Assembly (NCBI RefSeq): GCF_005960665.1
Contig: NZ_CP040676.1
Span: 1,746,501-1,810,500 of the forward strand
Length of the DNA: 64,000 nucleotides
Origin: Exiguobacterium mexicanum
GTDB lineage: Bacteria > Bacillota > Bacilli > Exiguobacteriales > Exiguobacteriaceae
Direction: 5' to 3'
Every line of letters begins with the position of its first letter. Position 1 is the first letter of the stretch. Shown here one piece after another: positions 1-64,000 of the stretch. The notes below the pieces were generated by a model, which saw only the letters and a program-made list of their open reading frames with translations, was not told the origin of the DNA and did no database searches. Made by a program: the position numbers and the translations under genes.

Positions 1-420
1 ATCGTCGCGAATCGACAAGTCACAGACGAGCGTACGTTTATAGTTTTTAATCGTACACTCGTTCATGGCGAGTTGTCGTTCGGTCGTCCCGTCCTCGTAA
101 TCGATGAGCACCTCGACGAGCGGATAAGACACCGGTTCGAACGATTCGCTCGTGATCATTTCCGTCAACTCGTCGAGCTCGTCTGGTTGCCAGTCGGCGT
201 AAAAACCGAGATGGCCCGTATGAATCCCGACGAGCAGCGTATCATCGAGCCGGTCGATATATTCGTGGAACGCTTGGAGCATCGTCCCATCCCCACCGAC
301 CGAGACGACGATCCGCGGCTCTTTCGAGACCGAATGCCCCGCTTCGGTCAATTTATTCGTCAACTCGCGCGCAATATCGGCCGAACGCGCGTCTCCCCGT
401 GCTACAATCGCAAACTGCAT
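1..420 (-). CDS. nadK: NAD kinase, 3' part cut by window edge
   Basis: NAD kinase phosphorylates NAD to NADP in the cytosol. Only the first 140 codons are present; the rest lies left of base 1. The frame starts with ATG at 420 and reads MQFAIVARGDARS. It carries the diagnostic GGDGTM nucleotide motif near residues 42-47, GIHTGHLGFYADW near 65-77, and the NE pair near 120-121 that helps bind NAD in this family. It lies 11 bases after the relQ stop codon, as in the B. subtilis yjbM-ppnK pair, so the two are probably cotranscribed. The identification is firm; nothing can be said of its C-terminus or terminator. Confidence 0.95.
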   Translation of the reverse strand, partial: MQFAIVARGDARSADIARELTNKLTEAGHSVSKEPRIVVSVGGDGTMLQAFHEYIDRLDDTLLVGIHTGHLGFYADWQPDELDELTEMITSESFEPVSYPLVEVLIDYEDGTTERQLAMNECTIKNYKRTLVCDLSIRDD

Positions 421-431
421 GCCTTGGCCCC

Positions 432-1076
432 CTAGTCTTGGTCCGTTTGGACGTTCATTTCTTTATCCCGGAACACTTGCTGTGCATCTTGAATCTCGAC
501 GCGGAGCTGACTCATCTCGGCATCGAGCAAAAATGCCGCTTCAGCCGCCCGGCGCAGGCGCTCCTGCACCTCGACCGGCATATCCCCGTCGTATTTATAG
601 TTGAGCGAGTGCTCGATCGTTGCCCAAAAGTTCATCGCAAGCGTCCGCACTTGTACTTCGACAAGCGTCGGGAACTCGCCATGAATCGTTTGAACCGGGT
701 ATTCGAGAATCAAATGGTAAGAGCGGTAGCCCGATTCCTTTTGGTTCGTGATATAGTTACGTTCCTCGACGATTTTAAAGTCGGTCCGGTGATGGAGCAG
801 TTCAAGGACGTGGACGATATCGTCCACGAATTGGCACATGATGCGGAGTCCGGCGATGTCTTGCATCTCCGTCGACAACTTGTCGTAAGGGATTTGCTTT
901 CGCTTCGCCTTCTCGAGAATGCTACCGACCGGTTTGACCCGTCCCGTGACAAACTCGATCGGTGAGTGGTCGTTTTGAGATTTATATTGTTTCCGAATCG
1001 CCTTGAATTTAACTTTCAGTTCATCGACCGCGATTTGATACGGCACTAAAAATTGATCCCAATCCATTGATTGCAT
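432..1076 (-). CDS. relQ: Small alarmone synthetase (GTP pyrophosphokinase), RelQ/YjbM type
   Basis: This 214-residue protein is a synthetase-only alarmone enzyme. It transfers pyrophosphate from ATP to GDP or GTP to make (p)ppGpp and has no hydrolase, TGS or ACT domain. Seen: HSPIEFVTGRVKP near residues 37-49, the GYRSYHL loop, and QVRTLAMNFWATIEH containing the catalytic glutamate region, followed by an acidic helical tail as in tetrameric RelQ. The start is the ATG at 1076 after a GGTGA-type ribosome site. It is followed by nadK and is divergent from the CYTH gene. A full-length Rsh lies at 54074, so the genome has at least two alarmone sources. Confidence 0.93.
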   Translation of the reverse strand: MQSMDWDQFLVPYQIAVDELKVKFKAIRKQYKSQNDHSPIEFVTGRVKPVGSILEKAKRKQIPYDKLSTEMQDIAGLRIMCQFVDDIVHVLELLHHRTDFKIVEERNYITNQKESGYRSYHLILEYPVQTIHGEFPTLVEVQVRTLAMNFWATIEHSLNYKYDGDMPVEVQERLRRAAEAAFLLDAEMSQLRVEIQDAQQVFRDKEMNVQTDQD

Positions 1077-1117
1077 ATGCTGTCACCACTTTCGTTCATT
1101 TCGGAAAACCCTGCTTT

Positions 1118-1163
1118 TTCCGTATGTATCCGATTGTATGGTATCATAAACGAACAATTGTTC
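1118..1163 (+). promoter_or_regulatory. Divergent relQ / yjbK intergenic region with palindrome
   Basis: The 107 bases between the divergent genes contain a plausible rightward promoter (TTCCGT at 1118-1123, 18-base gap, TATCAT at 1142-1147). A perfect 12-base palindrome GAACAATTGTTC follows at 1152-1163. It resembles a LexA box at 12 of 14 positions but breaks the consensus at two, so any operator role is only a suggestion. Confidence 0.35.
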
Positions 1164-1183
1164 ATAGAATGGAGCGATGATTT

Positions 1184-1765
1184 ATGACCCAAGAAGTGGA
1201 AATTGAATTCAAATCGATGTTGACGAAAGACGAGTATGAGACCTTGCTCACCGCCTACGATTTAACGGACAAAGTGAAATGGCAAGCGAATGACTATTTC
1301 GATACACCGACGTTCGAACTGAAGAAGCACGGCGCCGCCCTACGAATTCGCGAGAAAAAACATGGCCAAGTGTTGACACTCAAACAACCGCATGACGTTG
1401 GACTGCTCGAGACGCATGCCCCAATCAATGAGGCAGAGGCCGAAAACTTGTTCAAATACGGCATCATCCATGACGACCAAATGAAAGAGGCGCTCGCCGC
1501 GTTCGACTTGTCCGGCCCGCTCGAACATCTCGGTCGCCTTGAGACGAAACGCGCGGAAATCGAGACACCAGACGGTCTGCTCGTCCTCGACGAAAGTCAT
1601 TATTTGGAGATTCACGACTATGAAATAGAATTTGAAGTGACCGATGAAGCGAAGGGCAAAATCGCGTTCGAACAGCTTCTTCATCGCCATGGCATTCCCC
1701 TCCGGCCCGCCAAAAATAAAATCGTTCGATTCATGGAAGAAAAGATGCGTCGAAACCAAGGTTGA
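1184..1765 (+). CDS. yjbK: CYTH domain protein (YjbK family)
   Basis: This 193-residue cytosolic protein belongs to the CYTH (CyaB/thiamine triphosphatase) superfamily, whose members hydrolyse or bind triphosphate compounds with a divalent metal inside a tunnel of beta strands. The ExExK signature is seen as E6, E8, K10, followed by alternating charged strands (ALRIREKK, VLTLKQP, GRLETKRAEIE, YEIEFEV), as expected for tunnel walls. Substrate cannot be told from sequence. It is divergent from relQ-nadK, an arrangement conserved in B. subtilis, which suggests a link with nucleotide or alarmone metabolism. Start is ATG at 1184 after GGAGCGATGATTT. Confidence 0.85.
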   Translation: MTQEVEIEFKSMLTKDEYETLLTAYDLTDKVKWQANDYFDTPTFELKKHGAALRIREKKHGQVLTLKQPHDVGLLETHAPINEAEAENLFKYGIIHDDQMKEALAAFDLSGPLEHLGRLETKRAEIETPDGLLVLDESHYLEIHDYEIEFEVTDEAKGKIAFEQLLHRHGIPLRPAKNKIVRFMEEKMRRNQG

Positions 1766-1792
1766 GCAGATACGTTGCCAACCTTTTTTTTT
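1758..1792 (+). terminator. Rho-independent terminator of yjbK
   Basis: Stem AAGGTTG (1758-1764) pairs with CAACCTT (1779-1785), extended by GCA/TGC, and runs into eight T. The left arm includes the yjbK stop codon. Confidence 0.85.
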
Positions 1793-1850
1793 CGTTGCTA
1801 CAATGAGCATACGATATATTTGATTTTTGTTTACGAGAGGAGGCGACACA

Positions 1851-2624
1851 ATGGAACTTGAACAATGTAATGAGTCATCCTGTTCATTGGAAGAATCTTC
1901 TATCCAAGTAACATATAAGCCATTAGAGTTATTCTATTTCATGGACATCTCAGATCCAGACGGGCTTCACGTGATGACACTCATTAAAAAACTCGAACTT
2001 GAATACGGGCACTTGATTCGTTTCCGTATGGTTTCGACGGTTCCTAGTTGTGTTGGCGGATGTCAAGAAGAGGTTCGCCTTCTCACGATGATCAAGGCTA
2101 TGGAGTTACAAGGGAAACGTCATGCGATGCGCTTCATGCGCCATCTGCATATTAACGATATCTTTTTGAAGGATGGCTCTAGCGACAGCGACTTATGGGA
2201 AATCGCCCGCTCGTTCGTCAGTTATGGACTCGACATCGATGAGTTGGCTGCCGATATCCAATCCAATCAACTGCTGAGCGCACTGGCGGTCGATCATGAG
2301 ATCTTGAAAGACTGGGAAATCGAATCGCTTCCCGCCTTGACGTTCGTCACGCGTGACGAGGCGCTCAAAATCGAAGGACTCTATCCGTATGACGTCTATC
2401 AGGCTGTCATGGCCGAACTGCTCGGCTATGTACCGACCCGTGAGACCGATTGGAGCGTCGAGAAAGTGTTAGGACACTATGACGCCTCAACGATTACCGA
2501 GCTCGCTTTCATTTTAGAGCTCGACAAGCCTGTCATCGAAAGAGAATTAAAAAAACTGTCGCTCCAACAACGTTGCCGGCCTGTCCCGGGCTGCAGCGGC
2601 GAAGCTTGGGCGACGAATAAATGA
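1851..2624 (+). CDS. yjbH: YjbH-type Spx adaptor, thioredoxin/DsbA fold, without the N-terminal CXXC
   Basis: YjbH binds the regulator Spx and delivers it to ClpXP for degradation; it aggregates during disulfide stress, which stabilises Spx. This 257-residue protein fits in length, fold pattern (PLELFYFMDISDPDG, then helical insert, then ESLPALTFV with the cis-proline segment) and position near pepF, coiA, mecA and spx. Start is ATG at 1851 after GAGAGGAGGCG. Oddity: where the B. subtilis homologue has Pro-x-Cys-x-x-Cys, this protein has ISDPDG, with no cysteine. Other cysteines are at C5 and C10 in the N-terminal tail and in SCVGGCQ. Redox sensing through the classical pair is therefore not available. 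Confidence 0.85.
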   Translation: MELEQCNESSCSLEESSIQVTYKPLELFYFMDISDPDGLHVMTLIKKLELEYGHLIRFRMVSTVPSCVGGCQEEVRLLTMIKAMELQGKRHAMRFMRHLHINDIFLKDGSSDSDLWEIARSFVSYGLDIDELAADIQSNQLLSALAVDHEILKDWEIESLPALTFVTRDEALKIEGLYPYDVYQAVMAELLGYVPTRETDWSVEKVLGHYDASTITELAFILELDKPVIERELKKLSLQQRCRPVPGCSGEAWATNK

Positions 2625-2630
2625 CACAAC

Positions 2631-2664
2631 AAAACCCACGGCCGGGGAGCCGTGGGTTTTTTCG
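2631..2664 (+). terminator. Terminator of yjbH, followed by a second hairpin
   Basis: AAACCCACGGC pairs with GCCGTGGGTTT around a short loop, followed by a T run. A second inverted repeat (CGATGTTT at 2663-2670, AAACATCG at 2685-2692) begins at once. Confidence 0.85.
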
Positions 2665-2845
2665 ATGTTTCCCGCGGGGACGGAAAACATCGTACCCGAG
2701 TATCTATACAGATCACAGGTTGGGAGAAAGTTTACGGTCAAAAAAGGGGTTTGTGATTGATTTCACACTTATAATATACCGAGACGAGCGCACCGTGACA
2801 AGCACTTTGTTCATATTGTCACATAATGTTCACGCCCCGCTTCTT

Positions 2846-4648
2846 TTATTGGAAAAGTAACGCTTCCATCTCGTCTAGCACGGCCTCGAACTGATCGAGC
2901 GCTGCGAGCACCGGTGCTTTCGTCGTCATATCGACTCCAGCCGCCTTCAATACTTCAATTGGATAATCGCTCGACCCGGCCTTCAAGAACTTGTCGATGT
3001 AACGACGGACGGCCGGTTCCCCTTCGTCCATGATCTGTTGCGACAATGCGGCCGACGCCGAGATGCCCGTCGCATACTGATAGACGTAGTAGTTGTAATA
3101 GAAGTGCGGGATCCGTGCCCATTCGAAGGCGATCTCCCCATCGATGACGAGCTCGTCTCCGAAGTATCGCTTGTTGAGCTCGAGGTACGTCTCATTCAAG
3201 TACTCAGGTGTGAGCGAGACGCCATCTTGGGCCGCTTTATGGATCATATGCTCGAACTCGGCGAACATCGTCTGACGGAACAACGTGCCACGGAACGTCT
3301 CGAGCTGATTGTTCAAGAGATAGAGCCGCTCTTGGCGGTCTGTACGCGTCTTCAGTAAATAGTCGTTCAAGAGCGCCTCGTTCGTCGTCGATGCCACTTC
3401 GGCCACGAAGATCGAGTAGTCCCCATATGGATACGGCTGCGACGCCCGCGTGTAATGGCTATGGACCGAATGACCGAACTCATGGGCGAGTGTGAACAAG
3501 TTGTTGACGTTGTCTTGCCAGTTCATCAAGATGAACGGCTGCGTGTCGTACGCGCCTGAAGAGTAAGCACCGCTCCGTTTGCCACGCGTCTCACGGACGT
3601 CGACCCAGCGTGAATCGAGACCGTCCTTGACGATTTGGACGTACTCGTCACCGAGTGGTGCGAGACCCTTGACCATCAAGTCTTTCGCTTCGTCATATGG
3701 GATTTTCATGTCCACGTCTTTCACGAGCGGTGTATACAAGTCATACATATGCAGCTCGTCCACACCGAGTGCCCGTTTCCGGAGCGCGACGTAACGATGC
3801 AACAAGTCGAGGCGCTCGTTCACCGCTTCGACGAGACCGTCGTATACCGCTTCCGGGATGGCGTTATGATGGAGCGCCGCTTGACGGGCACTCTCGAACT
3901 TACGGACCGTCGCATAGAAGTTATCCTTCTTCACGCTGCCTGACAACGTCGAGGCGAACGTGTTCAAATATTGCTCGTACGTGCCGTACATCGCCTTGAA
4001 CGCCCCTTCGCGGACGCTACGGTCGCTCGACTCGAGGAATGTGATGTAACGACCATGCGTCAATTCGACGTCTTCACCTTTCTCGTTCTTCACTTTCGGG
4101 AATTTCAAATCGGCGTTGTTGAGCATGCCGAACGTCGAACTCGACTGGCCGAGCACGTCACCAGCTTGAGCGAGAATCGCCTCTTCGGCTTCCGTCAACA
4201 CGTGCGGACGCTCTTGCGCCAACTCGTCGAACGCATGGCGATAGACGTTGAGCGATTCGTGTTCCGCCATGAACGCCTCGATTTGACTCTCATCGATGGC
4301 GAGCAGTTCCGGCGTCATGAATGCGAGCTGAGCCGAGATTTGGGCCGCGAGCGAGCCCGCCCGGTCGTTCAACGCTTGGTAATGACTGTTCGACGTATCT
4401 TCGTCATAACGCATATGGGCGTATGTATACAGTTTATGCAATTGACGCGAGATGTCGTCGCGAAGTTGCAGGCCTTCAAACAAAGTAGAGGCTGATTCCC
4501 CGAGTTTACCTTTAAACTCGACCAAGGCCGGCACGTTTGCTTTCAATGCTTCAAAATCGTGTTCCCACGCCTGATCGTCCGCATAAATCGTCTCCAAGTT
4601 CCACGTCTCCTCGACGGGTACTTGTTGTCGTGTAAGTACTTCTGACAT
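2846..4648 (-). CDS. pepF: Oligoendopeptidase F
   Basis: Cytosolic zinc metallopeptidase of family M3 that cuts peptides of roughly 7 to 17 residues, completing use of peptides taken up by Opp. The 600-residue length is typical. The zinc site HEFGH is at about residues 389-393 (LAHEFGHSVHSHYT), and the downstream glutamate region (VAEVASTTNEALL) is present. I choose ATG at 4648 (MSEVLTRQQVPVEETW) because AAGGAAGTGG sits just before it and it aligns with the family; a longer frame reaches 4762 but overlaps coiA. It lies directly after coiA as in B. subtilis, 17 bases downstream, so cls-coiA-pepF may be one unit. Confidence 0.95.
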   Translation of the reverse strand: MSEVLTRQQVPVEETWNLETIYADDQAWEHDFEALKANVPALVEFKGKLGESASTLFEGLQLRDDISRQLHKLYTYAHMRYDEDTSNSHYQALNDRAGSLAAQISAQLAFMTPELLAIDESQIEAFMAEHESLNVYRHAFDELAQERPHVLTEAEEAILAQAGDVLGQSSSTFGMLNNADLKFPKVKNEKGEDVELTHGRYITFLESSDRSVREGAFKAMYGTYEQYLNTFASTLSGSVKKDNFYATVRKFESARQAALHHNAIPEAVYDGLVEAVNERLDLLHRYVALRKRALGVDELHMYDLYTPLVKDVDMKIPYDEAKDLMVKGLAPLGDEYVQIVKDGLDSRWVDVRETRGKRSGAYSSGAYDTQPFILMNWQDNVNNLFTLAHEFGHSVHSHYTRASQPYPYGDYSIFVAEVASTTNEALLNDYLLKTRTDRQERLYLLNNQLETFRGTLFRQTMFAEFEHMIHKAAQDGVSLTPEYLNETYLELNKRYFGDELVIDGEIAFEWARIPHFYYNYYVYQYATGISASAALSQQIMDEGEPAVRRYIDKFLKAGSSDYPIEVLKAAGVDMTTKAPVLAALDQFEAVLDEMEALLFQ

Positions 4649-4665
4649 ATGTCCACTTCCTTTTC

Positions 4666-5727
4666 CTAGTTTGTATACGATTTCGCCATGAATCGCTGAA
4701 ACCCTTGAAATAATCGAAGATCGTGGAGAAGGGCCGTCTCTAGCGTCCTTGGGACGTGCCAATCCCCCACCGACTCCGTCATATCAAACACGTTCAAGAG
4801 TTGTCTCCATTGTACTTCAAACGCTTGGAGAAAGTCGCTTGTCGGGGTCACGTCAAACTGGCGGCACGTCTTTTCGATACTCCATGCGACGGAGTCGTCG
4901 GGACGCTCACGCCGATTCAAATAAAGCACCGTCTGAAACGTGAACGGATGGACGTGGATGCCCCAAAGCGAGGATAACGGCAAGTAACAGCAACTCGGCA
5001 TAAGAGACGGTAGCATTCCGATCGGATACAACCGGTTCAAGACGAGCCGGCGGTACTGCGGCGTCGGATAGGGTGGGGTCATCCGGCGGCGCCGGACGAG
5101 TTGAACCCATTGTTGGGCGTCGAAACGATAATAACATTCGAACGGCGAACTCGAGAATGACGATACGGTCTGCCAATGACCAACGCCGCGTCTAACCGAT
5201 ATCGGGAAGCCAATGAAACGATAAAGTGATTGCTTGTAAGGGACATGGAAGCCATGCCGTCTAAACAGTTCGTGACGCATCCACGGCTGCAATGAAGGCC
5301 AAGTACTAGGTTCTAATCCGCTCGCCAGCCAGACGACATCGAGTCCGTTGTCGCGATAATGTCTCGTCCGCTCGACGTAAGACTCGATTGTGAGCGTCGA
5401 CGCTTGAATTTCGATGACGAGACTCGTATCGTCGCGTCGGGCCAGCAAATCGGCACGACGTGCGCCGATGACGACTTCTTGTTCGACGGCGTAACCTTGT
5501 GTCTGAAGCCACTGCCGAACACCCCATTTGTCTTCGTGGTGCCCCGTCGACTCGCCTCGTCCACACGGATGGACATGTGCGAAATGAAGCCGTCGCCTCA
5601 CACCTTGCTTGACGATGACCCGTTCCCCGCATTCTGGACACACAAAAGGGGCAAACGGTTCGATCCGCCCCCGACTTAACGTAAGGGCATCGACATACCC
5701 CCCTGTCCGATCGATGGCAAACCGCAT
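4666..5727 (-). CDS. coiA: Competence protein CoiA, nuclease-like
   Basis: CoiA promotes recombination of DNA taken up during natural transformation. The 353-residue product has an N-terminal zinc-ribbon-like start (FVCPECGERV with a second HFAHVHPCG), typical of CoiA. A PD-(D/E)xK nuclease core follows (RRADLLA, then LVIEIQASTLTIESYVERT, with D, E and Q in the expected order near residues 90-110). Length is a little below the B. subtilis protein. The ribosome site GAGGGGGAAG overlaps the cls stop codon, suggesting coupling with cls. Presence of mecA, spx and coiA in this neighbourhood mirrors B. subtilis, but whether the strain is transformable cannot be told. Confidence 0.9.
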   Translation of the reverse strand: MRFAIDRTGGYVDALTLSRGRIEPFAPFVCPECGERVIVKQGVRRRLHFAHVHPCGRGESTGHHEDKWGVRQWLQTQGYAVEQEVVIGARRADLLARRDDTSLVIEIQASTLTIESYVERTRHYRDNGLDVVWLASGLEPSTWPSLQPWMRHELFRRHGFHVPYKQSLYRFIGFPISVRRGVGHWQTVSSFSSSPFECYYRFDAQQWVQLVRRRRMTPPYPTPQYRRLVLNRLYPIGMLPSLMPSCCYLPLSSLWGIHVHPFTFQTVLYLNRRERPDDSVAWSIEKTCRQFDVTPTSDFLQAFEVQWRQLLNVFDMTESVGDWHVPRTLETALLHDLRLFQGFQRFMAKSYTN

Positions 5728-5739
5728 CCCGCTTCCCCC

Positions 5740-7251
5740 TCATAGTAGTGGTGAAAACATTCGGGCCAATGACTCGACGAGTTTGATGAAGTACGACCGT
5801 TCCGAGAACGCCTGCAACTCCAACTCGTGTGACCCTTCAAAGTCTTTATAGAGATCTTGCTTGAGCTGATGGACGGAATTCGTGTTGTATAAGAGCGCAT
5901 TCACCTCGAAATTGAGGTGGAAGCTCCTGAAGTCCATGTTCGCCGTCCCAATCGTCGCCAGCCCATCGTCGACGACGATGACTTTCGAGTGCATGAACCC
6001 TTCTTCATACAGATAAATCTTTACACCGGCGCTGAGCAGCTCCTCGAAGTACGACCGGCTCGCATAAAACACGATCTTATGGTCCGGATAACTCGGGAGC
6101 ACGATTCGGACATCGATTCCTGATAGCGAGGCGGTCTTGAGCGCGCTCATGATGTCCTCATCGGGAATCAAATACGGCGAAGAGATATAGACCGATTTTT
6201 TCGCGGCGTTGATCAGCGCAAAATAGATCGACTTCATCGTCTCATACGGTTCATCCGGTCCGCTCGCCACGATCTGCACACCCCCGCTCGCGCTGCGTAC
6301 CGTCTCGAGCGGTTCGAGATAAAACGGAGTGAACAGGCGCTCGCCCGTCATATAGTACCAGTCCTGCAAAAAGATCAGTTGCAGTTCCGACACCCCTTCC
6401 CCTCTGACGTACAGATGCGTGTCACGCCAGAAGCCGAACTTCGAATGTTCGCCCAAATACTCGTCACCGACGTTCAACCCGCCGGTGAACGCCTCCGTGC
6501 CGTCGATGACGACAATCTTCCTGTGGTTGCGGTAGTTCGTCTTGCTCGACACGAGCGGCAAGACGACGGGGAAGAAGGCTTGGACGTGGACGCCTGCTTG
6601 CCGCATCTCGTCGAAGAACGTCCCGCTCGTATGGATCGAGCCGACGGCATCGTACAAGAAGCGGACCTCGACCCCCGCCCTCGCCTTGTCGATCAAAATG
6701 CGTTGAATTTCCCGAGAAATACGATCTTCCCGGAAAATATAATATTCGAGATGGATGTGGCGGGTCGCCCCTTTCAAGGCGGGCAACAGTTTCGAAAACT
6801 TTTCTTGCCCGTTCGTCAGCACTTGCGTATACGTGTTTGACGAGACGGGTAATTGATTGAGTGACGACGTCAAATGGAGCAATTTCTCATAATCATCGTG
6901 GGAGAACATGAGTGACGGCGATAACGTCATCGCCTTCTGACGATAGGCGAGGTATGTCTCTTCATCGAGCATCGCTTTCTCTTTGAACATCCGCTTCCGG
7001 CGATAGTTCTGTCCGAACACGAAATAAGCGAACAGACCGACGACCGGGAAGCCGAGCATGACGATCGCCCAAATGAGCGTCCGTTGCGGATTGCGGTTCT
7101 CGAGCAAGATGACGAGCAAAATGCTGAACGTCGTCAAAAAGACGAGCACCGAGAACAAGCCAATCACTTGGGAGCTCCAGTAATATGATAATACGGCAAT
7201 GAGACCTGCGAGCAAAATCAGGGATAAAAGGACTTGTATGCGTCGCAACAT
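5740..7251 (-). CDS. cls: Cardiolipin synthase, phospholipase D type
   Basis: Membrane enzyme that condenses two phosphatidylglycerols into cardiolipin and glycerol. The 503 residues begin with two transmembrane segments (about 7-24 and 29-50, plus a third at 59-80). Two HKD motifs follow: HRKIVVID with H243, K245, D250, and HSKVIVVDDG near residue 420, each followed by the usual GxxN (GGLNVGDEYLG, GTANMDFRSF). All catalytic residues are intact. The start is ATG at 7251; the ribosome site GGGGTCAG is rather far away, so translation may be modest. It is the first gene of a likely cls-coiA-pepF unit and divergent from the SDR gene. Confidence 0.93.
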   Translation of the reverse strand: MLRRIQVLLSLILLAGLIAVLSYYWSSQVIGLFSVLVFLTTFSILLVILLENRNPQRTLIWAIVMLGFPVVGLFAYFVFGQNYRRKRMFKEKAMLDEETYLAYRQKAMTLSPSLMFSHDDYEKLLHLTSSLNQLPVSSNTYTQVLTNGQEKFSKLLPALKGATRHIHLEYYIFREDRISREIQRILIDKARAGVEVRFLYDAVGSIHTSGTFFDEMRQAGVHVQAFFPVVLPLVSSKTNYRNHRKIVVIDGTEAFTGGLNVGDEYLGEHSKFGFWRDTHLYVRGEGVSELQLIFLQDWYYMTGERLFTPFYLEPLETVRSASGGVQIVASGPDEPYETMKSIYFALINAAKKSVYISSPYLIPDEDIMSALKTASLSGIDVRIVLPSYPDHKIVFYASRSYFEELLSAGVKIYLYEEGFMHSKVIVVDDGLATIGTANMDFRSFHLNFEVNALLYNTNSVHQLKQDLYKDFEGSHELELQAFSERSYFIKLVESLARMFSPLL

Positions 7252-7332
7252 ATTATAAACTGACCCCGTTTCTATCTTGTATTATCATAATTATACAACT
7301 TAACGCCATCTTTTGAGGGGAGCGAACGAAAT

Positions 7333-8055
7333 ATGGGCACATTTTTGATTACGGGAGCGACGAGCGGGATTGGACGGGCCGTCGCCCTCCGGTTAGCAGA
7401 GGAAGGACATGACGTCATCGGCATCGGCCGAGACGAGGCACGAGGCGAAGAAATCGAGACGGCATCCGCTCGCGTCACGTTTATGGCATGCGATTTGTCC
7501 CAACCCGACGACATCGAGGCGATGATGGACAAACTCAAAGACCGGGCCATCACGTTAGACGGACTATTCAATAACGCGGCGACGTTCGGGCACCCCGGGA
7601 CACCAGAACGGTTGCCTGCGTCCGCGTTCGATGACGTCTTTGAACTGAACGTACTCGCGACAAACCGACTCATCCAACGCGCTATCCCGCTCCTCGCGAA
7701 TGGAGCGAGCGTCGTCAACAACGCTGCCATCGTCGGCCACGTCAAATTCCCACCGATGCTCGGTCCATACGCCGCCTCCAAAGCGGCCGTCATCGCCTTG
7801 ACGAAGACGTTCGCCCATCGAATGAAAGGCAAGATCCGCTTCAATGCGGTCTGTTTCGGTCCGGTCGACACCCCGCTCAGTCACAAGTTGTACGGCGGGG
7901 AAGCCAAGTTCCAAGAGGCGATGACCCATCATTTCCGGGGACATGCCGCTAAACCGGATGAAGTGGCGCCGGTCGTGACCTTCTTGTTGAGTGAGGCGTC
8001 GAGCCATATCAACGGCCAAGCCATTACGGTCGATGGGGGCTATACCCTCTCATGA
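7333..8055 (+). CDS. SDR family NAD(P)-dependent oxidoreductase
   Basis: Short-chain dehydrogenase/reductase of 240 residues. Seen in order: the cofactor loop TGATSGIGRA (residues 7-16), the GIGRDEARG segment after strand 2 that often marks NADP preference, NNAATFG (about 77-83), catalytic YxxxK as YAASK near 146-150, and a C-terminal VDGGYTLS typical of classical SDRs such as FabG-like reductases. In place of the usual catalytic serine the protein reads NNAAIVGHVKFPP, so the serine position should be checked by alignment. Substrate is unknown. It is transcribed alone, divergent from cls, and ends at a strong shared terminator. Start is ATG at 7333 after GAGGGGAG. Confidence 0.85.
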   Translation: MGTFLITGATSGIGRAVALRLAEEGHDVIGIGRDEARGEEIETASARVTFMACDLSQPDDIEAMMDKLKDRAITLDGLFNNAATFGHPGTPERLPASAFDDVFELNVLATNRLIQRAIPLLANGASVVNNAAIVGHVKFPPMLGPYAASKAAVIALTKTFAHRMKGKIRFNAVCFGPVDTPLSHKLYGGEAKFQEAMTHHFRGHAAKPDEVAPVVTFLLSEASSHINGQAITVDGGYTLS

Positions 8056-8061
8056 TGCACA

Positions 8062-8095
8062 GAAAGGAAGGGGTCTTCTCGGACCCCTTCCTTTC
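8062..8095. terminator. Bidirectional terminator between the SDR and DUF2254 genes
   Basis: A 14-base perfect stem, GAAAGGAAGGGGTC (8062-8075) with its complement at 8082-8095 and a six-base loop, separates the convergent genes. The T-rich flanks are short. Confidence 0.8.
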
Positions 8096-8098
8096 TCG

Positions 8099-9331
8099 TT
8101 AATCACGTATTTTCCGTGCTTTCGTCATCTGATTCGTCAAGAACGCTTTCTCTCGTGGATGCAACTCATCCAAGTCGAGCGCTTCCTCAAAGTAGTCGAT
8201 GAAGTCCTCGAACGTTTCATCATGCGAGGCGTGTGCCTGAATCCGCGCGATTCGGATCGCCTCGAAGACGGATGCCATCACGAAAATGTCGTGACTCGCA
8301 TACGTCTTCACAGGAGCGAACGCCTCGAACAATGTCGCTTCCATCGTTTTACGTTTGGCATGCCAATTGCTCTTGTCGTTGGAGAATAAAAAGTCGCCTG
8401 CCGGCAATCGGCTCAGTTCGCGTAAAATATCGCCGATGTAGTGAATCGCGTGAATCGCCGTATTCGGATCATTGATGCCCGGTGAGACGCCTTTCAGCGC
8501 GATCTCACTCAACTTCTCGATGACGAACGCTGGGTCTTGAATCGATGAACGGATTTCACCGATTTGGAACACGTCGATATCGGGCGCTTCTTCTGCGAGC
8601 CAATAGCCGAGAATATCTCCTTCCGCTACAAAGTCCCCGACGGCCACGACCGATTCGAAGTCGACGTCACGGCTCTCCTGCTTCCCGCTCGAGAACAGTT
8701 GGACGTAGCCCGTTCGAGAGGCATAGACCGCCTGTCCTTCGAACGTGTGAACCGTTCGTTTCGGGACGATGTACATGTCTTCCTCTTCGACCGCCCGTCT
8801 TTGGTTTTCGATGACAGATAGCGCTTCGCGGTGCAATGCCGATAAGAGGCGTTCCGCTTGAATCGAGACGCTGATCGTTTGAATGAATTTAACGAACGCC
8901 CAAATTGAGCTGACGACGAGCAGGACACTGATGCCTGAAGCGAGTACGACGTCTTCATCCGATGTCCGGATAAGGAACAAGTTCGTTATGCCGTACACCG
9001 TCGTCATGATGAACAGGCCGAGTGTATGCTTCGACGCCGAGTTCGTCAAAAAGTTATTGATCGTCCGAGGCGAGAACTGCGACGAATACGTAGTCAAGAC
9101 GACGAGGATCGTCGAAAAGCTGAACGTCATCATCGTCATGAGGCTCGTGAACGACGAAGACAGGACAGAAGCTGCTGAATCCTTGTCTAAATAAATGATT
9201 TCCGGTAACAGCTCCCGAAAGAAGCTTCCAAAATATTGAGTCAGGAACGTTAACGCGATCCCTCCCACTCCGTATAAAAACGGGACGAACCAGGTGCTAT
9301 CTTCCAACTTTAATTGAATCCGCTTGAGCAT
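8099..9331 (-). CDS. DUF2254 family membrane protein
   Basis: Integral membrane protein of about 410 residues matching the DUF2254 pattern. It has four hydrophobic segments in the first 150 residues (WFVPFLYGVGGIALTFLTQY; SSSFTSLMTMMTFSFSTILV; TLGLFIMTTVYGITNLFLI; VLASGISVLLVVSSIWAFVK), then a soluble C-terminal half with the conserved SPGINDPNTA stretch. The FSFSTILVV and SPRTIN segments are also typical. No biochemical function is established that I know of. Start choice: ATG at 9331 has GAGG seven bases upstream, whereas an alternative GTG at 9334 sits too close. It stands alone between two terminators. Confidence 0.8.
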   Translation of the reverse strand: MLKRIQLKLEDSTWFVPFLYGVGGIALTFLTQYFGSFFRELLPEIIYLDKDSAASVLSSSFTSLMTMMTFSFSTILVVLTTYSSQFSPRTINNFLTNSASKHTLGLFIMTTVYGITNLFLIRTSDEDVVLASGISVLLVVSSIWAFVKFIQTISVSIQAERLLSALHREALSVIENQRRAVEEEDMYIVPKRTVHTFEGQAVYASRTGYVQLFSSGKQESRDVDFESVVAVGDFVAEGDILGYWLAEEAPDIDVFQIGEIRSSIQDPAFVIEKLSEIALKGVSPGINDPNTAIHAIHYIGDILRELSRLPAGDFLFSNDKSNWHAKRKTMEATLFEAFAPVKTYASHDIFVMASVFEAIRIARIQAHASHDETFEDFIDYFEEALDLDELHPREKAFLTNQMTKARKIRD

Positions 9332-9360
9332 CACGACACCTCTTCATATGTATAAATTGG

Positions 9361-9394
9361 TAAAAAAATCGCCTGTCCACATGAACAGGCGATT
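9361..9394 (-). terminator. mecA terminator
   Basis: AATCGCCTGT pairs with ACAGGCGATT around an eight-base loop; on the minus strand it is followed by a run of T at 9362-9368. Confidence 0.85.
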
Positions 9395-9399
9395 AGGGT

Positions 9400-10056
9400 T
9401 TAGAAATAGTGACGGACTTTTGAGAAGACATCCCCGTCGAGAATGAGCTTGCCGTATTCTTCAAGCATCGCTAACGTCTGCGTGCTGAACGTCAAATACT
9501 CGGCTAAGAGACTTAATACGTTCTCTTCTTCTTCCGGTTCCATCTCGTCTGGGAAGTCAATCCACAAGTAATACCGATTGTCGTAATGGAATAACTTAAG
9601 GTTGACGTTGTTCAACGCTTCTCCTGCTCGTTTACTGAGCGAGATGATCGCCTCAAAGTCATCCGTTTCCATGGCGAGCGGAGCCCACGCCTCCGGCTCG
9701 GCTTCGATTTCATCAAGTTCACTCAATTGATCAAGCACCGATTGCTGATCGCGCGCCTCGTCGATTGCCGAGCGCAACAGTGACCCGAGCTCAGAATCGT
9801 CATCAGAGTCAATCACATTTTTCGCGATCGTCACGGTCAATTCAAGTCCTTTTTCAAACGCTTGTACTTGTATCCATAGTGGACCATCAAACGAGATATC
9901 TTCTCGTTCGTGCGCTTCGTCCATCATCTGCCAGAACAGCTGCTCACCACGTTCTCGGTTATACCAGATTTCATCACGAGCGAAACCGCGTTTCTCGATA
10001 TCGACATACGTAATGAAAAATTTGACGGTGTTGTCGTTGATGCGCTCAATTTTCAC
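9400..10056 (-). CDS. mecA: Adaptor protein MecA
   Basis: MecA hands substrates to the ClpC-ClpP protease; in B. subtilis its best-known substrate is the competence regulator ComK, and it also assists ClpC assembly. The 218-residue product starts with the conserved N-terminal recognition domain (KIERINDNTVKFFITYVDIEKRGFARDEIWYNRERGEQLFW, quoted in part) and ends with the ClpC-binding domain (NLKLFHYDNRYYLWIDF). An acidic linker joins them. GTG at 10056 is the start because it aligns with the B. subtilis MEIERINEHTV start and has AAGGGAG nine bases ahead. It lies next to spx, as in B. subtilis. Confidence 0.95.
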   Translation of the reverse strand: MKIERINDNTVKFFITYVDIEKRGFARDEIWYNRERGEQLFWQMMDEAHEREDISFDGPLWIQVQAFEKGLELTVTIAKNVIDSDDDSELGSLLRSAIDEARDQQSVLDQLSELDEIEAEPEAWAPLAMETDDFEAIISLSKRAGEALNNVNLKLFHYDNRYYLWIDFPDEMEPEEEENVLSLLAEYLTFSTQTLAMLEEYGKLILDGDVFSKVRHYF

Positions 10057-10203
10057 GATTGTCCACTCCCTTCTCACCTCACTCCTACTTCAACAATTAA
10101 GGAGGAGAGGGGAAATTGTCTTGTTATCATAGTACCCTTTTTTTAACGTGTCAATCTATTGATGGTGGGGTTGTTACTATTATTTTATCGGAAAAACGGA
10201 ATA

Positions 10204-10234
10204 ATAAAAAGCACACTGCTTAGACAGTATGCTT
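10204..10234 (-). terminator. spx terminator
   Basis: AAGCATACTG and CAGTGTGCTT (minus strand sense) form a ten-pair stem with one G-T pair and run into TTTTTATTA. Confidence 0.85.
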
Positions 10235-10236
10235 CC

Positions 10237-10635
10237 TCACTCGTTGACGAGTCGTTGCGCTTCTTGAAGTTGGAACGTCCGGACCTTGCGCGGCAAGAAT
10301 CGACGAATCTCATCTTCGTTGTATCCGACTTGAAGACGTTTTTCATCAATCAGAATCGGACGGCGGAGCAATCCTGGATATTCTTGAATCAAATCATATA
10401 GTTGTTGGAGTGAAAGCGCATCGACCGATACGTCGATTTTCGAGAAAACTTTAGATCGGGTCGAGATGATTTCATCTGTCCCATCTTCTGTCATACGTAG
10501 GATTTGTTTGATCTCATTGAGTGAGAGTGGTTCTGAAAATATGTTCCGTTCCGTGAATGGAATATCATGCTCCTCGAGCCATGCCCGTGCTTTTCGGCAC
10601 GATGTGCAGCTCGGAGACGTGTACAATGTGACCAT
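10237..10635 (-). CDS. spxA: Transcriptional regulator Spx
   Basis: Spx, of the ArsC/Spx fold, binds the alpha subunit of RNA polymerase and switches on thiol-stress genes. The 132-residue product starts [19 protein letters not shown] with the redox switch C10-x-x-C13, and retains the [20 protein letters not shown] segment near the end. ATG at 10635 follows GGGAGGAACG. The C-terminus (RLVNE) is close to the degron region recognised by ClpXP with YjbH, and the yjbH gene is 8 kb away in the same synteny block. The upstream region holds a likely promoter under a PerR-like box (10714-10745). Confidence 0.95.
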
Positions 10636-10713
10636 TTTCGTTCCTCCCTGATCAAGTGTTCGTTCATCTTTTTCAAGTGACTCTATTTGTATACCCAAAA
10701 ATTCGTCCACTTA

Positions 10714-10745
10714 ATTATAATAATTCTTATTTATTGAAACTTCAA
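10714..10745 (-). promoter_or_regulatory. spx promoter with PerR-like operator
   Basis: On the minus strand TTGAAG (10740-10745) and TATTAT (10717-10722) are 17 bases apart. TTATAATAATTCTTA at 10715-10729 matches the PerR box TTATAATNATTATAA at all but two positions and covers the -10. In B. subtilis one spx promoter is repressed by PerR, which supports the reading. Confidence 0.55.
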
Positions 10746-10770
10746 TGATAACTTTTCTCACTCGGGTAAG

Positions 10771-10798
10771 AAAAGAGGACGCATTCAGGAGAATGCGA
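10771..10798 (-). terminator. Weak terminator after the 45-codon gene
   Basis: CGCATTC (10780-10786) pairs with GAATGCG (10791-10797); the minus strand continues TCCTCTTTTCTTA. Confidence 0.5.
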
Positions 10799-10814
10799 CC
10801 CTTGATCGACCGTT

Positions 10815-10952
10815 CTAGGACGCCGGCATTCGAGAAACCGGTTGTGATACCGTCTCTTTGCCAGGCTTCACTTGTAAGTCTTTCAATTTCTTCTTGAGGA
10901 CTTCCTTCAGAAGTTTCTTTTTCTGTAGCAATACTTTGTCACGCTCTTTCAT
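10815..10952 (-). CDS. Small basic protein of 45 residues, unknown
   Basis: I do not recognise this gene. An ATG at 10952 with GGGGGTGAGAG upstream opens a frame of 45 codons, MKERDKVLLQKKKLLKEV continuing with further lysine-rich helix and ending SQPVSRMPAS. The first 30 residues are strongly basic with leucines at helix spacing, suggesting an amphipathic or nucleic-acid-binding helix; the tail is polar with two prolines. An extended -10 (TGCTATAAT, hexamer at 11040-11045 on the minus strand) lies about 80 bases ahead and a weak hairpin follows, so it looks like its own transcription unit. No homologue is claimed. Confidence 0.55.
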   Translation of the reverse strand: MKERDKVLLQKKKLLKEVLKKKLKDLQVKPGKETVSQPVSRMPAS

Positions 10953-11039
10953 GGTCTCTCACCCCCAACGCCATAAGGACTCGACCCACCGACCGTTACT
11001 GAATCTGAAAATCTTGAACTTGCACTAATCTACAATTAA

Positions 11040-11045
11040 ATTATA
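11040..11045 (-). promoter_or_regulatory. Extended -10 ahead of the 45-codon gene
   Basis: Minus strand reads TGCTATAAT, a perfect -10 with the TGn extension; the -35 is poor. The predicted start is near 11033. Confidence 0.45.
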
Positions 11046-11108
11046 GCACATTCTTATGAAAATGAATGAACAATCTCGAAGATTTTCATCATTTCACACG
11101 TTCCAAAT

Positions 11109-11137
11109 TTGCTTTTCTTTTTCAATTCCCGTATAGT
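11109..11137 (+). promoter_or_regulatory. Promoter of the HD-domain gene
   Basis: TTGCTT (11109-11114) and TATAGT (11132-11137) are separated by 17 bases and lie 43 bases ahead of the start codon. Confidence 0.5.
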
Positions 11138-11179
11138 TAATAGAAATAACCTTTGAAATCACCAAGGAGGAGAGCGAAT

Positions 11180-11710
11180 ATGAGAATTACGCTAGAGACG
11201 ATTATGCAACATCCGGTCACCCAAAAATATTTGACCCGTTCCGGTCTGAAACACGCCGTCGACGTGTGTGAACGCGCTCTCGAATTGGCGACGCGACGAG
11301 GGCTTGATACGGATTTAGCGACGAAAGCCGCTCTGCTCCATGACATCGGTCACTACGAATGGTACACCGAAGGCAAATGGAACTACGATTTATACCGTCA
11401 AAACGACATTCATGCCATTAAAGGGGCCGAACGCGCCCATAAGCTATTGATTCGTCTCGGGGAAGACCCGGCGCGCGCGAAAGAGATCTCGGTCATGATT
11501 TTGCTTCATACCGATTCCTATCTCCCGCCTAACCGGATTCAACGTACCCCACTCCAACAGCTCGTCCATGATGCGGATACGTACGTGGAACAACCTGGCG
11601 GACTGCATCACTATGAGACGATGGAAATCGAAGATGCCCTTGCCCGTGTCCGCCTGATTGACGCGGTCGTCGAACGGCTCTCGAACTTGCCACGCATCTC
11701 AAACGCCTGA
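11180..11710 (+). CDS. HD-domain phosphohydrolase-like protein
   Basis: Cytosolic protein of 176 residues with the metal-binding HD signature. H25 lies in SGLKHAVDVC, H54-D55 in ALLHDIGHYEW, then ILLHTDSYLPP and LVHDADTYVEQ supply further His/Asp ligands. The domain usually hydrolyses phosphate esters of nucleotides or related compounds; the substrate is unknown here. ATG at 11180 is chosen over an earlier in-frame ATG at 11153 because AAGGAGGAG sits nine bases before it. It is monocistronic, with its own promoter and terminator, between the spx region and the convergent opp operon. Confidence 0.75.
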   Translation: MRITLETIMQHPVTQKYLTRSGLKHAVDVCERALELATRRGLDTDLATKAALLHDIGHYEWYTEGKWNYDLYRQNDIHAIKGAERAHKLLIRLGEDPARAKEISVMILLHTDSYLPPNRIQRTPLQQLVHDADTYVEQPGGLHHYETMEIEDALARVRLIDAVVERLSNLPRISNA

Positions 11711-11733
11711 CACCGTCCTTGGATGGTGTTTTT
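11710..11733 (+). terminator. Terminator of the HD-domain gene
   Basis: ACACCGTCC (11710-11718) pairs with GGATGGTGT (11721-11729) and is followed by TTTTCTTT. Confidence 0.85.
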
Positions 11734-11744
11734 CTTTGCGTTCA

Positions 11745-11780
11745 AGAAAGTCCCGAATCCGGTTGGATTCGGGACTTTCT
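11745..11780 (-). terminator. Terminator of the opp operon
   Basis: A 16-base perfect stem (AGAAAGTCCCGAATCC with its complement) and a four-base loop lie right after the oppF stop codon; the minus-strand tail TTCTTGAACG is only partly T-rich. Confidence 0.75.
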
Positions 11781-11782
11781 AA

Positions 11783-12733
11783 TTATACGAGTTGCGCTTT
11801 ATATGCTTCGTATTCTTCGTCTGTCAATGAGACGTAATGGCCTGGCTCGACTTCACGGAGCGGTGGGATGCTTGAATCCTCATCCGAACGTCCGACGGCA
11901 CCGAGTGACTTCGACTCATACACGATCCGCTTACGTGTGCGCTCATGCTCTGGATCCGGAAGCGGGATCGCCGAGAGAAGCGACTTCGTATAGGCGTGAA
12001 TCGGGTTCTCATACAAACGCGCTGCTGGAGCGAGTTCGACGAGGTGACCTTGATACATGACACCGATCCGGTCTGAGATATACTTGACCATCGACAAATC
12101 GTGGGCGATGAACAAGTACGTCAAGTCACGGTCGCGTTGCAATTCTTTCATCAAGTTGACGACCTGAGCTTGGATCGATACGTCGAGAGCCGAGATTGGC
12201 TCATCGGCGATGATGAAGTCTGGTTCAACCGCGAGAGCGCGGGCAATCCCGATCCGCTGACGTTGACCGCCCGAGAATTCGTGCGGGTAACGGCTCGCGT
12301 GCTCTTTCGTAAGACCGACCGTTTCAAGAAGGTCATAGACACGGTTCATCCGGTCTTCTTTCGTCTTGGCAAGGCCGTGGATATCAATGCCTTCAGCGAT
12401 GATATCAGCGACCGTCATCCGCGGGTTGAGCGATGCGTAAGGATCTTGGAAGATCATTTGCATGGCCCGGTTGAATTTCAACTTCTCCGCTTTTGACTTC
12501 TTGCCATGAACGTTTTCGCCTTTGAAGACGACGTCACCGTCCGTCGCGTCATAAAGGCCGATGATGGTACGACCTGTCGTCGATTTCCCACAACCTGACT
12601 CCCCTACGAGACCGAGTACTTCACCTTTGTAAATATCAAACGAGATGCCATCGACCGCTTTAACGACGCGACCTCGGCCAATTTTAAAGTGCTGCTTCAG
12701 GTCTTTTACTTCGAGTAATTTCTCGCGTTCCAT
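11783..12733 (-). CDS. oppF: Oligopeptide ABC transporter ATPase OppF
   Basis: One of two ATPases that drive peptide import through OppBC. The 316 residues contain Walker A GESGCGKST, Q-loop IFQDPYASLNPRM, signature FSGGQRQRIGIARAL, Walker B IIADEP with ISALDVSIQAQ, and the switch histidine in FIAHDLSMV. The C-terminal OppD/F extension HAYTKSLLSAIPLPDPEHE is also present; such regions can hold a 4Fe-4S cluster or nucleotide contacts in relatives, but no cysteine cluster is seen here. Its ATG shares one base with the oppD stop codon (TAATG), indicating translational coupling. Last gene of oppBCDF. Confidence 0.95.
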   Translation of the reverse strand: MEREKLLEVKDLKQHFKIGRGRVVKAVDGISFDIYKGEVLGLVGESGCGKSTTGRTIIGLYDATDGDVVFKGENVHGKKSKAEKLKFNRAMQMIFQDPYASLNPRMTVADIIAEGIDIHGLAKTKEDRMNRVYDLLETVGLTKEHASRYPHEFSGGQRQRIGIARALAVEPDFIIADEPISALDVSIQAQVVNLMKELQRDRDLTYLFIAHDLSMVKYISDRIGVMYQGHLVELAPAARLYENPIHAYTKSLLSAIPLPDPEHERTRKRIVYESKSLGAVGRSDEDSSIPPLREVEPGHYVSLTDEEYEAYKAQLV

Positions 12734-13806
12734 TATTCAGCACCACCTTTCAAAATCGATTTGGCGAACGCGCTGTCCGGACGATACTTGAGTGCAAGGT
12801 CACGGATTGCTTTCGGCGGGCTCACTTGCGGTGCTTGCGGGTGCAATAACCAACTTGCCGCATAGTGCGTGTCGCTAATTTGGAACATCGGTGGTTCTTT
12901 TTCAAAGTCGATCTTCATCGCATAAGGGTTACGTGGTGCGAACGCATCGCCTTTTGGCGGGTCGAGCAAGTTCGGCGGCGTACCTGGGATGGCAGGAAGC
13001 GCCTCGTTCGGGTCATCAGATGGGCGCGGCATCGATCCGAGCAGTCCCCATGCATATGGGTGACGCGGCTCGTAGAAAATCTCATCGACCGTTCCCTTCT
13101 CGACGATTTTACCAGCGTACATGACGGCAACACGGTCAGCCATGTTCGCGACGACACCGAGGTCGTGCGTGATGAAGATAATCGCTGTGCCGGTCTTTTG
13201 TTGGATGTCTTTCAAAAGCTCCAAAATCTGAGCTTGAATCGTTACATCGAGAGCTGTCGTCGGCTCATCGGCGATCAATACTTTAGGGTTACATGCGAGC
13301 GCGATCGCGATAACGATCCGTTGACGCATACCACCTGAGAGTTGGTGCGGATATTGTTTAAGACGTGCTTCTGGGTTTGGAATCCCGACGAGTGTGAGCA
13401 ATTCCAGCGTACGCTTCTTCGCATCTTCACCCGTAAGACCTTGGTGTTGCTTCAATCCTTCAGCAATCTGTTTGAAGATCGTCATCGTCGGGTTGAGTGA
13501 TGTCATTGGATCTTGGAAGATCATGGCGATATCACGGCCACGGATCTTCAACATTTCTTTTTCCGACAACTTCGCCAAGTCTTTACCTTCGAACAAGATT
13601 TCTCCGTTCGTGATTTCACCTGGCGGGTTCGGGATCAGACGCATGATCGCTTTTGAAGTGACGGATTTACCAGAACCCGATTCACCAACGATGGCGAGCG
13701 TCTCGCCTTTTTTCAAATCAAACGATACGTTGCGAACAGCTTGTACCGTTCCAGCATACGTATGGAACGAGACCGCTAAGTCTCGGACAGATAAAATCGT
13801 TTCCAT
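12733..13806 (-). CDS. oppD: Oligopeptide ABC transporter ATPase OppD
   Basis: Partner ATPase of OppF, 357 residues. Walker A GESGSGKSVTS, Q-loop MIFQDPMTSLNP, signature LSGGMRQRIVIAIAL, Walker B VLIADEPTTALDV and FITHDLGVVANMADRVAVM are all intact. The C-terminal region HPYAWGLLGSMPRPSDD to LLDPPKGDAFAPRNPYAM is the family extension, lacking most of the usual cysteines. ATG at 13806 follows GGGGGACTCGTGA. It lies 24 bases after oppC and runs into oppF with a one-base overlap. Confidence 0.95.
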   Translation of the reverse strand: METILSVRDLAVSFHTYAGTVQAVRNVSFDLKKGETLAIVGESGSGKSVTSKAIMRLIPNPPGEITNGEILFEGKDLAKLSEKEMLKIRGRDIAMIFQDPMTSLNPTMTIFKQIAEGLKQHQGLTGEDAKKRTLELLTLVGIPNPEARLKQYPHQLSGGMRQRIVIAIALACNPKVLIADEPTTALDVTIQAQILELLKDIQQKTGTAIIFITHDLGVVANMADRVAVMYAGKIVEKGTVDEIFYEPRHPYAWGLLGSMPRPSDDPNEALPAIPGTPPNLLDPPKGDAFAPRNPYAMKIDFEKEPPMFQISDTHYAASWLLHPQAPQVSPPKAIRDLALKYRPDSAFAKSILKGGAE

Positions 13807-13830
13807 TCACGAGTCCCCCTGTTTCTATAA

Positions 13831-14856
13831 TTATTTACGCATTTTCGGGTCGAACGCATCACGCAAGCCATCGGCGAGCAAGTTGAAGCTGACCATGAGC
13901 AAGACGATGATGACTGACGGGATGACGAGCAAGTACGGGAAAGTCCGTAGCTCTTTGTATCCGTCGTTGATCAACGTACCAAGTGACGCTTGTGGCGGTT
14001 GAAGTCCGATCCCGATGAAACTGAGGAACGCCTCGAAGAAGATGGCAGATGGAATCGTGAACATGAGTGTGATGATGATGGCGCCGAGCGTGTTCGGGAT
14101 CAAGTGTTTGAAGATCAAACGGTTACTTGAAGCACCGAGCGTACGAGCTGCCAAGACGAACTCTTGGTTTTTGAGTTTCAAGATTTGACCGCGGACGAGT
14201 CGACTCATCCCAATCCAGCCGGTGATCGTCATCGCGAGGATGATCGTGAACACACCTGGGTCAAAGATCAAGATGAACAAGATAATCAAAATCAAGTTCG
14301 GAACACCAGTCAAAATCTCAACGATCCGCTGCATGATGTTATCCGTACGGCCACCGAAGTAAGCCGAGATCCCACCGTAAGCGACACCGATGACCGTATC
14401 AACGATAGCGGCCATTAAACCGATGAAGAGCGAGATACGTGTCCCTTCCCAAATACGTGACCAAAGATCACGGCCGAGGTAGTCCGTACCGAACCAGAAG
14501 TTCTCTTCGACGTTCTTTTGTTCATAGAAGTCGATATCACGGCCACCGAGGTTGGCCATCCCGTCAAACCCAGCCCACTCAAGTCCTGTGACTTTAGGCG
14601 GGAGTTTGGCTTGTGAGATGTTTTGCGTATAAGCGTCACGGCCAGACAACATCGGGCCGAATAGCGCGAGCAAGACAAGAATGACGATAATCGATAACGA
14701 CAAGATGGCTGCTTTGTTTTTCTTTAAGCGCATCCATGCATCTTGCCAGAAGTTCAAGCTTTTACCGGAAATACGTTCAGCGAGCTGTTCGTTCATCTCG
14801 ACACGTTGGAACATGTCTTGGTCGAACTGCTCGAAATTCTTTTTGTTTTCAATCAT
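13831..14856 (-). CDS. oppC: Oligopeptide ABC transporter permease OppC
   Basis: Membrane permease half of the Opp importer, 341 residues. A cytosolic N-terminal tail of about 40 residues is followed by a first transmembrane helix (AAILSLSIIVILVLLALFGP). A periplasm-side loop of about 80 residues comes next, then five more helices with the EAA-type coupling sequence AARTLGASSNRLIFKHLIPN near residue 240. The loop with WFGTDYLGRDLWSR is characteristic of OppC. Its ATG shares one base with the oppB stop (TGATG). Confidence 0.95.
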   Translation of the reverse strand: MIENKKNFEQFDQDMFQRVEMNEQLAERISGKSLNFWQDAWMRLKKNKAAILSLSIIVILVLLALFGPMLSGRDAYTQNISQAKLPPKVTGLEWAGFDGMANLGGRDIDFYEQKNVEENFWFGTDYLGRDLWSRIWEGTRISLFIGLMAAIVDTVIGVAYGGISAYFGGRTDNIMQRIVEILTGVPNLILIILFILIFDPGVFTIILAMTITGWIGMSRLVRGQILKLKNQEFVLAARTLGASSNRLIFKHLIPNTLGAIIITLMFTIPSAIFFEAFLSFIGIGLQPPQASLGTLINDGYKELRTFPYLLVIPSVIIVLLMVSFNLLADGLRDAFDPKMRK

Positions 14857-15782
14857 CAGTTATTCCCCCCAAGACGAATACGTGGGTCAACGACTCCGTA
14901 GAGCAAGTCGACTAGTAGAATGATAATAATGAACAGGCCAGAGAAGAAGAGCGTCGTGCCCATGATGACCGAGTAATCATTCAACGTAATAGATGTGACG
15001 AACAATTCTCCGAGTCCAGGTACCGCAAAGATTTTTTCGATGACGAACGTACCAGTCAATAGACCGGCCGTCATTGGTCCAAGGATTGTGATGGCAGGAA
15101 TCATTGCGTTACGCACCATGTGCTTCCAAACGATGGCATTCCCGGTCAACCCTTTCGCTTTCGCGAGCGTGACGTAATCTTGTCCGGTCACTTCTAGCAT
15201 CTCGGTCCGGACGAAACGGGCGATCGATGCCGTAACCCCGAGCGAGAGCGAGATGGTCGGTAAAATCGTATGAGCCGGTGAATCCCAGAACGCGACAGGG
15301 AGGATTTGCAACTTAACCCCAACATAGTACTGAAGAAGGGCTGCAAAGACGAATGATGGGACAGAAATCCCGATTACCGATACGAACATTGAACCATAGT
15401 CAATGTACGTGTTATGACGAATGGCTGCCACGATTCCGAGCAACAATCCGACAAACGTCCCAAGCACAAGTGCTTGAATCCCTAATTGAGCTGATGGTCC
15501 GATTCGTTCCATAATCAATTCCGTCACTGGCCGGTTGGCCGTACGGAATGATACACCAAGGTCCCCTTGCACAAGGTTTCCTAAGTATGTCGCATAACGA
15601 ACTGGAAGCGGATCATTGAGTCCGTAACGGTCGTTCAAGAGCTGAATTTGTGTCTCCGTCAGCTTCTCCTGGTTTTGATAAGGCGAACCTGGAAGCAGGT
15701 CCATCAGGAAAAACGTGAACGTCGCAATCAAGAAGAACGTGATGAGGCCGTAAGTCAGCCGCTGAAGAATATAACGTCCCAT
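14856..15782 (-). CDS. oppB: Oligopeptide ABC transporter permease OppB
   Basis: Second permease half, 308 residues, starting MGRYILQRLTYGLITFFLIA, the typical OppB N-terminus whose first helix is at about residues 9-30. Six helices in all; the coupling loop reads VTLAKAKGLTGNAIVWKHMVRN near residues 195-220, quoted in part. ATG at 15782 follows CAGGGGG at a somewhat long spacing. It is the first gene of oppBCDF, separated from oppA by 300 bases that hold the oppA terminator, a possible promoter and CodY-like boxes. Confidence 0.95.
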   Translation of the reverse strand: MGRYILQRLTYGLITFFLIATFTFFLMDLLPGSPYQNQEKLTETQIQLLNDRYGLNDPLPVRYATYLGNLVQGDLGVSFRTANRPVTELIMERIGPSAQLGIQALVLGTFVGLLLGIVAAIRHNTYIDYGSMFVSVIGISVPSFVFAALLQYYVGVKLQILPVAFWDSPAHTILPTISLSLGVTASIARFVRTEMLEVTGQDYVTLAKAKGLTGNAIVWKHMVRNAMIPAITILGPMTAGLLTGTFVIEKIFAVPGLGELFVTSITLNDYSVIMGTTLFFSGLFIIIILLVDLLYGVVDPRIRLGGNN

Positions 15783-15877
15783 AAATAAATACCCCCTGTT
15801 TTTCTAATGTGTCTATGCTTGCACCAACAGCATCACTATGACATATTTCCCTTTTCATGAATTCACAAAATGAAAGG

Positions 15878-15892
15878 AATTTTCTGAAAGAA
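15878..15892 (-). promoter_or_regulatory. CodY-like box in the oppB leader
   Basis: AATTTTCTGAAAGAA matches the CodY motif AATTTTCWGAAAATT at 12 of 15 positions. A weaker relative (11 of 15) is at 15959-15973. Confidence 0.4.
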
Positions 15893-15985
15893 TAGGTCAA
15901 ACGTCATCTCAAGGCTCTTAGCACAGCGCATGAAAATCGAAGAATCCTTAGTTTGTAAAGTATTCTGAATTTTCACTGTTACTAC

Positions 15986-16013
15986 ATTATACTTTACCAA
16001 CAAAACTTTTGAA
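15986..16013 (-). promoter_or_regulatory. Possible promoter for oppBCDF
   Basis: Minus strand TTCAAA (16008-16013) and TATAAT (15986-15991) are 16 bases apart, just after the oppA terminator. It would let oppBCDF be expressed apart from oppA; partial readthrough of the terminator is the other route. Confidence 0.45.
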
Positions 16014-16044
16014 TAGTTTTTTCTCTGATTTCTGTTTTTTTTTT

Positions 16045-16082
16045 AGAAAAGGGGGGACATGCACGTTGCATGCCCCCTTTCT
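16045..16082 (-). terminator. Terminator between oppA and oppB
   Basis: AAAGGGGG-CATGC pairs with GCATG-CCCCCCTTT (one extra base in one arm); on the minus strand it is followed by a TTTTCTAAAAAAAA stretch rather than a long T run. Likely attenuates transcription into oppB so that binding protein exceeds permease. Confidence 0.7.
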
Positions 16083-16085
16083 TCT

Positions 16086-17702
16086 TTAGTTTATATCGAC
16101 ATATTTGTACTGATAATCAGCACCGAATAGTTGACGGTTAAAGTTTTCCACGTTCGGACGGAGCAAGTAAGCAACACCTGCTTGGTAGAGCGGCATGATG
16201 GCTTGGTCTTGTTCGATCAAGAGCGTCTCTGCTTCTTTGAACTTGTCATAACGTGCATCGATCGCTGTTTCAGCTGATGCTTCATCAATCAACTTGTCGT
16301 AGGCAGCAGACTTGTAGTTGATGTCGTTTTGACCGTTGTCAGACGTGAAGATGCCAAGGTTTGTGAGCGGATCTTGATAGTCAGGTCCCCAAAGGGCGAA
16401 TGACATTTGGTACTCTCCGTTCGCTTCGAGTTCGAGCTTGTTGTTGAACGGTTGTTGTGAGATGTTCACGGTCACGTTCGGCAAATTCGACTCGAGTTGC
16501 CCTTTCATGTACTCTGAGATTTGTTTCGATACTTCGCTATCAAATGAAAGAAGTTCGATTGTGACTGCTTCGCCGCCAGTCGCCTCTTCCCAAAGTGATG
16601 CCGCTTCGTCAGCGTTCGTTTCGAAATGCTTTACGCCTTCCGTGTAATCCGTGCCGTCTTCATACTTGATAAATTCTTTCGGGACAAACGAAGTCGTCGC
16701 GATTGAGCCGTTGTTCAAAAGCTGATCGATAATCCCGGTTGGGTCGACCGCACGAGCGACGGCTTTACGAGCGTTGACGTCAGCGAAGAGTTCATCTTCG
16801 TGGTTAAACTTGAAGTAACCGACAGATGACCGAAGGCCTGTGCTGTAGTCATCGTTCTCTTGGAATGCGGCAACTTGTTCAGATGAGAGGCCGGCGTAGT
16901 CGACTTCTCCTGCTTCATACAAGTTGACGACAGTCGATGTGTCTTTGACGACGCGAACGTCGACTTTCTCGAGGGCTACATTTTCAGCATCCCAATACGA
17001 TTCGTTTTTCGCTAACACGTATCCTTGCTCGCGATCCCACTCCGACCATGTAAATGGACCGTTGTAGATGTGGTTTTCTGGTGACGTTGAGAAGTCTGCG
17101 CCTTTTTCAGTGGCGAACGCTTCGTTGATCGGTGTGAACGTACCGAACGATGTGAGTGAGATGAACGATGGGTCTGGACGCTCGAGTGTAACTTCAAGTG
17201 TCTTCTCATCGATCGCCTTCACACCGAGATCTTCTTTAGGAAGTTTACCAGTGTTGATGGCTTCGGCATTTTTTACTGTGTTCATGATGTACGCGTATTG
17301 TGAACCAGTTTCTGGATCCACAGCGCGTTGCCAAGCGTAGACGAAGTCGTTCGCTGTGACAGGTTCGCCGTTAGACCATTCCGCGTCGCGGAGTGTGAAC
17401 GTGTAGACCGTTTCGTCTTCGTTCACTTCTGGTTCTCCTTCGGCGATTGCTGGAACGGCATTCCCGTCTTGATCCAGACGGTAAAGACCTTCCATCGTGT
17501 TGGCGATCAAGTTGAACGCGACTGCGTCCGTCGCGAGCGCCGGGTCAGCCGTTGTAATATCAGACGTGTCCGTCAAGCGGAGAACTTTTTCTCCGTTCGA
17601 AGACGAACCGCCGTCAGAGTCTCCGCCAGTCGAGCAAGCGGCGAGCACTGAACCGAGTGCCAAGATGAGTGTCATCATGAGCAAAATCGATTTTTTCTTC
17701 AA
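16086..17702 (-). CDS. oppA: Oligopeptide-binding lipoprotein OppA (first copy)
   Basis: Extracellular substrate-binding lipoprotein of the Opp importer, 538 residues, SBP family 5. A signal peptide of 22 residues ends in a lipobox, SVLAAC, with the acylated cysteine at residue 23, then a polar linker (STGGDSDGGSSSNGE). The family core is complete: ITTADPALATDAVAFNLIAN, EWSNGEPVTANDFVYAWQRA, and the C-terminal WGPDYQDPLTNLGIF. The start codon is TTG at 17702, preceded by AAAGGGGACATCGCAA. The gene heads the opp cluster, has its own promoter at 17820-17849 and a near-perfect CodY box just downstream of it. Confidence 0.93.
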   Translation of the reverse strand: MKKKSILLMMTLILALGSVLAACSTGGDSDGGSSSNGEKVLRLTDTSDITTADPALATDAVAFNLIANTMEGLYRLDQDGNAVPAIAEGEPEVNEDETVYTFTLRDAEWSNGEPVTANDFVYAWQRAVDPETGSQYAYIMNTVKNAEAINTGKLPKEDLGVKAIDEKTLEVTLERPDPSFISLTSFGTFTPINEAFATEKGADFSTSPENHIYNGPFTWSEWDREQGYVLAKNESYWDAENVALEKVDVRVVKDTSTVVNLYEAGEVDYAGLSSEQVAAFQENDDYSTGLRSSVGYFKFNHEDELFADVNARKAVARAVDPTGIIDQLLNNGSIATTSFVPKEFIKYEDGTDYTEGVKHFETNADEAASLWEEATGGEAVTIELLSFDSEVSKQISEYMKGQLESNLPNVTVNISQQPFNNKLELEANGEYQMSFALWGPDYQDPLTNLGIFTSDNGQNDINYKSAAYDKLIDEASAETAIDARYDKFKEAETLLIEQDQAIMPLYQAGVAYLLRPNVENFNRQLFGADYQYKYVDIN

Positions 17703-17771
17703 TTGCGATGTCCCCTTTCTGAATCGTGAAGCATGGCGTTTCGTCGGACGATAACATCTTACTTTTTCTTT

Positions 17772-17786
17772 AATTTTCTGAATATT
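17772..17786 (-). promoter_or_regulatory. CodY box downstream of the oppA promoter
   Basis: AATTTTCTGAATATT matches AATTTTCWGAAAATT at 14 of 15 positions. It lies about 27 to 41 bases past the predicted start point, where bound CodY could block elongation when branched-chain amino acids and GTP are plentiful. Confidence 0.65.
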
Positions 17787-17819
17787 TCATTTTGTATCCG
17801 ACGAAAGAACGTTAGGGCT

Positions 17820-17849
17820 ATTGTAAAAAATTTTTAATCAAACTGTCAA
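17820..17849 (-). promoter_or_regulatory. oppA promoter
   Basis: Minus strand TTGACA (17844-17849), 18-base AT-rich spacer, TACAAT (17820-17825). The leader would be about 110 bases long. Confidence 0.65.
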
Positions 17850-17975
17850 CTCCCTAATAAACCGCTGTCGTTTTCAACACGAACTTCTCGCCTTCTCCAC
17901 CAACCAACAGGTATCATAGAGCCATAGGGCGGATGACTCGATGGAGCACATCCAAGCTGAAAGGAGTTTGTCACA

Positions 17976-18344
17976 TTGAAAAATTTTAGAAGTATATTAA
18001 TCGTTTGGGGGATTGTCACAATTGCCTACACGGTCTGGTCGAGCCTCTCTTATTACCAGGATGAAACGTTATTGTTTCATTTGAGCGGCGGTCTGTTCGT
18101 CGCCGGGATGCTCGTCTTTGCAATCGGTATGTTCTCTCAAATGAGCGCGTCCGGACTATTCGACGGCATCATGTACGGGTTCAAACGTAACCGACGCGCC
18201 AAGTTGAAAGAGATTGACCCGGATTACGAGGAAGACGAAGAGGCGACACCGGAAGAACGGGCCGCTCAAAAACATTCGGCTTCGCGTTGGGTGTACGTCG
18301 GCGTCGGTAGCATCATTCTCTCCTACATCATCACCCTCGTTTGA
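17976..18344 (+). CDS. DUF3899-like membrane protein
   Basis: Small membrane protein of 122 residues with three predicted helices (about 7-22, 33-54 and 104-121). Between the second and third lie a basic stretch, GFKRNRRAKLKE, and an acidic one, DPDYEEDEEATPEE. The layout fits the DUF3899 family of Bacillales; no function is known to me. Translation starts at TTG (17976) after AAAGGAG at good spacing. It stands between oppA (divergent) and the trpS leader, and its TGA stop is part of the trpS -35 element. Confidence 0.65.
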   Translation: MKNFRSILIVWGIVTIAYTVWSSLSYYQDETLLFHLSGGLFVAGMLVFAIGMFSQMSASGLFDGIMYGFKRNRRAKLKEIDPDYEEDEEATPEERAAQKHSASRWVYVGVGSIILSYIITLV

Positions 18345-18370
18345 CCTTCCGATTTTTCAGACGATATGCT
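18341..18370 (+). promoter_or_regulatory. trpS promoter overlapping a stop codon
   Basis: TTGACC (18341-18346) and TATGCT (18365-18370), 18 bases apart. The TGA at 18342-18344 is also the stop codon of the preceding gene. Confidence 0.6.
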
Positions 18371-18376
18371 ACACTA

Positions 18377-19647
<1,271 letters not shown>

Positions 19648-19652
19648 AAAGT

Positions 19653-19680
19653 AGCCGCCCTTTGCATGCAAAGGGCGGCT
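19653..19680. terminator. Perfect 28-base palindrome after trpS
   Basis: AGCCGCCCTTTGCA and its complement form an uninterrupted inverted repeat. The T run (TTTTTATTTC) is on the minus-strand side, so it may serve the convergent gene as much as trpS. Confidence 0.7.
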
Positions 19681-19715
19681 TGTTCGTGCAACGTGATTGG
19701 TCAAACTGAAGACAC

Positions 19716-19750
19716 AAAAAAAAAGAGACAGGCGTCCCCGTCTCTTTTTT
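19716..19750. terminator. Bidirectional terminator between trpS and the second oppA
   Basis: AAAAGAGAC (19721-19729) pairs with GTCTCTTTT (19740-19748), with A run on the left and T run on the right, so it works in both directions. Confidence 0.85.
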
Positions 19751-19769
19751 GTATGCGTGTTGTTTCTTA

Positions 19770-21425
19770 TTACTCTTTGCCTTCGATAGATGCCCACTTG
19801 TACGAGTAGTCAGCGCCGAACGCGTGTTCAACGATTCCTTTAACGTATGGCTTCGTGAGGCGAGCCGATCCACGTTGGTAAACTGGCGAGATCGCGTTCT
19901 CTTCAAGAACGATTTTCTCTGCAGCTTGAAGGTCAGCCCAACGCTGTTCAGCATCTGTGCTTGATTTCGCAGACTCGATGAGCTTGTCGAATTCTTCGTT
20001 CGACCACTTACCACGGTTGTATGGTCCGTCAGTGACGAAGAGGTCAACGAATGTCATTGGATCCTGGTAGTCAGGGCCCCAGCCAGCGAATGTCAACTCG
20101 AACTCACCTTTGTTCTCAAGGTCAAGTTTGTTGTTGAACGGTTGTTGCTTGATTGTGAGCGTGATCCCTGGAAGGTTCTTCTCAAGTTCACCTTTGATGA
20201 ACTCACCGATTTGCTTCGCAGATTCTGAGTCATAGTTGAGGAGCTCGATTTCGACAGAGTCTTGACCGAGTTCTTCAAGTCCTTTTTCCCAAAGCTCTTT
20301 CGCTTTGTCCACGTCGTAGCCGCCGATGTCGCCGTTCGCTTCACGGAAGTCCGCGCCGTCTGGTCCAGTGACGAAGTCTTTAGGTACGAGGTAGTTGGCA
20401 GGGACTGAACCGTTCGCAAGGAGCGTTTCAGAGATCGCTGCTTTATCGTATGCCGCGTCAATCGCGTTACGGATGTTTTGGTTGTCGAGCGCTTCAACCT
20501 CAGTGTTGAACTGAAGGTAGAAGAGTGTTGGCTCGACGACAGTTGAGAAGTCTTCGTTGTCTTGGTATTGAGCAACGAGTTCAGAAGTCAAACCAGTGCG
20601 GTCAACGTCGCCGTTTTCGTACAAGTTAACACCTGTTGAAACTTCTTTAACGACTTTAACGTTGATTTCTTCAAGTTTGACGGCTTCAGCATCCCAATAG
20701 TCGTCGTTTTTGACCATTTTCCAGCCTTGCTCGCGCTCCCAGCTTTCGAGTTTGAACGGTCCGTTGTAGAGCGTTGTCTCTGCCGACGTACCGAAGTTCT
20801 CGCCTTGCTCTTTGTCGAACGACTCAAGTTTAGGCATGAATACGCCGAAGCTTGTGAGACCGAGGAAGTAATCAGCTGGTGCAGTCAATTTAACTTCAAG
20901 TGTCTGCTCATCAGTCGCAGTGACGCCGACAGCGTCGCGCTCGCCTTCGCCAGTGTTGTAGGCTTCAGCACCTTCGATGATTGACATGACGTAAGCATAT
21001 TGTGAAGCGTTGTCCGGGTTAAGGACTTCTTTCCAAGCGTATTCGAAGTCGTTAGCTGTTACAGGCTCACCGTTAGACCAAGTTGCGCCTTCACGGATTT
21101 TGAACGTGTACGTTTTACCGTCTTCAGAGACTTCATGTGACTCTGCGATCCCTGGTGTCGGGTTATCGTCTTTATCCATACGATAAAGACCCTCGTTAAC
21201 GTTGTTCAACACGTTGAACGAAACCGCGTCTGTCGCGAGTGTAGGGTTAAGTGAAGGGATGTCAGAACTATCGAGCAAGTTGAGGACTTGCTCCTCGTCT
21301 GCGCCGCCTTCAGAACCTTGTTTATTTGATGATGTCTCTTCTTCCCCACCCGAGCAAGCTGCTAGGAATGCGCTAGATAGAAGCGTTACCGACGTTGCTA
21401 AAGCAAAACCTTTTTTCTTATTCAT
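19770..21425 (-). CDS. Peptide-binding lipoprotein, OppA/AppA family (second copy)
   Basis: 551-residue SBP family 5 lipoprotein, clearly a paralogue of the oppA product. The signal peptide ends SAFLAAC with the lipid-anchored cysteine at residue 24, followed by a glycine/glutamate-rich linker. ATWSNGEPVTANDFEYAW, GPFKLESWEREQGWKM and FAGWGPDYQDPMTF match the family core. ATG at 21425 follows GGGGGTCATCGCA, nearly the same leader as the first copy, so the two may stem from one duplication. No permease or ATPase lies beside it; by position it is what remains of an App-type system or it feeds OppBCDF. A CodY-like box sits inside its promoter. Confidence 0.9.
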   Translation of the reverse strand: MNKKKGFALATSVTLLSSAFLAACSGGEEETSSNKQGSEGGADEEQVLNLLDSSDIPSLNPTLATDAVSFNVLNNVNEGLYRMDKDDNPTPGIAESHEVSEDGKTYTFKIREGATWSNGEPVTANDFEYAWKEVLNPDNASQYAYVMSIIEGAEAYNTGEGERDAVGVTATDEQTLEVKLTAPADYFLGLTSFGVFMPKLESFDKEQGENFGTSAETTLYNGPFKLESWEREQGWKMVKNDDYWDAEAVKLEEINVKVVKEVSTGVNLYENGDVDRTGLTSELVAQYQDNEDFSTVVEPTLFYLQFNTEVEALDNQNIRNAIDAAYDKAAISETLLANGSVPANYLVPKDFVTGPDGADFREANGDIGGYDVDKAKELWEKGLEELGQDSVEIELLNYDSESAKQIGEFIKGELEKNLPGITLTIKQQPFNNKLDLENKGEFELTFAGWGPDYQDPMTFVDLFVTDGPYNRGKWSNEEFDKLIESAKSSTDAEQRWADLQAAEKIVLEENAISPVYQRGSARLTKPYVKGIVEHAFGADYSYKWASIEGKE

Positions 21426-21527
21426 TGCGATGACCCCCTGATTTTTTTCGGTTTAACGAAATGAACGATGGTAGAAAATTCAGATATCTCACTTTACAAA
21501 ATTTGCTACCACAATCCCGTTGAAGCA

Positions 21528-21556
21528 ATAATACAATATTCTGATAATTTTGCAAA
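21528..21556 (-). promoter_or_regulatory. Promoter of the second oppA with internal CodY-like box
   Basis: Minus strand TTTGCA (21551-21556), 17-base spacer, TATTAT (21528-21533). AATATTCTGATAATT at 21535-21549 matches the CodY motif at 13 of 15 positions and fills the spacer. Confidence 0.6.
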
Positions 21557-21596
21557 GTGTTTATTTTGATTTTTCTAAAAAATTTTTATTATAGGC

Positions 21597-21625
21597 TAAA
21601 AGCCCGCCTAGGGAGACGGGCTTTA
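21597..21625 (-). terminator. Terminator after the third binding-protein gene
   Basis: AAAGCCCG pairs with CGGGCTTT through an extended stem and is followed by TTAGCC on the minus strand. Confidence 0.7.
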
Positions 21626-21628
21626 AGC

Positions 21629-23161
21629 TCATTTTTCATAAACTTTAGAAAAAGTTAGGACGTACGAAGGACCGATGACCGGAAAACCGATTTCCGCATA
21701 TTTGGAATCGACTGCGTAAGATCTTCCAGCTTGGTAGATTGGGATAACGACAGCTTCTTCCAACAGCCGTTTTTCCGCCTGTCGATACGTCTCGTTCCGG
21801 TCCGCAAGTACTTCTGTCGAGCGGGCCTCATCCATCAAACGATCGAACGTTTCGTCCGTGTATCCGCTCGAATTCAAATAGTTATTTGTCTCGAATTGGG
21901 TCAAATAGGCACTGAATGCCGGGTAGTCCGGTTGCCACCCTGATAGTGACAACGCGTAATCGCCTGCGACTTCTTTCCTAACTTTGTCACCGAGCGGCAA
22001 CTCGACGACGTTCACTTGAAGACCAGGAAGTTGTTCAAGCTCTGTTTCAATCGTCTGGGCGATTTGTCTCGCCTCTTCATCGACAAAGCTGAGCAACTCA
22101 ATCTCGATTTCCTCTTCTTCGAGCCGATCAAGCACGTCTGCGAACAGTGTCGCCGCCTCTCCTTCAAGCGTCGGCTCCGTCTCCGTTTGATCGGTGACGA
22201 GCAATCGTTCTGTCGTCCGTTCGGCTCTTGCGAGTGACCCTTCCACTGCTTCGCGATCTAAGGAGAGCGCGAGCGCGCGTCGGAAATCGGCATCATCGAA
22301 CGGATACTCGTCGACGTTCGGTTTTAAATAGAAGACGCCGCTTCGCGGAACATCAACGAGCTTACCTTCGAGTGATTCGATTGTCCCCTCGTCCGTGCCG
22401 TAAGGGATCGGGTGAATACCGTCGGGCTCTGAACTTAGACCTTCATCCGCCCAGATGATAACCTTTTCGAGCGTGACGCGATCTGCATCATAATAATCCT
22501 CGTTTTTTATCAACGTCGCCTGGGCCGCGTCGATTGACTCGATTTGGAACGGTCCGTTCGCGTCGAGTTCTTGCCACTCCCCAATCATCGTCTGCGGCAG
22601 AAAGGCCGGCATCGCTAACATCTGCTCGAACCCTTCCATCGGCCGCTCGAGCGTCAGCTCAAGTGTCTGTTCGTCAATCGCTTTCACGCCGAGCGTCTCT
22701 GGTTCTTTCGTCCCGAGACTGATCGCTTTCGCGTTCAATACATCTCCGAGGAGGAAACTGAACGGGGAATTCGTATCGTCATCGGCGAGCATGCGAAAAT
22801 GCTCGACGAACGTTTCAGCCGTGATCGCATTTCCATTCACAGTTTGACTTGCCTTCAAGTTAAACGTATATGTCGCCCCGTCCTCGGAACGCGTCATCGT
22901 CTCAACGAGTCCCGGTTCAATCTCACCGTCCGCTCCGAAGCGATACAATCCTTCATAAATATGCGATAACACAGTTTGCGAACTCGGATCGATCGCGAGC
23001 AGTGTGTTCGGCTGCTCCGGCAACGTCTCTCCATGGATCGTCACGATTTGTTCTTCTGGTGGTAGTAATTCTCGTGCCTGCTCTCGTTGTCCGTACCAAA
23101 TAACGAAAAAAAGGATAAGGACTGAACCCAACAAGGCGGCACCGATGAAAAATCGTTTCAT
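21629..23161 (-). CDS. Divergent OppA-family binding protein without lipobox
   Basis: 510-residue SBP family 5 protein. The order of family segments is kept (DPSSQTVLSHIYEGLYRF, GVKAIDEQTLELTLERPM, GWQPDYPAFSAYLTQFETN, AVVIPIYQAGRSYAV), but similarity to its two neighbours is lower. The N-terminus MKRFFIGAALLGSVLILFFVIWYGQRE is one long hydrophobic helix followed by charged residues, with no cysteine at all, so it is predicted to be membrane-anchored by an uncleaved signal anchor rather than by lipid. It starts with ATG at 23161 after AGAGGAG, 66 bases after fabF with no clear terminator between, so it may be transcribed with fabHF. Confidence 0.8.
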   Translation of the reverse strand: MKRFFIGAALLGSVLILFFVIWYGQREQARELLPPEEQIVTIHGETLPEQPNTLLAIDPSSQTVLSHIYEGLYRFGADGEIEPGLVETMTRSEDGATYTFNLKASQTVNGNAITAETFVEHFRMLADDDTNSPFSFLLGDVLNAKAISLGTKEPETLGVKAIDEQTLELTLERPMEGFEQMLAMPAFLPQTMIGEWQELDANGPFQIESIDAAQATLIKNEDYYDADRVTLEKVIIWADEGLSSEPDGIHPIPYGTDEGTIESLEGKLVDVPRSGVFYLKPNVDEYPFDDADFRRALALSLDREAVEGSLARAERTTERLLVTDQTETEPTLEGEAATLFADVLDRLEEEEIEIELLSFVDEEARQIAQTIETELEQLPGLQVNVVELPLGDKVRKEVAGDYALSLSGWQPDYPAFSAYLTQFETNNYLNSSGYTDETFDRLMDEARSTEVLADRNETYRQAEKRLLEEAVVIPIYQAGRSYAVDSKYAEIGFPVIGPSYVLTFSKVYEK

Positions 23162-23227
23162 CTGGCATTCTCCTCTCTGTTAGACCAACCCTTATACCCT
23201 ACCCGTTTTTGTCACTTTTTTCTACTA

Positions 23228-24460
23228 TTAGTCGTTCACTTTCGCGAATGCGAGCGTCGCGTTGTGGCCCCCGAAGCCAAGCGAGTTGCTCAGTGCGTAC
23301 TGGATATCAAGTTCCCGATTTCCATCACGGACATAGTCTAAATCGCAATCATCAGCTGGTGTCTCACAGTTGATCGTCGGATGAATCCGTCCCTCATGAA
23401 TCGATAGCGCCGTGATGACGGCCTCGACTCCGCCGGCTGCGCCGAGCAAGTGCCCGATCATCGATTTTGATGAGTTGACGGCCAAGTTGTGCGCGTGGTC
23501 ACCGAAAACGTTGTGGATCGCTTTCGTCTCGAGCATGTCGTTGAGTGGTGTGCTCGTCCCGTGTGCGTTGATGTATTGAACGTCTTCTGGACGAATTCCC
23601 GCGTCACGAAGCGCCTCGTTCATCGCTTTTGATCCACCTTCTGCCTCAGGTGACGGTGCCGTGATGTGGTAAGCGTCCGAACTCATGCCATACCCGACGA
23701 CTTCCGCATACATTTTGGCTCCGCGCGCTTTCGCATGCTCATATTCCTCGAGAACAAGCACGCCCGCGCCTTCACCCATGATGAAGCCGTCACGGTTCTG
23801 ATCGAACGGGCGGCATGCCGTGTTCGGGTCTGGATTCGTCGATAGTGCCTTGTTGGCACAGAATCCTGAGAATGAGAGCGGCGTGATTGGTGCTTCGGCC
23901 CCACCTGCGAACATCGCGAGGGCATCACCACGTTGGATGACTTTAAACGCTTCACCGATTGAGTTCGTTCCAGATGCACAAGCTGTGACCGAGCAGTTGC
24001 TCGGCCCTTTTGCTCCGAGGTAAATCGAAACTTGACCGCTCGCCATGTTTGGAATCATCATCGGGATGAAGAATGGGCTGATGCGACGTGGTCCCCGTTC
24101 ATGCAAGATGCTCGCTTGTTTGTCGATTGTTTCGACCCCACCGATCCCGCTTCCGATCCAAATCCCGACATCGTCCGCGATTGCTTTCACATCTAGACCG
24201 CTATCCCGATGCGCAGCGTCAGCGGCTAAAATCGAGTATTGGATGAACGAATCCATCTTGCGCGCTTCTTTCGGCTCGACCAAGTGATCGATGTTCCATT
24301 CTTTGACTTCAGCCCCAACTTTCGCCGGATATTGGCTAATATCAATCTTCGTTAACGTATCGACTGCATTGTCCCCGTTCAACAGTCGCTCCCACATTGC
24401 CGTAACGTCGTTCCCGAGTGGGGATACGACTCCTAATCCTGTGATGACTACTCGTTTCAT
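23228..24460 (-). CDS. fabF: Beta-ketoacyl-ACP synthase II
   Basis: Condensing enzyme that elongates acyl-ACP with malonyl-ACP in fatty acid synthesis. The 410 residues carry the Cys-His-His triad: cysteine in [14 protein letters not shown] (about residue 162), histidine in [13 protein letters not shown] (about 303) and histidine in [13 protein letters not shown] (about 340). The C-terminal [15 protein letters not shown] is complete. The start ATG overlaps the fabH stop by four bases (ATGA), so the pair is translationally coupled, as in the B. subtilis fabHA-fabF operon. Confidence 0.96.
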
Positions 24461-25416
24461 GCGTTAATCTCCTCCGTGATGTTAGCGTTATTCCATGTTA
24501 GACAACTCGCTCCCCATGTGAGCCCGGCGCCGAATCCGGCGACGACGACCGTCTGACCGTTTGAAATCTTACCGTGCTTGACCGCTTCGGCCAAAGCGAG
24601 CGGAATCGAAGCGGCTGACGTGTTCGCATGGTCTTGAATCGTGACGACAACCTTTTCTTCGTGAAGCCCTAACCGTTCGATTGCAGCGTCGATGATGCGA
24701 CGGTTGGCTTGGTGCGGCACGAGGACGTCGAGGTCCTCAATCGTCTTTCCAGCCCCTTGTAGCGCCTCTAAGACGATATCTGGCATTTTACGAACGGCGA
24801 ACTTGAAGACTTCACGTCCGTTCATGACGATTTTACCTTCTTCGTTCTCATACAAGAACTTTCCGCCGGTCCCGTCGCTGCCGAGTACGATGGAGTCGAT
24901 GGCTGCGACTTCGTCTTCACCGAGAACGACGGCACCTGCCCCGTCACCGAACAAGACGGCGGTCGAACGATCGTCCCAGTCGATGAGGTTGCCCATCTTC
25001 TCCGCTCCGATGACGAGCGTCCGTTTCAACCCTTTCGCCTGCATCATGCTCTTCGCCGTATCCATCGCGAAGATGAAGCCGCTACAGGCGGCACTGACGT
25101 CGAAAGCGACCGCTCGCTTCGCTCCGAGGTTGGCCTGTACGAGACACGCTGTTGCCGGGAACGATGGCGCCGTGGCCGTCGCGCAAATAATCGCATCGAT
25201 GTCTTCAATCGAGACACCGGCGCTTTGGAGCGCCCGCTCGGCAGCCTGTGTGGCCATGTCGGCGACACTCAAATCGGTGTCGGCCAAATGTCGCGCCTCG
25301 ATTCCGGTCCGGGTCCGAATCCATTCATCGCTCGTATCCATTCGTTTTTCCAAATCGATGTTCGTGACCCGGTGCTCCGGAAGGAACGAACCAATCCCAA
25401 TGATTCCAATGTTCAT
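24457..25416 (-). CDS. fabH: Beta-ketoacyl-ACP synthase III
   Basis: Initiates fatty acid synthesis by condensing acyl-CoA with malonyl-ACP. The 319-residue product shows the active-site cysteine in [11 protein letters not shown] (about residue 112), histidine in [11 protein letters not shown] (about 246) and asparagine in [12 protein letters not shown] (about 276). It starts [15 protein letters not shown] at ATG 25416. A FapR operator overlaps the promoter 20 to 60 bases upstream, so malonyl-CoA level should control the operon. Only one fabH is seen in this window. Confidence 0.96.
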
Positions 25417-25433
25417 AGTGATGACCCCTATTC

Positions 25434-25477
25434 TTAGTATCTGGTACTAATATAAGGGAATAAAAAAGGGATGTCAA
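25434..25477 (-). promoter_or_regulatory. fabHF promoter with FapR operator
   Basis: Minus strand TTGACA (25472-25477), 17-base spacer, TATATT (25449-25454). The 17-base site TTAGTACCAGATACTAA (25434-25450) is a near-perfect FapR box just over and after the -10. FapR represses lipid genes in Bacillales and is released by malonyl-CoA. Confidence 0.9.
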
Positions 25478-25487
25478 CGCATCCCTC
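25466..25487 (-). terminator. mtnN terminator overlapping the fabH -35
   Basis: Minus strand AGGGATG (arm 25480-25486) pairs with CATCCCT (25467-25473) and continues TTTTTTATT. The loop and second arm contain the fabH -35 TTGACA. Confidence 0.8.
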
Positions 25488-25491
25488 TCGA

Positions 25492-26196
25492 TTATTCACT
25501 TTGACCGAGTCGTTTCGTGACGGCCATGACCATTTTTGCCGAATTGATGGATGCCGTTTCTAAAAATTCATCGAACGACAAGTTTGCTTCCTCGTCGGCG
25601 CTGTCCGAAATCGAACGGGTCACGACGAACGGAATCCCGAACTGGTAGCACGTCTGTGCGATCGGAGCGGCTTCCATCTCGACAGCCGCGACACCTTCGA
25701 AACGACCGAGGATGTCGGCAACACGTTTCGAGTCGTTGATGAACGAGTCACCTGTCACGATGAGGCCCGTGTGGACGTTCACATCATGGAGGCTCTCAAT
25801 CACTTCTTTACAGACATCCATCAAATGAGCGTCAGCCGTGTACGCTGCCGGCATGCCTGGCACTTGCCCGTACTCGTAGCCGAACGCGGTCACATCGACA
25901 TCGTGATGACGGACTTCGGTCGAGACGACGACGTCTCCGACTTTCATTCCTTTTTTAAAGCCGCCCGCCGAACCGGTATTGATGACGACATCCGGTTTGA
26001 ACTTGTCAATGAGAAGCGTCGTACCGATGGCCGCATTCACTTTCCCGATGCCTGACTTTAAAATGACGACTTCGACGTTGCCGAGGTATCCTTCATAGAA
26101 GTGATAGTTGGCGATCTCTGTGTCTGTCCGTTCTGTCAATTCGTTGCGGAGCAAGTTCACTTCTTCTTCCATCGCTCCAATGATTCCGATTTTCAT
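25492..26196 (-). CDS. mtnN: 5'-methylthioadenosine/S-adenosylhomocysteine nucleosidase
   Basis: Cleaves adenine from methylthioadenosine and S-adenosylhomocysteine in methionine salvage and methyl recycling. The 234-residue product has [16 protein letters not shown] at the start with the catalytic glutamate region (E12), [18 protein letters not shown], and [16 protein letters not shown] with the ribose-binding Met-Glu near residue 174. ATG at 26196 follows GAGGAGG; an in-frame extension to 26418 runs through greA and is discarded. It follows greA with a short gap that holds a terminator-like hairpin, matching B. subtilis greA-yrrT-mtnN without yrrT. Confidence 0.96.
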
Positions 26197-26217
26197 GATA
26201 ATTGCCTCCTCAGAAAG

Positions 26218-26245
26218 AGAGCGACATCCATGCGGAAGTCGCTCG
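26218..26245 (-). terminator. Hairpin between greA and mtnN
   Basis: GAGCGAC (minus strand) pairs with GTCGCTC across a 12-base loop and is followed by TCTTTCTG. Possibly a leaky terminator, since mtnN has no clear promoter of its own. Confidence 0.5.
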
Positions 26246-26251
26246 TTTGTG

Positions 26252-26725
26252 TTACTTGATTTCTTTGATTTCGACGACCATGTCGCCGCCCGGCGTTTGC
26301 ACGTTGACGACATCTCCGACCGTACGGCCGAGAAGTGCTTTCGCAATCGGTGATTCGTTCGAGATTTTTCCTGTGAACGGGTCAGCCTCTGCGCCACCGA
26401 CGATTGTGTACGTTTCATTCTCGTTATCTTCTTGAATGAAGAACGTCACGGTCTTTCCGATTGCGACCATCGAGTTATCAGCCACATCGTCTTGGATGAT
26501 GACTGCGTTACGAAGCATCTCTTCGAGTTGAGCAATCCGTCCTTCGACCATTGCCTGCTCTTCTTTCGCTGCATCGTACTCAGCGTTCTCAGACAAGTCT
26601 CCGAAATCGCGGGCAATCTTAATATTCTCAACGACTTCTTTACGGCGCACCGTCTTCAGTTCGTTCAATTCATTTTCGATTTTCGCTTTTCCGTCTAACG
26701 TCATGTAATGTTGTTTTTCAGCCAT
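26252..26725 (-). CDS. greA: Transcription elongation factor GreA
   Basis: Rescues backtracked RNA polymerase by stimulating cleavage of the transcript 3' end. The 157 residues give the usual N-terminal coiled coil, with [16 protein letters not shown] carrying the acidic residues (D and E at the hairpin tip) that reach the polymerase active site. The C-terminal domain [29 protein letters not shown] follows. ATG at 26725 follows AAGGAGTGAC. In B. subtilis it directly follows udk; here an inserted tnpB element separates them. Confidence 0.96.
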
Positions 26726-26781
26726 TTCTGTCACTCCTTCATTGTCTCCTAGTATATTACAGAATTTACGAACGGGAAAGC

Positions 26782-26849
26782 CCATATCCGACACATCCCG
26801 TTTTTAAACATGGGATAAACGTGAGTTCGGACGTTCTCCATATCCGACA
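26782..26849. repeat. Direct 12-base repeat upstream of greA
   Basis: CCATATCCGACA occurs at 26782-26793 and again at 26838-26849, 44 bases apart. It sits at the left side of the inserted region and may mark an old insertion boundary or duplication. Confidence 0.6.
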
Positions 26850-26954
26850 TTCGGTTAAATCTATCGCATAGACACATACAAGTCTCTAAAACACCTTTGT
26901 CCACCGACCTTTAAAATCGAGTCCGGCAGCAGACCGATGATACGATGCTTGTCG

Positions 26955-27159
26955 TCATGCTAAAGACGCTAAAACATCAAGTAGGCACACCTGTAACGAC
27001 CTGTGGTAGATGGTCACAGTCCACCAACCTGGGGACCTATAGAGTCTATCTCGGTAGAGGTGATGGCACACTCTCATTTGAAGGCTTGAACAAAACAAAA
27101 ATGAACTGCGTTCGCACAAGCACTTCAGAATCCCACGGTTTCAATGGTGAGAGTGTCAA
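26955..27159 (+). pseudogene. Degenerate 3' end of an older TnpB element
   Basis: Read across frames the DNA recalls the tail of a TnpB gene: HAKDA in the place of HDRDxNA, then NIK, then VGTPVTTCG and SESHGFNGESVK, which resemble sequences at the end of many IS200/IS605 tnpB genes. Stops and small gaps break the frame. It ends in GAATCCCACGG...GAGTGTCAA (27128-27159), close to the usual right-end hairpin of such elements. An open frame of 118 codons from 26945 crosses the region but is not convincing as a protein. Base composition is lower in G+C than the tnpB that follows. The reading rests on motif memory and needs a search. Confidence 0.4.
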
Positions 27160-27283
27160 AGCTCTTTTAACTAAATTTGGCGAGAATTCTCCCACCTCTA
27201 AACGTCGAAGAGGGAAGGCCCAGCGTAGGTGGAAGATGAACCGCCTGCTTGCAAATTCTTTGGATATCCCTGTGACAGATATA

Positions 27284-27299
27284 ACGAACAAAGGTTCGT
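27284..27299. repeat. Short inverted repeat 85 bases upstream of tnpB
   Basis: ACGAAC-AAAG-GTTCGT forms a six-pair hairpin. It could be the left-end hairpin of the IS element; it also matches the LexA consensus at 13 of 14 positions. Confidence 0.4.
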
Positions 27300-27383
27300 G
27301 ATTCTGTCAGATTCTCTCGCCCCCACCGCGGGTATCGGAATGGGACGAGACTCATCCTGACACCGCCCAAAGGAGGGACGGAC

Positions 27384-28517
27384 ATGCTGAAGGGCTACAA
27401 ATACCGGCTCCACCCGACGGCGGCACAGGCCGAGTTCCTGATCCGGACGATCGGCTGCGCCCGGTTCATCTACAACAAGCTGCTCGAGGACCGTATCACC
27501 ATTCACGAGGAGGCGAAGGCGGGCGGTGGGCCGAGACGGAAATCGCCGACACCCGCCTCCTACAAGCCACTGTTCCCGTTCCTTTGTGAGGCGGACAGCC
27601 TCGCGCTCGCGAACGCGAAGCTGCACCTCGACGCGGCGTTCGTAAAATTCTTCGCAGGGACGGCCGGCTTCCCGGTGTTCAAGTCGAGACGGAAGGCGCG
27701 CGCCTCCTACACGACGAACAACCAGCACGGCACGATCCGCATCGAGGCGGGAAAAGTCCGTCTGCCGAAGGTCGGGTTCATCCGGTTCACACAGCACCGC
27801 AGTTTCGACGGGGAGATCCGGTCTGCGACCGTGTCGATGACACGGACGGGCAGGTTCTTCGTGTCGCTCCTCGTCGAACAGGACGACGAGCCGTGGGTCC
27901 CCGCCGAGCACAAGGTCGGGATCGACCTCGGCCTCGGGCACTTCGCCGTCATGACGAACGACGATCTCGTCACGGAGAAGATTGCGAACCCGCGCAACCT
28001 GCGACAGGCCGAGGCGCGGCTCAAACAAGCGCAGCGCGCCCTCGCCCGCAAGAAGCCCGGCAGCAAGAACCGTGAGAAAGCGCGGCTCCTCCTCGCGAAG
28101 AGACACGAACAGGTCAAAAACCGACGGCACGACTTCCTCCATAAGCTGTCGCGACGCATCGTCGATGAGAACCAAGTCGTCGTGGTCGAGACGCTGAAGC
28201 CCAGAGAGATGATGAAAGACCGCCGCCTGGCGAAATCGATCGGGGACGCCGGATGGGGCGAGTTCGTCCGACAACTCGAATATAAATGTAAGTTCTACGG
28301 GCGGACGCTGATCAAGGCCGACCCGTGGTTCGCCTCGACCCAACTCTGTTCGAACTGTGGCGAGAACGACGGCAGGAAGGGCCTAGACATCCGGGAGTGG
28401 ACATGCGGCGCATGCGGCGCACACCACGACCGCGACGTCAACGCGAGCCTCAACCTGTTGCGCCTCGCCGACCGGAACACCTCAGGGCAGGGACTGCCCG
28501 ACGAGCTTGGTCCATAA
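27384..28517 (+). CDS. tnpB: RNA-guided endonuclease TnpB, IS200/IS605 family
   Basis: TnpB proteins cut DNA under guidance of an RNA made from the right end of their own element, helping the element persist. The 377-residue product has the N-terminal domain, a RuvC core with D181 (KVGIDLGLGHFAVMT), E269 (VVVVETLKPREMM) and D351 (HHDRDVNASLN), and a zinc ribbon with C322, C325, C341 and C344. It therefore looks intact. No tnpA transposase is nearby, so movement would need a transposase elsewhere. The gene is visibly richer in G+C than its neighbours, suggesting recent arrival. ATG at 27384 follows AAAGGAGGGAC. Confidence 0.9.
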   Translation: MLKGYKYRLHPTAAQAEFLIRTIGCARFIYNKLLEDRITIHEEAKAGGGPRRKSPTPASYKPLFPFLCEADSLALANAKLHLDAAFVKFFAGTAGFPVFKSRRKARASYTTNNQHGTIRIEAGKVRLPKVGFIRFTQHRSFDGEIRSATVSMTRTGRFFVSLLVEQDDEPWVPAEHKVGIDLGLGHFAVMTNDDLVTEKIANPRNLRQAEARLKQAQRALARKKPGSKNREKARLLLAKRHEQVKNRRHDFLHKLSRRIVDENQVVVVETLKPREMMKDRRLAKSIGDAGWGEFVRQLEYKCKFYGRTLIKADPWFASTQLCSNCGENDGRKGLDIREWTCGACGAHHDRDVNASLNLLRLADRNTSGQGLPDELGP

Positions 28518-28595
28518 CCGCGGCTAGTAAAAGCACGGTCTTCCCAAGAAACTCCCACTTCAAGTTGCGAAACAAGCAAGTGGTGAGTAGTTCAC
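28518..28595 (+). mobile_element. Right end of the tnpB element, likely omega-RNA scaffold
   Basis: After the stop codon a hairpin ACTC-CCACTT ... AAGTGG-T-GAGT (28551-28588) is followed by AGTTCAC ending at 28595, the form of IS200/IS605 right ends that also supply the 3' scaffold of the guide RNA. The guide would then be the flanking host bases from 28596, starting ATTGAAAACGATTTATTT, just downstream of udk. Confidence 0.6.
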
Positions 28596-28616
28596 ATTGA
28601 AAACGATTTATTTCCC

Positions 28617-29255
28617 TTACGCGCGGTTACGTTCTGTCAGCACCCAGCGAATCTTCGTCACGAGCAAATCGATTGCGACAAAGTTCTCTCCGCCTTCAGG
28701 GACGATGATATCCGCGTAGCGTTTCGTCGGCTCACAAAATTGAAGATGCATCGGCCGGACGACGTTCGTATACTGGGCGACAACCGAGTCGATTGACCGG
28801 CCCCGCTCATTGAGATCGCGCTGCATCCGGCGTAGGATGCGGACGTCCGCATCCGTGTCGACGAACACTTTAATGTCCATCAAGTCACGCAGACGATCGT
28901 CCTCGAGCGCCAAAATACCTTCGACGATGACGACGTCGACCGGCTCGATCAAGATCGTCTTGTCCGAGCGCGTGTGCGCCGCATAGTCATACACCGGTTT
29001 CTCGATGGCCTTGTGCTCTTGTAACTGCTTGATATGCTCGATCAAAAGATCGTTATCGAATGCGAACGGGTGGTCATAGTTCGTCTTATATCGTTCTTCC
29101 ATCGTCATCTCTGACTGGTCTTTATAATACGCGTCTTGCTCGATCATGACGACCGATTGTCCTTTGAACGCATCCACGAGCGCGCGGGCCACGGTCGTCT
29201 TACCTGATCCGGTCCCCCCGGCCACGCCGATAATGACGGGTTTATGTTGCATCAA
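28617..29255 (-). CDS. udk: Uridine kinase
   Basis: Phosphorylates uridine and cytidine in pyrimidine salvage. The 212-residue P-loop protein shows [17 protein letters not shown] (Walker A, about residues 9-25), [22 protein letters not shown] in the substrate region (quoted in part elsewhere), [12 protein letters not shown] and [13 protein letters not shown]. It starts with ATG at 29255 after GAGGAGGACTTAACTTTG and follows trmR by 13 bases. The tnpB element ends only 21 bases past its stop codon, so the native terminator, if any, was displaced. Confidence 0.96.
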
Positions 29256-29268
29256 AGTTAAGTCCTCC

Positions 29269-29910
29269 TCATCGTAATTTACGACTGATTGCTAGGCCAT
29301 CACCAAGGGGCAAAATTGCAGTATGATAATCGGTCCGTGCCATCAATTGCTCAGTAAACTCTTTTACGAGACGAACAAGCCGGCGGCGTCGACGGTCAAG
29401 CACTGACACATCCTCGAGCAGGACGTCCCCTCGTAAAAATAAATTATCGCTGTAAATCGTACCACCAATTGGTACTAAAGCGCCATACCCATCAAAGAAT
29501 TTTTGATACTGACCTTTGGCCGCGTCGATAAAGACCGCATCGAATTCTCCTTCAATCGTCCCGATCAACTCCACCGCATCACCATGAATGACAGTGATTC
29601 GGTCCGATACGTCCGAGCGTCCGATAAAGCCGAGTGCCTCTTCGTGACGTCGTGCGTTTCGTTCGATCGTGACGATTTCCGCGTCCGGCAACAGTTCAGC
29701 CATTCGAATCGCACTGTATCCGATTGCCGTACCGACCTCAAGGATCCGTTTCGGACGTTGCATCGCGAGAAGCGACAGCAACACTTCAGATCCGGTCAAG
29801 TCCATGATTGGCACGTGATGTTCTCGGGCGAACGCCTCCATCTCCGCCAATAACGGCGACCGGGGCGTGACCAAGTTCTCCACGTAACCTTCATAGGATG
29901 AATGTTCCAC
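29269..29910 (-). CDS. trmR: tRNA 5-hydroxyuridine methyltransferase TrmR (YrrM)
   Basis: S-adenosylmethionine-dependent O-methyltransferase of about 213 residues, very like B. subtilis YrrM/TrmR, which methylates 5-hydroxyuridine at wobble position 34 of tRNA to 5-methoxyuridine. Seen: [20 protein letters not shown] (motif I), [28 protein letters not shown] and [12 protein letters not shown], with the conserved ending [13 protein letters not shown] place the start at GTG 29910 because AGAGG is eight bases away; GTG 29919 lies too close to it. It sits between mltG and udk; the yrrN and yrrO genes found there in B. subtilis are absent. Confidence 0.9.
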
Positions 29911-29943
29911 GTCGTACACCTCTTACTCTCTAATCATTCAAAC

Positions 29944-29967
29944 GACCGGAAGCCAAGGCTTCCGGTC
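29944..29967 (-). terminator. Hairpin between mltG and trmR
   Basis: GACCGGAAGCC and its exact complement form an 11-pair stem with a two-base loop. The following minus-strand bases (GTTTGAATG) are not T-rich, so it may stabilise or attenuate the message rather than end it. Confidence 0.45.
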
Positions 29968-29976
29968 GCATATCCG

Positions 29977-31119
29977 TCAATTGTTGTTTGCTTCTTCGAA
30001 CGCTTCCCATTCTGGACGATACTTGTTGACGTTCTGTTGGTGCGCCTCGTACTCCACTTCGAACAAGACTTCCCCGTTCGGGAATCCTTCACGCGGTGGT
30101 CGGGCGTAGAAATAAACGTTATCCGTATCGTTCGGATTGAGCGTGGCGACGAATGCGTCACGACTGACCGCAGCGATTGGTCCGATTGGGATCCCTTCGT
30201 AGCGGTATGTGTTATAAAGTGAATCGTTTTGGAGATCGTTGAACGATGTGAAAATCGAAGTCTCCCCGGTACCATACCAGACGGTCGGGTCGGACTGCAA
30301 CTTCATGCCATCGGCCAGACGGTTCTCAAACACACCCGCGATCTCTTGACGGTCTTCCGTCGAGACCGCTTCTTTCTCAACGATCGAGGCGAGCGATAAC
30401 GTCTCATGGAACGTGCGTCCCGACGCTTCGACCGCATCGCCGTATTCGAGATAGAGCTGTTCGGTCGGCTTGAGCATCTCATCGATGATCTGAGTGAGCG
30501 TCACACCTTTATCGAACTCATACGTTGCCGGGAACAAGTAACCTTCGAGCGGGTGATAAATTCCGTCGGCGAGCACTTCGTCCGTCAGCATCTCATGCTC
30601 ATTGACGAGCGAGCGGATATACTCCTCGTCGCTCAGTTGGTCCGAAATCTCTTCTTTCGGAATATCAGCCTGTTTTGCGAGACGCGAGATGACTTGGTCG
30701 ATCGTAAAGCCTTCCGGGATCACCAATTTGATATCCGGGACGACGATGACTTTCCCCGTCTTCAACGTGGCGATCAACTCGTCAAGTGATTGTGACGGAG
30801 ACAACGTATACGTCCCCGCTTGGAACGATGATTCATTTTTAAACCGTGTGTAAAAACGGAAAATCGTGCTATTCCTCACGAGGCCATTCTCTTCGAGTAG
30901 TTCGCCAATGTAACCAGAACCTGCACCGAGCGGAACCTCGACCTCGACCGTTTCGGTCGAAGCTGGGTCAACGGGTTCGAGCGATCGTTTCACGAACGCA
31001 TAAGATACCGCGGCACCTGTGGCGATCACTAGAAGAAAGACAGCAAGGATGATAACCGTAATTCGCCGAACAATCCGGTTACGTGCACGCTTCTCATCAA
31101 ACATCGATGGATGGTTCAT
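29977..31119 (-). CDS. mltG: Endolytic murein transglycosylase MltG
   Basis: Membrane-bound lytic transglycosylase (YceG family) that cuts nascent peptidoglycan glycan strands. Of about 380 residues, a cytosolic basic tail is followed by one transmembrane helix (ITVIILAVFLLVIATGAAVSYAF). A LysM-like subdomain with GYIGELLEENGLV comes next, then the catalytic domain with the glutamate in LASIVEKEAVSTEDR and LQSDPTVWYG. ATG at 31119 has GGGGAG at proper spacing; a second ATG at 31125 is too close. It belongs to the alaS-udk gene string. Confidence 0.93.
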   Translation of the reverse strand: MNHPSMFDEKRARNRIVRRITVIILAVFLLVIATGAAVSYAFVKRSLEPVDPASTETVEVEVPLGAGSGYIGELLEENGLVRNSTIFRFYTRFKNESSFQAGTYTLSPSQSLDELIATLKTGKVIVVPDIKLVIPEGFTIDQVISRLAKQADIPKEEISDQLSDEEYIRSLVNEHEMLTDEVLADGIYHPLEGYLFPATYEFDKGVTLTQIIDEMLKPTEQLYLEYGDAVEASGRTFHETLSLASIVEKEAVSTEDRQEIAGVFENRLADGMKLQSDPTVWYGTGETSIFTSFNDLQNDSLYNTYRYEGIPIGPIAAVSRDAFVATLNPNDTDNVYFYARPPREGFPNGEVLFEVEYEAHQQNVNKYRPEWEAFEEANNN

Positions 31120-31152
31120 GCGCATTTCTCCCCTGTTCTTCTGTTATGAAGA

Positions 31153-31182
31153 TGGGCGACGAGGGTTTCCCCTAGTCGCCCG
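31153..31182 (-). other. Hairpin between yrzB and mltG
   Basis: GGGCGAC (31154-31160) and GTCGCCC (31175-31181) pair with a further inner GAGGG/CCCCT. No T run follows on the minus strand, so an attenuator or message-stabilising hairpin is more likely than a terminator. Confidence 0.4.
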
Positions 31183-31190
31183 TCCACGTA

Positions 31191-31493
31191 TTAGTCTAAA
31201 CCAACTTCGTCATTGACGATATCGAACGCTTCCATGACTTCCTCGAAGTCATCATCGTCTTCGACGAGCTTCAAGATGAACTCGCCATCTTCAAGTTCTT
31301 CGATTTCAAACGCGTACACTTCGATTGTGTCGTCATCTTCGTCTTCTGTTTCTGGATTGCCGACCGGCTCAAGAACGACAAACGTCTTCTTCGAGCGGTC
31401 GCTCGTCATCCGGAAAATTTCTGCAAATAAATGCTCGTCTCCATTTTCGTCTGGAATACGGTACATTTCTTCTTCACGACGGATTTCTGCCAT
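31191..31493 (-). CDS. yrzB: DUF1292 family protein (YrzB)
   Basis: A 100-residue, strongly acidic cytosolic protein of the DUF1292 family, which is conserved beside ruvX and ireB in Bacillota. Seen: MYRIPDENGDEHLFAEIFRM, then FVVLEP, an acidic spacer EDEDDDTIEVYAFE, and a tail of aspartates and glutamates. Function is unknown. ATG at 31493 follows AGGAGGAATTACTC. Confidence 0.85.
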   Translation of the reverse strand: MAEIRREEEMYRIPDENGDEHLFAEIFRMTSDRSKKTFVVLEPVGNPETEDEDDDTIEVYAFEIEELEDGEFILKLVEDDDDFEEVMEAFDIVNDEVGLD

Positions 31494-31506
31494 GAGTAAT
31501 TCCTCC

Positions 31507-31929
31507 TTATTTGCCTGCACGATCCAGGTAATTTTGTAAAATCATGACGGCTGCCATCTTATCGATGACGGCCTTTCTCTTTTTTCGGCTGACGTCTGCT
31601 GAAATGAGCATCCGCTCCGCTTGCATCGTCGTCAAACGCTCGTCGACGAGAACCGTCGGCAAACCGGTCGCTTCGGTGAGGGCCGCGGCAAACGCCTGTG
31701 ACGCCTCGCCCCGAGGTCCGATTGTCGCGTTCATGTTCTTCGGGAGGCCGACAACGACTTCTTTCACATCGTACTGCTCAATAATCGGTTGAAGCAGACG
31801 GACAGCTTCCTCAAAGTCCGGCTCGGTCCAGTAGACCGTCTCCACGCCTTGCGCCGTCCATCCCATGAGGTCGCTCACGGCGACCCCAATCGTCTTCGAA
31901 CCGACATCGAGCCCCATGACTCGCTTCAT
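31507..31929 (-). CDS. ruvX: RuvX/YqgF, RNase H-fold pre-16S rRNA nuclease / putative Holliday junction resolvase
   Basis: 140-residue RNase H-fold protein with [15 protein letters not shown] (first catalytic aspartate D7), [31 protein letters not shown] (glutamate) and [15 protein letters not shown] (last aspartate near residue 126). Family members process the 5' end of 16S rRNA and have been proposed to resolve DNA junctions. It lies one base after ireB and 13 before yrzB, in the conserved ireB-ruvX-yrzB trio. Confidence 0.94.
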
Positions 31930-31930
31930 A

Positions 31931-32197
31931 TTAATCCTCTCTACGATCGTTCAAATACGATTTGACCAACTCTTCGAGCAGCTCATCTCGTTCGATTTTG
32001 CGAATTAAGTTTCGCGCATCGTTATGACGCGGGATGTAGGCAGGGTCACCTGACAACAAGTATCCGACGATTTGATTGATCGGTTGGTAGCCTTTCTCCT
32101 CGAGTGCTTGATACACCGTGATTAGTGTCTCCCGAGTGTTGGCTCGATTATCATCTTCTGGAAAATTGAATTGCATCGTGCGATCCATTTGGCTCAC
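31931..32197 (-). CDS. ireB: IreB family regulatory phosphoprotein (YrzL)
   Basis: 88-residue protein of the IreB (DUF965) family. In Enterococcus IreB is phosphorylated by the PASTA kinase IreK and influences cephalosporin resistance. The central [38 protein letters not shown] region, quoted only for its hallmark [14 protein letters not shown], is highly conserved. GTG at 32197 after AGAGGTGG gives [12 protein letters not shown], matching relatives; an ATG three codons later is the alternative. It follows alaS as in other Bacilli. Confidence 0.93.
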
Positions 32198-32234
32198 AAG
32201 AATCCACCTCTTTCCGTTTGCACTTCACACTCTA

Positions 32235-34874
32235 TTATGCCAGTGATTGAACGTAATGTGAAGCAAACTTCAATGCTTCATCCAGTTTTGTCGCATCACG
32301 GCCTCCGGCTTGCGCCATGTCAGGACGGCCTCCGCCGCCTCCGCCACAACGTGTCGCCACTTCTTTGATCAATTTCCCGGCATGGAAGCCACGGTCGTTC
32401 AAGTCTTTCGTCACACCTGCGACGAGGTTGACCTTGTCGCCGTTCGCCGAGCCGAGCAAGATGACGGCCGAGCCGAGCTTGCCTTTCAATTCGTCGACCA
32501 TGCCACGGAGCGCGTCCATATCTTGTCCGTCGACGCGCTTAGCGATCAATTGGACATCACCGAACGTCTCGATGGCGTCTGTGAGTGACGACGCTTCGAT
32601 GTTGGCGAGTTTCGCTCTGAGCGATTCGCTCGCGCGTTCGAGTTCTTTCATTTCAGTTTGAAGCGCTTGGACACGCGTCGGCACTTCGAGCGGTTTTGTC
32701 TTGAGCAGTTTTGCTGCCGTCTCGAGCGTCTCGATGTGCTGGTTCATCACTTCGTAAGCACCAGCTCCTGTGACCGCCTCGATGCGACGTGTACCGGCTC
32801 CGATTCCTGATTCCGACAAGATTTTGAAGAGACCGATTTCCGCCGTGTTGCCGACGTGGCAGCCACCGCAAAGTTCGACCGAGTCACCGGCAGCGACGAC
32901 GCGGACGACATCCCCGTACTTCTCACCGAAGAGCGCCATCGCACCTTTCGCTTTCGCATCGGCGATGTTCATTTCTTCGATATCGACAGCGATTGACGCC
33001 CAGATGCGTTCGTTCACTTGACGTTCGATCGATTGGAGCTCTTCAGCCGTCACTTGGCCGAAGTGCGAGAAGTCAAAGCGAAGACGGTCTGGTGTCACGA
33101 GCGAACCTGCTTGGTTGACGTGCTCACCGAGCGTGTCTTTCAACGCGCGATGCAACAAGTGCGTCGCTGTGTGGTTTTTGATGATCGCTTGACGCGAATC
33201 GAAGTCGACCGTAGCCGTCACCGCGACTTCTGCCTTGGCGACACCTGACGTGACCGTGACCGTATGCAAGTTTTGGCCATTCGGTGCTTTCGAGACGTCT
33301 TTCACGTGAAGGACGAAGTCCGACCCGACGATTTGTCCTTTATCACCGATTTGACCGCCGCTCTCAGCGTAGAATGGCGTCTGATCGAGGATGACTTGCG
33401 CTTCTTCCCCTGCTGCGACGACGTCAACGAGCTCTCCATCATGAATCAAGCTGATGATTTTCGCTTCAGTTCCGAGGTTCGTGTACCCGACGAATGATGA
33501 TGGAAGCGTAATTTCCGCAAGAACGCCTGACTGGATTTGCATCGACTCAACGTCGGCACGGGCAGTCCGAGCGCGTTCACGCTGAGCGTTCATCGCTTGT
33601 TTGAATCCATCCTCGTCGACCGTCAATTTGTGGTCTTCGGCGTACTCGATCGTCAACTCGAGCGGGAAACCGTACGTATCGTAGAGACGGAACGCATCTT
33701 CACCGCTGATGACGTTCGAACCGGCCGCTTTTTGCGCTTTCGCGACTTCGTTCAAGATAGCGAGACCGTCATGGAGCGTCTCGTGGAAACGTTCTTCTTC
33801 ATTCTTGACGACTTTCTTGATGAAGTCTTTCTTCTCACGGACTTCAGGGTAGAAGTCGACCATGATGTCGCCGACGACGTCGACGAGCTCATACATGAAC
33901 GGACGCTCGATGCCTAGCATCTTCGCATAGCGGACGGCACGGCGGAGCAAACGACGAAGCACGTAGCCACGGCCTTCGTTCGATGGGAGCGCCCCGTCTC
34001 CGATCGCGAACGAGACGGTGCGGATGTGGTCAGCGATGACTTTGAACGCCACGTCTTTGCTGCTGTCGGTGCGGTACGTCTCGCCGCTGATTTTCTCTGT
34101 CTCGCGGATGATTGGCATGAACAAGTCCGTGTCGAAGTTCGTCGGTACGTCTTGCATGACGCTCGCCATCCGCTCGAGACCCATCCCTGTATCAATGTTT
34201 TTCCGTGGGAGCTCGGTATAGTTGCCGTGCCCGTCATGGTTGAACTGACTGAAAACGATGTTCCAAATTTCAAGGTAACGCTCGTTCTCGCCGCCCGGGT
34301 ATAGTTCTGGGTCGGTCGGGTCGTCGCCGAACGCAGGTCCGCGATCGAAGAAGATTTCTGTGTTCGGGCCAGACGGGCCTTCCCCGATTTCCCAGAAGTT
34401 CTCTTCGAGTGGGATGATGCGGTCGGCCGGCACGCCGAGTGCAAGCCAAAGTTGTTTCGCTTCTTCATCTTCCGGGTGAATCGTCACCGACAAGCGATCC
34501 GGGTCGAGCCCGTACCATTCGTCGCTCGTCAGAAGTTCCCAGCCCCATTTGATCGCGTCTTCGCGGAAGTAATCACCGACCGAGAAGTTCCCGAGCATTT
34601 CGAAGAACGTATGGTGACGCGCCGTCTTCCCGACGTTCTCGATATCGTTTGTCCGAATCGACTTCTGCGCGTTGACGATGCGCGGGTTGGCTGGAATGAC
34701 ACGGCCGTCAAAGTATTTTTTGAGCGTCGCGACGCCTGAGTTGATCCAAAGAAGCGTCGGGTCCTCGACCGGTACGAGTGAGGCACTCGGCTCGACACTG
34801 TGTCCTTTCGATTTGAAGAAATCTAAATACATTTGGCGAATCTGTGCGCCAGTTAATGGTTTGAGCGGTTTCAT
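32235..34874 (-). CDS. alaS: Alanyl-tRNA synthetase
   Basis: Charges tRNA-Ala and edits mischarged tRNA. The 879-residue class II enzyme has the catalytic core with [17 protein letters not shown], the editing site [13 protein letters not shown] with the C-x-x-x-H pair later as [11 protein letters not shown], and the C-terminal C-Ala domain ending [21 protein letters not shown] at 34874 follows AAGGAGG; TTG codons at 34877 and 34880 are in frame but less well placed. It is under an Ala T-box and heads the alaS-ireB-ruvX-yrzB-mltG-trmR-udk string. Confidence 0.97.
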
Positions 34875-34904
34875 CAACAATTCCTCCTTCAGTTTAAACG
34901 AAAC

Positions 34905-35153
34905 GAAAAAAAGCGATGCTCATCCCTGTGGAAAGGGACGAAAGCATCGCTTCGTGGTACCACCCTCGTTCGCACGGCAAAGCCGTGCCTCGAACATCCG
35001 ATAACGCGGATGAGGCGCCCAGGGTGAGTGGGGACTCCAGACTAGCTTCGGTCGACCGGACCCCCATCTTCTCACAGCCTAGGAAGATGTCTCTGGTGAG
35101 GCGGTTACGACGTACTCATTTCCTTCATCGTCTTTAATCGTTTCAGTTTTCTA
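34905..35153 (-). promoter_or_regulatory. T-box riboswitch of alaS, specifier GCU
   Basis: On the minus strand: AGAGACATC start of stem I, specifier context GACCGAA-GCT-AGTCTGGAG with the Ala codon at 35044-35046, the T-box AGGGTGGTACCACG (34953-34966), then a terminator AAGCGATGCT...AGCATCGCTT with seven T. Low charged tRNA-Ala should favour readthrough. Confidence 0.93.
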
Positions 35154-35159
35154 TTCGTC

Positions 35160-35188
35160 ATTATCACACGTCAATCGGGAGACGTCAA
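35160..35188 (-). promoter_or_regulatory. alaS promoter overlapping the recD2 stop codon
   Basis: Minus strand TTGACG (35183-35188), 17-base spacer, GATAAT (35160-35165). The TGA within the -35 is the recD2 stop. Confidence 0.7.
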
Positions 35189-37395
35189 GACTTGCCGCCT
35201 AGCCGCTCGACGAGTTTCGTCCGCCGTACCGGCTCTTCTTCTCGCGTCGCCGCCTCGAGGGCACGGACGTCCCCGAACAAGAGCAAACTCTTCTTCGCCC
35301 GAGTGACGGCCGTATAAATCAAGTTGCGCGACGAGCGGAAGCCGCCGTTGAAGAAGACGGGCATGAGCACGATCGGGAACTCGGACCCTTGTGACTTATG
35401 GATGGTGATGGCATAGGCGTGGGTGAACTGGTCCCATTCGCTCCGGTTATACTCGACCTCGGTCTGATCGAAGCGGATATAGATTTTGTCGACCTTGTCG
35501 ACGTTTTCTTTCGCATAGAAAATGTTCGTGATTTCACCGATATCGCCGTTATAAACGTTCTCCTCGGCGTTATTGACGAGTTGGAGCACTTTATCCCCAT
35601 TCCGGTACGTCCGGTTGCCGTGTTTCACTTCCCGGACCGCCGATTTCGGATTGAACACGTTTTGGAGCGCCTCGTTCAATCCGTCGATGCCGCACACCCC
35701 ACGGTACGTCGGTGCGAGCACTTGGATATCGAATGGGGAATAACCTTTTCGCAGTGCGGCCCCGGCCATTTGACAGATCGCCTGGAGTGCCGTCTCTTGG
35801 TTGGCCGTATAAAAGCGACGGTCCGGCAGTGCCGCGAGCAAATCGTCCGGCATCTGTTTCGCGTTGAGCGCGTGCGCCAGACGAAGGATGCTCGACTCGG
35901 ACGCCTGCCGATGGACGACATCGAGCCGGACGACGGGAATCCCGTCGGTCGCCATCAAATCGGCGAGCACTTGGCCCGGTCCGACCGAAGGCAATTGATC
36001 CCGGTCACCGACGAAGAGGATTTTCATCCCGTTCGGCACAGCCCGAAGCAGGCTGCGGAACAAGAAGATATCAATCATCGACGCCTCGTCGACGATGAGC
36101 ACTTTTCCGACGAGCGGATTCGTGTCATCGACTTGGAACGAGCTGCCATCAAACTTTAAGAGACGGTGAATCGTCGAGGCCGGCAAGCCCGTCGACTCAC
36201 TGAGCCGTTTCGCGGCCCGGCCGGTCGGTGCGGCGAGCACGAACGGGAACGGTTGGTTCTGTACCGGTTCAAGCTTCCAGTCGAACACGTCGCTGAGCGC
36301 ATGGATGATACCGCGGACGACGGTCGTTTTACCGGTCCCGGGTCCGCCTGTCAGCACCATGAGCGGCGACTTCAAGGCAAGTTCGATCGCCTCTCGTTGT
36401 TGCTTGGCATACTCGATCGAGAACATCTCCTCGACGCGACCGACCGCATCAAAGATCGTCGTCATATCGACGTCTTCCGTCGTCGATGTCGACATGATGC
36501 GCGCGAGTTCCTCGGCCGCTTTTTGTTCGGCCCGATAGACGCGTGGATGATAGACGACCCCGTCCTCGACGATGACACGCTCATCGTTCGCGAGTGTCTC
36601 AAGCGCCGAGACGAGTGCCTCGCCCGGGTCGCCACCGATGATGCGCGGCATCTCGCTCGCGAGTTGATCGGCCGTGACGAACAAATGCCCGTTGCCTTGC
36701 TCGAGCTCGAGCACGTATAATACGGCCGCGGCGATCCGCTCTGGGTGAATCCCTTGAATCCCGAAATGGGCGGCGATGGCGTCGGCCGTCTTGAAGCCAA
36801 TCCCAGGGACGTCATACATCAAGGCGTAAGGGTTCTTTTCAATCGTCTCCATCGCCCGGCCTTCATACTCTTTATGAATCTTCGAGGCGAGTCGCGGTGT
36901 GACGTCGAACGGCGCCAAAAACAACAGCAACTGATCGACCCCATACAAGATGTTCAACCGCTCGGTGATGACACGGGCCTGCTTTTCTTTCAAGCCGTCG
37001 ACGTTCGACAAGATACTCGGATGCTTGACGATTTGGTCGATGCAGTCGTCTCCGAGTGCGTCAGCAATCTTTTGGGCCGTCTTTTGCCCGATTCCCGGGA
37101 AAGAGCCGTTCGTCAAAAACCGGACGGCCGCGCGTTTTGTCATCGGGACGACACGGCGGATCCATTCCGCTTTCATCTGTTTCCCGAATCGGGGATGGTC
37201 GACGAGACGCCCGTGCGCTTTATACGTCTCGCCTTTCTCGATACCGACGCCGACACCGGCGATGACCATCTCGGTCTCGTCTGTCTCAAAGTTCTTTTCT
37301 TTTATACGTACGAGCGCGATCGTGTGCGCTTCTTCTTCCGATTGAAACAGGACGCGGATGACTTTTCCTGTCAACTCGTAAGGTGCTGCCATCAT
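35185..37395 (-). CDS. recD2: ATP-dependent DNA helicase RecD2
   Basis: 5'-3' superfamily 1B helicase acting in DNA repair and replication fork maintenance; it works without RecBC. About 736 residues: an N-terminal OB-like domain, helix-hairpin-helix repeats (FPGIGQKTAQKIADALG and YDVPGIGFKTADAIAAHFG), Walker A LTGGPGTGKTTVVRGI near residue 350, Walker B VLIVDEASMIDI, and the C-terminal ITIHKSQGSEFPIVLMP motif VI region. ATG at 37395 is eight bases after GGAGG; a GTG at 37404 overlaps that site. In B. subtilis it adjoins yrrB and mnmA; here other genes lie between. Confidence 0.95.
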   Translation of the reverse strand: MMAAPYELTGKVIRVLFQSEEEAHTIALVRIKEKNFETDETEMVIAGVGVGIEKGETYKAHGRLVDHPRFGKQMKAEWIRRVVPMTKRAAVRFLTNGSFPGIGQKTAQKIADALGDDCIDQIVKHPSILSNVDGLKEKQARVITERLNILYGVDQLLLFLAPFDVTPRLASKIHKEYEGRAMETIEKNPYALMYDVPGIGFKTADAIAAHFGIQGIHPERIAAAVLYVLELEQGNGHLFVTADQLASEMPRIIGGDPGEALVSALETLANDERVIVEDGVVYHPRVYRAEQKAAEELARIMSTSTTEDVDMTTIFDAVGRVEEMFSIEYAKQQREAIELALKSPLMVLTGGPGTGKTTVVRGIIHALSDVFDWKLEPVQNQPFPFVLAAPTGRAAKRLSESTGLPASTIHRLLKFDGSSFQVDDTNPLVGKVLIVDEASMIDIFLFRSLLRAVPNGMKILFVGDRDQLPSVGPGQVLADLMATDGIPVVRLDVVHRQASESSILRLAHALNAKQMPDDLLAALPDRRFYTANQETALQAICQMAGAALRKGYSPFDIQVLAPTYRGVCGIDGLNEALQNVFNPKSAVREVKHGNRTYRNGDKVLQLVNNAEENVYNGDIGEITNIFYAKENVDKVDKIYIRFDQTEVEYNRSEWDQFTHAYAITIHKSQGSEFPIVLMPVFFNGGFRSSRNLIYTAVTRAKKSLLLFGDVRALEAATREEEPVRRTKLVERLGGKS

Positions 37396-37462
37396 TCGAG
37401 CCACCTCCAGCTAGTTTTCCATCCCCCATTATAGCCCGAGTTTGAACGGTAGGACAAATCGC

Positions 37463-38149
37463 CTAACTGAACAGGTTGAGGATGCGCTCGAGCTGGTCGA
37501 GGTCGACACGTTCAAGAATCCGAATCAGCTGATCGACATCGATTCGGTTCAAGATGCGCTCAAGTTGCTCCAAGTCCACGGTTTCAAGCAGTCGTTCGAA
37601 CCGTTCCAGCTCCCCCGAATTAACATAACCTTCGAGCCGCTCGAACAGCTCGGTCCGCTCGACACGAAACAGTTGCTCAAGCGATGGTCGCTGAATCAAC
37701 AGCACAAGTCCCGCGGCGATGACGTGGACGCCCCAGTTCAACACGACGTGACCGAGCCGTACCGTCTGTCCGACGAACGGGACGAGCGGGATGAACGACA
37801 GCTGCAACACGATGATCCCTAGCTGGACGTACGGGTTCGGGATGAACCAAGCCACGAGGGCAAGCAGGGCCGGGACGACCCACGCCACCCCGACCGCACC
37901 AAACGTCACGGACCAGGACTTGTTCGCCGACAATATCCAATGCATGACGACACCGATTACAAAAAATGTCGCAAACAGGAGTAACAGCACGGTCGTCGCC
38001 CGTTCCGACTCGACGACGACCCGGAACAAGAGATTATTCGTCCACTCGCCCGTCGCGAGACGATTATCGACTTCGATGAACAGACGACCGAGCATGAACC
38101 ATTCGATGATGAAAAAAATAACGACGCTGACCAAACTAAACATCCGCAT
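37463..38149 (-). CDS. Membrane protein with C-terminal 12-residue repeats, unknown
   Basis: I do not recognise the family. The 228 residues start with five hydrophobic segments (about 3-22, 52-73, 83-103, 108-128 and 136-153). A cytosolic tail follows from about residue 158, built of acidic/leucine repeats. The last three are VDLEQLERILNR, IDVDQLIRILER and VDLDQLERILNL, with two looser copies ahead (SLEQLFRVERTE, GELERFERLLET). Such a regular pattern would form an amphipathic helical bundle or superhelix suited to self-association. ATG at 38149 follows GGGGAG. It lies 67 bases upstream of recD2 on the same strand. Confidence 0.65.
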   Translation of the reverse strand: MRMFSLVSVVIFFIIEWFMLGRLFIEVDNRLATGEWTNNLLFRVVVESERATTVLLLLFATFFVIGVVMHWILSANKSWSVTFGAVGVAWVVPALLALVAWFIPNPYVQLGIIVLQLSFIPLVPFVGQTVRLGHVVLNWGVHVIAAGLVLLIQRPSLEQLFRVERTELFERLEGYVNSGELERFERLLETVDLEQLERILNRIDVDQLIRILERVDLDQLERILNLFS

Positions 38150-38267
38150 ATGCTTTCTCCCCTCTCACATTGCTAATCCATTTCCCGAACACTCGGACGG
38201 CTATGCACGTTTTTCGTCGAATCAAAGCGGGAACTGTTCGAGTGAACCTATGAAGGAGGGACTATGT

Positions 38268-38816
38268 ATGACGAAACGTATTCCAATCAGTGGCCTGTGT
38301 GAACTCGTGTTAGAAGTGACCGATATGGCGGAGGCCGTCGATTTTTGGCACGGCAAGCTCGGACTTCCCGTCGTTGAACAATGGGTCGGTGACGATGCCG
38401 AGCCGAGCGAAGCACAGGAACAGGCGGACGAACCCTGGGCGACGTGGCTCTATGTCGGGGGGAACACCCGTCTCGGCCTCTGGCTGAAACGAGAGTTCAC
38501 ATCGGAAGAAGAATCGAACCGCCAAGAGGACGTGACCGAGTGGGACACGCTCTATGATGAAGGCGGCGCCCACGTCCACTGCGCATTTTTCGTTCCGATG
38601 GAGTCGTTCGACCAAGCGCTCGAAGTGTTAGAGGCGTCAAACATCCCGACGAAACTCCGGACGTGGGACGAGGACGAGACGGTCAACGGTAAAGAGCGCT
38701 CGGCCTACTTCAAAGACCCGAGCAAGAACGTGATCGAGCTATACACGAAAAACATGGACGAGGCCTACGGTGAGTTCGGCGGCGAGCCCGTAAAAATCAC
38801 GACGAAACAGCTCTGA
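38268..38816 (+). CDS. Glyoxalase / bleomycin resistance / dioxygenase-fold (VOC) protein
   Basis: 182-residue protein of the vicinal oxygen chelate superfamily. Seen: LCELVLEVTDMAEAVDFWHGKLGLPVVEQW at the start (quoted for its diagnostic EAVDFWHGKLGLP), HVHCAFFVPMESFDQALEVLE in the second beta-alpha-beta unit, and KDPSKNVIELYTKN at the end, where the H and E are the usual metal ligands. Substrate unknown; relatives include detoxifying lyases and antibiotic-binding proteins. ATG at 38268 follows AAGGAGGGAC. Confidence 0.8.
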   Translation: MTKRIPISGLCELVLEVTDMAEAVDFWHGKLGLPVVEQWVGDDAEPSEAQEQADEPWATWLYVGGNTRLGLWLKREFTSEEESNRQEDVTEWDTLYDEGGAHVHCAFFVPMESFDQALEVLEASNIPTKLRTWDEDETVNGKERSAYFKDPSKNVIELYTKNMDEAYGEFGGEPVKITTKQL

Positions 38817-38878
38817 TTCACATGTACGCTCGACAACCCACATGATACGATGAGAGAAAATGGAAAAGGTCGTGCTAT

Positions 38879-39154
38879 ATGCGTTTCTTCCCGCTTTTCC
38901 TCATGGCTTGTTTAGGCTTGCTCACCTTTGGGCTGTATTTTGTGATCGATGCGTTTCCCACGCTCGACCGACCCACTTCGTTTGCAGCGTTGGCGTTCGT
39001 CTCATTCGGGACGAGTTTCCTGATTTTGATGGATGGTGTACGACGAGCCAAGTCCGGAAAGCGTGTCTTGTGGAGCTACCTCGCGCTCTCCGGCACGCTT
39101 GTATTGATGACTTTTAATCTTTTGATTTGGGTCATCGGGGAGGTGTCCGCATGA
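38879..39154 (+). CDS. Small membrane protein of 91 residues, unknown
   Basis: Three predicted membrane helices (about 4-22, 33-52 and 65-87) joined by short basic loops (DGVRRAKSGKR). I do not recognise a family. ATG at 38879 has a weak AAAAGGTCG ribosome site. Its stop codon overlaps the start of the next gene (ATGA), so the two are translationally coupled and probably act together. Confidence 0.6.
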   Translation: MRFFPLFLMACLGLLTFGLYFVIDAFPTLDRPTSFAALAFVSFGTSFLILMDGVRRAKSGKRVLWSYLALSGTLVLMTFNLLIWVIGEVSA

Positions 39155-39597
39155 CGCTCACCCTCCCTGAATGTATCACCGGCTTTTCATACGGCGACTG
39201 TTCCGCCCCAGGGTCAGATTGGAAGACGTTCAAATCGATTTGTTTTGAGTTCACCCGGATTAAACGAGGAATATGTTCCTTTACCATTGGGGACGAAATC
39301 ACTCCGAATTATCACCAGGCGAGTATCACATGGAGTGAGCAAACCATCTATGTCCTGCTCAGCAGAAACTATCCTGTCATCGGCATCTCCAAACTCGAAC
39401 CGTTTCAATATGAATTCATCGATTTACCAGAACTGACCGACATGTTTCCTGACACCTATCAGATTCCGTCAGCGGCTGAGTTGAATGAGCGGTTCGATTT
39501 GTCGCTACAGCCGTTTCTGAACAAGGCGGAACGCGGAGAAATCAAATATTGGAAACCAGAGACGGTCGGTAACGTCATCTTCCATTATTGGGACTAA
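39151..39597 (+). CDS. Hypothetical protein of 148 residues, coupled to the upstream membrane protein
   Basis: I do not recognise this protein with confidence. It is soluble, acidic, and ends in EIKYWKPETVGNVIFHYWD, an aromatic-rich tail that looks conserved in form and resembles endings of small Bacilli proteins of unknown function. Cysteines occur early (ECITGFSYGDCSAP). ATG at 39151 lies within the stop of the 91-residue gene and has GGGGAGGTG before it. A strong terminator follows. Confidence 0.65.
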   Translation: MTLTLPECITGFSYGDCSAPGSDWKTFKSICFEFTRIKRGICSFTIGDEITPNYHQASITWSEQTIYVLLSRNYPVIGISKLEPFQYEFIDLPELTDMFPDTYQIPSAAELNERFDLSLQPFLNKAERGEIKYWKPETVGNVIFHYWD

Positions 39598-39598
39598 C

Positions 39599-39636
39599 AA
39601 AAAGCGCCTCTCGCAAAAACTGCGAGAAGCGCTTTA
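39599..39636. terminator. Bidirectional terminator between convergent genes
   Basis: AAAGCGC and TCTCGCA (39601-39615) pair with TGCGAGA and GCGCTTT (39621-39635) with one mismatch; A and T runs flank both sides. Confidence 0.85.
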
Positions 39637-39641
39637 TTAAT

Positions 39642-40301
39642 TTAGTTACCGAGCAATTCATCCATTTTCGCTTTCGCGTCATACGCGAGCGCATGGTCCG
39701 GTTGCAACTCGAGCACACGCTCAAGCTCGGCGTATGTCTTGTCTTGTTCACCGAGGAACGCGTAGGCGATCGCCAAGTTGTAGCGGGCGTCCGTATGGCT
39801 CGCGTCGAGGTCGAGCGTATGCTCGAGCGCTTCGACGGCCAGATCGAGCTGTTCGTTCTGCGCGAGCGCGAGCCCGTATTGGAACGAAATCTCGACGTCT
39901 TCCGGTGCCTGCTTCATCGCTTCCCGAAGACGCGGCAAGGCCCGGACGAAGTCGCCCATCGCCTTGTACGTCAAGCCGAGCATGAAATGAAGGTCGGCGT
40001 CGTCCATCCCGGCGAGGAGCGCCTGACGCAGAGATGCCTCGGCCAAGTCGAGCTGTTCGAGCTCATAGGCGAGCGCTCCCTTCGCATAATGCGCCGCGCC
40101 GAACGCGTTGTCGAGTTCGAGCGCCTTATCGTAAAAGACGACGGCCCGTTCATGGTCGCCGATCGCTTGCAAGAGCGTACCCATGTTGACGTAACCGGTC
40201 GGGTCGGTTGAGTCCGCTTCGATGGCAGCGTTGAACTGCTTGGCCGCCTGTTCGAACTCACCTTGTTGCATCGCTTGGATGCCTAATTCGTTTGCGTTCA
40301 A
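39642..40301 (-). CDS. Tetratricopeptide repeat protein (YrrB-like)
   Basis: About 219 residues made almost wholly of TPR units: AAKQFNAAIEADSTDPTGY, AVVFYDKALELDNAFGAAHY, AEASLRQALLAGMDDADLHF, LPRLREAMKQAPEDVEISF, AVEALEHTLDLDASHTDARY and a last one, each with the usual W/L-A-Y pattern. TPR stacks bind peptides or partner proteins. TTG at 40301 is the preferred start since GAGG is eight bases upstream; ATG at 40307 is too close to it. It follows mnmA as yrrB does in B. subtilis, and may support tRNA thiolation, but this is inference. Confidence 0.85.
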   Translation of the reverse strand: MNANELGIQAMQQGEFEQAAKQFNAAIEADSTDPTGYVNMGTLLQAIGDHERAVVFYDKALELDNAFGAAHYAKGALAYELEQLDLAEASLRQALLAGMDDADLHFMLGLTYKAMGDFVRALPRLREAMKQAPEDVEISFQYGLALAQNEQLDLAVEALEHTLDLDASHTDARYNLAIAYAFLGEQDKTYAELERVLELQPDHALAYDAKAKMDELLGN

Positions 40302-40311
40302 AATCATCACC

Positions 40312-41436
<1,125 letters not shown>

Positions 41437-42573
41437 TTATCTCACTCCGTTCGTGAATGTCGAGACGACCTCAGAGAGTCGTTCGGCGAGCCGCTCCACG
41501 TCTGCGACCGAGTTGCCATGTCCAAAGCTGATGCGGACGGACTGTTTCGTCCGATCCGACGTCCCGAACATCGCCGTCAATACGTGTGACGGTTCGATCG
41601 ACCCTGCCGTGCAGGCACTGCCGCTCGAGATGGCAAAGCCGCGCATGTCCATCATGATGAGGAACGGTTCAAGTTCGATGCCCGGGAGATACAAGTTGAC
41701 GATGTGCGGTAAGCGGTTCGCCCCGTTCACGTCATACTCGACTCCGAGTTCATCGAGTCGCTTGAAGAGCGCCTCGGTCATTTGCTGGTACGCGCCCACT
41801 CGTTCGACCTGTTCGATTTTGGCCAGTTCGGCTGCTTGTTGGAACCCGACGGCACCCGGAACGTTTTCCGTGCCGGCTCGACGTTTCCGTTCTTGTTGTC
41901 CTCCAAAAGAACGCGTCGCTAATTTTACACCTGTTTTTATAAAAAGAAAACCGATACCTTTCGGGCCATTGATTTTATGGGCCGAGGCCGACAATAAATC
42001 GACCCCGAGCGCCTTGACATCAATCGTTTCCGTACCGAGCGCTTGGACGGCGTCCGTATGGAAATAGGCCTGATGGTCGGCGAGGAGCGCACCGATTTCC
42101 GCGATCGGTTGAAGTGTGCCGACCTCGTTGTTGCCGTACATGACCGAGACGAGGATCGTATCGTCCCGGAGCGCAGCACGAACGGAGTCAAGCGTCACCG
42201 CACCCGTCGCGTCGACATCGAGATACGTCACTTCGAATCCTTCCCGCTCGAGTTGCTCCATCGCGTGCAAGACGGCGTGGTGTTCGACTTTCGTCGTGAT
42301 CACATGTTTGCCTTTATGTTGATTCGCGTAAGCCGTACCGAACAACGCATAGTTGTCCGACTCGGTGCCGCCCGATGTGAAGACGATCTCGTTCGGGGTC
42401 GCCCCGATCCACGTGGCGAGCGTCCGGCGCGAAGTATCCAGTGCGGCGCGCGCCGTCCGTCCGATGCCGTGGATGCTCGACGGGTTGCCATAATGTTCGA
42501 GCATATAAGGTGTCATCGCTTCGAGCACTTCCGGACGCATCGGCGTCGTTGCGGCATGATCAAAATAGTTCAT
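41437..42573 (-). CDS. iscS: Cysteine desulfurase, NifS/IscS type (YrvO-like)
   Basis: PLP enzyme that takes sulfur from cysteine. 378 residues, starting MNYFDHAATTPMRPEVLEAM. The PLP lysine is in SASAHKINGPKGIGF (about residue 202), the histidine in TKVEHHAVLHAME (about 101), and the sulfur-carrying cysteine in AISSGSACTAGS (about 325). Its place between cymR and mnmA argues that it feeds tRNA thiolation rather than general Fe-S assembly. ATG at 42573 follows GAGGTGAAC. Confidence 0.95.
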   Translation of the reverse strand: MNYFDHAATTPMRPEVLEAMTPYMLEHYGNPSSIHGIGRTARAALDTSRRTLATWIGATPNEIVFTSGGTESDNYALFGTAYANQHKGKHVITTKVEHHAVLHAMEQLEREGFEVTYLDVDATGAVTLDSVRAALRDDTILVSVMYGNNEVGTLQPIAEIGALLADHQAYFHTDAVQALGTETIDVKALGVDLLSASAHKINGPKGIGFLFIKTGVKLATRSFGGQQERKRRAGTENVPGAVGFQQAAELAKIEQVERVGAYQQMTEALFKRLDELGVEYDVNGANRLPHIVNLYLPGIELEPFLIMMDMRGFAISSGSACTAGSIEPSHVLTAMFGTSDRTKQSVRISFGHGNSVADVERLAERLSEVVSTFTNGVR

Positions 42574-42590
42574 ATTCGTTCACCTCATCT

Positions 42591-42998
42591 TTATATATAG
42601 AACATATAGCCATCAGAATCTTCTTCAGCGAGATCGGCGAGTGTCGTCTCTTCGAGCACTTTCTCGATCGCGGCTTTGATTTTATCCCAAAGCTTCCGTT
42701 TCACGGCATCGTCCGCTTCTGAGTCTTCGACGATTGTGAGCGGCCCTTCGAGCAAGCGGATGATTTCTCCCGCCGTGATGTCCGTTGCCGGTTTGACGAG
42801 CTGATAGCCGCCGTACGCCCCGCGGACGCTCTTGACGAGACCGCCGTTGCGAAGTGGACCGATCAACTGCTCTAAGTAATGTTCCGGCAAGTCATGCCGG
42901 CCCGCAATCTTTTTCAAGCTGAGCGGTTTATTGTCCGTTTCCCGGGCCAGTGCGATCATGATCGTCAATCCATAACGACCTTTTGTAGATATTTTCAT
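42591..42998 (-). CDS. cymR: Rrf2-family transcriptional regulator, CymR type
   Basis: 135-residue winged-helix repressor very like B. subtilis CymR, the master regulator of cysteine metabolism, which works in complex with CysK. Seen: MKISTKGRYGLTIMIALA start, LPEHYLEQLIGPLRNGGLVKS recognition region, RGAYGGYQL wing and the GYMFYI end. No Fe-S cysteines, as expected for CymR as opposed to IscR. ATG at 42998 has AAGGAG at proper distance; the ATG at 43004 is too near. It precedes the desulfurase gene. Confidence 0.93.
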   Translation of the reverse strand: MKISTKGRYGLTIMIALARETDNKPLSLKKIAGRHDLPEHYLEQLIGPLRNGGLVKSVRGAYGGYQLVKPATDITAGEIIRLLEGPLTIVEDSEADDAVKRKLWDKIKAAIEKVLEETTLADLAEEDSDGYMFYI

Positions 42999-43013
42999 CT
43001 TCATGTCTCCTTC

Positions 43014-43039
43014 TGCTATACTAGTCGAACAAACGTTTG
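43014..43039 (+). promoter_or_regulatory. rarA promoter with LexA/DinR-like operator
   Basis: Extended -10 TGCTATACT (hexamer 43017-43022) is followed within four bases by CGAACAAACGTTTG (43026-43039), a full match to the B. subtilis LexA consensus CGAACRNRYGTTYG. The site would cover the start point. Confidence 0.65.
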
Positions 43040-43058
43040 TCGAAAGGAATGTGTACGT

Positions 43059-44366
43059 ATGAGTGATTTATTTCAGCAATCGAATAGCGGCCCGCTCGCC
43101 AATCGGATGCGGCCTGAAACGTTAGACGAAGTCATCGGTCAACGCCACATCATCGGCGAAGGCAAATTGCTGCGGCGGGCCATCGAGGCCGACCGCCTCG
43201 GCACGATTATCTTGTATGGACCGCCGGGAACGGGCAAGACGACGCTCGCCCGCGTCATCTCGAATTATACGAAAGCGACGTTCGTGCAATTGAACGCCGT
43301 CACGGCCAAACTCGATGAACTCCGGAGCGTCATCCGCGAGGCCGAGTCCCGATTCGACTTCGAACAAGAACGAACGATCTTATTTTTAGACGAGATTCAT
43401 CGTTTCAATAAACTGCAACAAGACGCCCTGCTCCCGGCACTCGAGGCCGGGAAGCTCATCTTGATCGGGGCGACGACCGAAAACCCGAGTTTTGAGGTCA
43501 ACGCGGCGTTGCTGTCGCGCGCGACCGTGTTTCGGCTCGAACCGCCTGGACCAGACGAACTTCGTGTCGTCTTGGAGCGGGCTCTCGCTGATAAAAAGGG
43601 ACTCGGCAACTATCCCGTCCAAATCGAGGAAGCCGCCGTGGACCATTATATCAAAATGGCGGACGGTGACTACCGTGTCCTGTTGAACGCCCTCGAGCTG
43701 GCCGTATTGACGACGCCCGAGGTCGATGGCAAGATTCAAATCACACTCGACGTGGCCGAGGAGTCGATTCAACAAAAGGCCATCAAGTACGACAAGACGG
43801 GTGACCGACACTATGACGTCATCTCGGCGTTCATCAAGTCGATTCGCGGCTCGGACCCGGACGCGGCACTGTACTGGCTCGCCGTCATGATCGAGGCCGG
43901 CGAATCACCGCGTTTCATCATGCGCAGGCTCTATGTGCATGCGGCCGAAGATATCGGGCTCAGTGACCCGAACGCGCTCGTCATCGTCGATGCGGCCGCT
44001 CGCGCGAGCGAACACGTCGGTTTCCCGGAGGCACGGATCCCGATGGCACAGGCCGTCCTATATCTCGCGACGGCACCGAAATCGAACGCGGTCATCACCG
44101 CCATCGATAAGGCGATTCACCACGTCCGCACGGTCGAAGGCGGTCCGGTACCGGTCCATCTCCGTGACGCGCACAGCCCAGGCGCCCGCGAGCTCGGCAA
44201 CGGTGCCGGATACAAATACCCGCACGACGAGAAAGACGGCTACGTCGCGCAAAACTACTGGCCGGAGAACTTGGCCCGAAAACGTCCTAAATATTATACA
44301 CCGACGAGCCGTGGCTTCGAGCAACAGCTGCAAAAACGACTCGATTATTGGGAAAAACGACGCTGA
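43059..44366 (+). CDS. rarA: Replication-associated recombination protein RarA (MgsA)
   Basis: AAA+ ATPase of the RarA/MgsA/WHIP family that acts at stalled forks and single-strand gaps. The 435 residues show DEVIGQRHIIGEG, Walker A YGPPGTGKTTLARVIS (about residues 51-66), Walker B RTILFLDEIHRFNKLQQD, sensor GATTENPSFEVNAALLSR, and the C-terminal tetramerisation domain to YWEKRR. ATG at 43059 follows CGAAAGGAATG. It is divergent from cymR and likely SOS-controlled by the box upstream. Confidence 0.95.
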   Translation: MSDLFQQSNSGPLANRMRPETLDEVIGQRHIIGEGKLLRRAIEADRLGTIILYGPPGTGKTTLARVISNYTKATFVQLNAVTAKLDELRSVIREAESRFDFEQERTILFLDEIHRFNKLQQDALLPALEAGKLILIGATTENPSFEVNAALLSRATVFRLEPPGPDELRVVLERALADKKGLGNYPVQIEEAAVDHYIKMADGDYRVLLNALELAVLTTPEVDGKIQITLDVAEESIQQKAIKYDKTGDRHYDVISAFIKSIRGSDPDAALYWLAVMIEAGESPRFIMRRLYVHAAEDIGLSDPNALVIVDAAARASEHVGFPEARIPMAQAVLYLATAPKSNAVITAIDKAIHHVRTVEGGPVPVHLRDAHSPGARELGNGAGYKYPHDEKDGYVAQNYWPENLARKRPKYYTPTSRGFEQQLQKRLDYWEKRR

Positions 44367-44390
44367 CTCTTTTGAGCCGCGTCGTTTTTT
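44353..44390. terminator. Terminator between rarA and tcdA
   Basis: AAAACGACGC (44354-44363) pairs with GCGTCGTTTT (44379-44388) with A run on one side and T run on the other; it overlaps the rarA stop codon. Confidence 0.8.
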
Positions 44391-45157
44391 CATTTCTGGA
44401 TGCGGTTGATCTCGACACCAGCTGTCTCAAGCATTTGGTTGATGACGTACCCTGCTGCGACGAGGCCGGCGACCGATGGGACGAACGCGTTCGAACTCGG
44501 TGGCATCTTCGCTTTACGGATCGGGGCATCTTTCTTCCCGACGACCTCATTCACGTCTTCGCGTGTCACGATCGGCGACTCGTCTGAAAAGACGACCGGG
44601 ACGCCTTTATGGATGCGCTCTTTACGGAGACGCGTCCGGACCATTTTGGCGATCGGGTCGTATGTCGTATCCTTGATGTCGACGACTTTGATGCGCGTCG
44701 GGTCCATCTTGTTGGCCATGCCCATGCTCGAGATGACCGGGATGCCACGACGTTTGCACTCGACGATCAAGTGGATCTTATAGATGATCGTGTCCGAGGC
44801 ATCGATGACGAAGTCGAGGTCTTGCGCGAAGAATTCTTCGAACGTCTCTTCCGTGTAGAACATTTTTAATTTGACGAGCTCGAGCTCAGGGTTGATATCG
44901 AGGAGGCGTGTCGCCATCGCTTCGACTTTAGGTTGCCCGACCGTCGACAAGAGCGCGTGAATCTGGCGGTTGACGTTCGTGATATCGATATCATCTTTAT
45001 CGACGAGCACGATTCGTCCGACGCCACTGCGTGCGAGCGCCTCGGCCGCGAACGACCCGACACCGCCGACACCGAGGATGGCGACCGTCTTCCCTTTCAA
45101 TGTTTCTAAACCATCTTGACCAATGGCCAACTCATTACGTGAAAACTGGTGTAACAT
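44390..45157 (-). CDS. tcdA: tRNA threonylcarbamoyladenosine dehydratase TcdA
   Basis: E1-like enzyme that cyclises t6A37 of tRNA to ct6A using ATP. The 255 residues start with MLHQFSRNELAIGQDGLETL, then the nucleotide-binding AILGVGGVGSFAAEALAR, LVDKDDIDITNVNRQIHAL, and DFVIDASDTIIYKIHLI. The catalytic-site cysteine of larger E1 enzymes is not expected. Matches B. subtilis YrvM in place next to rarA and the 6S RNA gene. Confidence 0.93.
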   Translation of the reverse strand: MLHQFSRNELAIGQDGLETLKGKTVAILGVGGVGSFAAEALARSGVGRIVLVDKDDIDITNVNRQIHALLSTVGQPKVEAMATRLLDINPELELVKLKMFYTEETFEEFFAQDLDFVIDASDTIIYKIHLIVECKRRGIPVISSMGMANKMDPTRIKVVDIKDTTYDPIAKMVRTRLRKERIHKGVPVVFSDESPIVTREDVNEVVGKKDAPIRKAKMPPSSNAFVPSVAGLVAAGYVINQMLETAGVEINRIQK

Positions 45158-45224
45158 ACTCTTCCTCCAAATGAATCCTATTTTCTCACACTATTTTACT
45201 CGGAATTATAATCAAAAAAAAGAC

Positions 45225-45447
45225 GCCTAGCGACGTTTTACAATAAAATCGATGGGACCCGGAGTGCCGTGACGATGCCCTGCTTTTGAACCTGCTTAAG
45301 CAGGTGGGTGACCTAGCGTCCCCTTCACAAGTCCTCCTGCACGTGATGAGGCAGTTGATCTGGATAGCAGTTCGGTCTCCCGTATTCAAAGTGTTGGCTC
45401 AAAATAACGAAGGCGGCTCTCGTACACCTCAGGTATCCCATCTGTTG
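45225..45447 (-). ncRNA. ssrS: 6S RNA (SsrS)-like regulatory RNA
   Basis: The 355 bases between tcdA and the photolyase gene have no gene but fold as one long hairpin on the minus strand. 5' GATGGGA (45436-45442) pairs with TCCCATC (45251-45257), then GAG-A-GCCG pairs with CGGC-A-CTC, then a large unpaired bubble, as in 6S RNA, which mimics an open promoter to hold RNA polymerase. B. subtilis bsrA lies in the same place beside yrvM. The 3' end has GTCGCTAGGCG followed by eight T. Length is about 200 bases. Confidence 0.75.
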
Positions 45448-45452
45448 ACCTT

Positions 45453-45482
45453 ACTATAGCACTGTCTGTAAAAAGAAGTCAA
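45453..45482 (-). promoter_or_regulatory. Promoter of the 6S-like RNA
   Basis: Minus strand TTGACT (45477-45482), 18-base spacer, TGC-TATAGT extended -10 (45453-45458). Start expected near 45446, at the foot of the long hairpin. Confidence 0.7.
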
Positions 45483-45513
45483 TCAGAAACGATGACTTCT
45501 CGTGACAGTTTCG

Positions 45514-46728
45514 TCACAACCACATGTTACGAAACGCACCGGTCGGGTCGTACGTGTCTTGTTGCCGACTGACGTTGAAATGCCGGTCGCGTGAGTCGTT
45601 GCCGACACCGGCCTGGTACGCCCAATTACCGTAGTTGCTCGCGACATCATAGTCAATTAGCGTCGATTCGAAATAGGACGCGCCGATGCGCCAGTCTTGC
45701 CCGAGTTCTTTCGCGAAGTAGCTCGCGACGATTTGACGGCCCCGGTTCGACATCCACCCCGTCGCGTTCAACTCACGCATGAACGCATCGACAAAGTCGA
45801 CGCCTGTCTCACCCACCTGCCAACGCCCGATGACGTCAGGGTCGACACGCCACGTCTTTCGTTTCGAACGGATGCCTTGGGCCCGAAAGAGTCGTTTCCC
45901 TTGCTCGAGTGCGACCCATTGGAAGAAATCACGCCAGAGCAATTCAAAATAGAGCCAATACGTCGACTCATTCGCCCCGTGTGACCGCTCATGTTGCTCG
46001 AGCTCGTGCAGCACCCGGCGCGGTGAGAGCGACCCGTTGGCGAGATAAGCCGACAGCTTCGACGAGTCGTCGACCCCGAAGCCGTTTCGTGTCTCTTTGT
46101 ACGTTCTGACCGGACCGGCCAAATAGGCGGCGAGACGCGCTCGCCCCGCCCGTTCCCCGCCTTGGAACGGGAACGCAGTCCGTGCGTCCTGTCCCGGCTG
46201 TGTATAAGCGACCGGAAAATCGACGGCACGCCATTCCTTCATAGGCGAACGTTCGACCAATCGGTCCGGTCTCGCATCAGCTTCGACCGCTTTCCGAAAC
46301 TCGGTGAAGAGGAATGGCAGCTTCTCAAACGGAATCTCTTCCCGCGGATAGAGGGTGAATCCGTCGAACGACTGATATTCGCCTTGCCACGCGGTTGTGA
46401 CCTCACGTTCACGTCTCCGTTCGTTATAGCCAATCGACCGTTGGAATAACAAGCGGTCGGTCGGTTCGAAGACGTCGAGTGGATGTCCGACATGGATGAA
46501 CAGCGGGATGCCAAACGCTGTGAGCGAACCGGCCAAGTCGTCGAGTGCCTCGTTCAAAAACTGGAGTCGCCGCGGCCCGAGCGGAATATGGCCGAAGCGG
46601 TTTTCAATGAGCTCTTCTTGCGCAATGACGTAATGGCCCTCAATCGGATCGTCATGACGGAGCGCCTCCTCGAGCGGACGATGGTCGTCGACCCGTAAAT
46701 CGTTTTGATACCAGATAATCGTCTTCAT
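45514..46728 (-). CDS. Cryptochrome/photolyase, DASH subfamily
   Basis: Flavoprotein of 404 residues in the photolyase/cryptochrome family. The N-terminal Rossmann domain begins TIIWYQNDLRVDDHRPLEEAL. The C-terminal FAD domain holds LNATGWMSNRGRQIVASYF, SYFESTLIDYDVASNYGNWAYQAGVGND and RHFNVSRQQDTYDP, the last patterns being typical of cry-DASH. Cry-DASH proteins repair cyclobutane dimers in single-stranded or looped DNA, and some may sense light. It is not part of the conserved B. subtilis order at this place. ATG at 46728 lies after a GGAGGCG site. Confidence 0.88.
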   Translation of the reverse strand: MKTIIWYQNDLRVDDHRPLEEALRHDDPIEGHYVIAQEELIENRFGHIPLGPRRLQFLNEALDDLAGSLTAFGIPLFIHVGHPLDVFEPTDRLLFQRSIGYNERRREREVTTAWQGEYQSFDGFTLYPREEIPFEKLPFLFTEFRKAVEADARPDRLVERSPMKEWRAVDFPVAYTQPGQDARTAFPFQGGERAGRARLAAYLAGPVRTYKETRNGFGVDDSSKLSAYLANGSLSPRRVLHELEQHERSHGANESTYWLYFELLWRDFFQWVALEQGKRLFRAQGIRSKRKTWRVDPDVIGRWQVGETGVDFVDAFMRELNATGWMSNRGRQIVASYFAKELGQDWRIGASYFESTLIDYDVASNYGNWAYQAGVGNDSRDRHFNVSRQQDTYDPTGAFRNMWL

Positions 46729-46799
46729 CTTTTTCGCCTCCTTCCCCCATTATGGGACATGGCTGCTGGTGTTACCTTAGACGAAACTGTAGAAAACAT

Positions 46800-46825
46800 G
46801 TTTTCATTTCCTAAACAGGTGGAAT
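46800..46825 (+). promoter_or_regulatory. Possible sigma-B type promoter of the 38-codon gene
   Basis: GTTTTC (46800-46805), 14-base gap, TGGAAT (46820-46825) loosely fits the sigma-B pattern GTTTAA-N12-14-GGGTAT. Weak evidence. Confidence 0.3.
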
Positions 46826-46858
46826 ATACATCATTAGAACAGAAAGGGGTGCAGCAAC

Positions 46859-46975
46859 ATGGCTAGAAAAGGTAAATTTGGTACACTCATCAAAGTCGCG
46901 ACGGCGGTCGCACCGTTCGTCTACGATTACTATAAAAAGAACAAAGCAAAAAAAGCATCGACACCTAAAAAGTGA
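46859..46975 (+). CDS. Small basic protein of 38 residues, unknown
   Basis: ATG at 46859 with AAAGGGG upstream opens a 38-codon frame that starts MARKGKFGTLIKVATAVAP, runs on as FVYDYYKKNKAKKAS and ends TPKK. A short hydrophobic stretch (TLIKVATAVAPFVYDYY) lies between lysine-rich ends, so it may be membrane-associated or bind nucleic acid. It has a good terminator 8 bases later, which supports a real transcript. I do not recognise the family. Confidence 0.6.
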   Translation: MARKGKFGTLIKVATAVAPFVYDYYKKNKAKKASTPKK

Positions 46976-46982
46976 GCCAAGC

Positions 46983-47012
46983 GCTTCGGACCTCGTCCGA
47001 GGCTTTTTTTTC
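46983..47012 (+). terminator. Terminator of the 38-codon gene
   Basis: GCTTCGGAC (46983-46991) pairs with GTCCGAGGC (46995-47003) over a three-base loop, then eight T. Confidence 0.85.
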
Positions 47013-47072
47013 TTGTGTGGAAACGAGATATGATATGATGGTGGAACATTTTAGGGAATCGAGGCGACCATC

Positions 47073-47720
47073 ATGCACGCGGTATGGGTACAATCTTTAC
47101 GAATCAGTTTGAAGTGGGCGTTATTCATGGGCGGCCTGTTCCTGCTCGCCCTCGGGTCGTCGATGATGATCACGGCCGACCTCGGCGTGTCGACATGGGA
47201 CGTGCTCCATCTCGGGCTCGCCCGGCACACTCCGATTTCCGTCGGGACGATCATCTTGCTCGTCGGTCTTTTGCTCGTCCTCTGCAAGTACATACTGGAC
47301 CGGATTCGGCCCCAGTTCGGGACGCTTGTCAATGCCGTCTTCGTCGGCGTGTTCATGAACTTGATTCTCGACCAGCATTGGTTGCCGCAGCTCGACGGCA
47401 TCGCGCTCAACATCGCCTGGCTCGTCCTCGGCATCTTCGTCATCGGGATGGGTGCCGGTTTGTACGTCGCCATCGGTTATGGGGCCGGCCCACGGGACGG
47501 GTTGACGCTCGCCTTGGCCGATCGATTCAACACGTCGGTCCGCATGATGCGGACGTGGATGGAACTGACGGCCTGCCTCATCGGCTGGGTGCTCGGCGGC
47601 CCCGTCTTCTTCGGAACGGTGCTGTCGATTTTCCTGATCGGCCCGTTCTTCCAGTTTTGGCTCGAACAGTTCAGGCGGCTCGTCTCGGTCATTGATCGCG
47701 CAAAAGTGGATCCAGTATAA
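47073..47720 (+). CDS. YczE/YyaS-like integral membrane protein
   Basis: 215-residue membrane protein with five or six helices, starting with a short cytosolic helix then LKWALFMGGLFLLALGSSMMI. The GVSTWDVLHLGLARHTPISVGT segment (cited for STWDVLHLGL) and GYGAGPRDGLTLAL are hallmarks of the YczE/YyaS family. B. subtilis YczE influences surfactin/Sfp-linked processes; no molecular activity is established. It stands alone between two terminators. ATG at 47073 follows GAGGCGACC. Confidence 0.75.
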   Translation: MHAVWVQSLRISLKWALFMGGLFLLALGSSMMITADLGVSTWDVLHLGLARHTPISVGTIILLVGLLLVLCKYILDRIRPQFGTLVNAVFVGVFMNLILDQHWLPQLDGIALNIAWLVLGIFVIGMGAGLYVAIGYGAGPRDGLTLALADRFNTSVRMMRTWMELTACLIGWVLGGPVFFGTVLSIFLIGPFFQFWLEQFRRLVSVIDRAKVDPV

Positions 47721-47721
47721 A

Positions 47722-47764
47722 AAAGAGGGGGAGTTGGACTTAACGTCCAGCTTCCCTTCTTTTG
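47722..47764. terminator. Bidirectional terminator between the YczE and ABC exporter genes
   Basis: AAGAGGGGGAGTTGGAC pairs with GTCCAGCTTCCCTTCTT with one mismatch; A-rich left and T-rich right flanks. Confidence 0.75.
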
Positions 47765-47841
47765 TTGATGAAAACTGATAGTTTGGTTCGACTATTTAAC
47801 TGTACGGTATGCTGTTTACAAACATGAGCGAGTTGTGAATT

Positions 47842-49554
47842 TTACAACTGTTGGCGCTTTAAAAGTCCGGCGAATACGCCGCCTTTCGCGCTCAGTTCAT
47901 CATGCGTCCCGTCCTCGACGATGCCGTCAGCGGTAACGACGAGGATGCGGTCAGCATTCTTCACCGTCGCCAAACGGTGGGCGATGATGAGCGTCGTCCG
48001 GTCAGCCGCGAGTTCATTGAGCGAGTCTTGAATGATTGCTTCCGTCTCCGTGTCGAGCGCGGACGTCGCCTCATCTAATATCAAGATCGGCGGATTTTTG
48101 AGGAACATGCGGGCGATGGCGATCCGTTGTTTCTGACCGCCCGACAGTTTCAAGCCCCGCTCCCCGATTTGCGTCTCGAGACCATGCTCGAGCTCCTCGA
48201 CGAGCGAGTTCAAATGCGCCTTCTCGACCGCATGCATAATCTCCGCGTCGGTCGCGTCCAGTTTTCCGTAGGCGATATTCTCACGGAGCGTCCCGGCGAA
48301 CAAGAACACGTCTTGTTGCACGATCCCGATTTGGCGGCGCAGACTCTCTTTCGTCATATCACGGATGTCCATGCCGTCGATTGTGATTTTCCCACTCGTC
48401 ACATCATAGAAACGTGGGATGAGCGAACAGATTGTCGTCTTCCCGGCCCCGCTCGTCCCGACGAGGGCGACCGTCGTTCCGGCCTTGATGTCGAGGTCGA
48501 TGTCGGTCAACACTTGCCGATAGTCCGAGTAGCCGAACGAGACGTTTTGGAAAGCGATGTCGCCTTTCAGTGCCGTGACGTCGACGGCGTCCGGACGGTT
48601 CTCGATGTCAGGCGCTTCGTCTAACAGCTGCGTGAACCGTTTGAAGCCCGCCATCCCTTTCGGGTACATCTCGAGGAGGGCCGTGATTTTCTCGATCGGC
48701 TTGATGAGCAAGTTCATATAGAGGATGAACCCGACGAGCTGACCGTACGAGAGTTGTCCCTGATACGTCAAATATGCGCCGTAGACAAGGACGAGCAGCG
48801 TCATGAGCCGCGTCGTGATGTAAATCCCGGCGAGCGACTTACTCATGACCCGATACGCCTCGATTTTCGAGCCGCGATAGAAATTGTTATCTTTTTGGAA
48901 GCGGTTGATTTCGAACGTCTCGTTCGTGAACGATTGGACGACGCGTGCCCCAGAGACGCTGTCCTCGACACGGGCGTTCACTTCGCCGATGTTCGTATAC
49001 ATCTTTTGCCACGCCTTGTTCATGTTCTTGTTGGCATACGTGATCATGATGACGAGGAACGGCACGGCGACGACCGTCACGAGCGCGAGTTGCGGGTCGA
49101 TCGAGAACATGATCCCGAACGCACCGAGCAGCGTCATGATGGCGATGAAGAAATCTTCAGGCCCGTGGTGCGCCACTTCGCCGATATCGAACAAGTCGTT
49201 CGTCACCCGGCTCATCAAATGGCCGGTCTTGTGGTTATCGAAGAACCGGAACGACTGTTTATGGATATGGGTGAACAGCTCTTCCCGCATATCGGTCTCG
49301 ATATTGATGCCGAGCTTATGCCCCCAATAGTTGACGACGTACTGCATCATCATGGCGAGTATGTAAAGGATGAGCAAGCCGATGCTGATGATGATAATCC
49401 AGTTCCATTCCCCACCTGGCAACAAATCGTCGATGAACCATTGCACGGCGAGCGGAAAGCCGAGCTCGAGCAGACCGACGAGGATGGCGAACGAGAAATC
49501 GAGGATGAATAACTTCTTATGTGGACGGTAATAACTAAAAAAACGTGAGATCAT
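47842..49554 (-). CDS. ywjA: ABC exporter half-transporter, YwjA/MsbA-like
   Basis: Homodimeric-type exporter of 570 residues. Six membrane helices in the first 320 residues begin FSYYRPHKKLFILDFSFAI. The ATPase half has LVGTSGAGKTTICSLI (Walker A, about 365), GIVQQDVFLFAGTLRENIAYG (Q-loop), LKLSGGQKQRIAIARMFL (signature), ILILDEATSALDTETE (Walker B) and IAHRLATV (switch histidine). The sequence HHGPEDFFIAIMTLLGAFGI is like B. subtilis YwjA. Substrate (lipid or drug) is not known. ATG at 49554 follows GAAGGGGGAAACG. It is alone on its strand. Confidence 0.88.
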   Translation of the reverse strand: MISRFFSYYRPHKKLFILDFSFAILVGLLELGFPLAVQWFIDDLLPGGEWNWIIIISIGLLILYILAMMMQYVVNYWGHKLGINIETDMREELFTHIHKQSFRFFDNHKTGHLMSRVTNDLFDIGEVAHHGPEDFFIAIMTLLGAFGIMFSIDPQLALVTVVAVPFLVIMITYANKNMNKAWQKMYTNIGEVNARVEDSVSGARVVQSFTNETFEINRFQKDNNFYRGSKIEAYRVMSKSLAGIYITTRLMTLLVLVYGAYLTYQGQLSYGQLVGFILYMNLLIKPIEKITALLEMYPKGMAGFKRFTQLLDEAPDIENRPDAVDVTALKGDIAFQNVSFGYSDYRQVLTDIDLDIKAGTTVALVGTSGAGKTTICSLIPRFYDVTSGKITIDGMDIRDMTKESLRRQIGIVQQDVFLFAGTLRENIAYGKLDATDAEIMHAVEKAHLNSLVEELEHGLETQIGERGLKLSGGQKQRIAIARMFLKNPPILILDEATSALDTETEAIIQDSLNELAADRTTLIIAHRLATVKNADRILVVTADGIVEDGTHDELSAKGGVFAGLLKRQQL

Positions 49555-49673
49555 TTCGTTTCCCCCTTCTAAACAAATAGTTTACGCCTTTTTGCAGGAA
49601 GTGGAAAATGGGAAGCACGTCTTTTTCAATCTTTTTTCCAGCGCGGTATAATAGACATAAGGAGCTGATTCAA

Positions 49674-50024
49674 ATGAACGTACAAATTACAGAACGCGCC
49701 CAAGAGCGGATTGACGCTTTAAAAGGCGACCGTAAAGGACAGATGCATTTGTTTTATGAGACGGAAGGTTGCGGCTGCGGCAATAGCGGCATCTTCGAGA
49801 TTCGCTACGTGACCGAAACGACACCGGAAGACGTCGAGATTGATTCGAACATCGGCCCGATCCTCATCAAGAACTGGACGAAAGTGTTTCTCGACGATGA
49901 CATGATCATCGACTATCGCGAAGATAAACGATCGCTCGTCTTGAAGAGCAACGGCCAAGTGTTCAACTCGAACTTGCTCGTGACCGACGGGACCGGTTGC
50001 CAGTTGAACGTCCCGAGCCGATGA
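49674..50024 (+). CDS. Iron-sulfur cluster biosynthesis family protein (YqkB/HesB-like)
   Basis: 116-residue HesB/IscA-like fold protein. Seen: MNVQITERAQERIDALKG, the cysteine cluster EGCGCGNSGIFEIRY (about residues 32-46), and a late GTGCQLNV cysteine near residue 111. The spacing differs from true A-type carriers (C-x64-C-G-C) and matches the YqkB subfamily, whose role is unclear. ATG at 49674 follows AAGGAGCTG. The next gene overlaps its stop codon. Confidence 0.8.
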   Translation: MNVQITERAQERIDALKGDRKGQMHLFYETEGCGCGNSGIFEIRYVTETTPEDVEIDSNIGPILIKNWTKVFLDDDMIIDYREDKRSLVLKSNGQVFNSNLLVTDGTGCQLNVPSR

Positions 50025-50212
50025 AACAGGCGTTACGAGACCATCCGAGCCTCTGGCTTTGGTTTCTCCTCAGCTTCGGGCTCGGCTTGTTCGGCATTTA
50101 CCTCGCGTTCGCGGACTCGGTCTACACGATGACAGCCGTGATCGCCTCGCTGTTCGCCTTCGGGTTCGCCCTGCAGCGGACGGCGAAGAAGATGGACAAA
50201 CAGACCGATTAA
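50021..50212 (+). CDS. Small membrane protein of 63 residues
   Basis: Two hydrophobic segments (LWLWFLLSFGLGLFGIYLAF and TAVIASLFAFGFAL) between charged ends; unknown function. ATG at 50021 overlaps the stop of the preceding gene by four bases (ATGA), so it is coupled to the YqkB-like gene. A perfect palindromic terminator follows. Confidence 0.65.
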   Translation: MKQALRDHPSLWLWFLLSFGLGLFGIYLAFADSVYTMTAVIASLFAFGFALQRTAKKMDKQTD

Positions 50213-50213
50213 A

Positions 50214-50243
50214 AAAGGAGGTTCGCCGCGGCGAACCTCCTTT
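50214..50243. terminator. Perfect 30-base palindromic terminator
   Basis: AAAGGAGGTTCGCCG and its exact complement end the convergent transcripts of the 63-codon gene and aspS. Confidence 0.85.
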
Positions 50244-50250
50244 CGTTTCC

Positions 50251-52023
50251 TTATTTCTTCTCTTTCACCACAGTGCGAATCGACAACTCTTGGAGTTGCG
50301 CGTCCGCGACCGGGCTTGGTGCTTGTGTGAGCAAGTCACTCGCCGACGCCGTTTTCGGGAAGGCGATCGTGTCACGAAGGTTCGAACGACCCGCGAGGAT
50401 CATGACGAGACGGTCGAGACCGAGTGCGATACCCGCGTGCGGTGGTGTGCCGTATTCGAACGCTTCGAGCAAGAACCCGAACTGATCGACTGCTTCTTGT
50501 TCTGTGAAGCCGAGCAATTTGAACATGCGCTCTTGAATGTCACGCTCATAAATCCGCTGCGATCCGCCACCGAGCTCGTAGCCGTTCAAGACGAGGTCAT
50601 AGGCGAGGGCACGTACGCTCGCCGGGTCCGTTTCGAGAAGATGGAGGTCTTCACGGTTTGGCATCGTGAACGGGTGGTGGTTGGCGTAGAAACGGCCGTC
50701 TTCTTCTTCGAACGTGACGAGCGGGAAGTCCGTCACCCAAAGGAAGTTGAACTTCGACTCATCGATGAGTCCGAGCTCATGACCGAGCTTGACGCGAAGC
50801 GCGCCGAGGCTGTCGGCGACGACTGTCGGTTTTGATGCCACGAAGAGGAGCAGGTCGCCCGCTTCCGCGTTCGTCGCTTCCATCAATTTCTGAGCGTACG
50901 TCTCATCAAAGAACTTGGCAATCGGTCCGTTCAAGCCTTCCGGCGTCACTTTGAGCCAAGCGAGGCCTTTGGCACCGTAGACGGCTGTGAACTCTTGAAG
51001 CTTGTCGATGTCTTTACGCGAGAACTTGTCCGCCTCGCCTTTGACGTTGATCGCTTTCACTTGTCCGTTTGACTCGAGGGCCATATCGAACACTTTGAAG
51101 CCGGCACCTGTGACCGCGTCCGCGACGTCGATCAACTCTAGACCAAACCGAGTGTCCGGTTTGTCTGATCCGAAACGGCGCATCGCTTCCGCATATGTCA
51201 TCCGTTCAAATTTGGCCGGCGTATCGGTGCGACCGAGCGTCGCTTCCATGACTTGCCCCATCATCGATTCCATCATCGCCATCAAGTCTTCGACGTCCAT
51301 GAAGCTCGTCTCGATATCGACTTGCGTGAATTCCGGTTGACGGTCGGCCCGAAGGTCTTCGTCACGGAAGCAGCGTGCGATTTGGAAGTAACGGTCGAAC
51401 CCGGCCACCATGAGGAGCTGTTTGAACAACTGTGGTGATTGCGGGAGCGCGTAGAACTCGCCGCCGTGGACACGGCTCGGGACGAGATAATCCCGCGCAC
51501 CTTCCGGGGTCGATTTCGTCAAAATCGGCGTCTCGACTTCGAGGAACTCTTCTTCCGTCAAGAAGTTACGAATCGTGTTCGACGCTTTCGAACGGAGGCG
51601 GAACGTCTCTTGGAGCGCCGGACGACGAAGGTCAAGGTAACGGTATTTGAGACGGAGGTCTTCGGAGACGTTTTCCGCCTCGTCACCGATTGGAATCGGC
51701 GTCATCTTCGCCGCGTTCAAGATGTTAATCTCTGAAGCGATGACTTCGACGTTCCCGGTCGGCATGTTCGGGTTCTTGTTCTCACGCTCGAGGACAGTCC
51801 CTTTGATATCGAGCACGTATTCGCTGCGAATCGATTCGGCGAGCTGGTGCACCGCTTCGTTTTCCGGGCGAACGACGACTTGGACGATGCCTGTGCGGTC
51901 ACGAAGGTCGATGAAGATGAGTCCTCCGAGGTCGCGACGTTTTTGTACCCATCCTTTAAGTTGTACCTCTTGGCCGATGAGTGACTCTGTCACGCGGCCG
52001 TTCATATGTGTGCGTCCGATCAT
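50251..52023 (-). CDS. aspS: Aspartyl-tRNA synthetase
   Basis: Class II synthetase, 590 residues: N-terminal OB anticodon-binding domain ([21 protein letters not shown]), motif 2 region [20 protein letters not shown], bacterial GAD insert (residues about 290-420), and motif 3 [17 protein letters not shown]. The start ATG overlaps the hisS stop by four bases. Same order hisS-aspS as in B. subtilis, both under one T-box. Confidence 0.97.
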
Positions 52024-53300
52024 TGTCCTGCTCCTTCCGATAGTTCACGAATTTTGTCTGCGACGGCCGAGAGCGGCACGTCGACTTGTTCCCCGGTCGC
52101 CATGACCTTGAGGGAAGCTGAGCCGCGTTCGACTTCATCGTCTCCGAGGATGACGGTGAACTTCGCGTTCAAGCGGTCGGCTTGTTTGAATTGGCCTTTG
52201 AACTTGCGGCCGAGGTAATCGCGGTCCGCCTTGAAGCCTTCGCTGCGAAGCAGTTGCAACAGGCGTGTCGCCGTCACTTCGACTTCCGTGCCGCCTTGGG
52301 CGACGACGAAGACGTCAAGTCCCGTCTCGAGTTCAGGAAGTACTCCTTCGTTCTCAAGAGCGAGGATGAGTCGCTCGAGCCCGATCCCGAAGCCGATGCC
52401 CGGCATGTCCGGTCCGCCGATGTCTTGGACGAGACCGTTATAGCGTCCACCGCCGCAAAGCGTCGTGATGGCGCCGAAGCCTTCTGCTTCTGACATGATC
52501 TCGAACGCCGTGTGCGTGTAGTAGTCGAGACCACGGACGAGCGTCGGGTCGACCTCATAGGCGACACCGAGCGCGTCCAAGTGCGCGAGGACTTTCTCGA
52601 AGTACGTCTTCGACTCTTCGTTCAAGAAGTCGAGAATCGATGGTGCCGATTTCATCGACGGGTGGTCGCGGTCGACTTTACAGTCGAGGACGCGAAGTGG
52701 GTTCTGGTGAAGCCGCGTCTGGCAATCTTGGCATAACTCATCTTGGACCGGCTCGAAGTGACGGATGAGCGCTTCGCGGTGAGCGTTGCGGCTCTCGGCG
52801 TCACCGAGCGAGTTGACGACGACTTTGATTTTTTTAAGCCCGAACGATTTGTAAATCGTGTAGGCGAGGCTGATGACCTCGGCGTCAACGGCTGGGTCGC
52901 TACTGCCGATCGCCTCGACACCGTATTGGTGCAGTTGGCGGAACCGTCCCTTTTGTGGACGTTCGTAGCGGAACATCGGTCCCATGTAGTACAGTTTCGT
53001 CGGCTGGTCAGGGCTACCGAACAGCTTGTTCGTGACGAAGGCGCGGACGACCGAGGCCGTGCCTTCCGGACGGAGCGTATACTCGTCCTTGCCTTTCTTG
53101 ACGAGTGTGAACATCTCTTTTTGGACGATGTCTGTCGTCTCGCCGACGCTTCTTGTGAACAGGTCGGTCGTTTCAAAAATCGGGGTACGAATCTCTTTAT
53201 AGTTGTAACGGGCGCTGATGTCGCGTAGTTTCTCTTCGACATACTGCCACGTCTCGACCGTGCCCGGAAGCAGGTCTTGTGTGCCGCGTGGTGCTTTCAT
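52020..53300 (-). CDS. hisS: Histidyl-tRNA synthetase
   Basis: Class II synthetase of 426 residues: [19 protein letters not shown] start, motif 2 [21 protein letters not shown], histidine-specific [15 protein letters not shown] and [15 protein letters not shown], and a C-terminal anticodon domain with [15 protein letters not shown] at 53300 follows AAGGAGG; an in-frame start at 53342 lies inside the T-box terminator. It is coupled to aspS. Confidence 0.97.
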
Positions 53301-53321
53301 CCAATTTTCCTCCTTAAAATA

Positions 53322-53581
53322 CAAAAAGGCCCTCGTCCGCAAAGGGACGAGAGCCTGTTAAAGTTTCCCGTGGTACCACCCTCGTTGCAGAGCCAATACT
53401 TGAAACTCTGCCACTCGAAATCGGTTAACGCCCGATGAAACGGCTCCCCCTACTAAGCGTTCAAGGAAGCACCTCCAAAGTGTCGTTCGGGTCATCATCC
53501 AGTCGATGCTTTCAGCCTAGGCATCGCTCTCTTTGCTGGTGGGGTGACCGTACTCTTCTTTATCGCAGGTGTTAGGTTATA
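53322..53581 (-). promoter_or_regulatory. T-box riboswitch of hisS-aspS with overlapping Asp/His specifiers
   Basis: Minus strand features: AGAGAG in stem I, specifier region CCCGAAC-GACAC-TTTGGAG (GAC at 53482-53484, CAC at 53480-53482), T-box AGGGTGGTACCACG (53369-53382) and a terminator GGCTCTCGTCCC...GGACGAGGGCC with TTTTTG. By comparison with the trpS and alaS leaders here the codon five bases before GGAG is GAC (Asp), and CAC (His) overlaps it. Confidence 0.92.
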
Positions 53582-53587
53582 TGGTTC

Positions 53588-53617
53588 ATGATGCCGAATC
53601 GTGCCCGCTTCTGTCAA
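53588..53617 (-). promoter_or_regulatory. hisS promoter overlapping the dtd stop codon
   Basis: Minus strand TTGACA (53612-53617), 18-base spacer, CATCAT (53588-53593, weak). The TGA in the -35 is the dtd stop codon. Confidence 0.5.
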
Positions 53618-54057
53618 GCGTTTTTTTCGAGCATGAGCGTGACCGGTCCGTCATTGACGAGCGCGACATCCATCATCGCCCCGAACTGCCCGGTCTCGAC
53701 GACGAGCCCGTGCGTCCGCAAACGATCGTTGAATTTCTCGTAAAGCCGTTCCGCGATGTCCGGCTTCGCCGCTTGCGTGAACGCGGGACGACGGCCTTTC
53801 TGCGTGTCGCCGTACAGCGTGAACTGTGATACGGACAATACTTTCCCGTCGACGTCTTGAATCGATAGGTTCATCTTCTCGTCCGCGTCCTCGAAGACAC
53901 GGAGTCCGGCCACCTTGTCGGCGAGCCAGTTTACTTCCGTCTCGGTGTCCTCGTGGGTCACCCCGACGAGGAGCAGATAGCCGGCCTCGATTTGGCCGAC
54001 CGTCTCCGCGTCGACGGTGACCGAGGCTTGTTTCACTCGTTGCAACAATACACGCAC
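53614..54057 (-). CDS. dtd: D-aminoacyl-tRNA deacylase
   Basis: Removes D-amino acids (and glycine from tRNA-Ala) from mischarged tRNA. 147 residues: [16 protein letters not shown] at the start, [28 protein letters not shown], the [20 protein letters not shown] site (SQFTLYGD is the hallmark), and the cis Gly-Pro in DGPVTLMLE. It follows rsh by 16 bases, as in B. subtilis relA-dtd. Confidence 0.97.
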
Positions 54058-54073
54058 TGAAATCTTCCTTTCG

Positions 54074-56263
54074 TTACGTCATCATGACTCGGCTGACCGA
54101 GTACACGTCCGAGATTTGCTTGATCCGGTCGACGACTTTTTGCAGATGGTTCACGTTCGGAATCGAGATTGTCATCGAGATGCGGGCCTGTTTGTTCTGG
54201 TCTCCGCGTCCACTCACGGCCACGATGTTCGTGTTCGTCGCCGAGACGGCTTGAAGCACGTCGTTCAAGAGCCCTGAACGGTCGTAGCCTGTGATCTCGA
54301 TGTCAACGTTATAGTTCTTCTCTTTTGCTTGTCCGGCTTCCCACTCGACCGTGAGGAGCCGCTCCGGATGCTGCTCATTGATGATGTTCAAGCAGTCTTT
54401 CCGGTGAATCGACACGCCGCGTCCGCGCGTGATATACCCGACGATTTCGTCGCCCGGTACCGGGTTACAGCACCGGCTCATGCGGATGAGCATGTTGTCG
54501 ATCCCTTTCACCGAGACGCCGGCCTCGGCCGTCTTCTTCTTCGGTGACTGACTGACTTTCAATTCGTTGATCGCGTCCGACAGCTCGAGTTTCGGTTCTT
54601 TCCGCTGCTTCTCCGTCAACTTGTGGGCGACTTGCGCCGCCGTGATGCCATGATACCCGACCGCGGCGTACATCTCTTCTTCGTTCCCGAAGTTGAACTT
54701 CTCGACGACGACGGCAAGCGACTGGTCATCGATCACTTCTTTCGGTTCGAAACCGAGCTTCTTGATCTCGACGTCGACGAGCTCTTTGCCTTTCTCGACG
54801 TTCTCTTCACGCTGTTGGCGCTTGAACCATTGGCGAATCTTGTTCTTCGCTTGGCTCGAGACGGCGAGTTTGAGCCAGTCCTTGCTCGGCCCGTAGCTGT
54901 GTTTCGACGTGATGATCTCGATGATGTCACCCGTCTCGAGTTTATGGTCGAGCGGCACCATCCGTCCGTTCACTTTCGCGCCCGTCATCCGGTGACCGAT
55001 TTCGGTATGGATGCGGTACGCGTAATCGATCGGGACCGAGCCTTTCGGCAACTCGAAGACGTCACCTTTCGGTGTGAAGACGTAGAGCATGTCGCTGAAG
55101 AAGTCGACTTTGAGCGATTCCATGAACTCCTCAGCGTCGGTCGTATCTTTTTGTAGCTCTAAAATCTCGCGAAGATGGGCGATTTTTTCATCGAACCCGT
55201 TCGTCGCGACACTCTTTCCTTCTTTATAGGCCCAGTGCGCGGCAATCCCGAACTCGGCGATGAAGTGCATGTCCTTCGTCCGGATTTGCACTTCGAGCGG
55301 CTCACCCTTCGGTCCGATCACCGTCGTGTGGAGCGACTGATACATGTTCGGTTTCGGCATGGCGATGTAGTCTTTGAACCGGCCTGGCATCGGCTTGTAC
55401 TGCGTGTGGATGATGCCGAGGACGGCGTAACAGTCGCGAATCGAATCGACGATGATGCGGACGGCCATCAAGTCATAAATTTCATTGAACTCTTTTTTAT
55501 GCTTCACCATCTTGTTGTAAATCGAGTAGATATGCTTCGGACGGCCGTTGACATCGGCCTCGATGCTCACGTCCTCGAGAACGGTGTTCACTTCCGTGAT
55601 GACCGATGTGACGAGCGCTTCGCGTTCGGTGCGCTTCTGTTTCATCATCGAGACGATCTTATAGTATTGCTGCGGGTTGATGTAACGTAACGAGATATCC
55701 TCGAGCTCCCATTTTATCGTCGAGATCCCCATCCGGTGGGCGAGCGGGGCAAAGATTTCGAGCGTCTCTTCAGCCTTTTGAACTTGTTTCTCTTTCGGCA
55801 TATGTTGAAGCGTCCGCATGTTGTGCAGACGGTCGGCCAGCTTGATCAAGATGACGCGCACGTCTTCTGCCATTGCGATAATCATTTTACGGTGATTCTC
55901 AGCGAGTTCTTCTTTTTTCGATTTATATTTGATTTTACCGAGCTTCGTCACTCCATCGACGAGCATGGCCACATCGACACCGAACTCATCGGCGAGTTCT
56001 TTGAGCGTGACGTCCGTATCCTCGACGACGTCGTGCAAGAGCGCCCCGATGATGGTCGTCGCGTCTAACCCGATATCAACGAGAATACCGGCCACTTGGA
56101 CCGGATGCAGAATGTAGGGTTCGCCTGAACGTCGGAACTGACCGGTATGATGCAGTTTGGCGTATTCGTAAGCGCGTCTTACTTCGGCAATCTCGTCTTC
56201 ACCCATATACTCCCCGAGCGCGTCGAGAAGGTCCTCAATACTTACGATTTGTTTTTTGGTCAT
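54074..56263 (-). CDS. relA: Bifunctional (p)ppGpp synthetase/hydrolase, Rel/Rsh
   Basis: Long RelA/SpoT homologue that makes and degrades (p)ppGpp in the stringent response. About 729 residues with domains in order. The HD hydrolase has [11 protein letters not shown] (about residues 72-82) and [12 protein letters not shown]. The synthetase has [31 protein letters not shown] and [14 protein letters not shown] holds [20 protein letters not shown] zinc-finger-like region holds [21 protein letters not shown], and the C-terminal ACT domain [20 protein letters not shown]. Key residues of both activities look present. ATG at 56263 aligns with B. subtilis; a longer frame starts at 56308. Confidence 0.96.
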
Positions 56264-56420
56264 AACATTCGACACCCTTTTTCTTACCGCTCCAATCGAC
56301 TCGGACAAGTCGCAGCATGGTAGTAGTTAACGTACGTGGTTGTTCTAATTTTACTTACTATTATCGAAAAAATCTGACGACCTGTCAAAGGTTGTGGGTT
56401 GTTTTACTTAAAAAACTATT

Positions 56421-56449
56421 TAAAAAAGGGAAGCCATCGCTTCCCTTTG
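56421..56449 (-). terminator. Terminator after apt
   Basis: AAAGGGAAGC (minus strand) pairs with GCTTCCCTTT over a four-base loop, then TTTAAATAG. It should limit readthrough from apt into rsh. Confidence 0.8.
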
Positions 56450-56450
56450 A

Positions 56451-56969
56451 TTAATCTTCGTAACGGATGAGTGAGAACACGTCGTATCCTTCGAGACGCT
56501 CACGTCCACCAAGTCCATCAAGCTCGATTAAGAATCCGATCCCAGCGACGACGCCGCCGAGCTGTTCAATCATTTTGATTGTCGCTTCGATCGTTCCGCC
56601 TGTTGCGAGCAAGTCATCCAAGATGACGACTTGTTGGCCCGGTTTGATCGAGTCTTTGTGCATCGTCAAAATGTCTGTGCCGTATTCGAGTCCGTAAGAG
56701 ACGCGAACCGTCTCACGTGGCAACTTGCCTTCTTTACGGACCGGGACGAACCCGAGCTCAAGTGCGTATGCTGCCGGGCAACCGACGACGAAACCGCGTG
56801 CCTCAGGGCCGGCGATGAGTTCAGCACCGCGCTCCTGTGCGTAAGCGATGAGCTCGTCGACCGCTTTTTTATAAGCCGGGCCGTCTTGCATGAGTGACGT
56901 GATGTCCTTGAAGCTGATCCCTTCTTTCGGGTAATCCGCTACTTCTTTAATATGCTGTTTGAAATCCAT
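56451..56969 (-). CDS. apt: Adenine phosphoribosyltransferase
   Basis: Salvages adenine to AMP with PRPP. 172 residues, [24 protein letters not shown] start, [20 protein letters not shown], and PRPP motif [18 protein letters not shown] (about residues 118-135). ATG at 56969 lies one base after the recJ stop codon. Conserved recJ-apt-rsh order. Confidence 0.97.
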
Positions 56970-56970
56970 T

Positions 56971-59262
56971 TTATGTGTAAGCCTCCTGCATCTTGTTCGA
57001 TCGCAATGATTGTAACCGCTCTTTCAGTTCTGCCAACGACGCATAGATGAAACGCTCCTCGAGTTGGACTCGTCCGACCCGGCGCTTATAACACGGCGCT
57101 TCGGTCAAATCGCGTTTCGGCGCTTCTGGATTCACTCCAGGCAGTCCGTCTTCCATTGTAACAAGAAATTCGAGTTCAGAGAATACTTGATGCATAAATT
57201 GAATCGTATTTTTTGACCATTTTCGCTCGATTGACAAACGAATCAAGTTTTCGCGCAGGTTTTTCCGTTCGCACGTCGCCATGTGGACGTAGTATGTTCG
57301 GAAATCTTCACGCGTCGGCAACTTCTCGAAGAACGAGCCGCCTTGTCCGAACGCACAGTAGATGCGTTCGACGTCCTCGGTCAACAAGTCCGCCAATACG
57401 TCTTCCTCGTCCGGCAAATCGAGCAAGACGACAAACGGCTTGAGCGGCGTGCTGAGGTCGTGGAGCGGGAAGTCGTCCCGCCCTTGGAACGAGATGAACG
57501 ACGTCGTGTCGCCCGGGAGCTGTTTCAATTCGTCGAGCGAATTTTTCTTGCCCCGATAATCGAACACTTGGAACCCGTCGACACGGATGTCTTGAATCAT
57601 GAGCTGCGGCTTGCGCATCCCGTTCCATTCATTTACTTGCAGACTGCCCATGACCGAGACGTGGGCCATCTTCGAGATTTCAGAGACGACGTGACCGAAA
57701 CCGAAGCCGATGCCATCAAGTTCCCGCTTATCCCCGGCGAGCTGAACCTTCAAATGGGTGTTGTCGCGCCCGATTTGACGGATATCGCGAAGTCTAGCGT
57801 CTGCCACGACGACACGCGGTGATGGATTACCCATCCCGAACGGGGCGAGCTTGCCGATTTCTGCAATCAAGTCGAGCGACACGTCGTTCACGTCAAGTTT
57901 CAAGTCGACGTTCACGCGGGCGACGAACGTCTCGTCCGGAATCGATTCGGCCTGTTCGTTCAGACGCCGGCGCAGTTCGGCCACGTTTTCCGATAACAAG
58001 GTCATCCCGGCTGCGGCCGGGTGTCCGCCGAAGTGCGGCAAGATGTCTTCATTTTTCGACAGTTCTTTGAACAAGTCGAAACCGTCGATCGAACGGCCCG
58101 ACCCCTTCGCCTTCCCTGTTTTCGGGTCGTGGCACAACAGGATGACCGGACGATAGTACGCCTCGACGAGTCGTGAGGCGACGATCCCGACGACACCCGG
58201 ATTCCATCGTTCGCTGGCGACGACGAGGACGCGGTCGTCCGTCATCGAGGCCTCGACGAGTTCCGTCGCTTCTTTGGCGATCGTCTTGACGATGTCTTGA
58301 CGTTCTTTGTTCTGTTTGTCGAGCTGTTGTGCCAGTGCGAGCGCTTCTTCCTCGCTCTCGGCGAGCAACATCTGGAGCGCCGGCATCGCCGAGTCGAGAC
58401 GACCAGCGGCGTTGATGCGCGGACCGAACGCGAACCCGACCGATTCCTCGTTCAATGTCCCGTCCGTCAACGCACACACTTCACGGAGCGCCAAAATACC
58501 CGGGCGTTTCGAATCATCGAGCGCCTTGAGTCCGAGCTTGGCGAGCAAACGGTTCTCCCCATCGAGCGGGACGAGATCGGCAATCGTGCCGAGGACGGCC
58601 AAGTCGAGAAGCTCGTCCGGCATCCGGTCGAGCACGGCGTGCGCCACTTTGAGGGCGACGCCTGCCCCGGCGAGTTTGTCATACGGATACGACGGGTCGA
58701 TATGAGGATGGATGATAGCGAATGCATCCGGTAACGTCTCTTTCGGTTCGTGGTGATCGGTGATGATCAAATCGACACCGAGCTCTTTCAAGAGCGCCGC
58801 TTCTTCAATCCCCGAGATGCCGCAGTCGACCGTGATGATGAGGGTGAACCCTTCACCGGCGGCCCAGCTGAACGCCTCTTTGTTCGGCCCATATCCTTCG
58901 GTGAACCGGTTCGGGATATAGCATTCCGCCATGACGCCAATCTCGGTCAAGGCGTGCCACATGACGGCCGAGGCGCTGACACCATCGACGTCATAGTCAC
59001 CATATATGAGCACCATCTCGCCTTCGTCGGCCGCCCGTTTCACACGTTCGACGACTTTTGGCATCTGTTCAAATAAAAACGGGTCGTGGAACGTCAATTC
59101 ATCCTCGACGTATAAAAACGCCTTGGCCGCCTCGACGTCGCGGTGCCCCCGTTGTGTGAGGAGCGTCGCGAGTTGCTCCGATATATTCAATTCTGTCTGT
59201 AACTGTTCAACCGCGGCCGTATCCATCTCCGGATACACCCAACGTTTCTTCGCATGATACAT
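56971..59262 (-). CDS. recJ: Single-stranded-DNA-specific exonuclease RecJ
   Basis: 5'-3' exonuclease of the DHH superfamily used in recombination and mismatch repair. 763 residues: motif [17 protein letters not shown] (about residues 78-93), motif [12 protein letters not shown], motif [17 protein letters not shown], and DHHA1 motif [13 protein letters not shown] long C-terminal extension of over 200 residues, typical of Bacilli, follows. ATG at 59262. It lies between secF and apt. Confidence 0.96.
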
Positions 59263-59327
59263 AATGCCTCACTCCAATCAATTGTAGATTATATCAGAAC
59301 GAGCGAGTGAAGTGCCGTCTTGACATT

Positions 59328-59358
59328 CAAAAAGGTCCCCCGATTGACTCGGGAGACC
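59328..59358 (-). terminator. Terminator after secF
   Basis: GGTCTCCCGA (minus strand) pairs with TCGGGGGACC with one G-T/A mismatch, then TTTTTGAATG. Confidence 0.8.
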
Positions 59359-59363
59359 AGTGG

Positions 59364-60287
59364 TTACGCCTCTAGGGCAGCTGATTTCTTTTTGTTGAGC
59401 GACATGCCTTTGATGAGCAACCAAAGGTACGAAGCGATGAAGATCGACGAGTACATTCCCATGATGAGACCGACGAGAAGCGCGAGCGAGAAGCCGCGAA
59501 TCGATTCGGCACCAAAGATGTACAAGGCGATGACGGTGAACAATACAGTGACGACCGTGTTGATCGAGCGAACGATAGTCTCTTGAATCGCTTTGTTCAC
59601 GAGCATACGGTACTCGTCCATCGTCTTGATTTTTCGTTCTTTCTCATACGCTTGGATGTTCTCGCGCACCCGGTCGAACGTAACGATTGTATCGTTGACC
59701 GAATACCCGATAATCGTCAAGATCGCGGCGACGAAGTACAAGTTGACCTCGATGCCAAAAATCGAGAACGCCACAAGCATGAAGAACGCATCGTGGAGCA
59801 TGGCGACGACGGTGGCGACACCGTAAGAGAATTGGAAGCGGAACGTGATATACAAGATAATCCCGAGCGATGCGAGCGAGACGGCGTAAATCGCGTTACG
59901 GGCGATGTCTCGACCGACTTCGGCTGAGACGGTGCTGATGTTCGGGTCGTTCCCGAACGTCTCCGTGAATACGGTCTTCACCGAAGCGACTTCATCTTGA
60001 GTGAGCTGCCCGACGAACGTCACGTTCGCGAGCGTCCCGCCTTCTGCATATTGAACGGACGAAATGTCTTCATCCACGCCTGCCTCGGTGAAGGCGGCCG
60101 CTAAATCGTCTTGCGACACTTGCGACTCGGTCTGGACTTCGACCCGCGTTCCAGACGCGAAGTCGATTCCGAGGTTCAAGCCGCGGAAGAACAAGATCCC
60201 GAGTCCGATGATGACGACGGCACATGAGATGAGGAACAACGTGCGCATCGGTTTAATATAGTTTAATTCAGTGAGCTTAAAGTTCAC
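59364..60287 (-). CDS. secF: Protein translocase subunit SecF
   Basis: Accessory membrane protein that, with SecD, uses proton motive force to help protein export through SecYEG. About 307 residues: helix 1 LFLISCAVVIIGLGILFF, the GLNLGIDFASGTRVEV motif, an extracytoplasmic domain, then five more helices with YSVNDTIVTFDRVREN and RSINTVVTVLFTVIAL. GTG at 60287 has AAGGAG ten bases upstream; GTG at 60296 is too near the site. Either way the start overlaps secD. In B. subtilis SecD and SecF are one protein. Confidence 0.94.
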   Translation of the reverse strand: MNFKLTELNYIKPMRTLFLISCAVVIIGLGILFFRGLNLGIDFASGTRVEVQTESQVSQDDLAAAFTEAGVDEDISSVQYAEGGTLANVTFVGQLTQDEVASVKTVFTETFGNDPNISTVSAEVGRDIARNAIYAVSLASLGIILYITFRFQFSYGVATVVAMLHDAFFMLVAFSIFGIEVNLYFVAAILTIIGYSVNDTIVTFDRVRENIQAYEKERKIKTMDEYRMLVNKAIQETIVRSINTVVTVLFTVIALYIFGAESIRGFSLALLVGLIMGMYSSIFIASYLWLLIKGMSLNKKKSAALEA

Positions 60288-61578
60288 GGATTTCACTCTC
60301 CTTCACACCAAACCAGCCTTTGCGCTTGTCGAAGAGACGACTTGCGACGAGGAGGTGCATCAAATAGCGCGAGATGAAGACGTTCGAGATGAACGTCATC
60401 GCGATCGAGATCATGAGCATGAGCGCGAACCCTTTGACGGAACTCGTTCCGAAATAGAACAAGACCGCTGCCGAGATGAGCGTCGTCAAGTTGGCATCGA
60501 TGATCGTACTGAGCGAGCGACGGTTACCGGCACGGAACGCCGATAGGACCGACTTCCCTGAGCGGAGTTCGTCTTTAATTCGTTCGGCCGTGATGATGTT
60601 GGCATCGACTGCCATACCGATACCGAGAACGAGACCGGCAATCCCTGGGAGCGTCAAGACGGCGTTAATGCCGTTAAAGAACAACATAATCAAATTGATA
60701 TACAAAATGAGCGTGATGATCGAGACGAGACCGGGTAAACGATAGAAGAACAACATGAACAAGAAGATAGCGACGACACCGATGACCGAAGCGAATACAG
60801 TCTTCTCAAGTGCATCTTGACCGAATTGGGCCGAGACCGACGTCGAGTAAATCTCTTCAAGTTTGACCGGGAGTGCCCCGGCGTTCAAGATGTCTGCCAG
60901 GCGTTGACCGCTCTCGGCGTCGATGCCGCCACCTGAGATGATCGCTTTATCCGAAATGATTGGTCCAGTGACCGACGCATCCGATACGATTTTCGAGTTC
61001 TCTTTTTGGATCTCTTCTTCGTACGTGTCGCCTTCCTCATAATCGAGCCAGATGACGAGGCGGTTTTCTGGTGGCTGACGTTGCGCGATTTGCGACGTGA
61101 CTTCACCGAATTTCTCCGCTGACTGAAGCGTCAATTCGACAACAGGCTGATTTTGTTGGTTATAACTGACGGATGCCCCGCGCGGTGCGAGGTCTTTCCC
61201 GTCGAGAAGAACGTTATCGTCCACATCGCGGAACGTGAGTTGCGCCGTCGACGACAGGACTTCTCGCGCCTCGTTTTGGTTCGAGACGCCCGCGAGCTGG
61301 ACGCGGATGCGGTTGCTGTCCTCAATCCGGATGTCCGGCTCGGACACACCGAGCACGTTGACCCGGTTGTTGATAGCGCGAACGGTTGCATTCATCGCCG
61401 ATTGGTCGATGACATCGCCGTCTTCGAGCGGTTGCACTTCATACAGCACTTCAAACCCGCCTTTTAAATCGAGACCGAGGTTCGTGTTCTTCTCGACCCA
61501 AGGTGTCGTGAAGACGGCGAGTAGAATCGTTGCAATCATGATGACCGCAAAGATCGCGATATTCCCTTTTTTGTACAT
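60277..61578 (-). CDS. secD: Protein translocase subunit SecD
   Basis: 433 residues: helix 1 near residues 6-24, the conserved TNLGLDLKGGFEVLYEV, P1-type extracytoplasmic region with VNVLGVSEPDIRIEDSNRIRVQLAGV (cited for its SEPDI signature), then five helices with AIDANIITAERIKDE in the form GMAVDANIITAERIK and FGTSSVKGFALMLMI. ATG at 61578 follows AGAAAGGAAATAGTCGT. It overlaps secF at its 3' end. Confidence 0.95.
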   Translation of the reverse strand: MYKKGNIAIFAVIMIATILLAVFTTPWVEKNTNLGLDLKGGFEVLYEVQPLEDGDVIDQSAMNATVRAINNRVNVLGVSEPDIRIEDSNRIRVQLAGVSNQNEAREVLSSTAQLTFRDVDDNVLLDGKDLAPRGASVSYNQQNQPVVELTLQSAEKFGEVTSQIAQRQPPENRLVIWLDYEEGDTYEEEIQKENSKIVSDASVTGPIISDKAIISGGGIDAESGQRLADILNAGALPVKLEEIYSTSVSAQFGQDALEKTVFASVIGVVAIFLFMLFFYRLPGLVSIITLILYINLIMLFFNGINAVLTLPGIAGLVLGIGMAVDANIITAERIKDELRSGKSVLSAFRAGNRRSLSTIIDANLTTLISAAVLFYFGTSSVKGFALMLMISIAMTFISNVFISRYLMHLLVASRLFDKRKGWFGVKESEIREL

Positions 61579-61798
61579 ACGACTATTTCCTTTCTAAACA
61601 CATGTTCTCGTAAAAAAACTTCTCTCGTTAACATTACAAATATTCTAAACATTTATCAATCGTTTTCCTGAAATTGTAACACCCACACGTTGATTTCCCA
61701 CGCTTTTTTGCACTTGCGACTAAAAGTTGCATTAGGGCAAAACTTGAGCTATGATGTGATTATCAACTTACACACTACATGCAAAGGAGTCCTTTCTA

Positions 61799-62653
61799 AT
61801 GGATAGTACGATACTCTATGCCTTTTTACTGACGCTGTTCGCTGGACTCGCGACGGGGATCGGAAGTATGATCGCCTTCTTCGCCAAACGGACCAACACG
61901 GCATTCTTGTCGGTATCCCTTGGCTTCTCAGGCGGGGTCATGATTTACGTATCCTTTATCGAGATTTTTCCGAAAGCGCTCGATGAACTCGTCGGGGCCC
62001 ACGGAGAGCAGGCCGGGACGCTCTATACCGTCCTCGCCTTCTTCGGCGGGATGTTGTTGATCGCCTTGATCGACAAGTTCATCCCGTCTCCGGAAAACCC
62101 ACACGAAGTCAAATTTGTCGAGACGATGCAAAACGACCCGTCGTCCCAGGAACTTGCGACGACGGCGACCGAACGTGTCCCATTGAACCAAGAGACGAAA
62201 CAACGGCTTCATAAAATGGGTCTGTTCATGGCGCTCGCCATCACCATCCATAACTTTCCGGAAGGTTTGGCCACGTTTATCTCGGCCCTCGATGACCCGG
62301 CGGTCGGTCTCGCCATCGCCATCGCCATCGCATTACACAACATTCCGGAAGGCATCGCCGTCTCGGTCCCAATCTATTATGCGACCGGTTCTCGGAAGAA
62401 GGCGCTGAAACTGTCCTTCTTGTCCGGACTTGCCGAACCGCTCGGAGCGGTCGTCGGTTTCCTTCTTTTGATGCCATTCTTGAGTGACACGGTGTTCGGC
62501 CTCTTGTTCGCAGGCGTCGGCGGCATCATGGTGTTCATCTCGCTCGACGAGTTACTCCCAGCTGCCCGTGAATACGGACGGGCCCACCATGCGGTGTACG
62601 GCATGGTCGCCGGTATGATGGTCATGGCAGCCAGTCTGATTTTGTTAATGTAA
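61799..62653 (+). CDS. zupT: ZIP-family metal transporter ZupT
   Basis: Imports zinc and perhaps other divalent metals. 284 residues with eight helices; the metal sites HNFPEGLATFISAL (helix 4) and HNIPEGIAVSVPIYYA (helix 5) are both intact. ATG at 61799 follows AAAGGAGTCCTTTCTA. The 220 bases upstream hold a TGATTATCA stretch (61755-61763) that recalls half of a Fur/Zur-type site. It is monocistronic with a strong terminator. Confidence 0.93.
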   Translation: MDSTILYAFLLTLFAGLATGIGSMIAFFAKRTNTAFLSVSLGFSGGVMIYVSFIEIFPKALDELVGAHGEQAGTLYTVLAFFGGMLLIALIDKFIPSPENPHEVKFVETMQNDPSSQELATTATERVPLNQETKQRLHKMGLFMALAITIHNFPEGLATFISALDDPAVGLAIAIAIALHNIPEGIAVSVPIYYATGSRKKALKLSFLSGLAEPLGAVVGFLLLMPFLSDTVFGLLFAGVGGIMVFISLDELLPAAREYGRAHHAVYGMVAGMMVMAASLILLM

Positions 62654-62656
62654 CCG

Positions 62657-62694
62657 AAACAGCGTCTCCCCGATTGTCGAGGAGACGCTGTTTT
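62657..62694. terminator. Bidirectional terminator between zupT and the receptor gene
   Basis: AAACAGCGTCTCC (62657-62669) pairs with GGAGACGCTGTTT (62681-62693), followed by T on the right. Confidence 0.85.
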
Positions 62695-64000
62695 CATGCC
62701 TTGAATAAATGAACAAGATCTTTCAACTCGACGGACATATGGCTCATCGTCTCGGCGATGCCGTTGATTTCTTGAATGGCGGCGAGCTGTTCTTCGACGT
62801 TCGCGCCTGCTTCTTCCACGCTTCGTTGCGTCGACACGGCATTCGTCGACATATCCTCGACCGAGACCGCTACCTCGGTCGTGTTCGCGCTCACTTCTTC
62901 CGTCGCCGCCGCGATCTCACTCATTTGACGAGACGTCTCTTGAATGACAGAGACGATCTCACGGAACGCACCGGCGACTTCTCCCATTTGGGTGACGCCG
63001 CTCGTCACATGCTGGCTTGTGACGTCGAACGCCGCTTCTACTTCCGACGTGTCGCGCTGAATGTCGGCGACGACCGCTTGAATCTGTTTGGCCGACTGTT
63101 TCGACTCTTCGGCGAGTTTTCGGACCTCGGCCGCGACGACGGCAAACCCTTTCCCGTGTTCACCGGCCCGGGCCGCTTCAATCGCGGCGTTTAGGGCTAG
63201 CAGGTTCGTCTGTTCCGTGATGGCGGTGATCGAACGCGTGATTTTCTCGATCTCGAGCGATTGATTCGATAAGCGCTCGACCATCTGTTGCGTCAAGTCG
63301 TTCGCTTGTTGAATCTCCCGCATTTGCTGCTCGGCCAACTGAATTGTCTCCAGTCCCCCACTCGCCGCTTCGAGTGTATGAATCGTCTGCTCGTTCACGC
63401 CTTGCGAGGCAGCGGCGATTTGGTTCAAGCCGACGACGGCTTGATTGACGCCGGACGTCCCTTCTTCGGCCCGTTTCGCCGACACTTGGGCGGCAAGGTT
63501 CATCTGTTCGAATAGACCGGCTACACCTTGCGTCGTCGTGGCGACATGGTCCGTACTGGCGTACAGCTCTTCCGAATAGGCCGTCACTTTATCCGAGGCT
63601 GCACCGACTTGGCGAATCAGGCCGACGAGGTTCCGTTTCATATCGTTGAACGCCGTGACGAGGTCACCGAGCTCATCGTTTGAACCGACCTCGATATCGT
63701 CTCCGGTCAAGTCTCCCTCGGCAACGACGCGCGCTTCGCTGACGAGTCGATTGATCGGCTTCAAGAACAGCTTTTGGAGGGCTACTAGTGAAAGTAGACC
63801 GACAGCGACGCCGATGATGCTGATGACGATCATCCAGATGATCGATTGCCCGGCACTCGCCTGGACCGCTTCCGACTCAGCGGCGAGCGCTTCGCCTTGA
63901 TACGTGACGAGGTCGGTCACCGTCATTCGGACACGATCCGTCGTCGGTGTCACACTCGTATTGAGCACCGTCTTGTATCCGATCTCGTCTTGTTGTTGAC
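62694..64000 (-). CDS. Methyl-accepting chemotaxis protein, 5' part beyond window
   Basis: Transmembrane chemoreceptor cut by the right edge; 435 codons are visible and the frame stays open to base 64000 (reading [15 protein letters not shown]), so the GTG at 63968 is not the true start. Seen: end of the extracellular sensor, transmembrane helix [23 protein letters not shown], a HAMP domain with [19 protein letters not shown], methylation helices, and the signalling tip [19 protein letters not shown] followed by [18 protein letters not shown]. The end LVHLFKA lacks a CheR-binding pentapeptide. Ligand unknown. Implies a motile organism. Confidence 0.93.

Follow-up and report, generated by a model that had tools for sequence, protein, structure and literature searches.

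Genomic context and element boundaries

The window analyzed here is a 64,000-nucleotide stretch of the Exiguobacterium mexicanum genome in which the interval between greA and udk is occupied by two mobile-element insertions. The one next to greA, which we denote A', is a miniature IS605-type element; the other, element B, encodes a TnpB protein and has a LexA-type operator in the leader of its gene (Table 1). To define these insertions we used a set of 19 Exiguobacterium genomes, the window's own included. The udk side of the locus was located by search in all 19, and the udk-greA interval is empty in each of the 18 others, where it reads CTAGTATATTAC-AGCTAGGTTAA-ATTGAAAACG or a near variant thereof. 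Measured against these empty alleles, the window carries A' followed by element B, the two being separated by 11 bp.

Table 1. Features of the udk-greA interval and its surroundings, in window coordinates.
Feature	Position	Strand	Basis
greA, flanking gene	26252-26725	-	
TTAC, target site of A'	26757-26760	+	TATATTAC followed directly by host AGC in 18/18 empty sites
A', 399-bp miniature IS605-type element without tnpA or tnpB	26761-27159	+	ends match those of the tnpA+tnpB elements of this genome
Host DNA between A' and B, 11 bp, AGCTCTTTTAA	27160-27170	+	empty sites
TTTAA, target site of element B	27166-27170	+	empty sites; precedes most B copies
Element B, 1425-bp tnpA-less IS200/IS605-type element	27171-28595	+	empty sites here and at other B insertions
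Left end with inverted repeat	27171-27240	+	alignment; common to tnpA-carrying relatives
LexA (SOS) box-like operator CGAACAAAGGTTCG	27285-27298	.	99 nt upstream of the tnpB start
tnpB, predicted RNA-guided nuclease, 377 aa, intact	27384-28517	+	ORF, domains, structure matches, motifs
Right end and putative omegaRNA scaffold, overlapping the tnpB 3' end	28446-28595	+	conserved stems
TTCAC, right end of element B	28591-28595	+	host resumes at 28596 in 18/18 relatives
Predicted 16-nt guide ATTGAAAACGATTTAT, host DNA just downstream of udk	28596-28611	+	position rule
udk, flanking gene	28617-29255	-	

A preliminary description of this DNA, made from the letters alone, had reported an intact TnpB gene between udk and greA without tnpA and a right end in TTCAC at 28595. 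Both observations hold: no Y1 tnpA lies inside element B, and the comparison with empty sites, which that description had proposed as a check, places the right boundary exactly there. The same comparison moves the left limit, which had been set at the start codon, 213 bp further left. Besides this left end, the description had overlooked both A' and the LexA-type box ahead of tnpB. We examined the left boundary further by joining the flanks of 27 other B insertions, minus the first C of the element, and searching the 19 genomes with the joined sequences. From 30 loci covering 10 insertion sites, 40 junction alignments were listed, of which 22 (9 sites) are free of gaps, so the host has no base corresponding to the first C of element B. 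The other 18 listed alignments show no additional host base where the flanks meet, although several from site L079 are too poor to decide. An empty allele is exactly TTTAA at three other B sites (L051, L072, and L077), and the same pentanucleotide precedes 26 of the 27 tnpA-less B copies that have both ends, the remaining copy having TTTTA, as well as five of six tnpA-carrying B-type copies with ends, where the exception is TTCAA. Insertion of element B thus took place on the 3' side of a fixed short target, which was not duplicated.

In six relatives listed, inspection by eye revealed promoter-like hexamers facing greA in the udk-greA interval (TTTTCA and TATACT, 17-18 nt apart), the host DNA concerned lying at 26720-26765 and 28596-28612 in the window. 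Both insertions fall between these hexamers and may alter greA expression.

The miniature element A'

A' consists of a left end, a right end, and a presumed omegaRNA region, and terminates in TCAA. The two tnpA+tnpB (A-type) elements of this genome, at about C4:351860 and C4:254557, have ends that match A' at 26756-26784 (left end, 28-29 bp) and at 26999-27136 (right end, 138 bp, 85%). Near-full-length relatives were found in two genomes, G005 (seven copies) and G013 (one copy); as the seven G005 copies are nearly identical by eye, the A'-type miniature probably moved recently in that genome. Miniature non-autonomous derivatives of this kind are known as PATE or MITE-like elements. A' resembles them in having kept its ends and lost its genes, and in the near-identical copies within one genome, but differs in that the right-end (omegaRNA) region of its parent is also kept. 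Because this region is retained, A' may be able to supply omegaRNA or guide in trans to the TnpB encoded by the full-length element.

Two other interpretations of the region were considered and set aside. A group I intron (IStron-like) upstream of tnpB was dropped when the stretch was recognized as A', and an ORF at 26945-27301 was rejected as a gene, having no Pfam match and spanning A' into B. A search of Rfam over 26200-29300 yielded nothing at the gathering score, and two sub-threshold chance hits.

TnpB and its coding sequence

The TnpB protein scores above the cut-offs for OrfB_IS605, Cas12f1-like_TNB, and HTH_OrfB_IS605 and for the NCBIfam model guided_TnpB, and just below that for IS200_TnpB (420.4 bits against a cut-off of 425). 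It matches the solved TnpB structures 8bf8 (E 6.8e-80) and 8h1j (E 6.9e-80). The full set of RuvC and zinc residues claimed in the preliminary description is indeed present in the expected motifs, namely D181, E269, and D351, which we take from their motifs to be the RuvC triad, and C322, C325, C341, and C344, presumably the zinc ligands.

A coding sequence richer in G+C than its surroundings had likewise been noted, and the values are 0.633 for tnpB and 0.529 for the window outside the inserts. Across the genus, the 28 tnpA-less coding sequences range from 0.55 to 0.68, compared to 0.47-0.51 for eight tnpA-carrying relatives and 0.45-0.56 for the host flanks (12 loci checked). High G+C is therefore a trait of the whole tnpA-less clade and does not date the arrival of element B at this site.

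Pairwise dN/dS between the window tnpB and eight others is 0.12-0.20. On the window copy's own branch, counted at codons where at least six of seven relatives agree and including the time before insertion at udk-greA, there are 16 synonymous and 3 non-synonymous single changes, out of 820 and 2573 possible, respectively. The gene is under purifying selection both across the family and on this branch, and TnpB has stayed functional in an element that lacked its own transposase. A selfish nuclease would show purifying selection too.

Copies, transposase, and mobility

A second copy of element B, 90% identical and with another flank, is present in the same genome at C4:2094308-2095744; the two copies differ by about 9-10%. 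Among the loci examined in the 19 genomes there are 36 distinct full-length relatives at 60% identity or more, a count from which TnpBs of about 40% identity were excluded. Twenty-eight of these have no tnpA and TnpB identities of 75-100%, while the other eight, at 63-66% TnpB identity, each have a Y1 tnpA just upstream. Three loci (L078, L179, and L074) lack a left end by the pattern used. Both ends were found in 27 of the tnpA-less copies. These are spread over 25 distinct sites, since the pairs L089/L075 and L050/L178 each appear to occupy one site in two genomes.

The 19 genomes contain 16 Y1 genes, of which eight lie just before a B-type TnpB and eight near an A-type right end; the A-type and B-type TnpA proteins share 31% identity. 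Full-length tnpA-less copies occur in ten genomes, two of which (G001 and G005) also have a B-type tnpA. No tnpA matching element B was found in the window's own genome, where the two Y1 genes belong to the other element type and lie elsewhere. In alignments, the left and right end sequences are common to tnpA-less and tnpA-carrying relatives, and for this reason element B was likely moved by TnpA acting in trans. Of the two origins that had been suggested for it, an arrival mobilized in trans is accordingly the one that gains support, the site being empty in all 18 relatives. The closest pair of tnpA-less copies within one genome is 97.3% identical (G006), and since same-genome copies differ by several percent, there is no sign of very recent spread. 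By descent, element B is an ordinary mobile element.

Several Exiguobacterium genomes also carry a different tnpB family (L080-L083 and L093-L095), with TnpBs about 40% identical. No tnpA was seen just upstream of these genes, whose left ends resemble TATCAAAATTAGGCGAGAATAC and whose right ends resemble GTAGTTCAA.

Right end and predicted guide

Inverted repeats are present and conserved at both ends of element B, although the ends of the window copy fold no better alone than their shuffles do (left end, z -1.46, 20 of 200 shuffles equally good; right end, z -0.93, 36 of 200). The stems of the right end, where the preliminary description had placed a hairpin, are conserved over 32 distinct element ends. 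Paired changes occur in these stems at two neighboring pairs, in 9 of the 32 ends, and at a single additional cell.

We take the guide to begin immediately after the right end, at 28596, following the rule from work on ISDra2 and IS605. The earlier prediction that it is host DNA from that position agrees with the empty sites, in all of which host sequence resumes there. Fifteen of the 18 relatives have the guide 16-mer unchanged in their empty allele, and none of the 18 has an exact TTTAA adjoining the guide match, GTTAA and ATTAA alleles occurring among them, so that cutting or homing there would need a relaxed TAM. The predicted nuclease would thus cut the precise-excision product of the window's own lineage, and the alleles of relatives only if its TAM requirement were relaxed.

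A LexA-type operator in the tnpB leader

lexA and dinB are SOS genes, and the host carries LexA together with the same type of operator on both of them. The leader sequence CGAACAAAGGTTCG matches CGAAC(n)4GTTCG, the LexA consensus of Bacillus subtilis (PMC4551915). In the window's genome this pattern occurs at 11 sites, compared to two for the reversed control. Two of the sites lie in the B copies, six within longer ORFs, and three immediately in front of genes. Of these genes, one is dinB, one encodes a topoisomerase subunit and is read here as parE (Pfam: HATPase_c only), and one is a 77-aa ORF with no match in Pfam. Upstream of lexA, three boxes with one mismatch each lie within about 180 bp. 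Near-matches with at most one mismatch are not in excess in the window (7 found, 8.4 expected), and the site in the tnpB leader is the sole perfect one.

The box recurs throughout the tnpA-less copies of the genus. It is perfect over its ten fixed bases in 23 of 27 leaders and has one mismatch in the other four; L074, whose left end was missed by the pattern and which is outside the 27, has the exact 14-mer (L206). As the tnpA-less clade is monophyletic, these leaders do not amount to 27 independent observations. When the 5+4+5 frame is placed at 200 positions along the leader, the box is narrowly the best conserved of all (0.985, with 0.981 for the left-end repeat), the 40 bases upstream of it scoring 0.77 and the 40 downstream 0.91.

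The commonest version of the box, the exact 14-mer CGAACAAAAGTTCG, occurs at 49 sites in the 19 genomes and once as the reversed control. Nineteen of these sites precede dinB, one in every genome, about 55 nt before the start; 26 lie in B leaders, and four stand before a small ORF. The B-leader assignments rest on a TnpB match in 11 cases, on the distance to TnpB matches in another 11, and on leader similarity alone in four (L203, L219, L227, and L229). The surroundings of L228 include a 39-nt, 79% match to a B leader (E 8.6e-6), and this site was counted with the small ORF since that ORF follows the box. A search with the dinB locus L188 found no similarity to B leaders beyond the box itself, which makes it improbable that the box arrived as part of a dinB promoter fragment. 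A scan for sigma-A promoters over 26700-28700 gave no hits, and inspection by eye found no convincing pair of hexamers around the window's box.

The small ORF (77-91 aa) with a perfect LexA-type box in front is found in five genomes (L230 at C4:163500-166500, L197, L198, L202, and L228). Pfam gave no match for the one copy tested, and close to the four small-ORF boxes carrying the 14-mer a second, divergent small ORF begins as well. The boxed ORF is possibly an uncharacterized SOS gene.

Leaders without the operator and the sister genus

In Exiguobacterium, six tnpA-carrying leaders have at best two mismatches to the box, and a segment of the B leader was not found in the tnpA-carrying relatives aligned. 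Five of the tnpA-carrying leaders were scored for promoters and have TTGGCA, TTAGCA, or TTGGTA, a 17-nt spacer, and TATAAT or TACAAT. The nine leaders examined for TnpBs of about 40% identity (130 nt each, seven of them from Exiguobacterium) have two to four mismatches at best, as do the A elements and A'.

We also compared 19 loci of a sister genus, with TnpBs of 58-67% identity, of which seven have a full tnpA, two a partial one, and ten none. In eight of these ten tnpA-less copies, L246, L248, L249, L250, L251, and L254 being among them, the leader is short (134-142 nt), lacks the box, and has a promoter of native type. Loss of tnpA does not, therefore, require SOS control. Of the remaining two, L260 has no recognizable left end, and L258, from genome G024, has AGAACAAATGTTCG within the 17-nt spacer between promoter-like TTGAAA and TGTAAT.

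A protein tree was made of 43 TnpBs, among them 16 of the 28 Exiguobacterium tnpA-less copies. The tnpA-less copies of that genus form one monophyletic clade (99/100), and L258 falls outside it, grouped with another G024 element (100/99). Loss of tnpA has occurred more than once. Because L258 sits elsewhere on the tree, its box, a single copy with one mismatch, is suggestive of a second gain, short of proof; a rough calculation puts the odds of a match this good arising by chance in so long a leader at about 1%, with no correction for how many leaders were scanned.

Proposed model and its alternatives

We consider it probable (roughly 0.7) that element B is a mobile, tnpA-less IS200/IS605 element whose RNA-guided TnpB came under LexA/SOS control, through the operator in its leader, once the transposase had been lost. 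From these sequences we infer the following course of events. LexA bound to the operator would keep tnpB, and the omegaRNA cut from its mRNA, at a low level. Once the SOS response is set off by RecA and single-stranded DNA, cleavage of LexA would allow the TnpB-omegaRNA complex to be made, TnpB processing its own mRNA into omegaRNA, as demonstrated for other TnpBs (PMC10278001). With host DNA next to the right end as its guide, the complex would target TTTAA plus that sequence, i.e., the element-free allele, and cutting at a site from which the element had been lost, followed by recombination with an intact copy, would restore element B. SOS control would thereby time a costly nuclease to the presence of excision substrates and recombination proteins, while transposition itself would depend on TnpA supplied in trans. 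Excision and insertion of ISDra2 from Deinococcus rise after irradiation, in derivatives without tnpB (PMC2806898), and damage would therefore be a time when such an element is lost and needs restoring. A broader version of the model, for which we would give slightly better than even odds, holds that the tnpA-less TnpBs of Exiguobacterium and its sister genus have come under the SOS repressor, perhaps twice independently, that restoration is timed to damage, and that cuts made by TnpB feed back on the SOS response.

The palindrome could instead belong to an ordinary tnpA-less insertion sequence as an RNA stem-loop, acting as an attenuator or mRNA stabilizer and merely resembling a LexA box. 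A nested inverted repeat, of 7 + 6 pairs in the window copy, does contain the box (z -2.0, 5 of 200 shuffles equally good), and in an alignment of 22 leaders, obtained from the 27 by removing four exact duplicates and L175, which differs in one flanking base, 89.5% of the pair cells are standard, compared to 23-40% when the frame is slid; the conservation 3' of the box would also fit an RNA element. However, paired changes across the 22 leaders are no more frequent than in shuffles (one two-sided pair, a value reached by 189 of 500 shuffles), and CGAAC/GTTCG itself contains none, which favors a protein site over an RNA stem. Moreover, the pair just outside the box is broken in 4 of the 22 leaders, one outer-stem pair is unpaired in 20 of them, and the exact 14-mer stands before dinB in every genome. 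We therefore regard a stem-loop as the sole role of the palindrome as unlikely, the covariation pattern being compatible with both roles together.

Two further alternatives are a foreign arrival and domestication. Its base composition, along with a site that is empty in all 18 relatives, would fit a recent foreign arrival from a G+C-rich donor, but every one of the 28 tnpA-less copies examined in the genus is G+C-rich, and the two copies in this genome have diverged from each other. Furthermore, matches among plasmid (1149 records) and phage (161 records) sequences are all below 60% identity, with no near-identical copy from a distant high-G+C host in these collections, and we consider such an arrival improbable. 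That TnpB is instead a domesticated nuclease, kept at udk-greA for a host function, had been the other suggestion of the preliminary description, and could draw on the intact reading frame, the purifying selection, and an operator like that of a host repair gene. The empty sites in the relatives argue against any fixed locus, though, and the exact transposon ends are retained not only here but at many sites, including the second location in the same genome. Domestication is thus very improbable.

In our judgement, two wider questions are touched upon, namely by what means a transposon controls a nuclease that cuts the chromosome of its host, and what allows tnpB-only elements to persist when they have no transposase. 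If the model is correct, RNA-guided nucleases are connected with the response to DNA damage, and there is an explanation for how an element of this kind keeps the cost of its nuclease down. Since the LexA operator is kept throughout the tnpB-only clade, SOS control can be tested directly and cheaply.

Comparison with known systems

IS200/IS605-family elements without tnpA make up the tnpB-only (IS1341-like) group. Element B resembles this group and ISDra2 in its terminal inverted repeats, a fixed pentanucleotide target on the left, a structured right end, a TnpB with RuvC and zinc residues, and the use of host DNA as presumed guide, and shares the absence of tnpA with the IS1341-like elements. 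It differs from both in its target (TTTAA), its end (TTCAC), and the LexA-type operator in the tnpB leader, which appears to be the new part of element B; a search of open-licence PubMed Central found no paper on LexA control of tnpB. ISDra2 likewise inserts 3' to a pentanucleotide, in a process that requires TnpA and not TnpB (PMC2806898). DNA damage raises the activity of ISDra2, as is predicted from sequence for element B, but the available part of the ISDra2 paper describes no LexA box on tnpB (PMC2806898).

A closer parallel in regulation is found in the ISCR transposase genes, which are repressed by LexA and induced by DNA damage, as shown in E. coli by authors who state that SOS control of IS elements has been reported in few articles (PMC13393415). 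There, too, an insertion-sequence gene whose product acts on single-stranded DNA is under LexA and damage-induced, an arrangement that for element B is predicted. The difference lies in what is controlled: a transposase in ISCR, whereas in element B, a Bacillota element, the sequence indicates that it would be an RNA-guided nuclease that has no transposase beside it.
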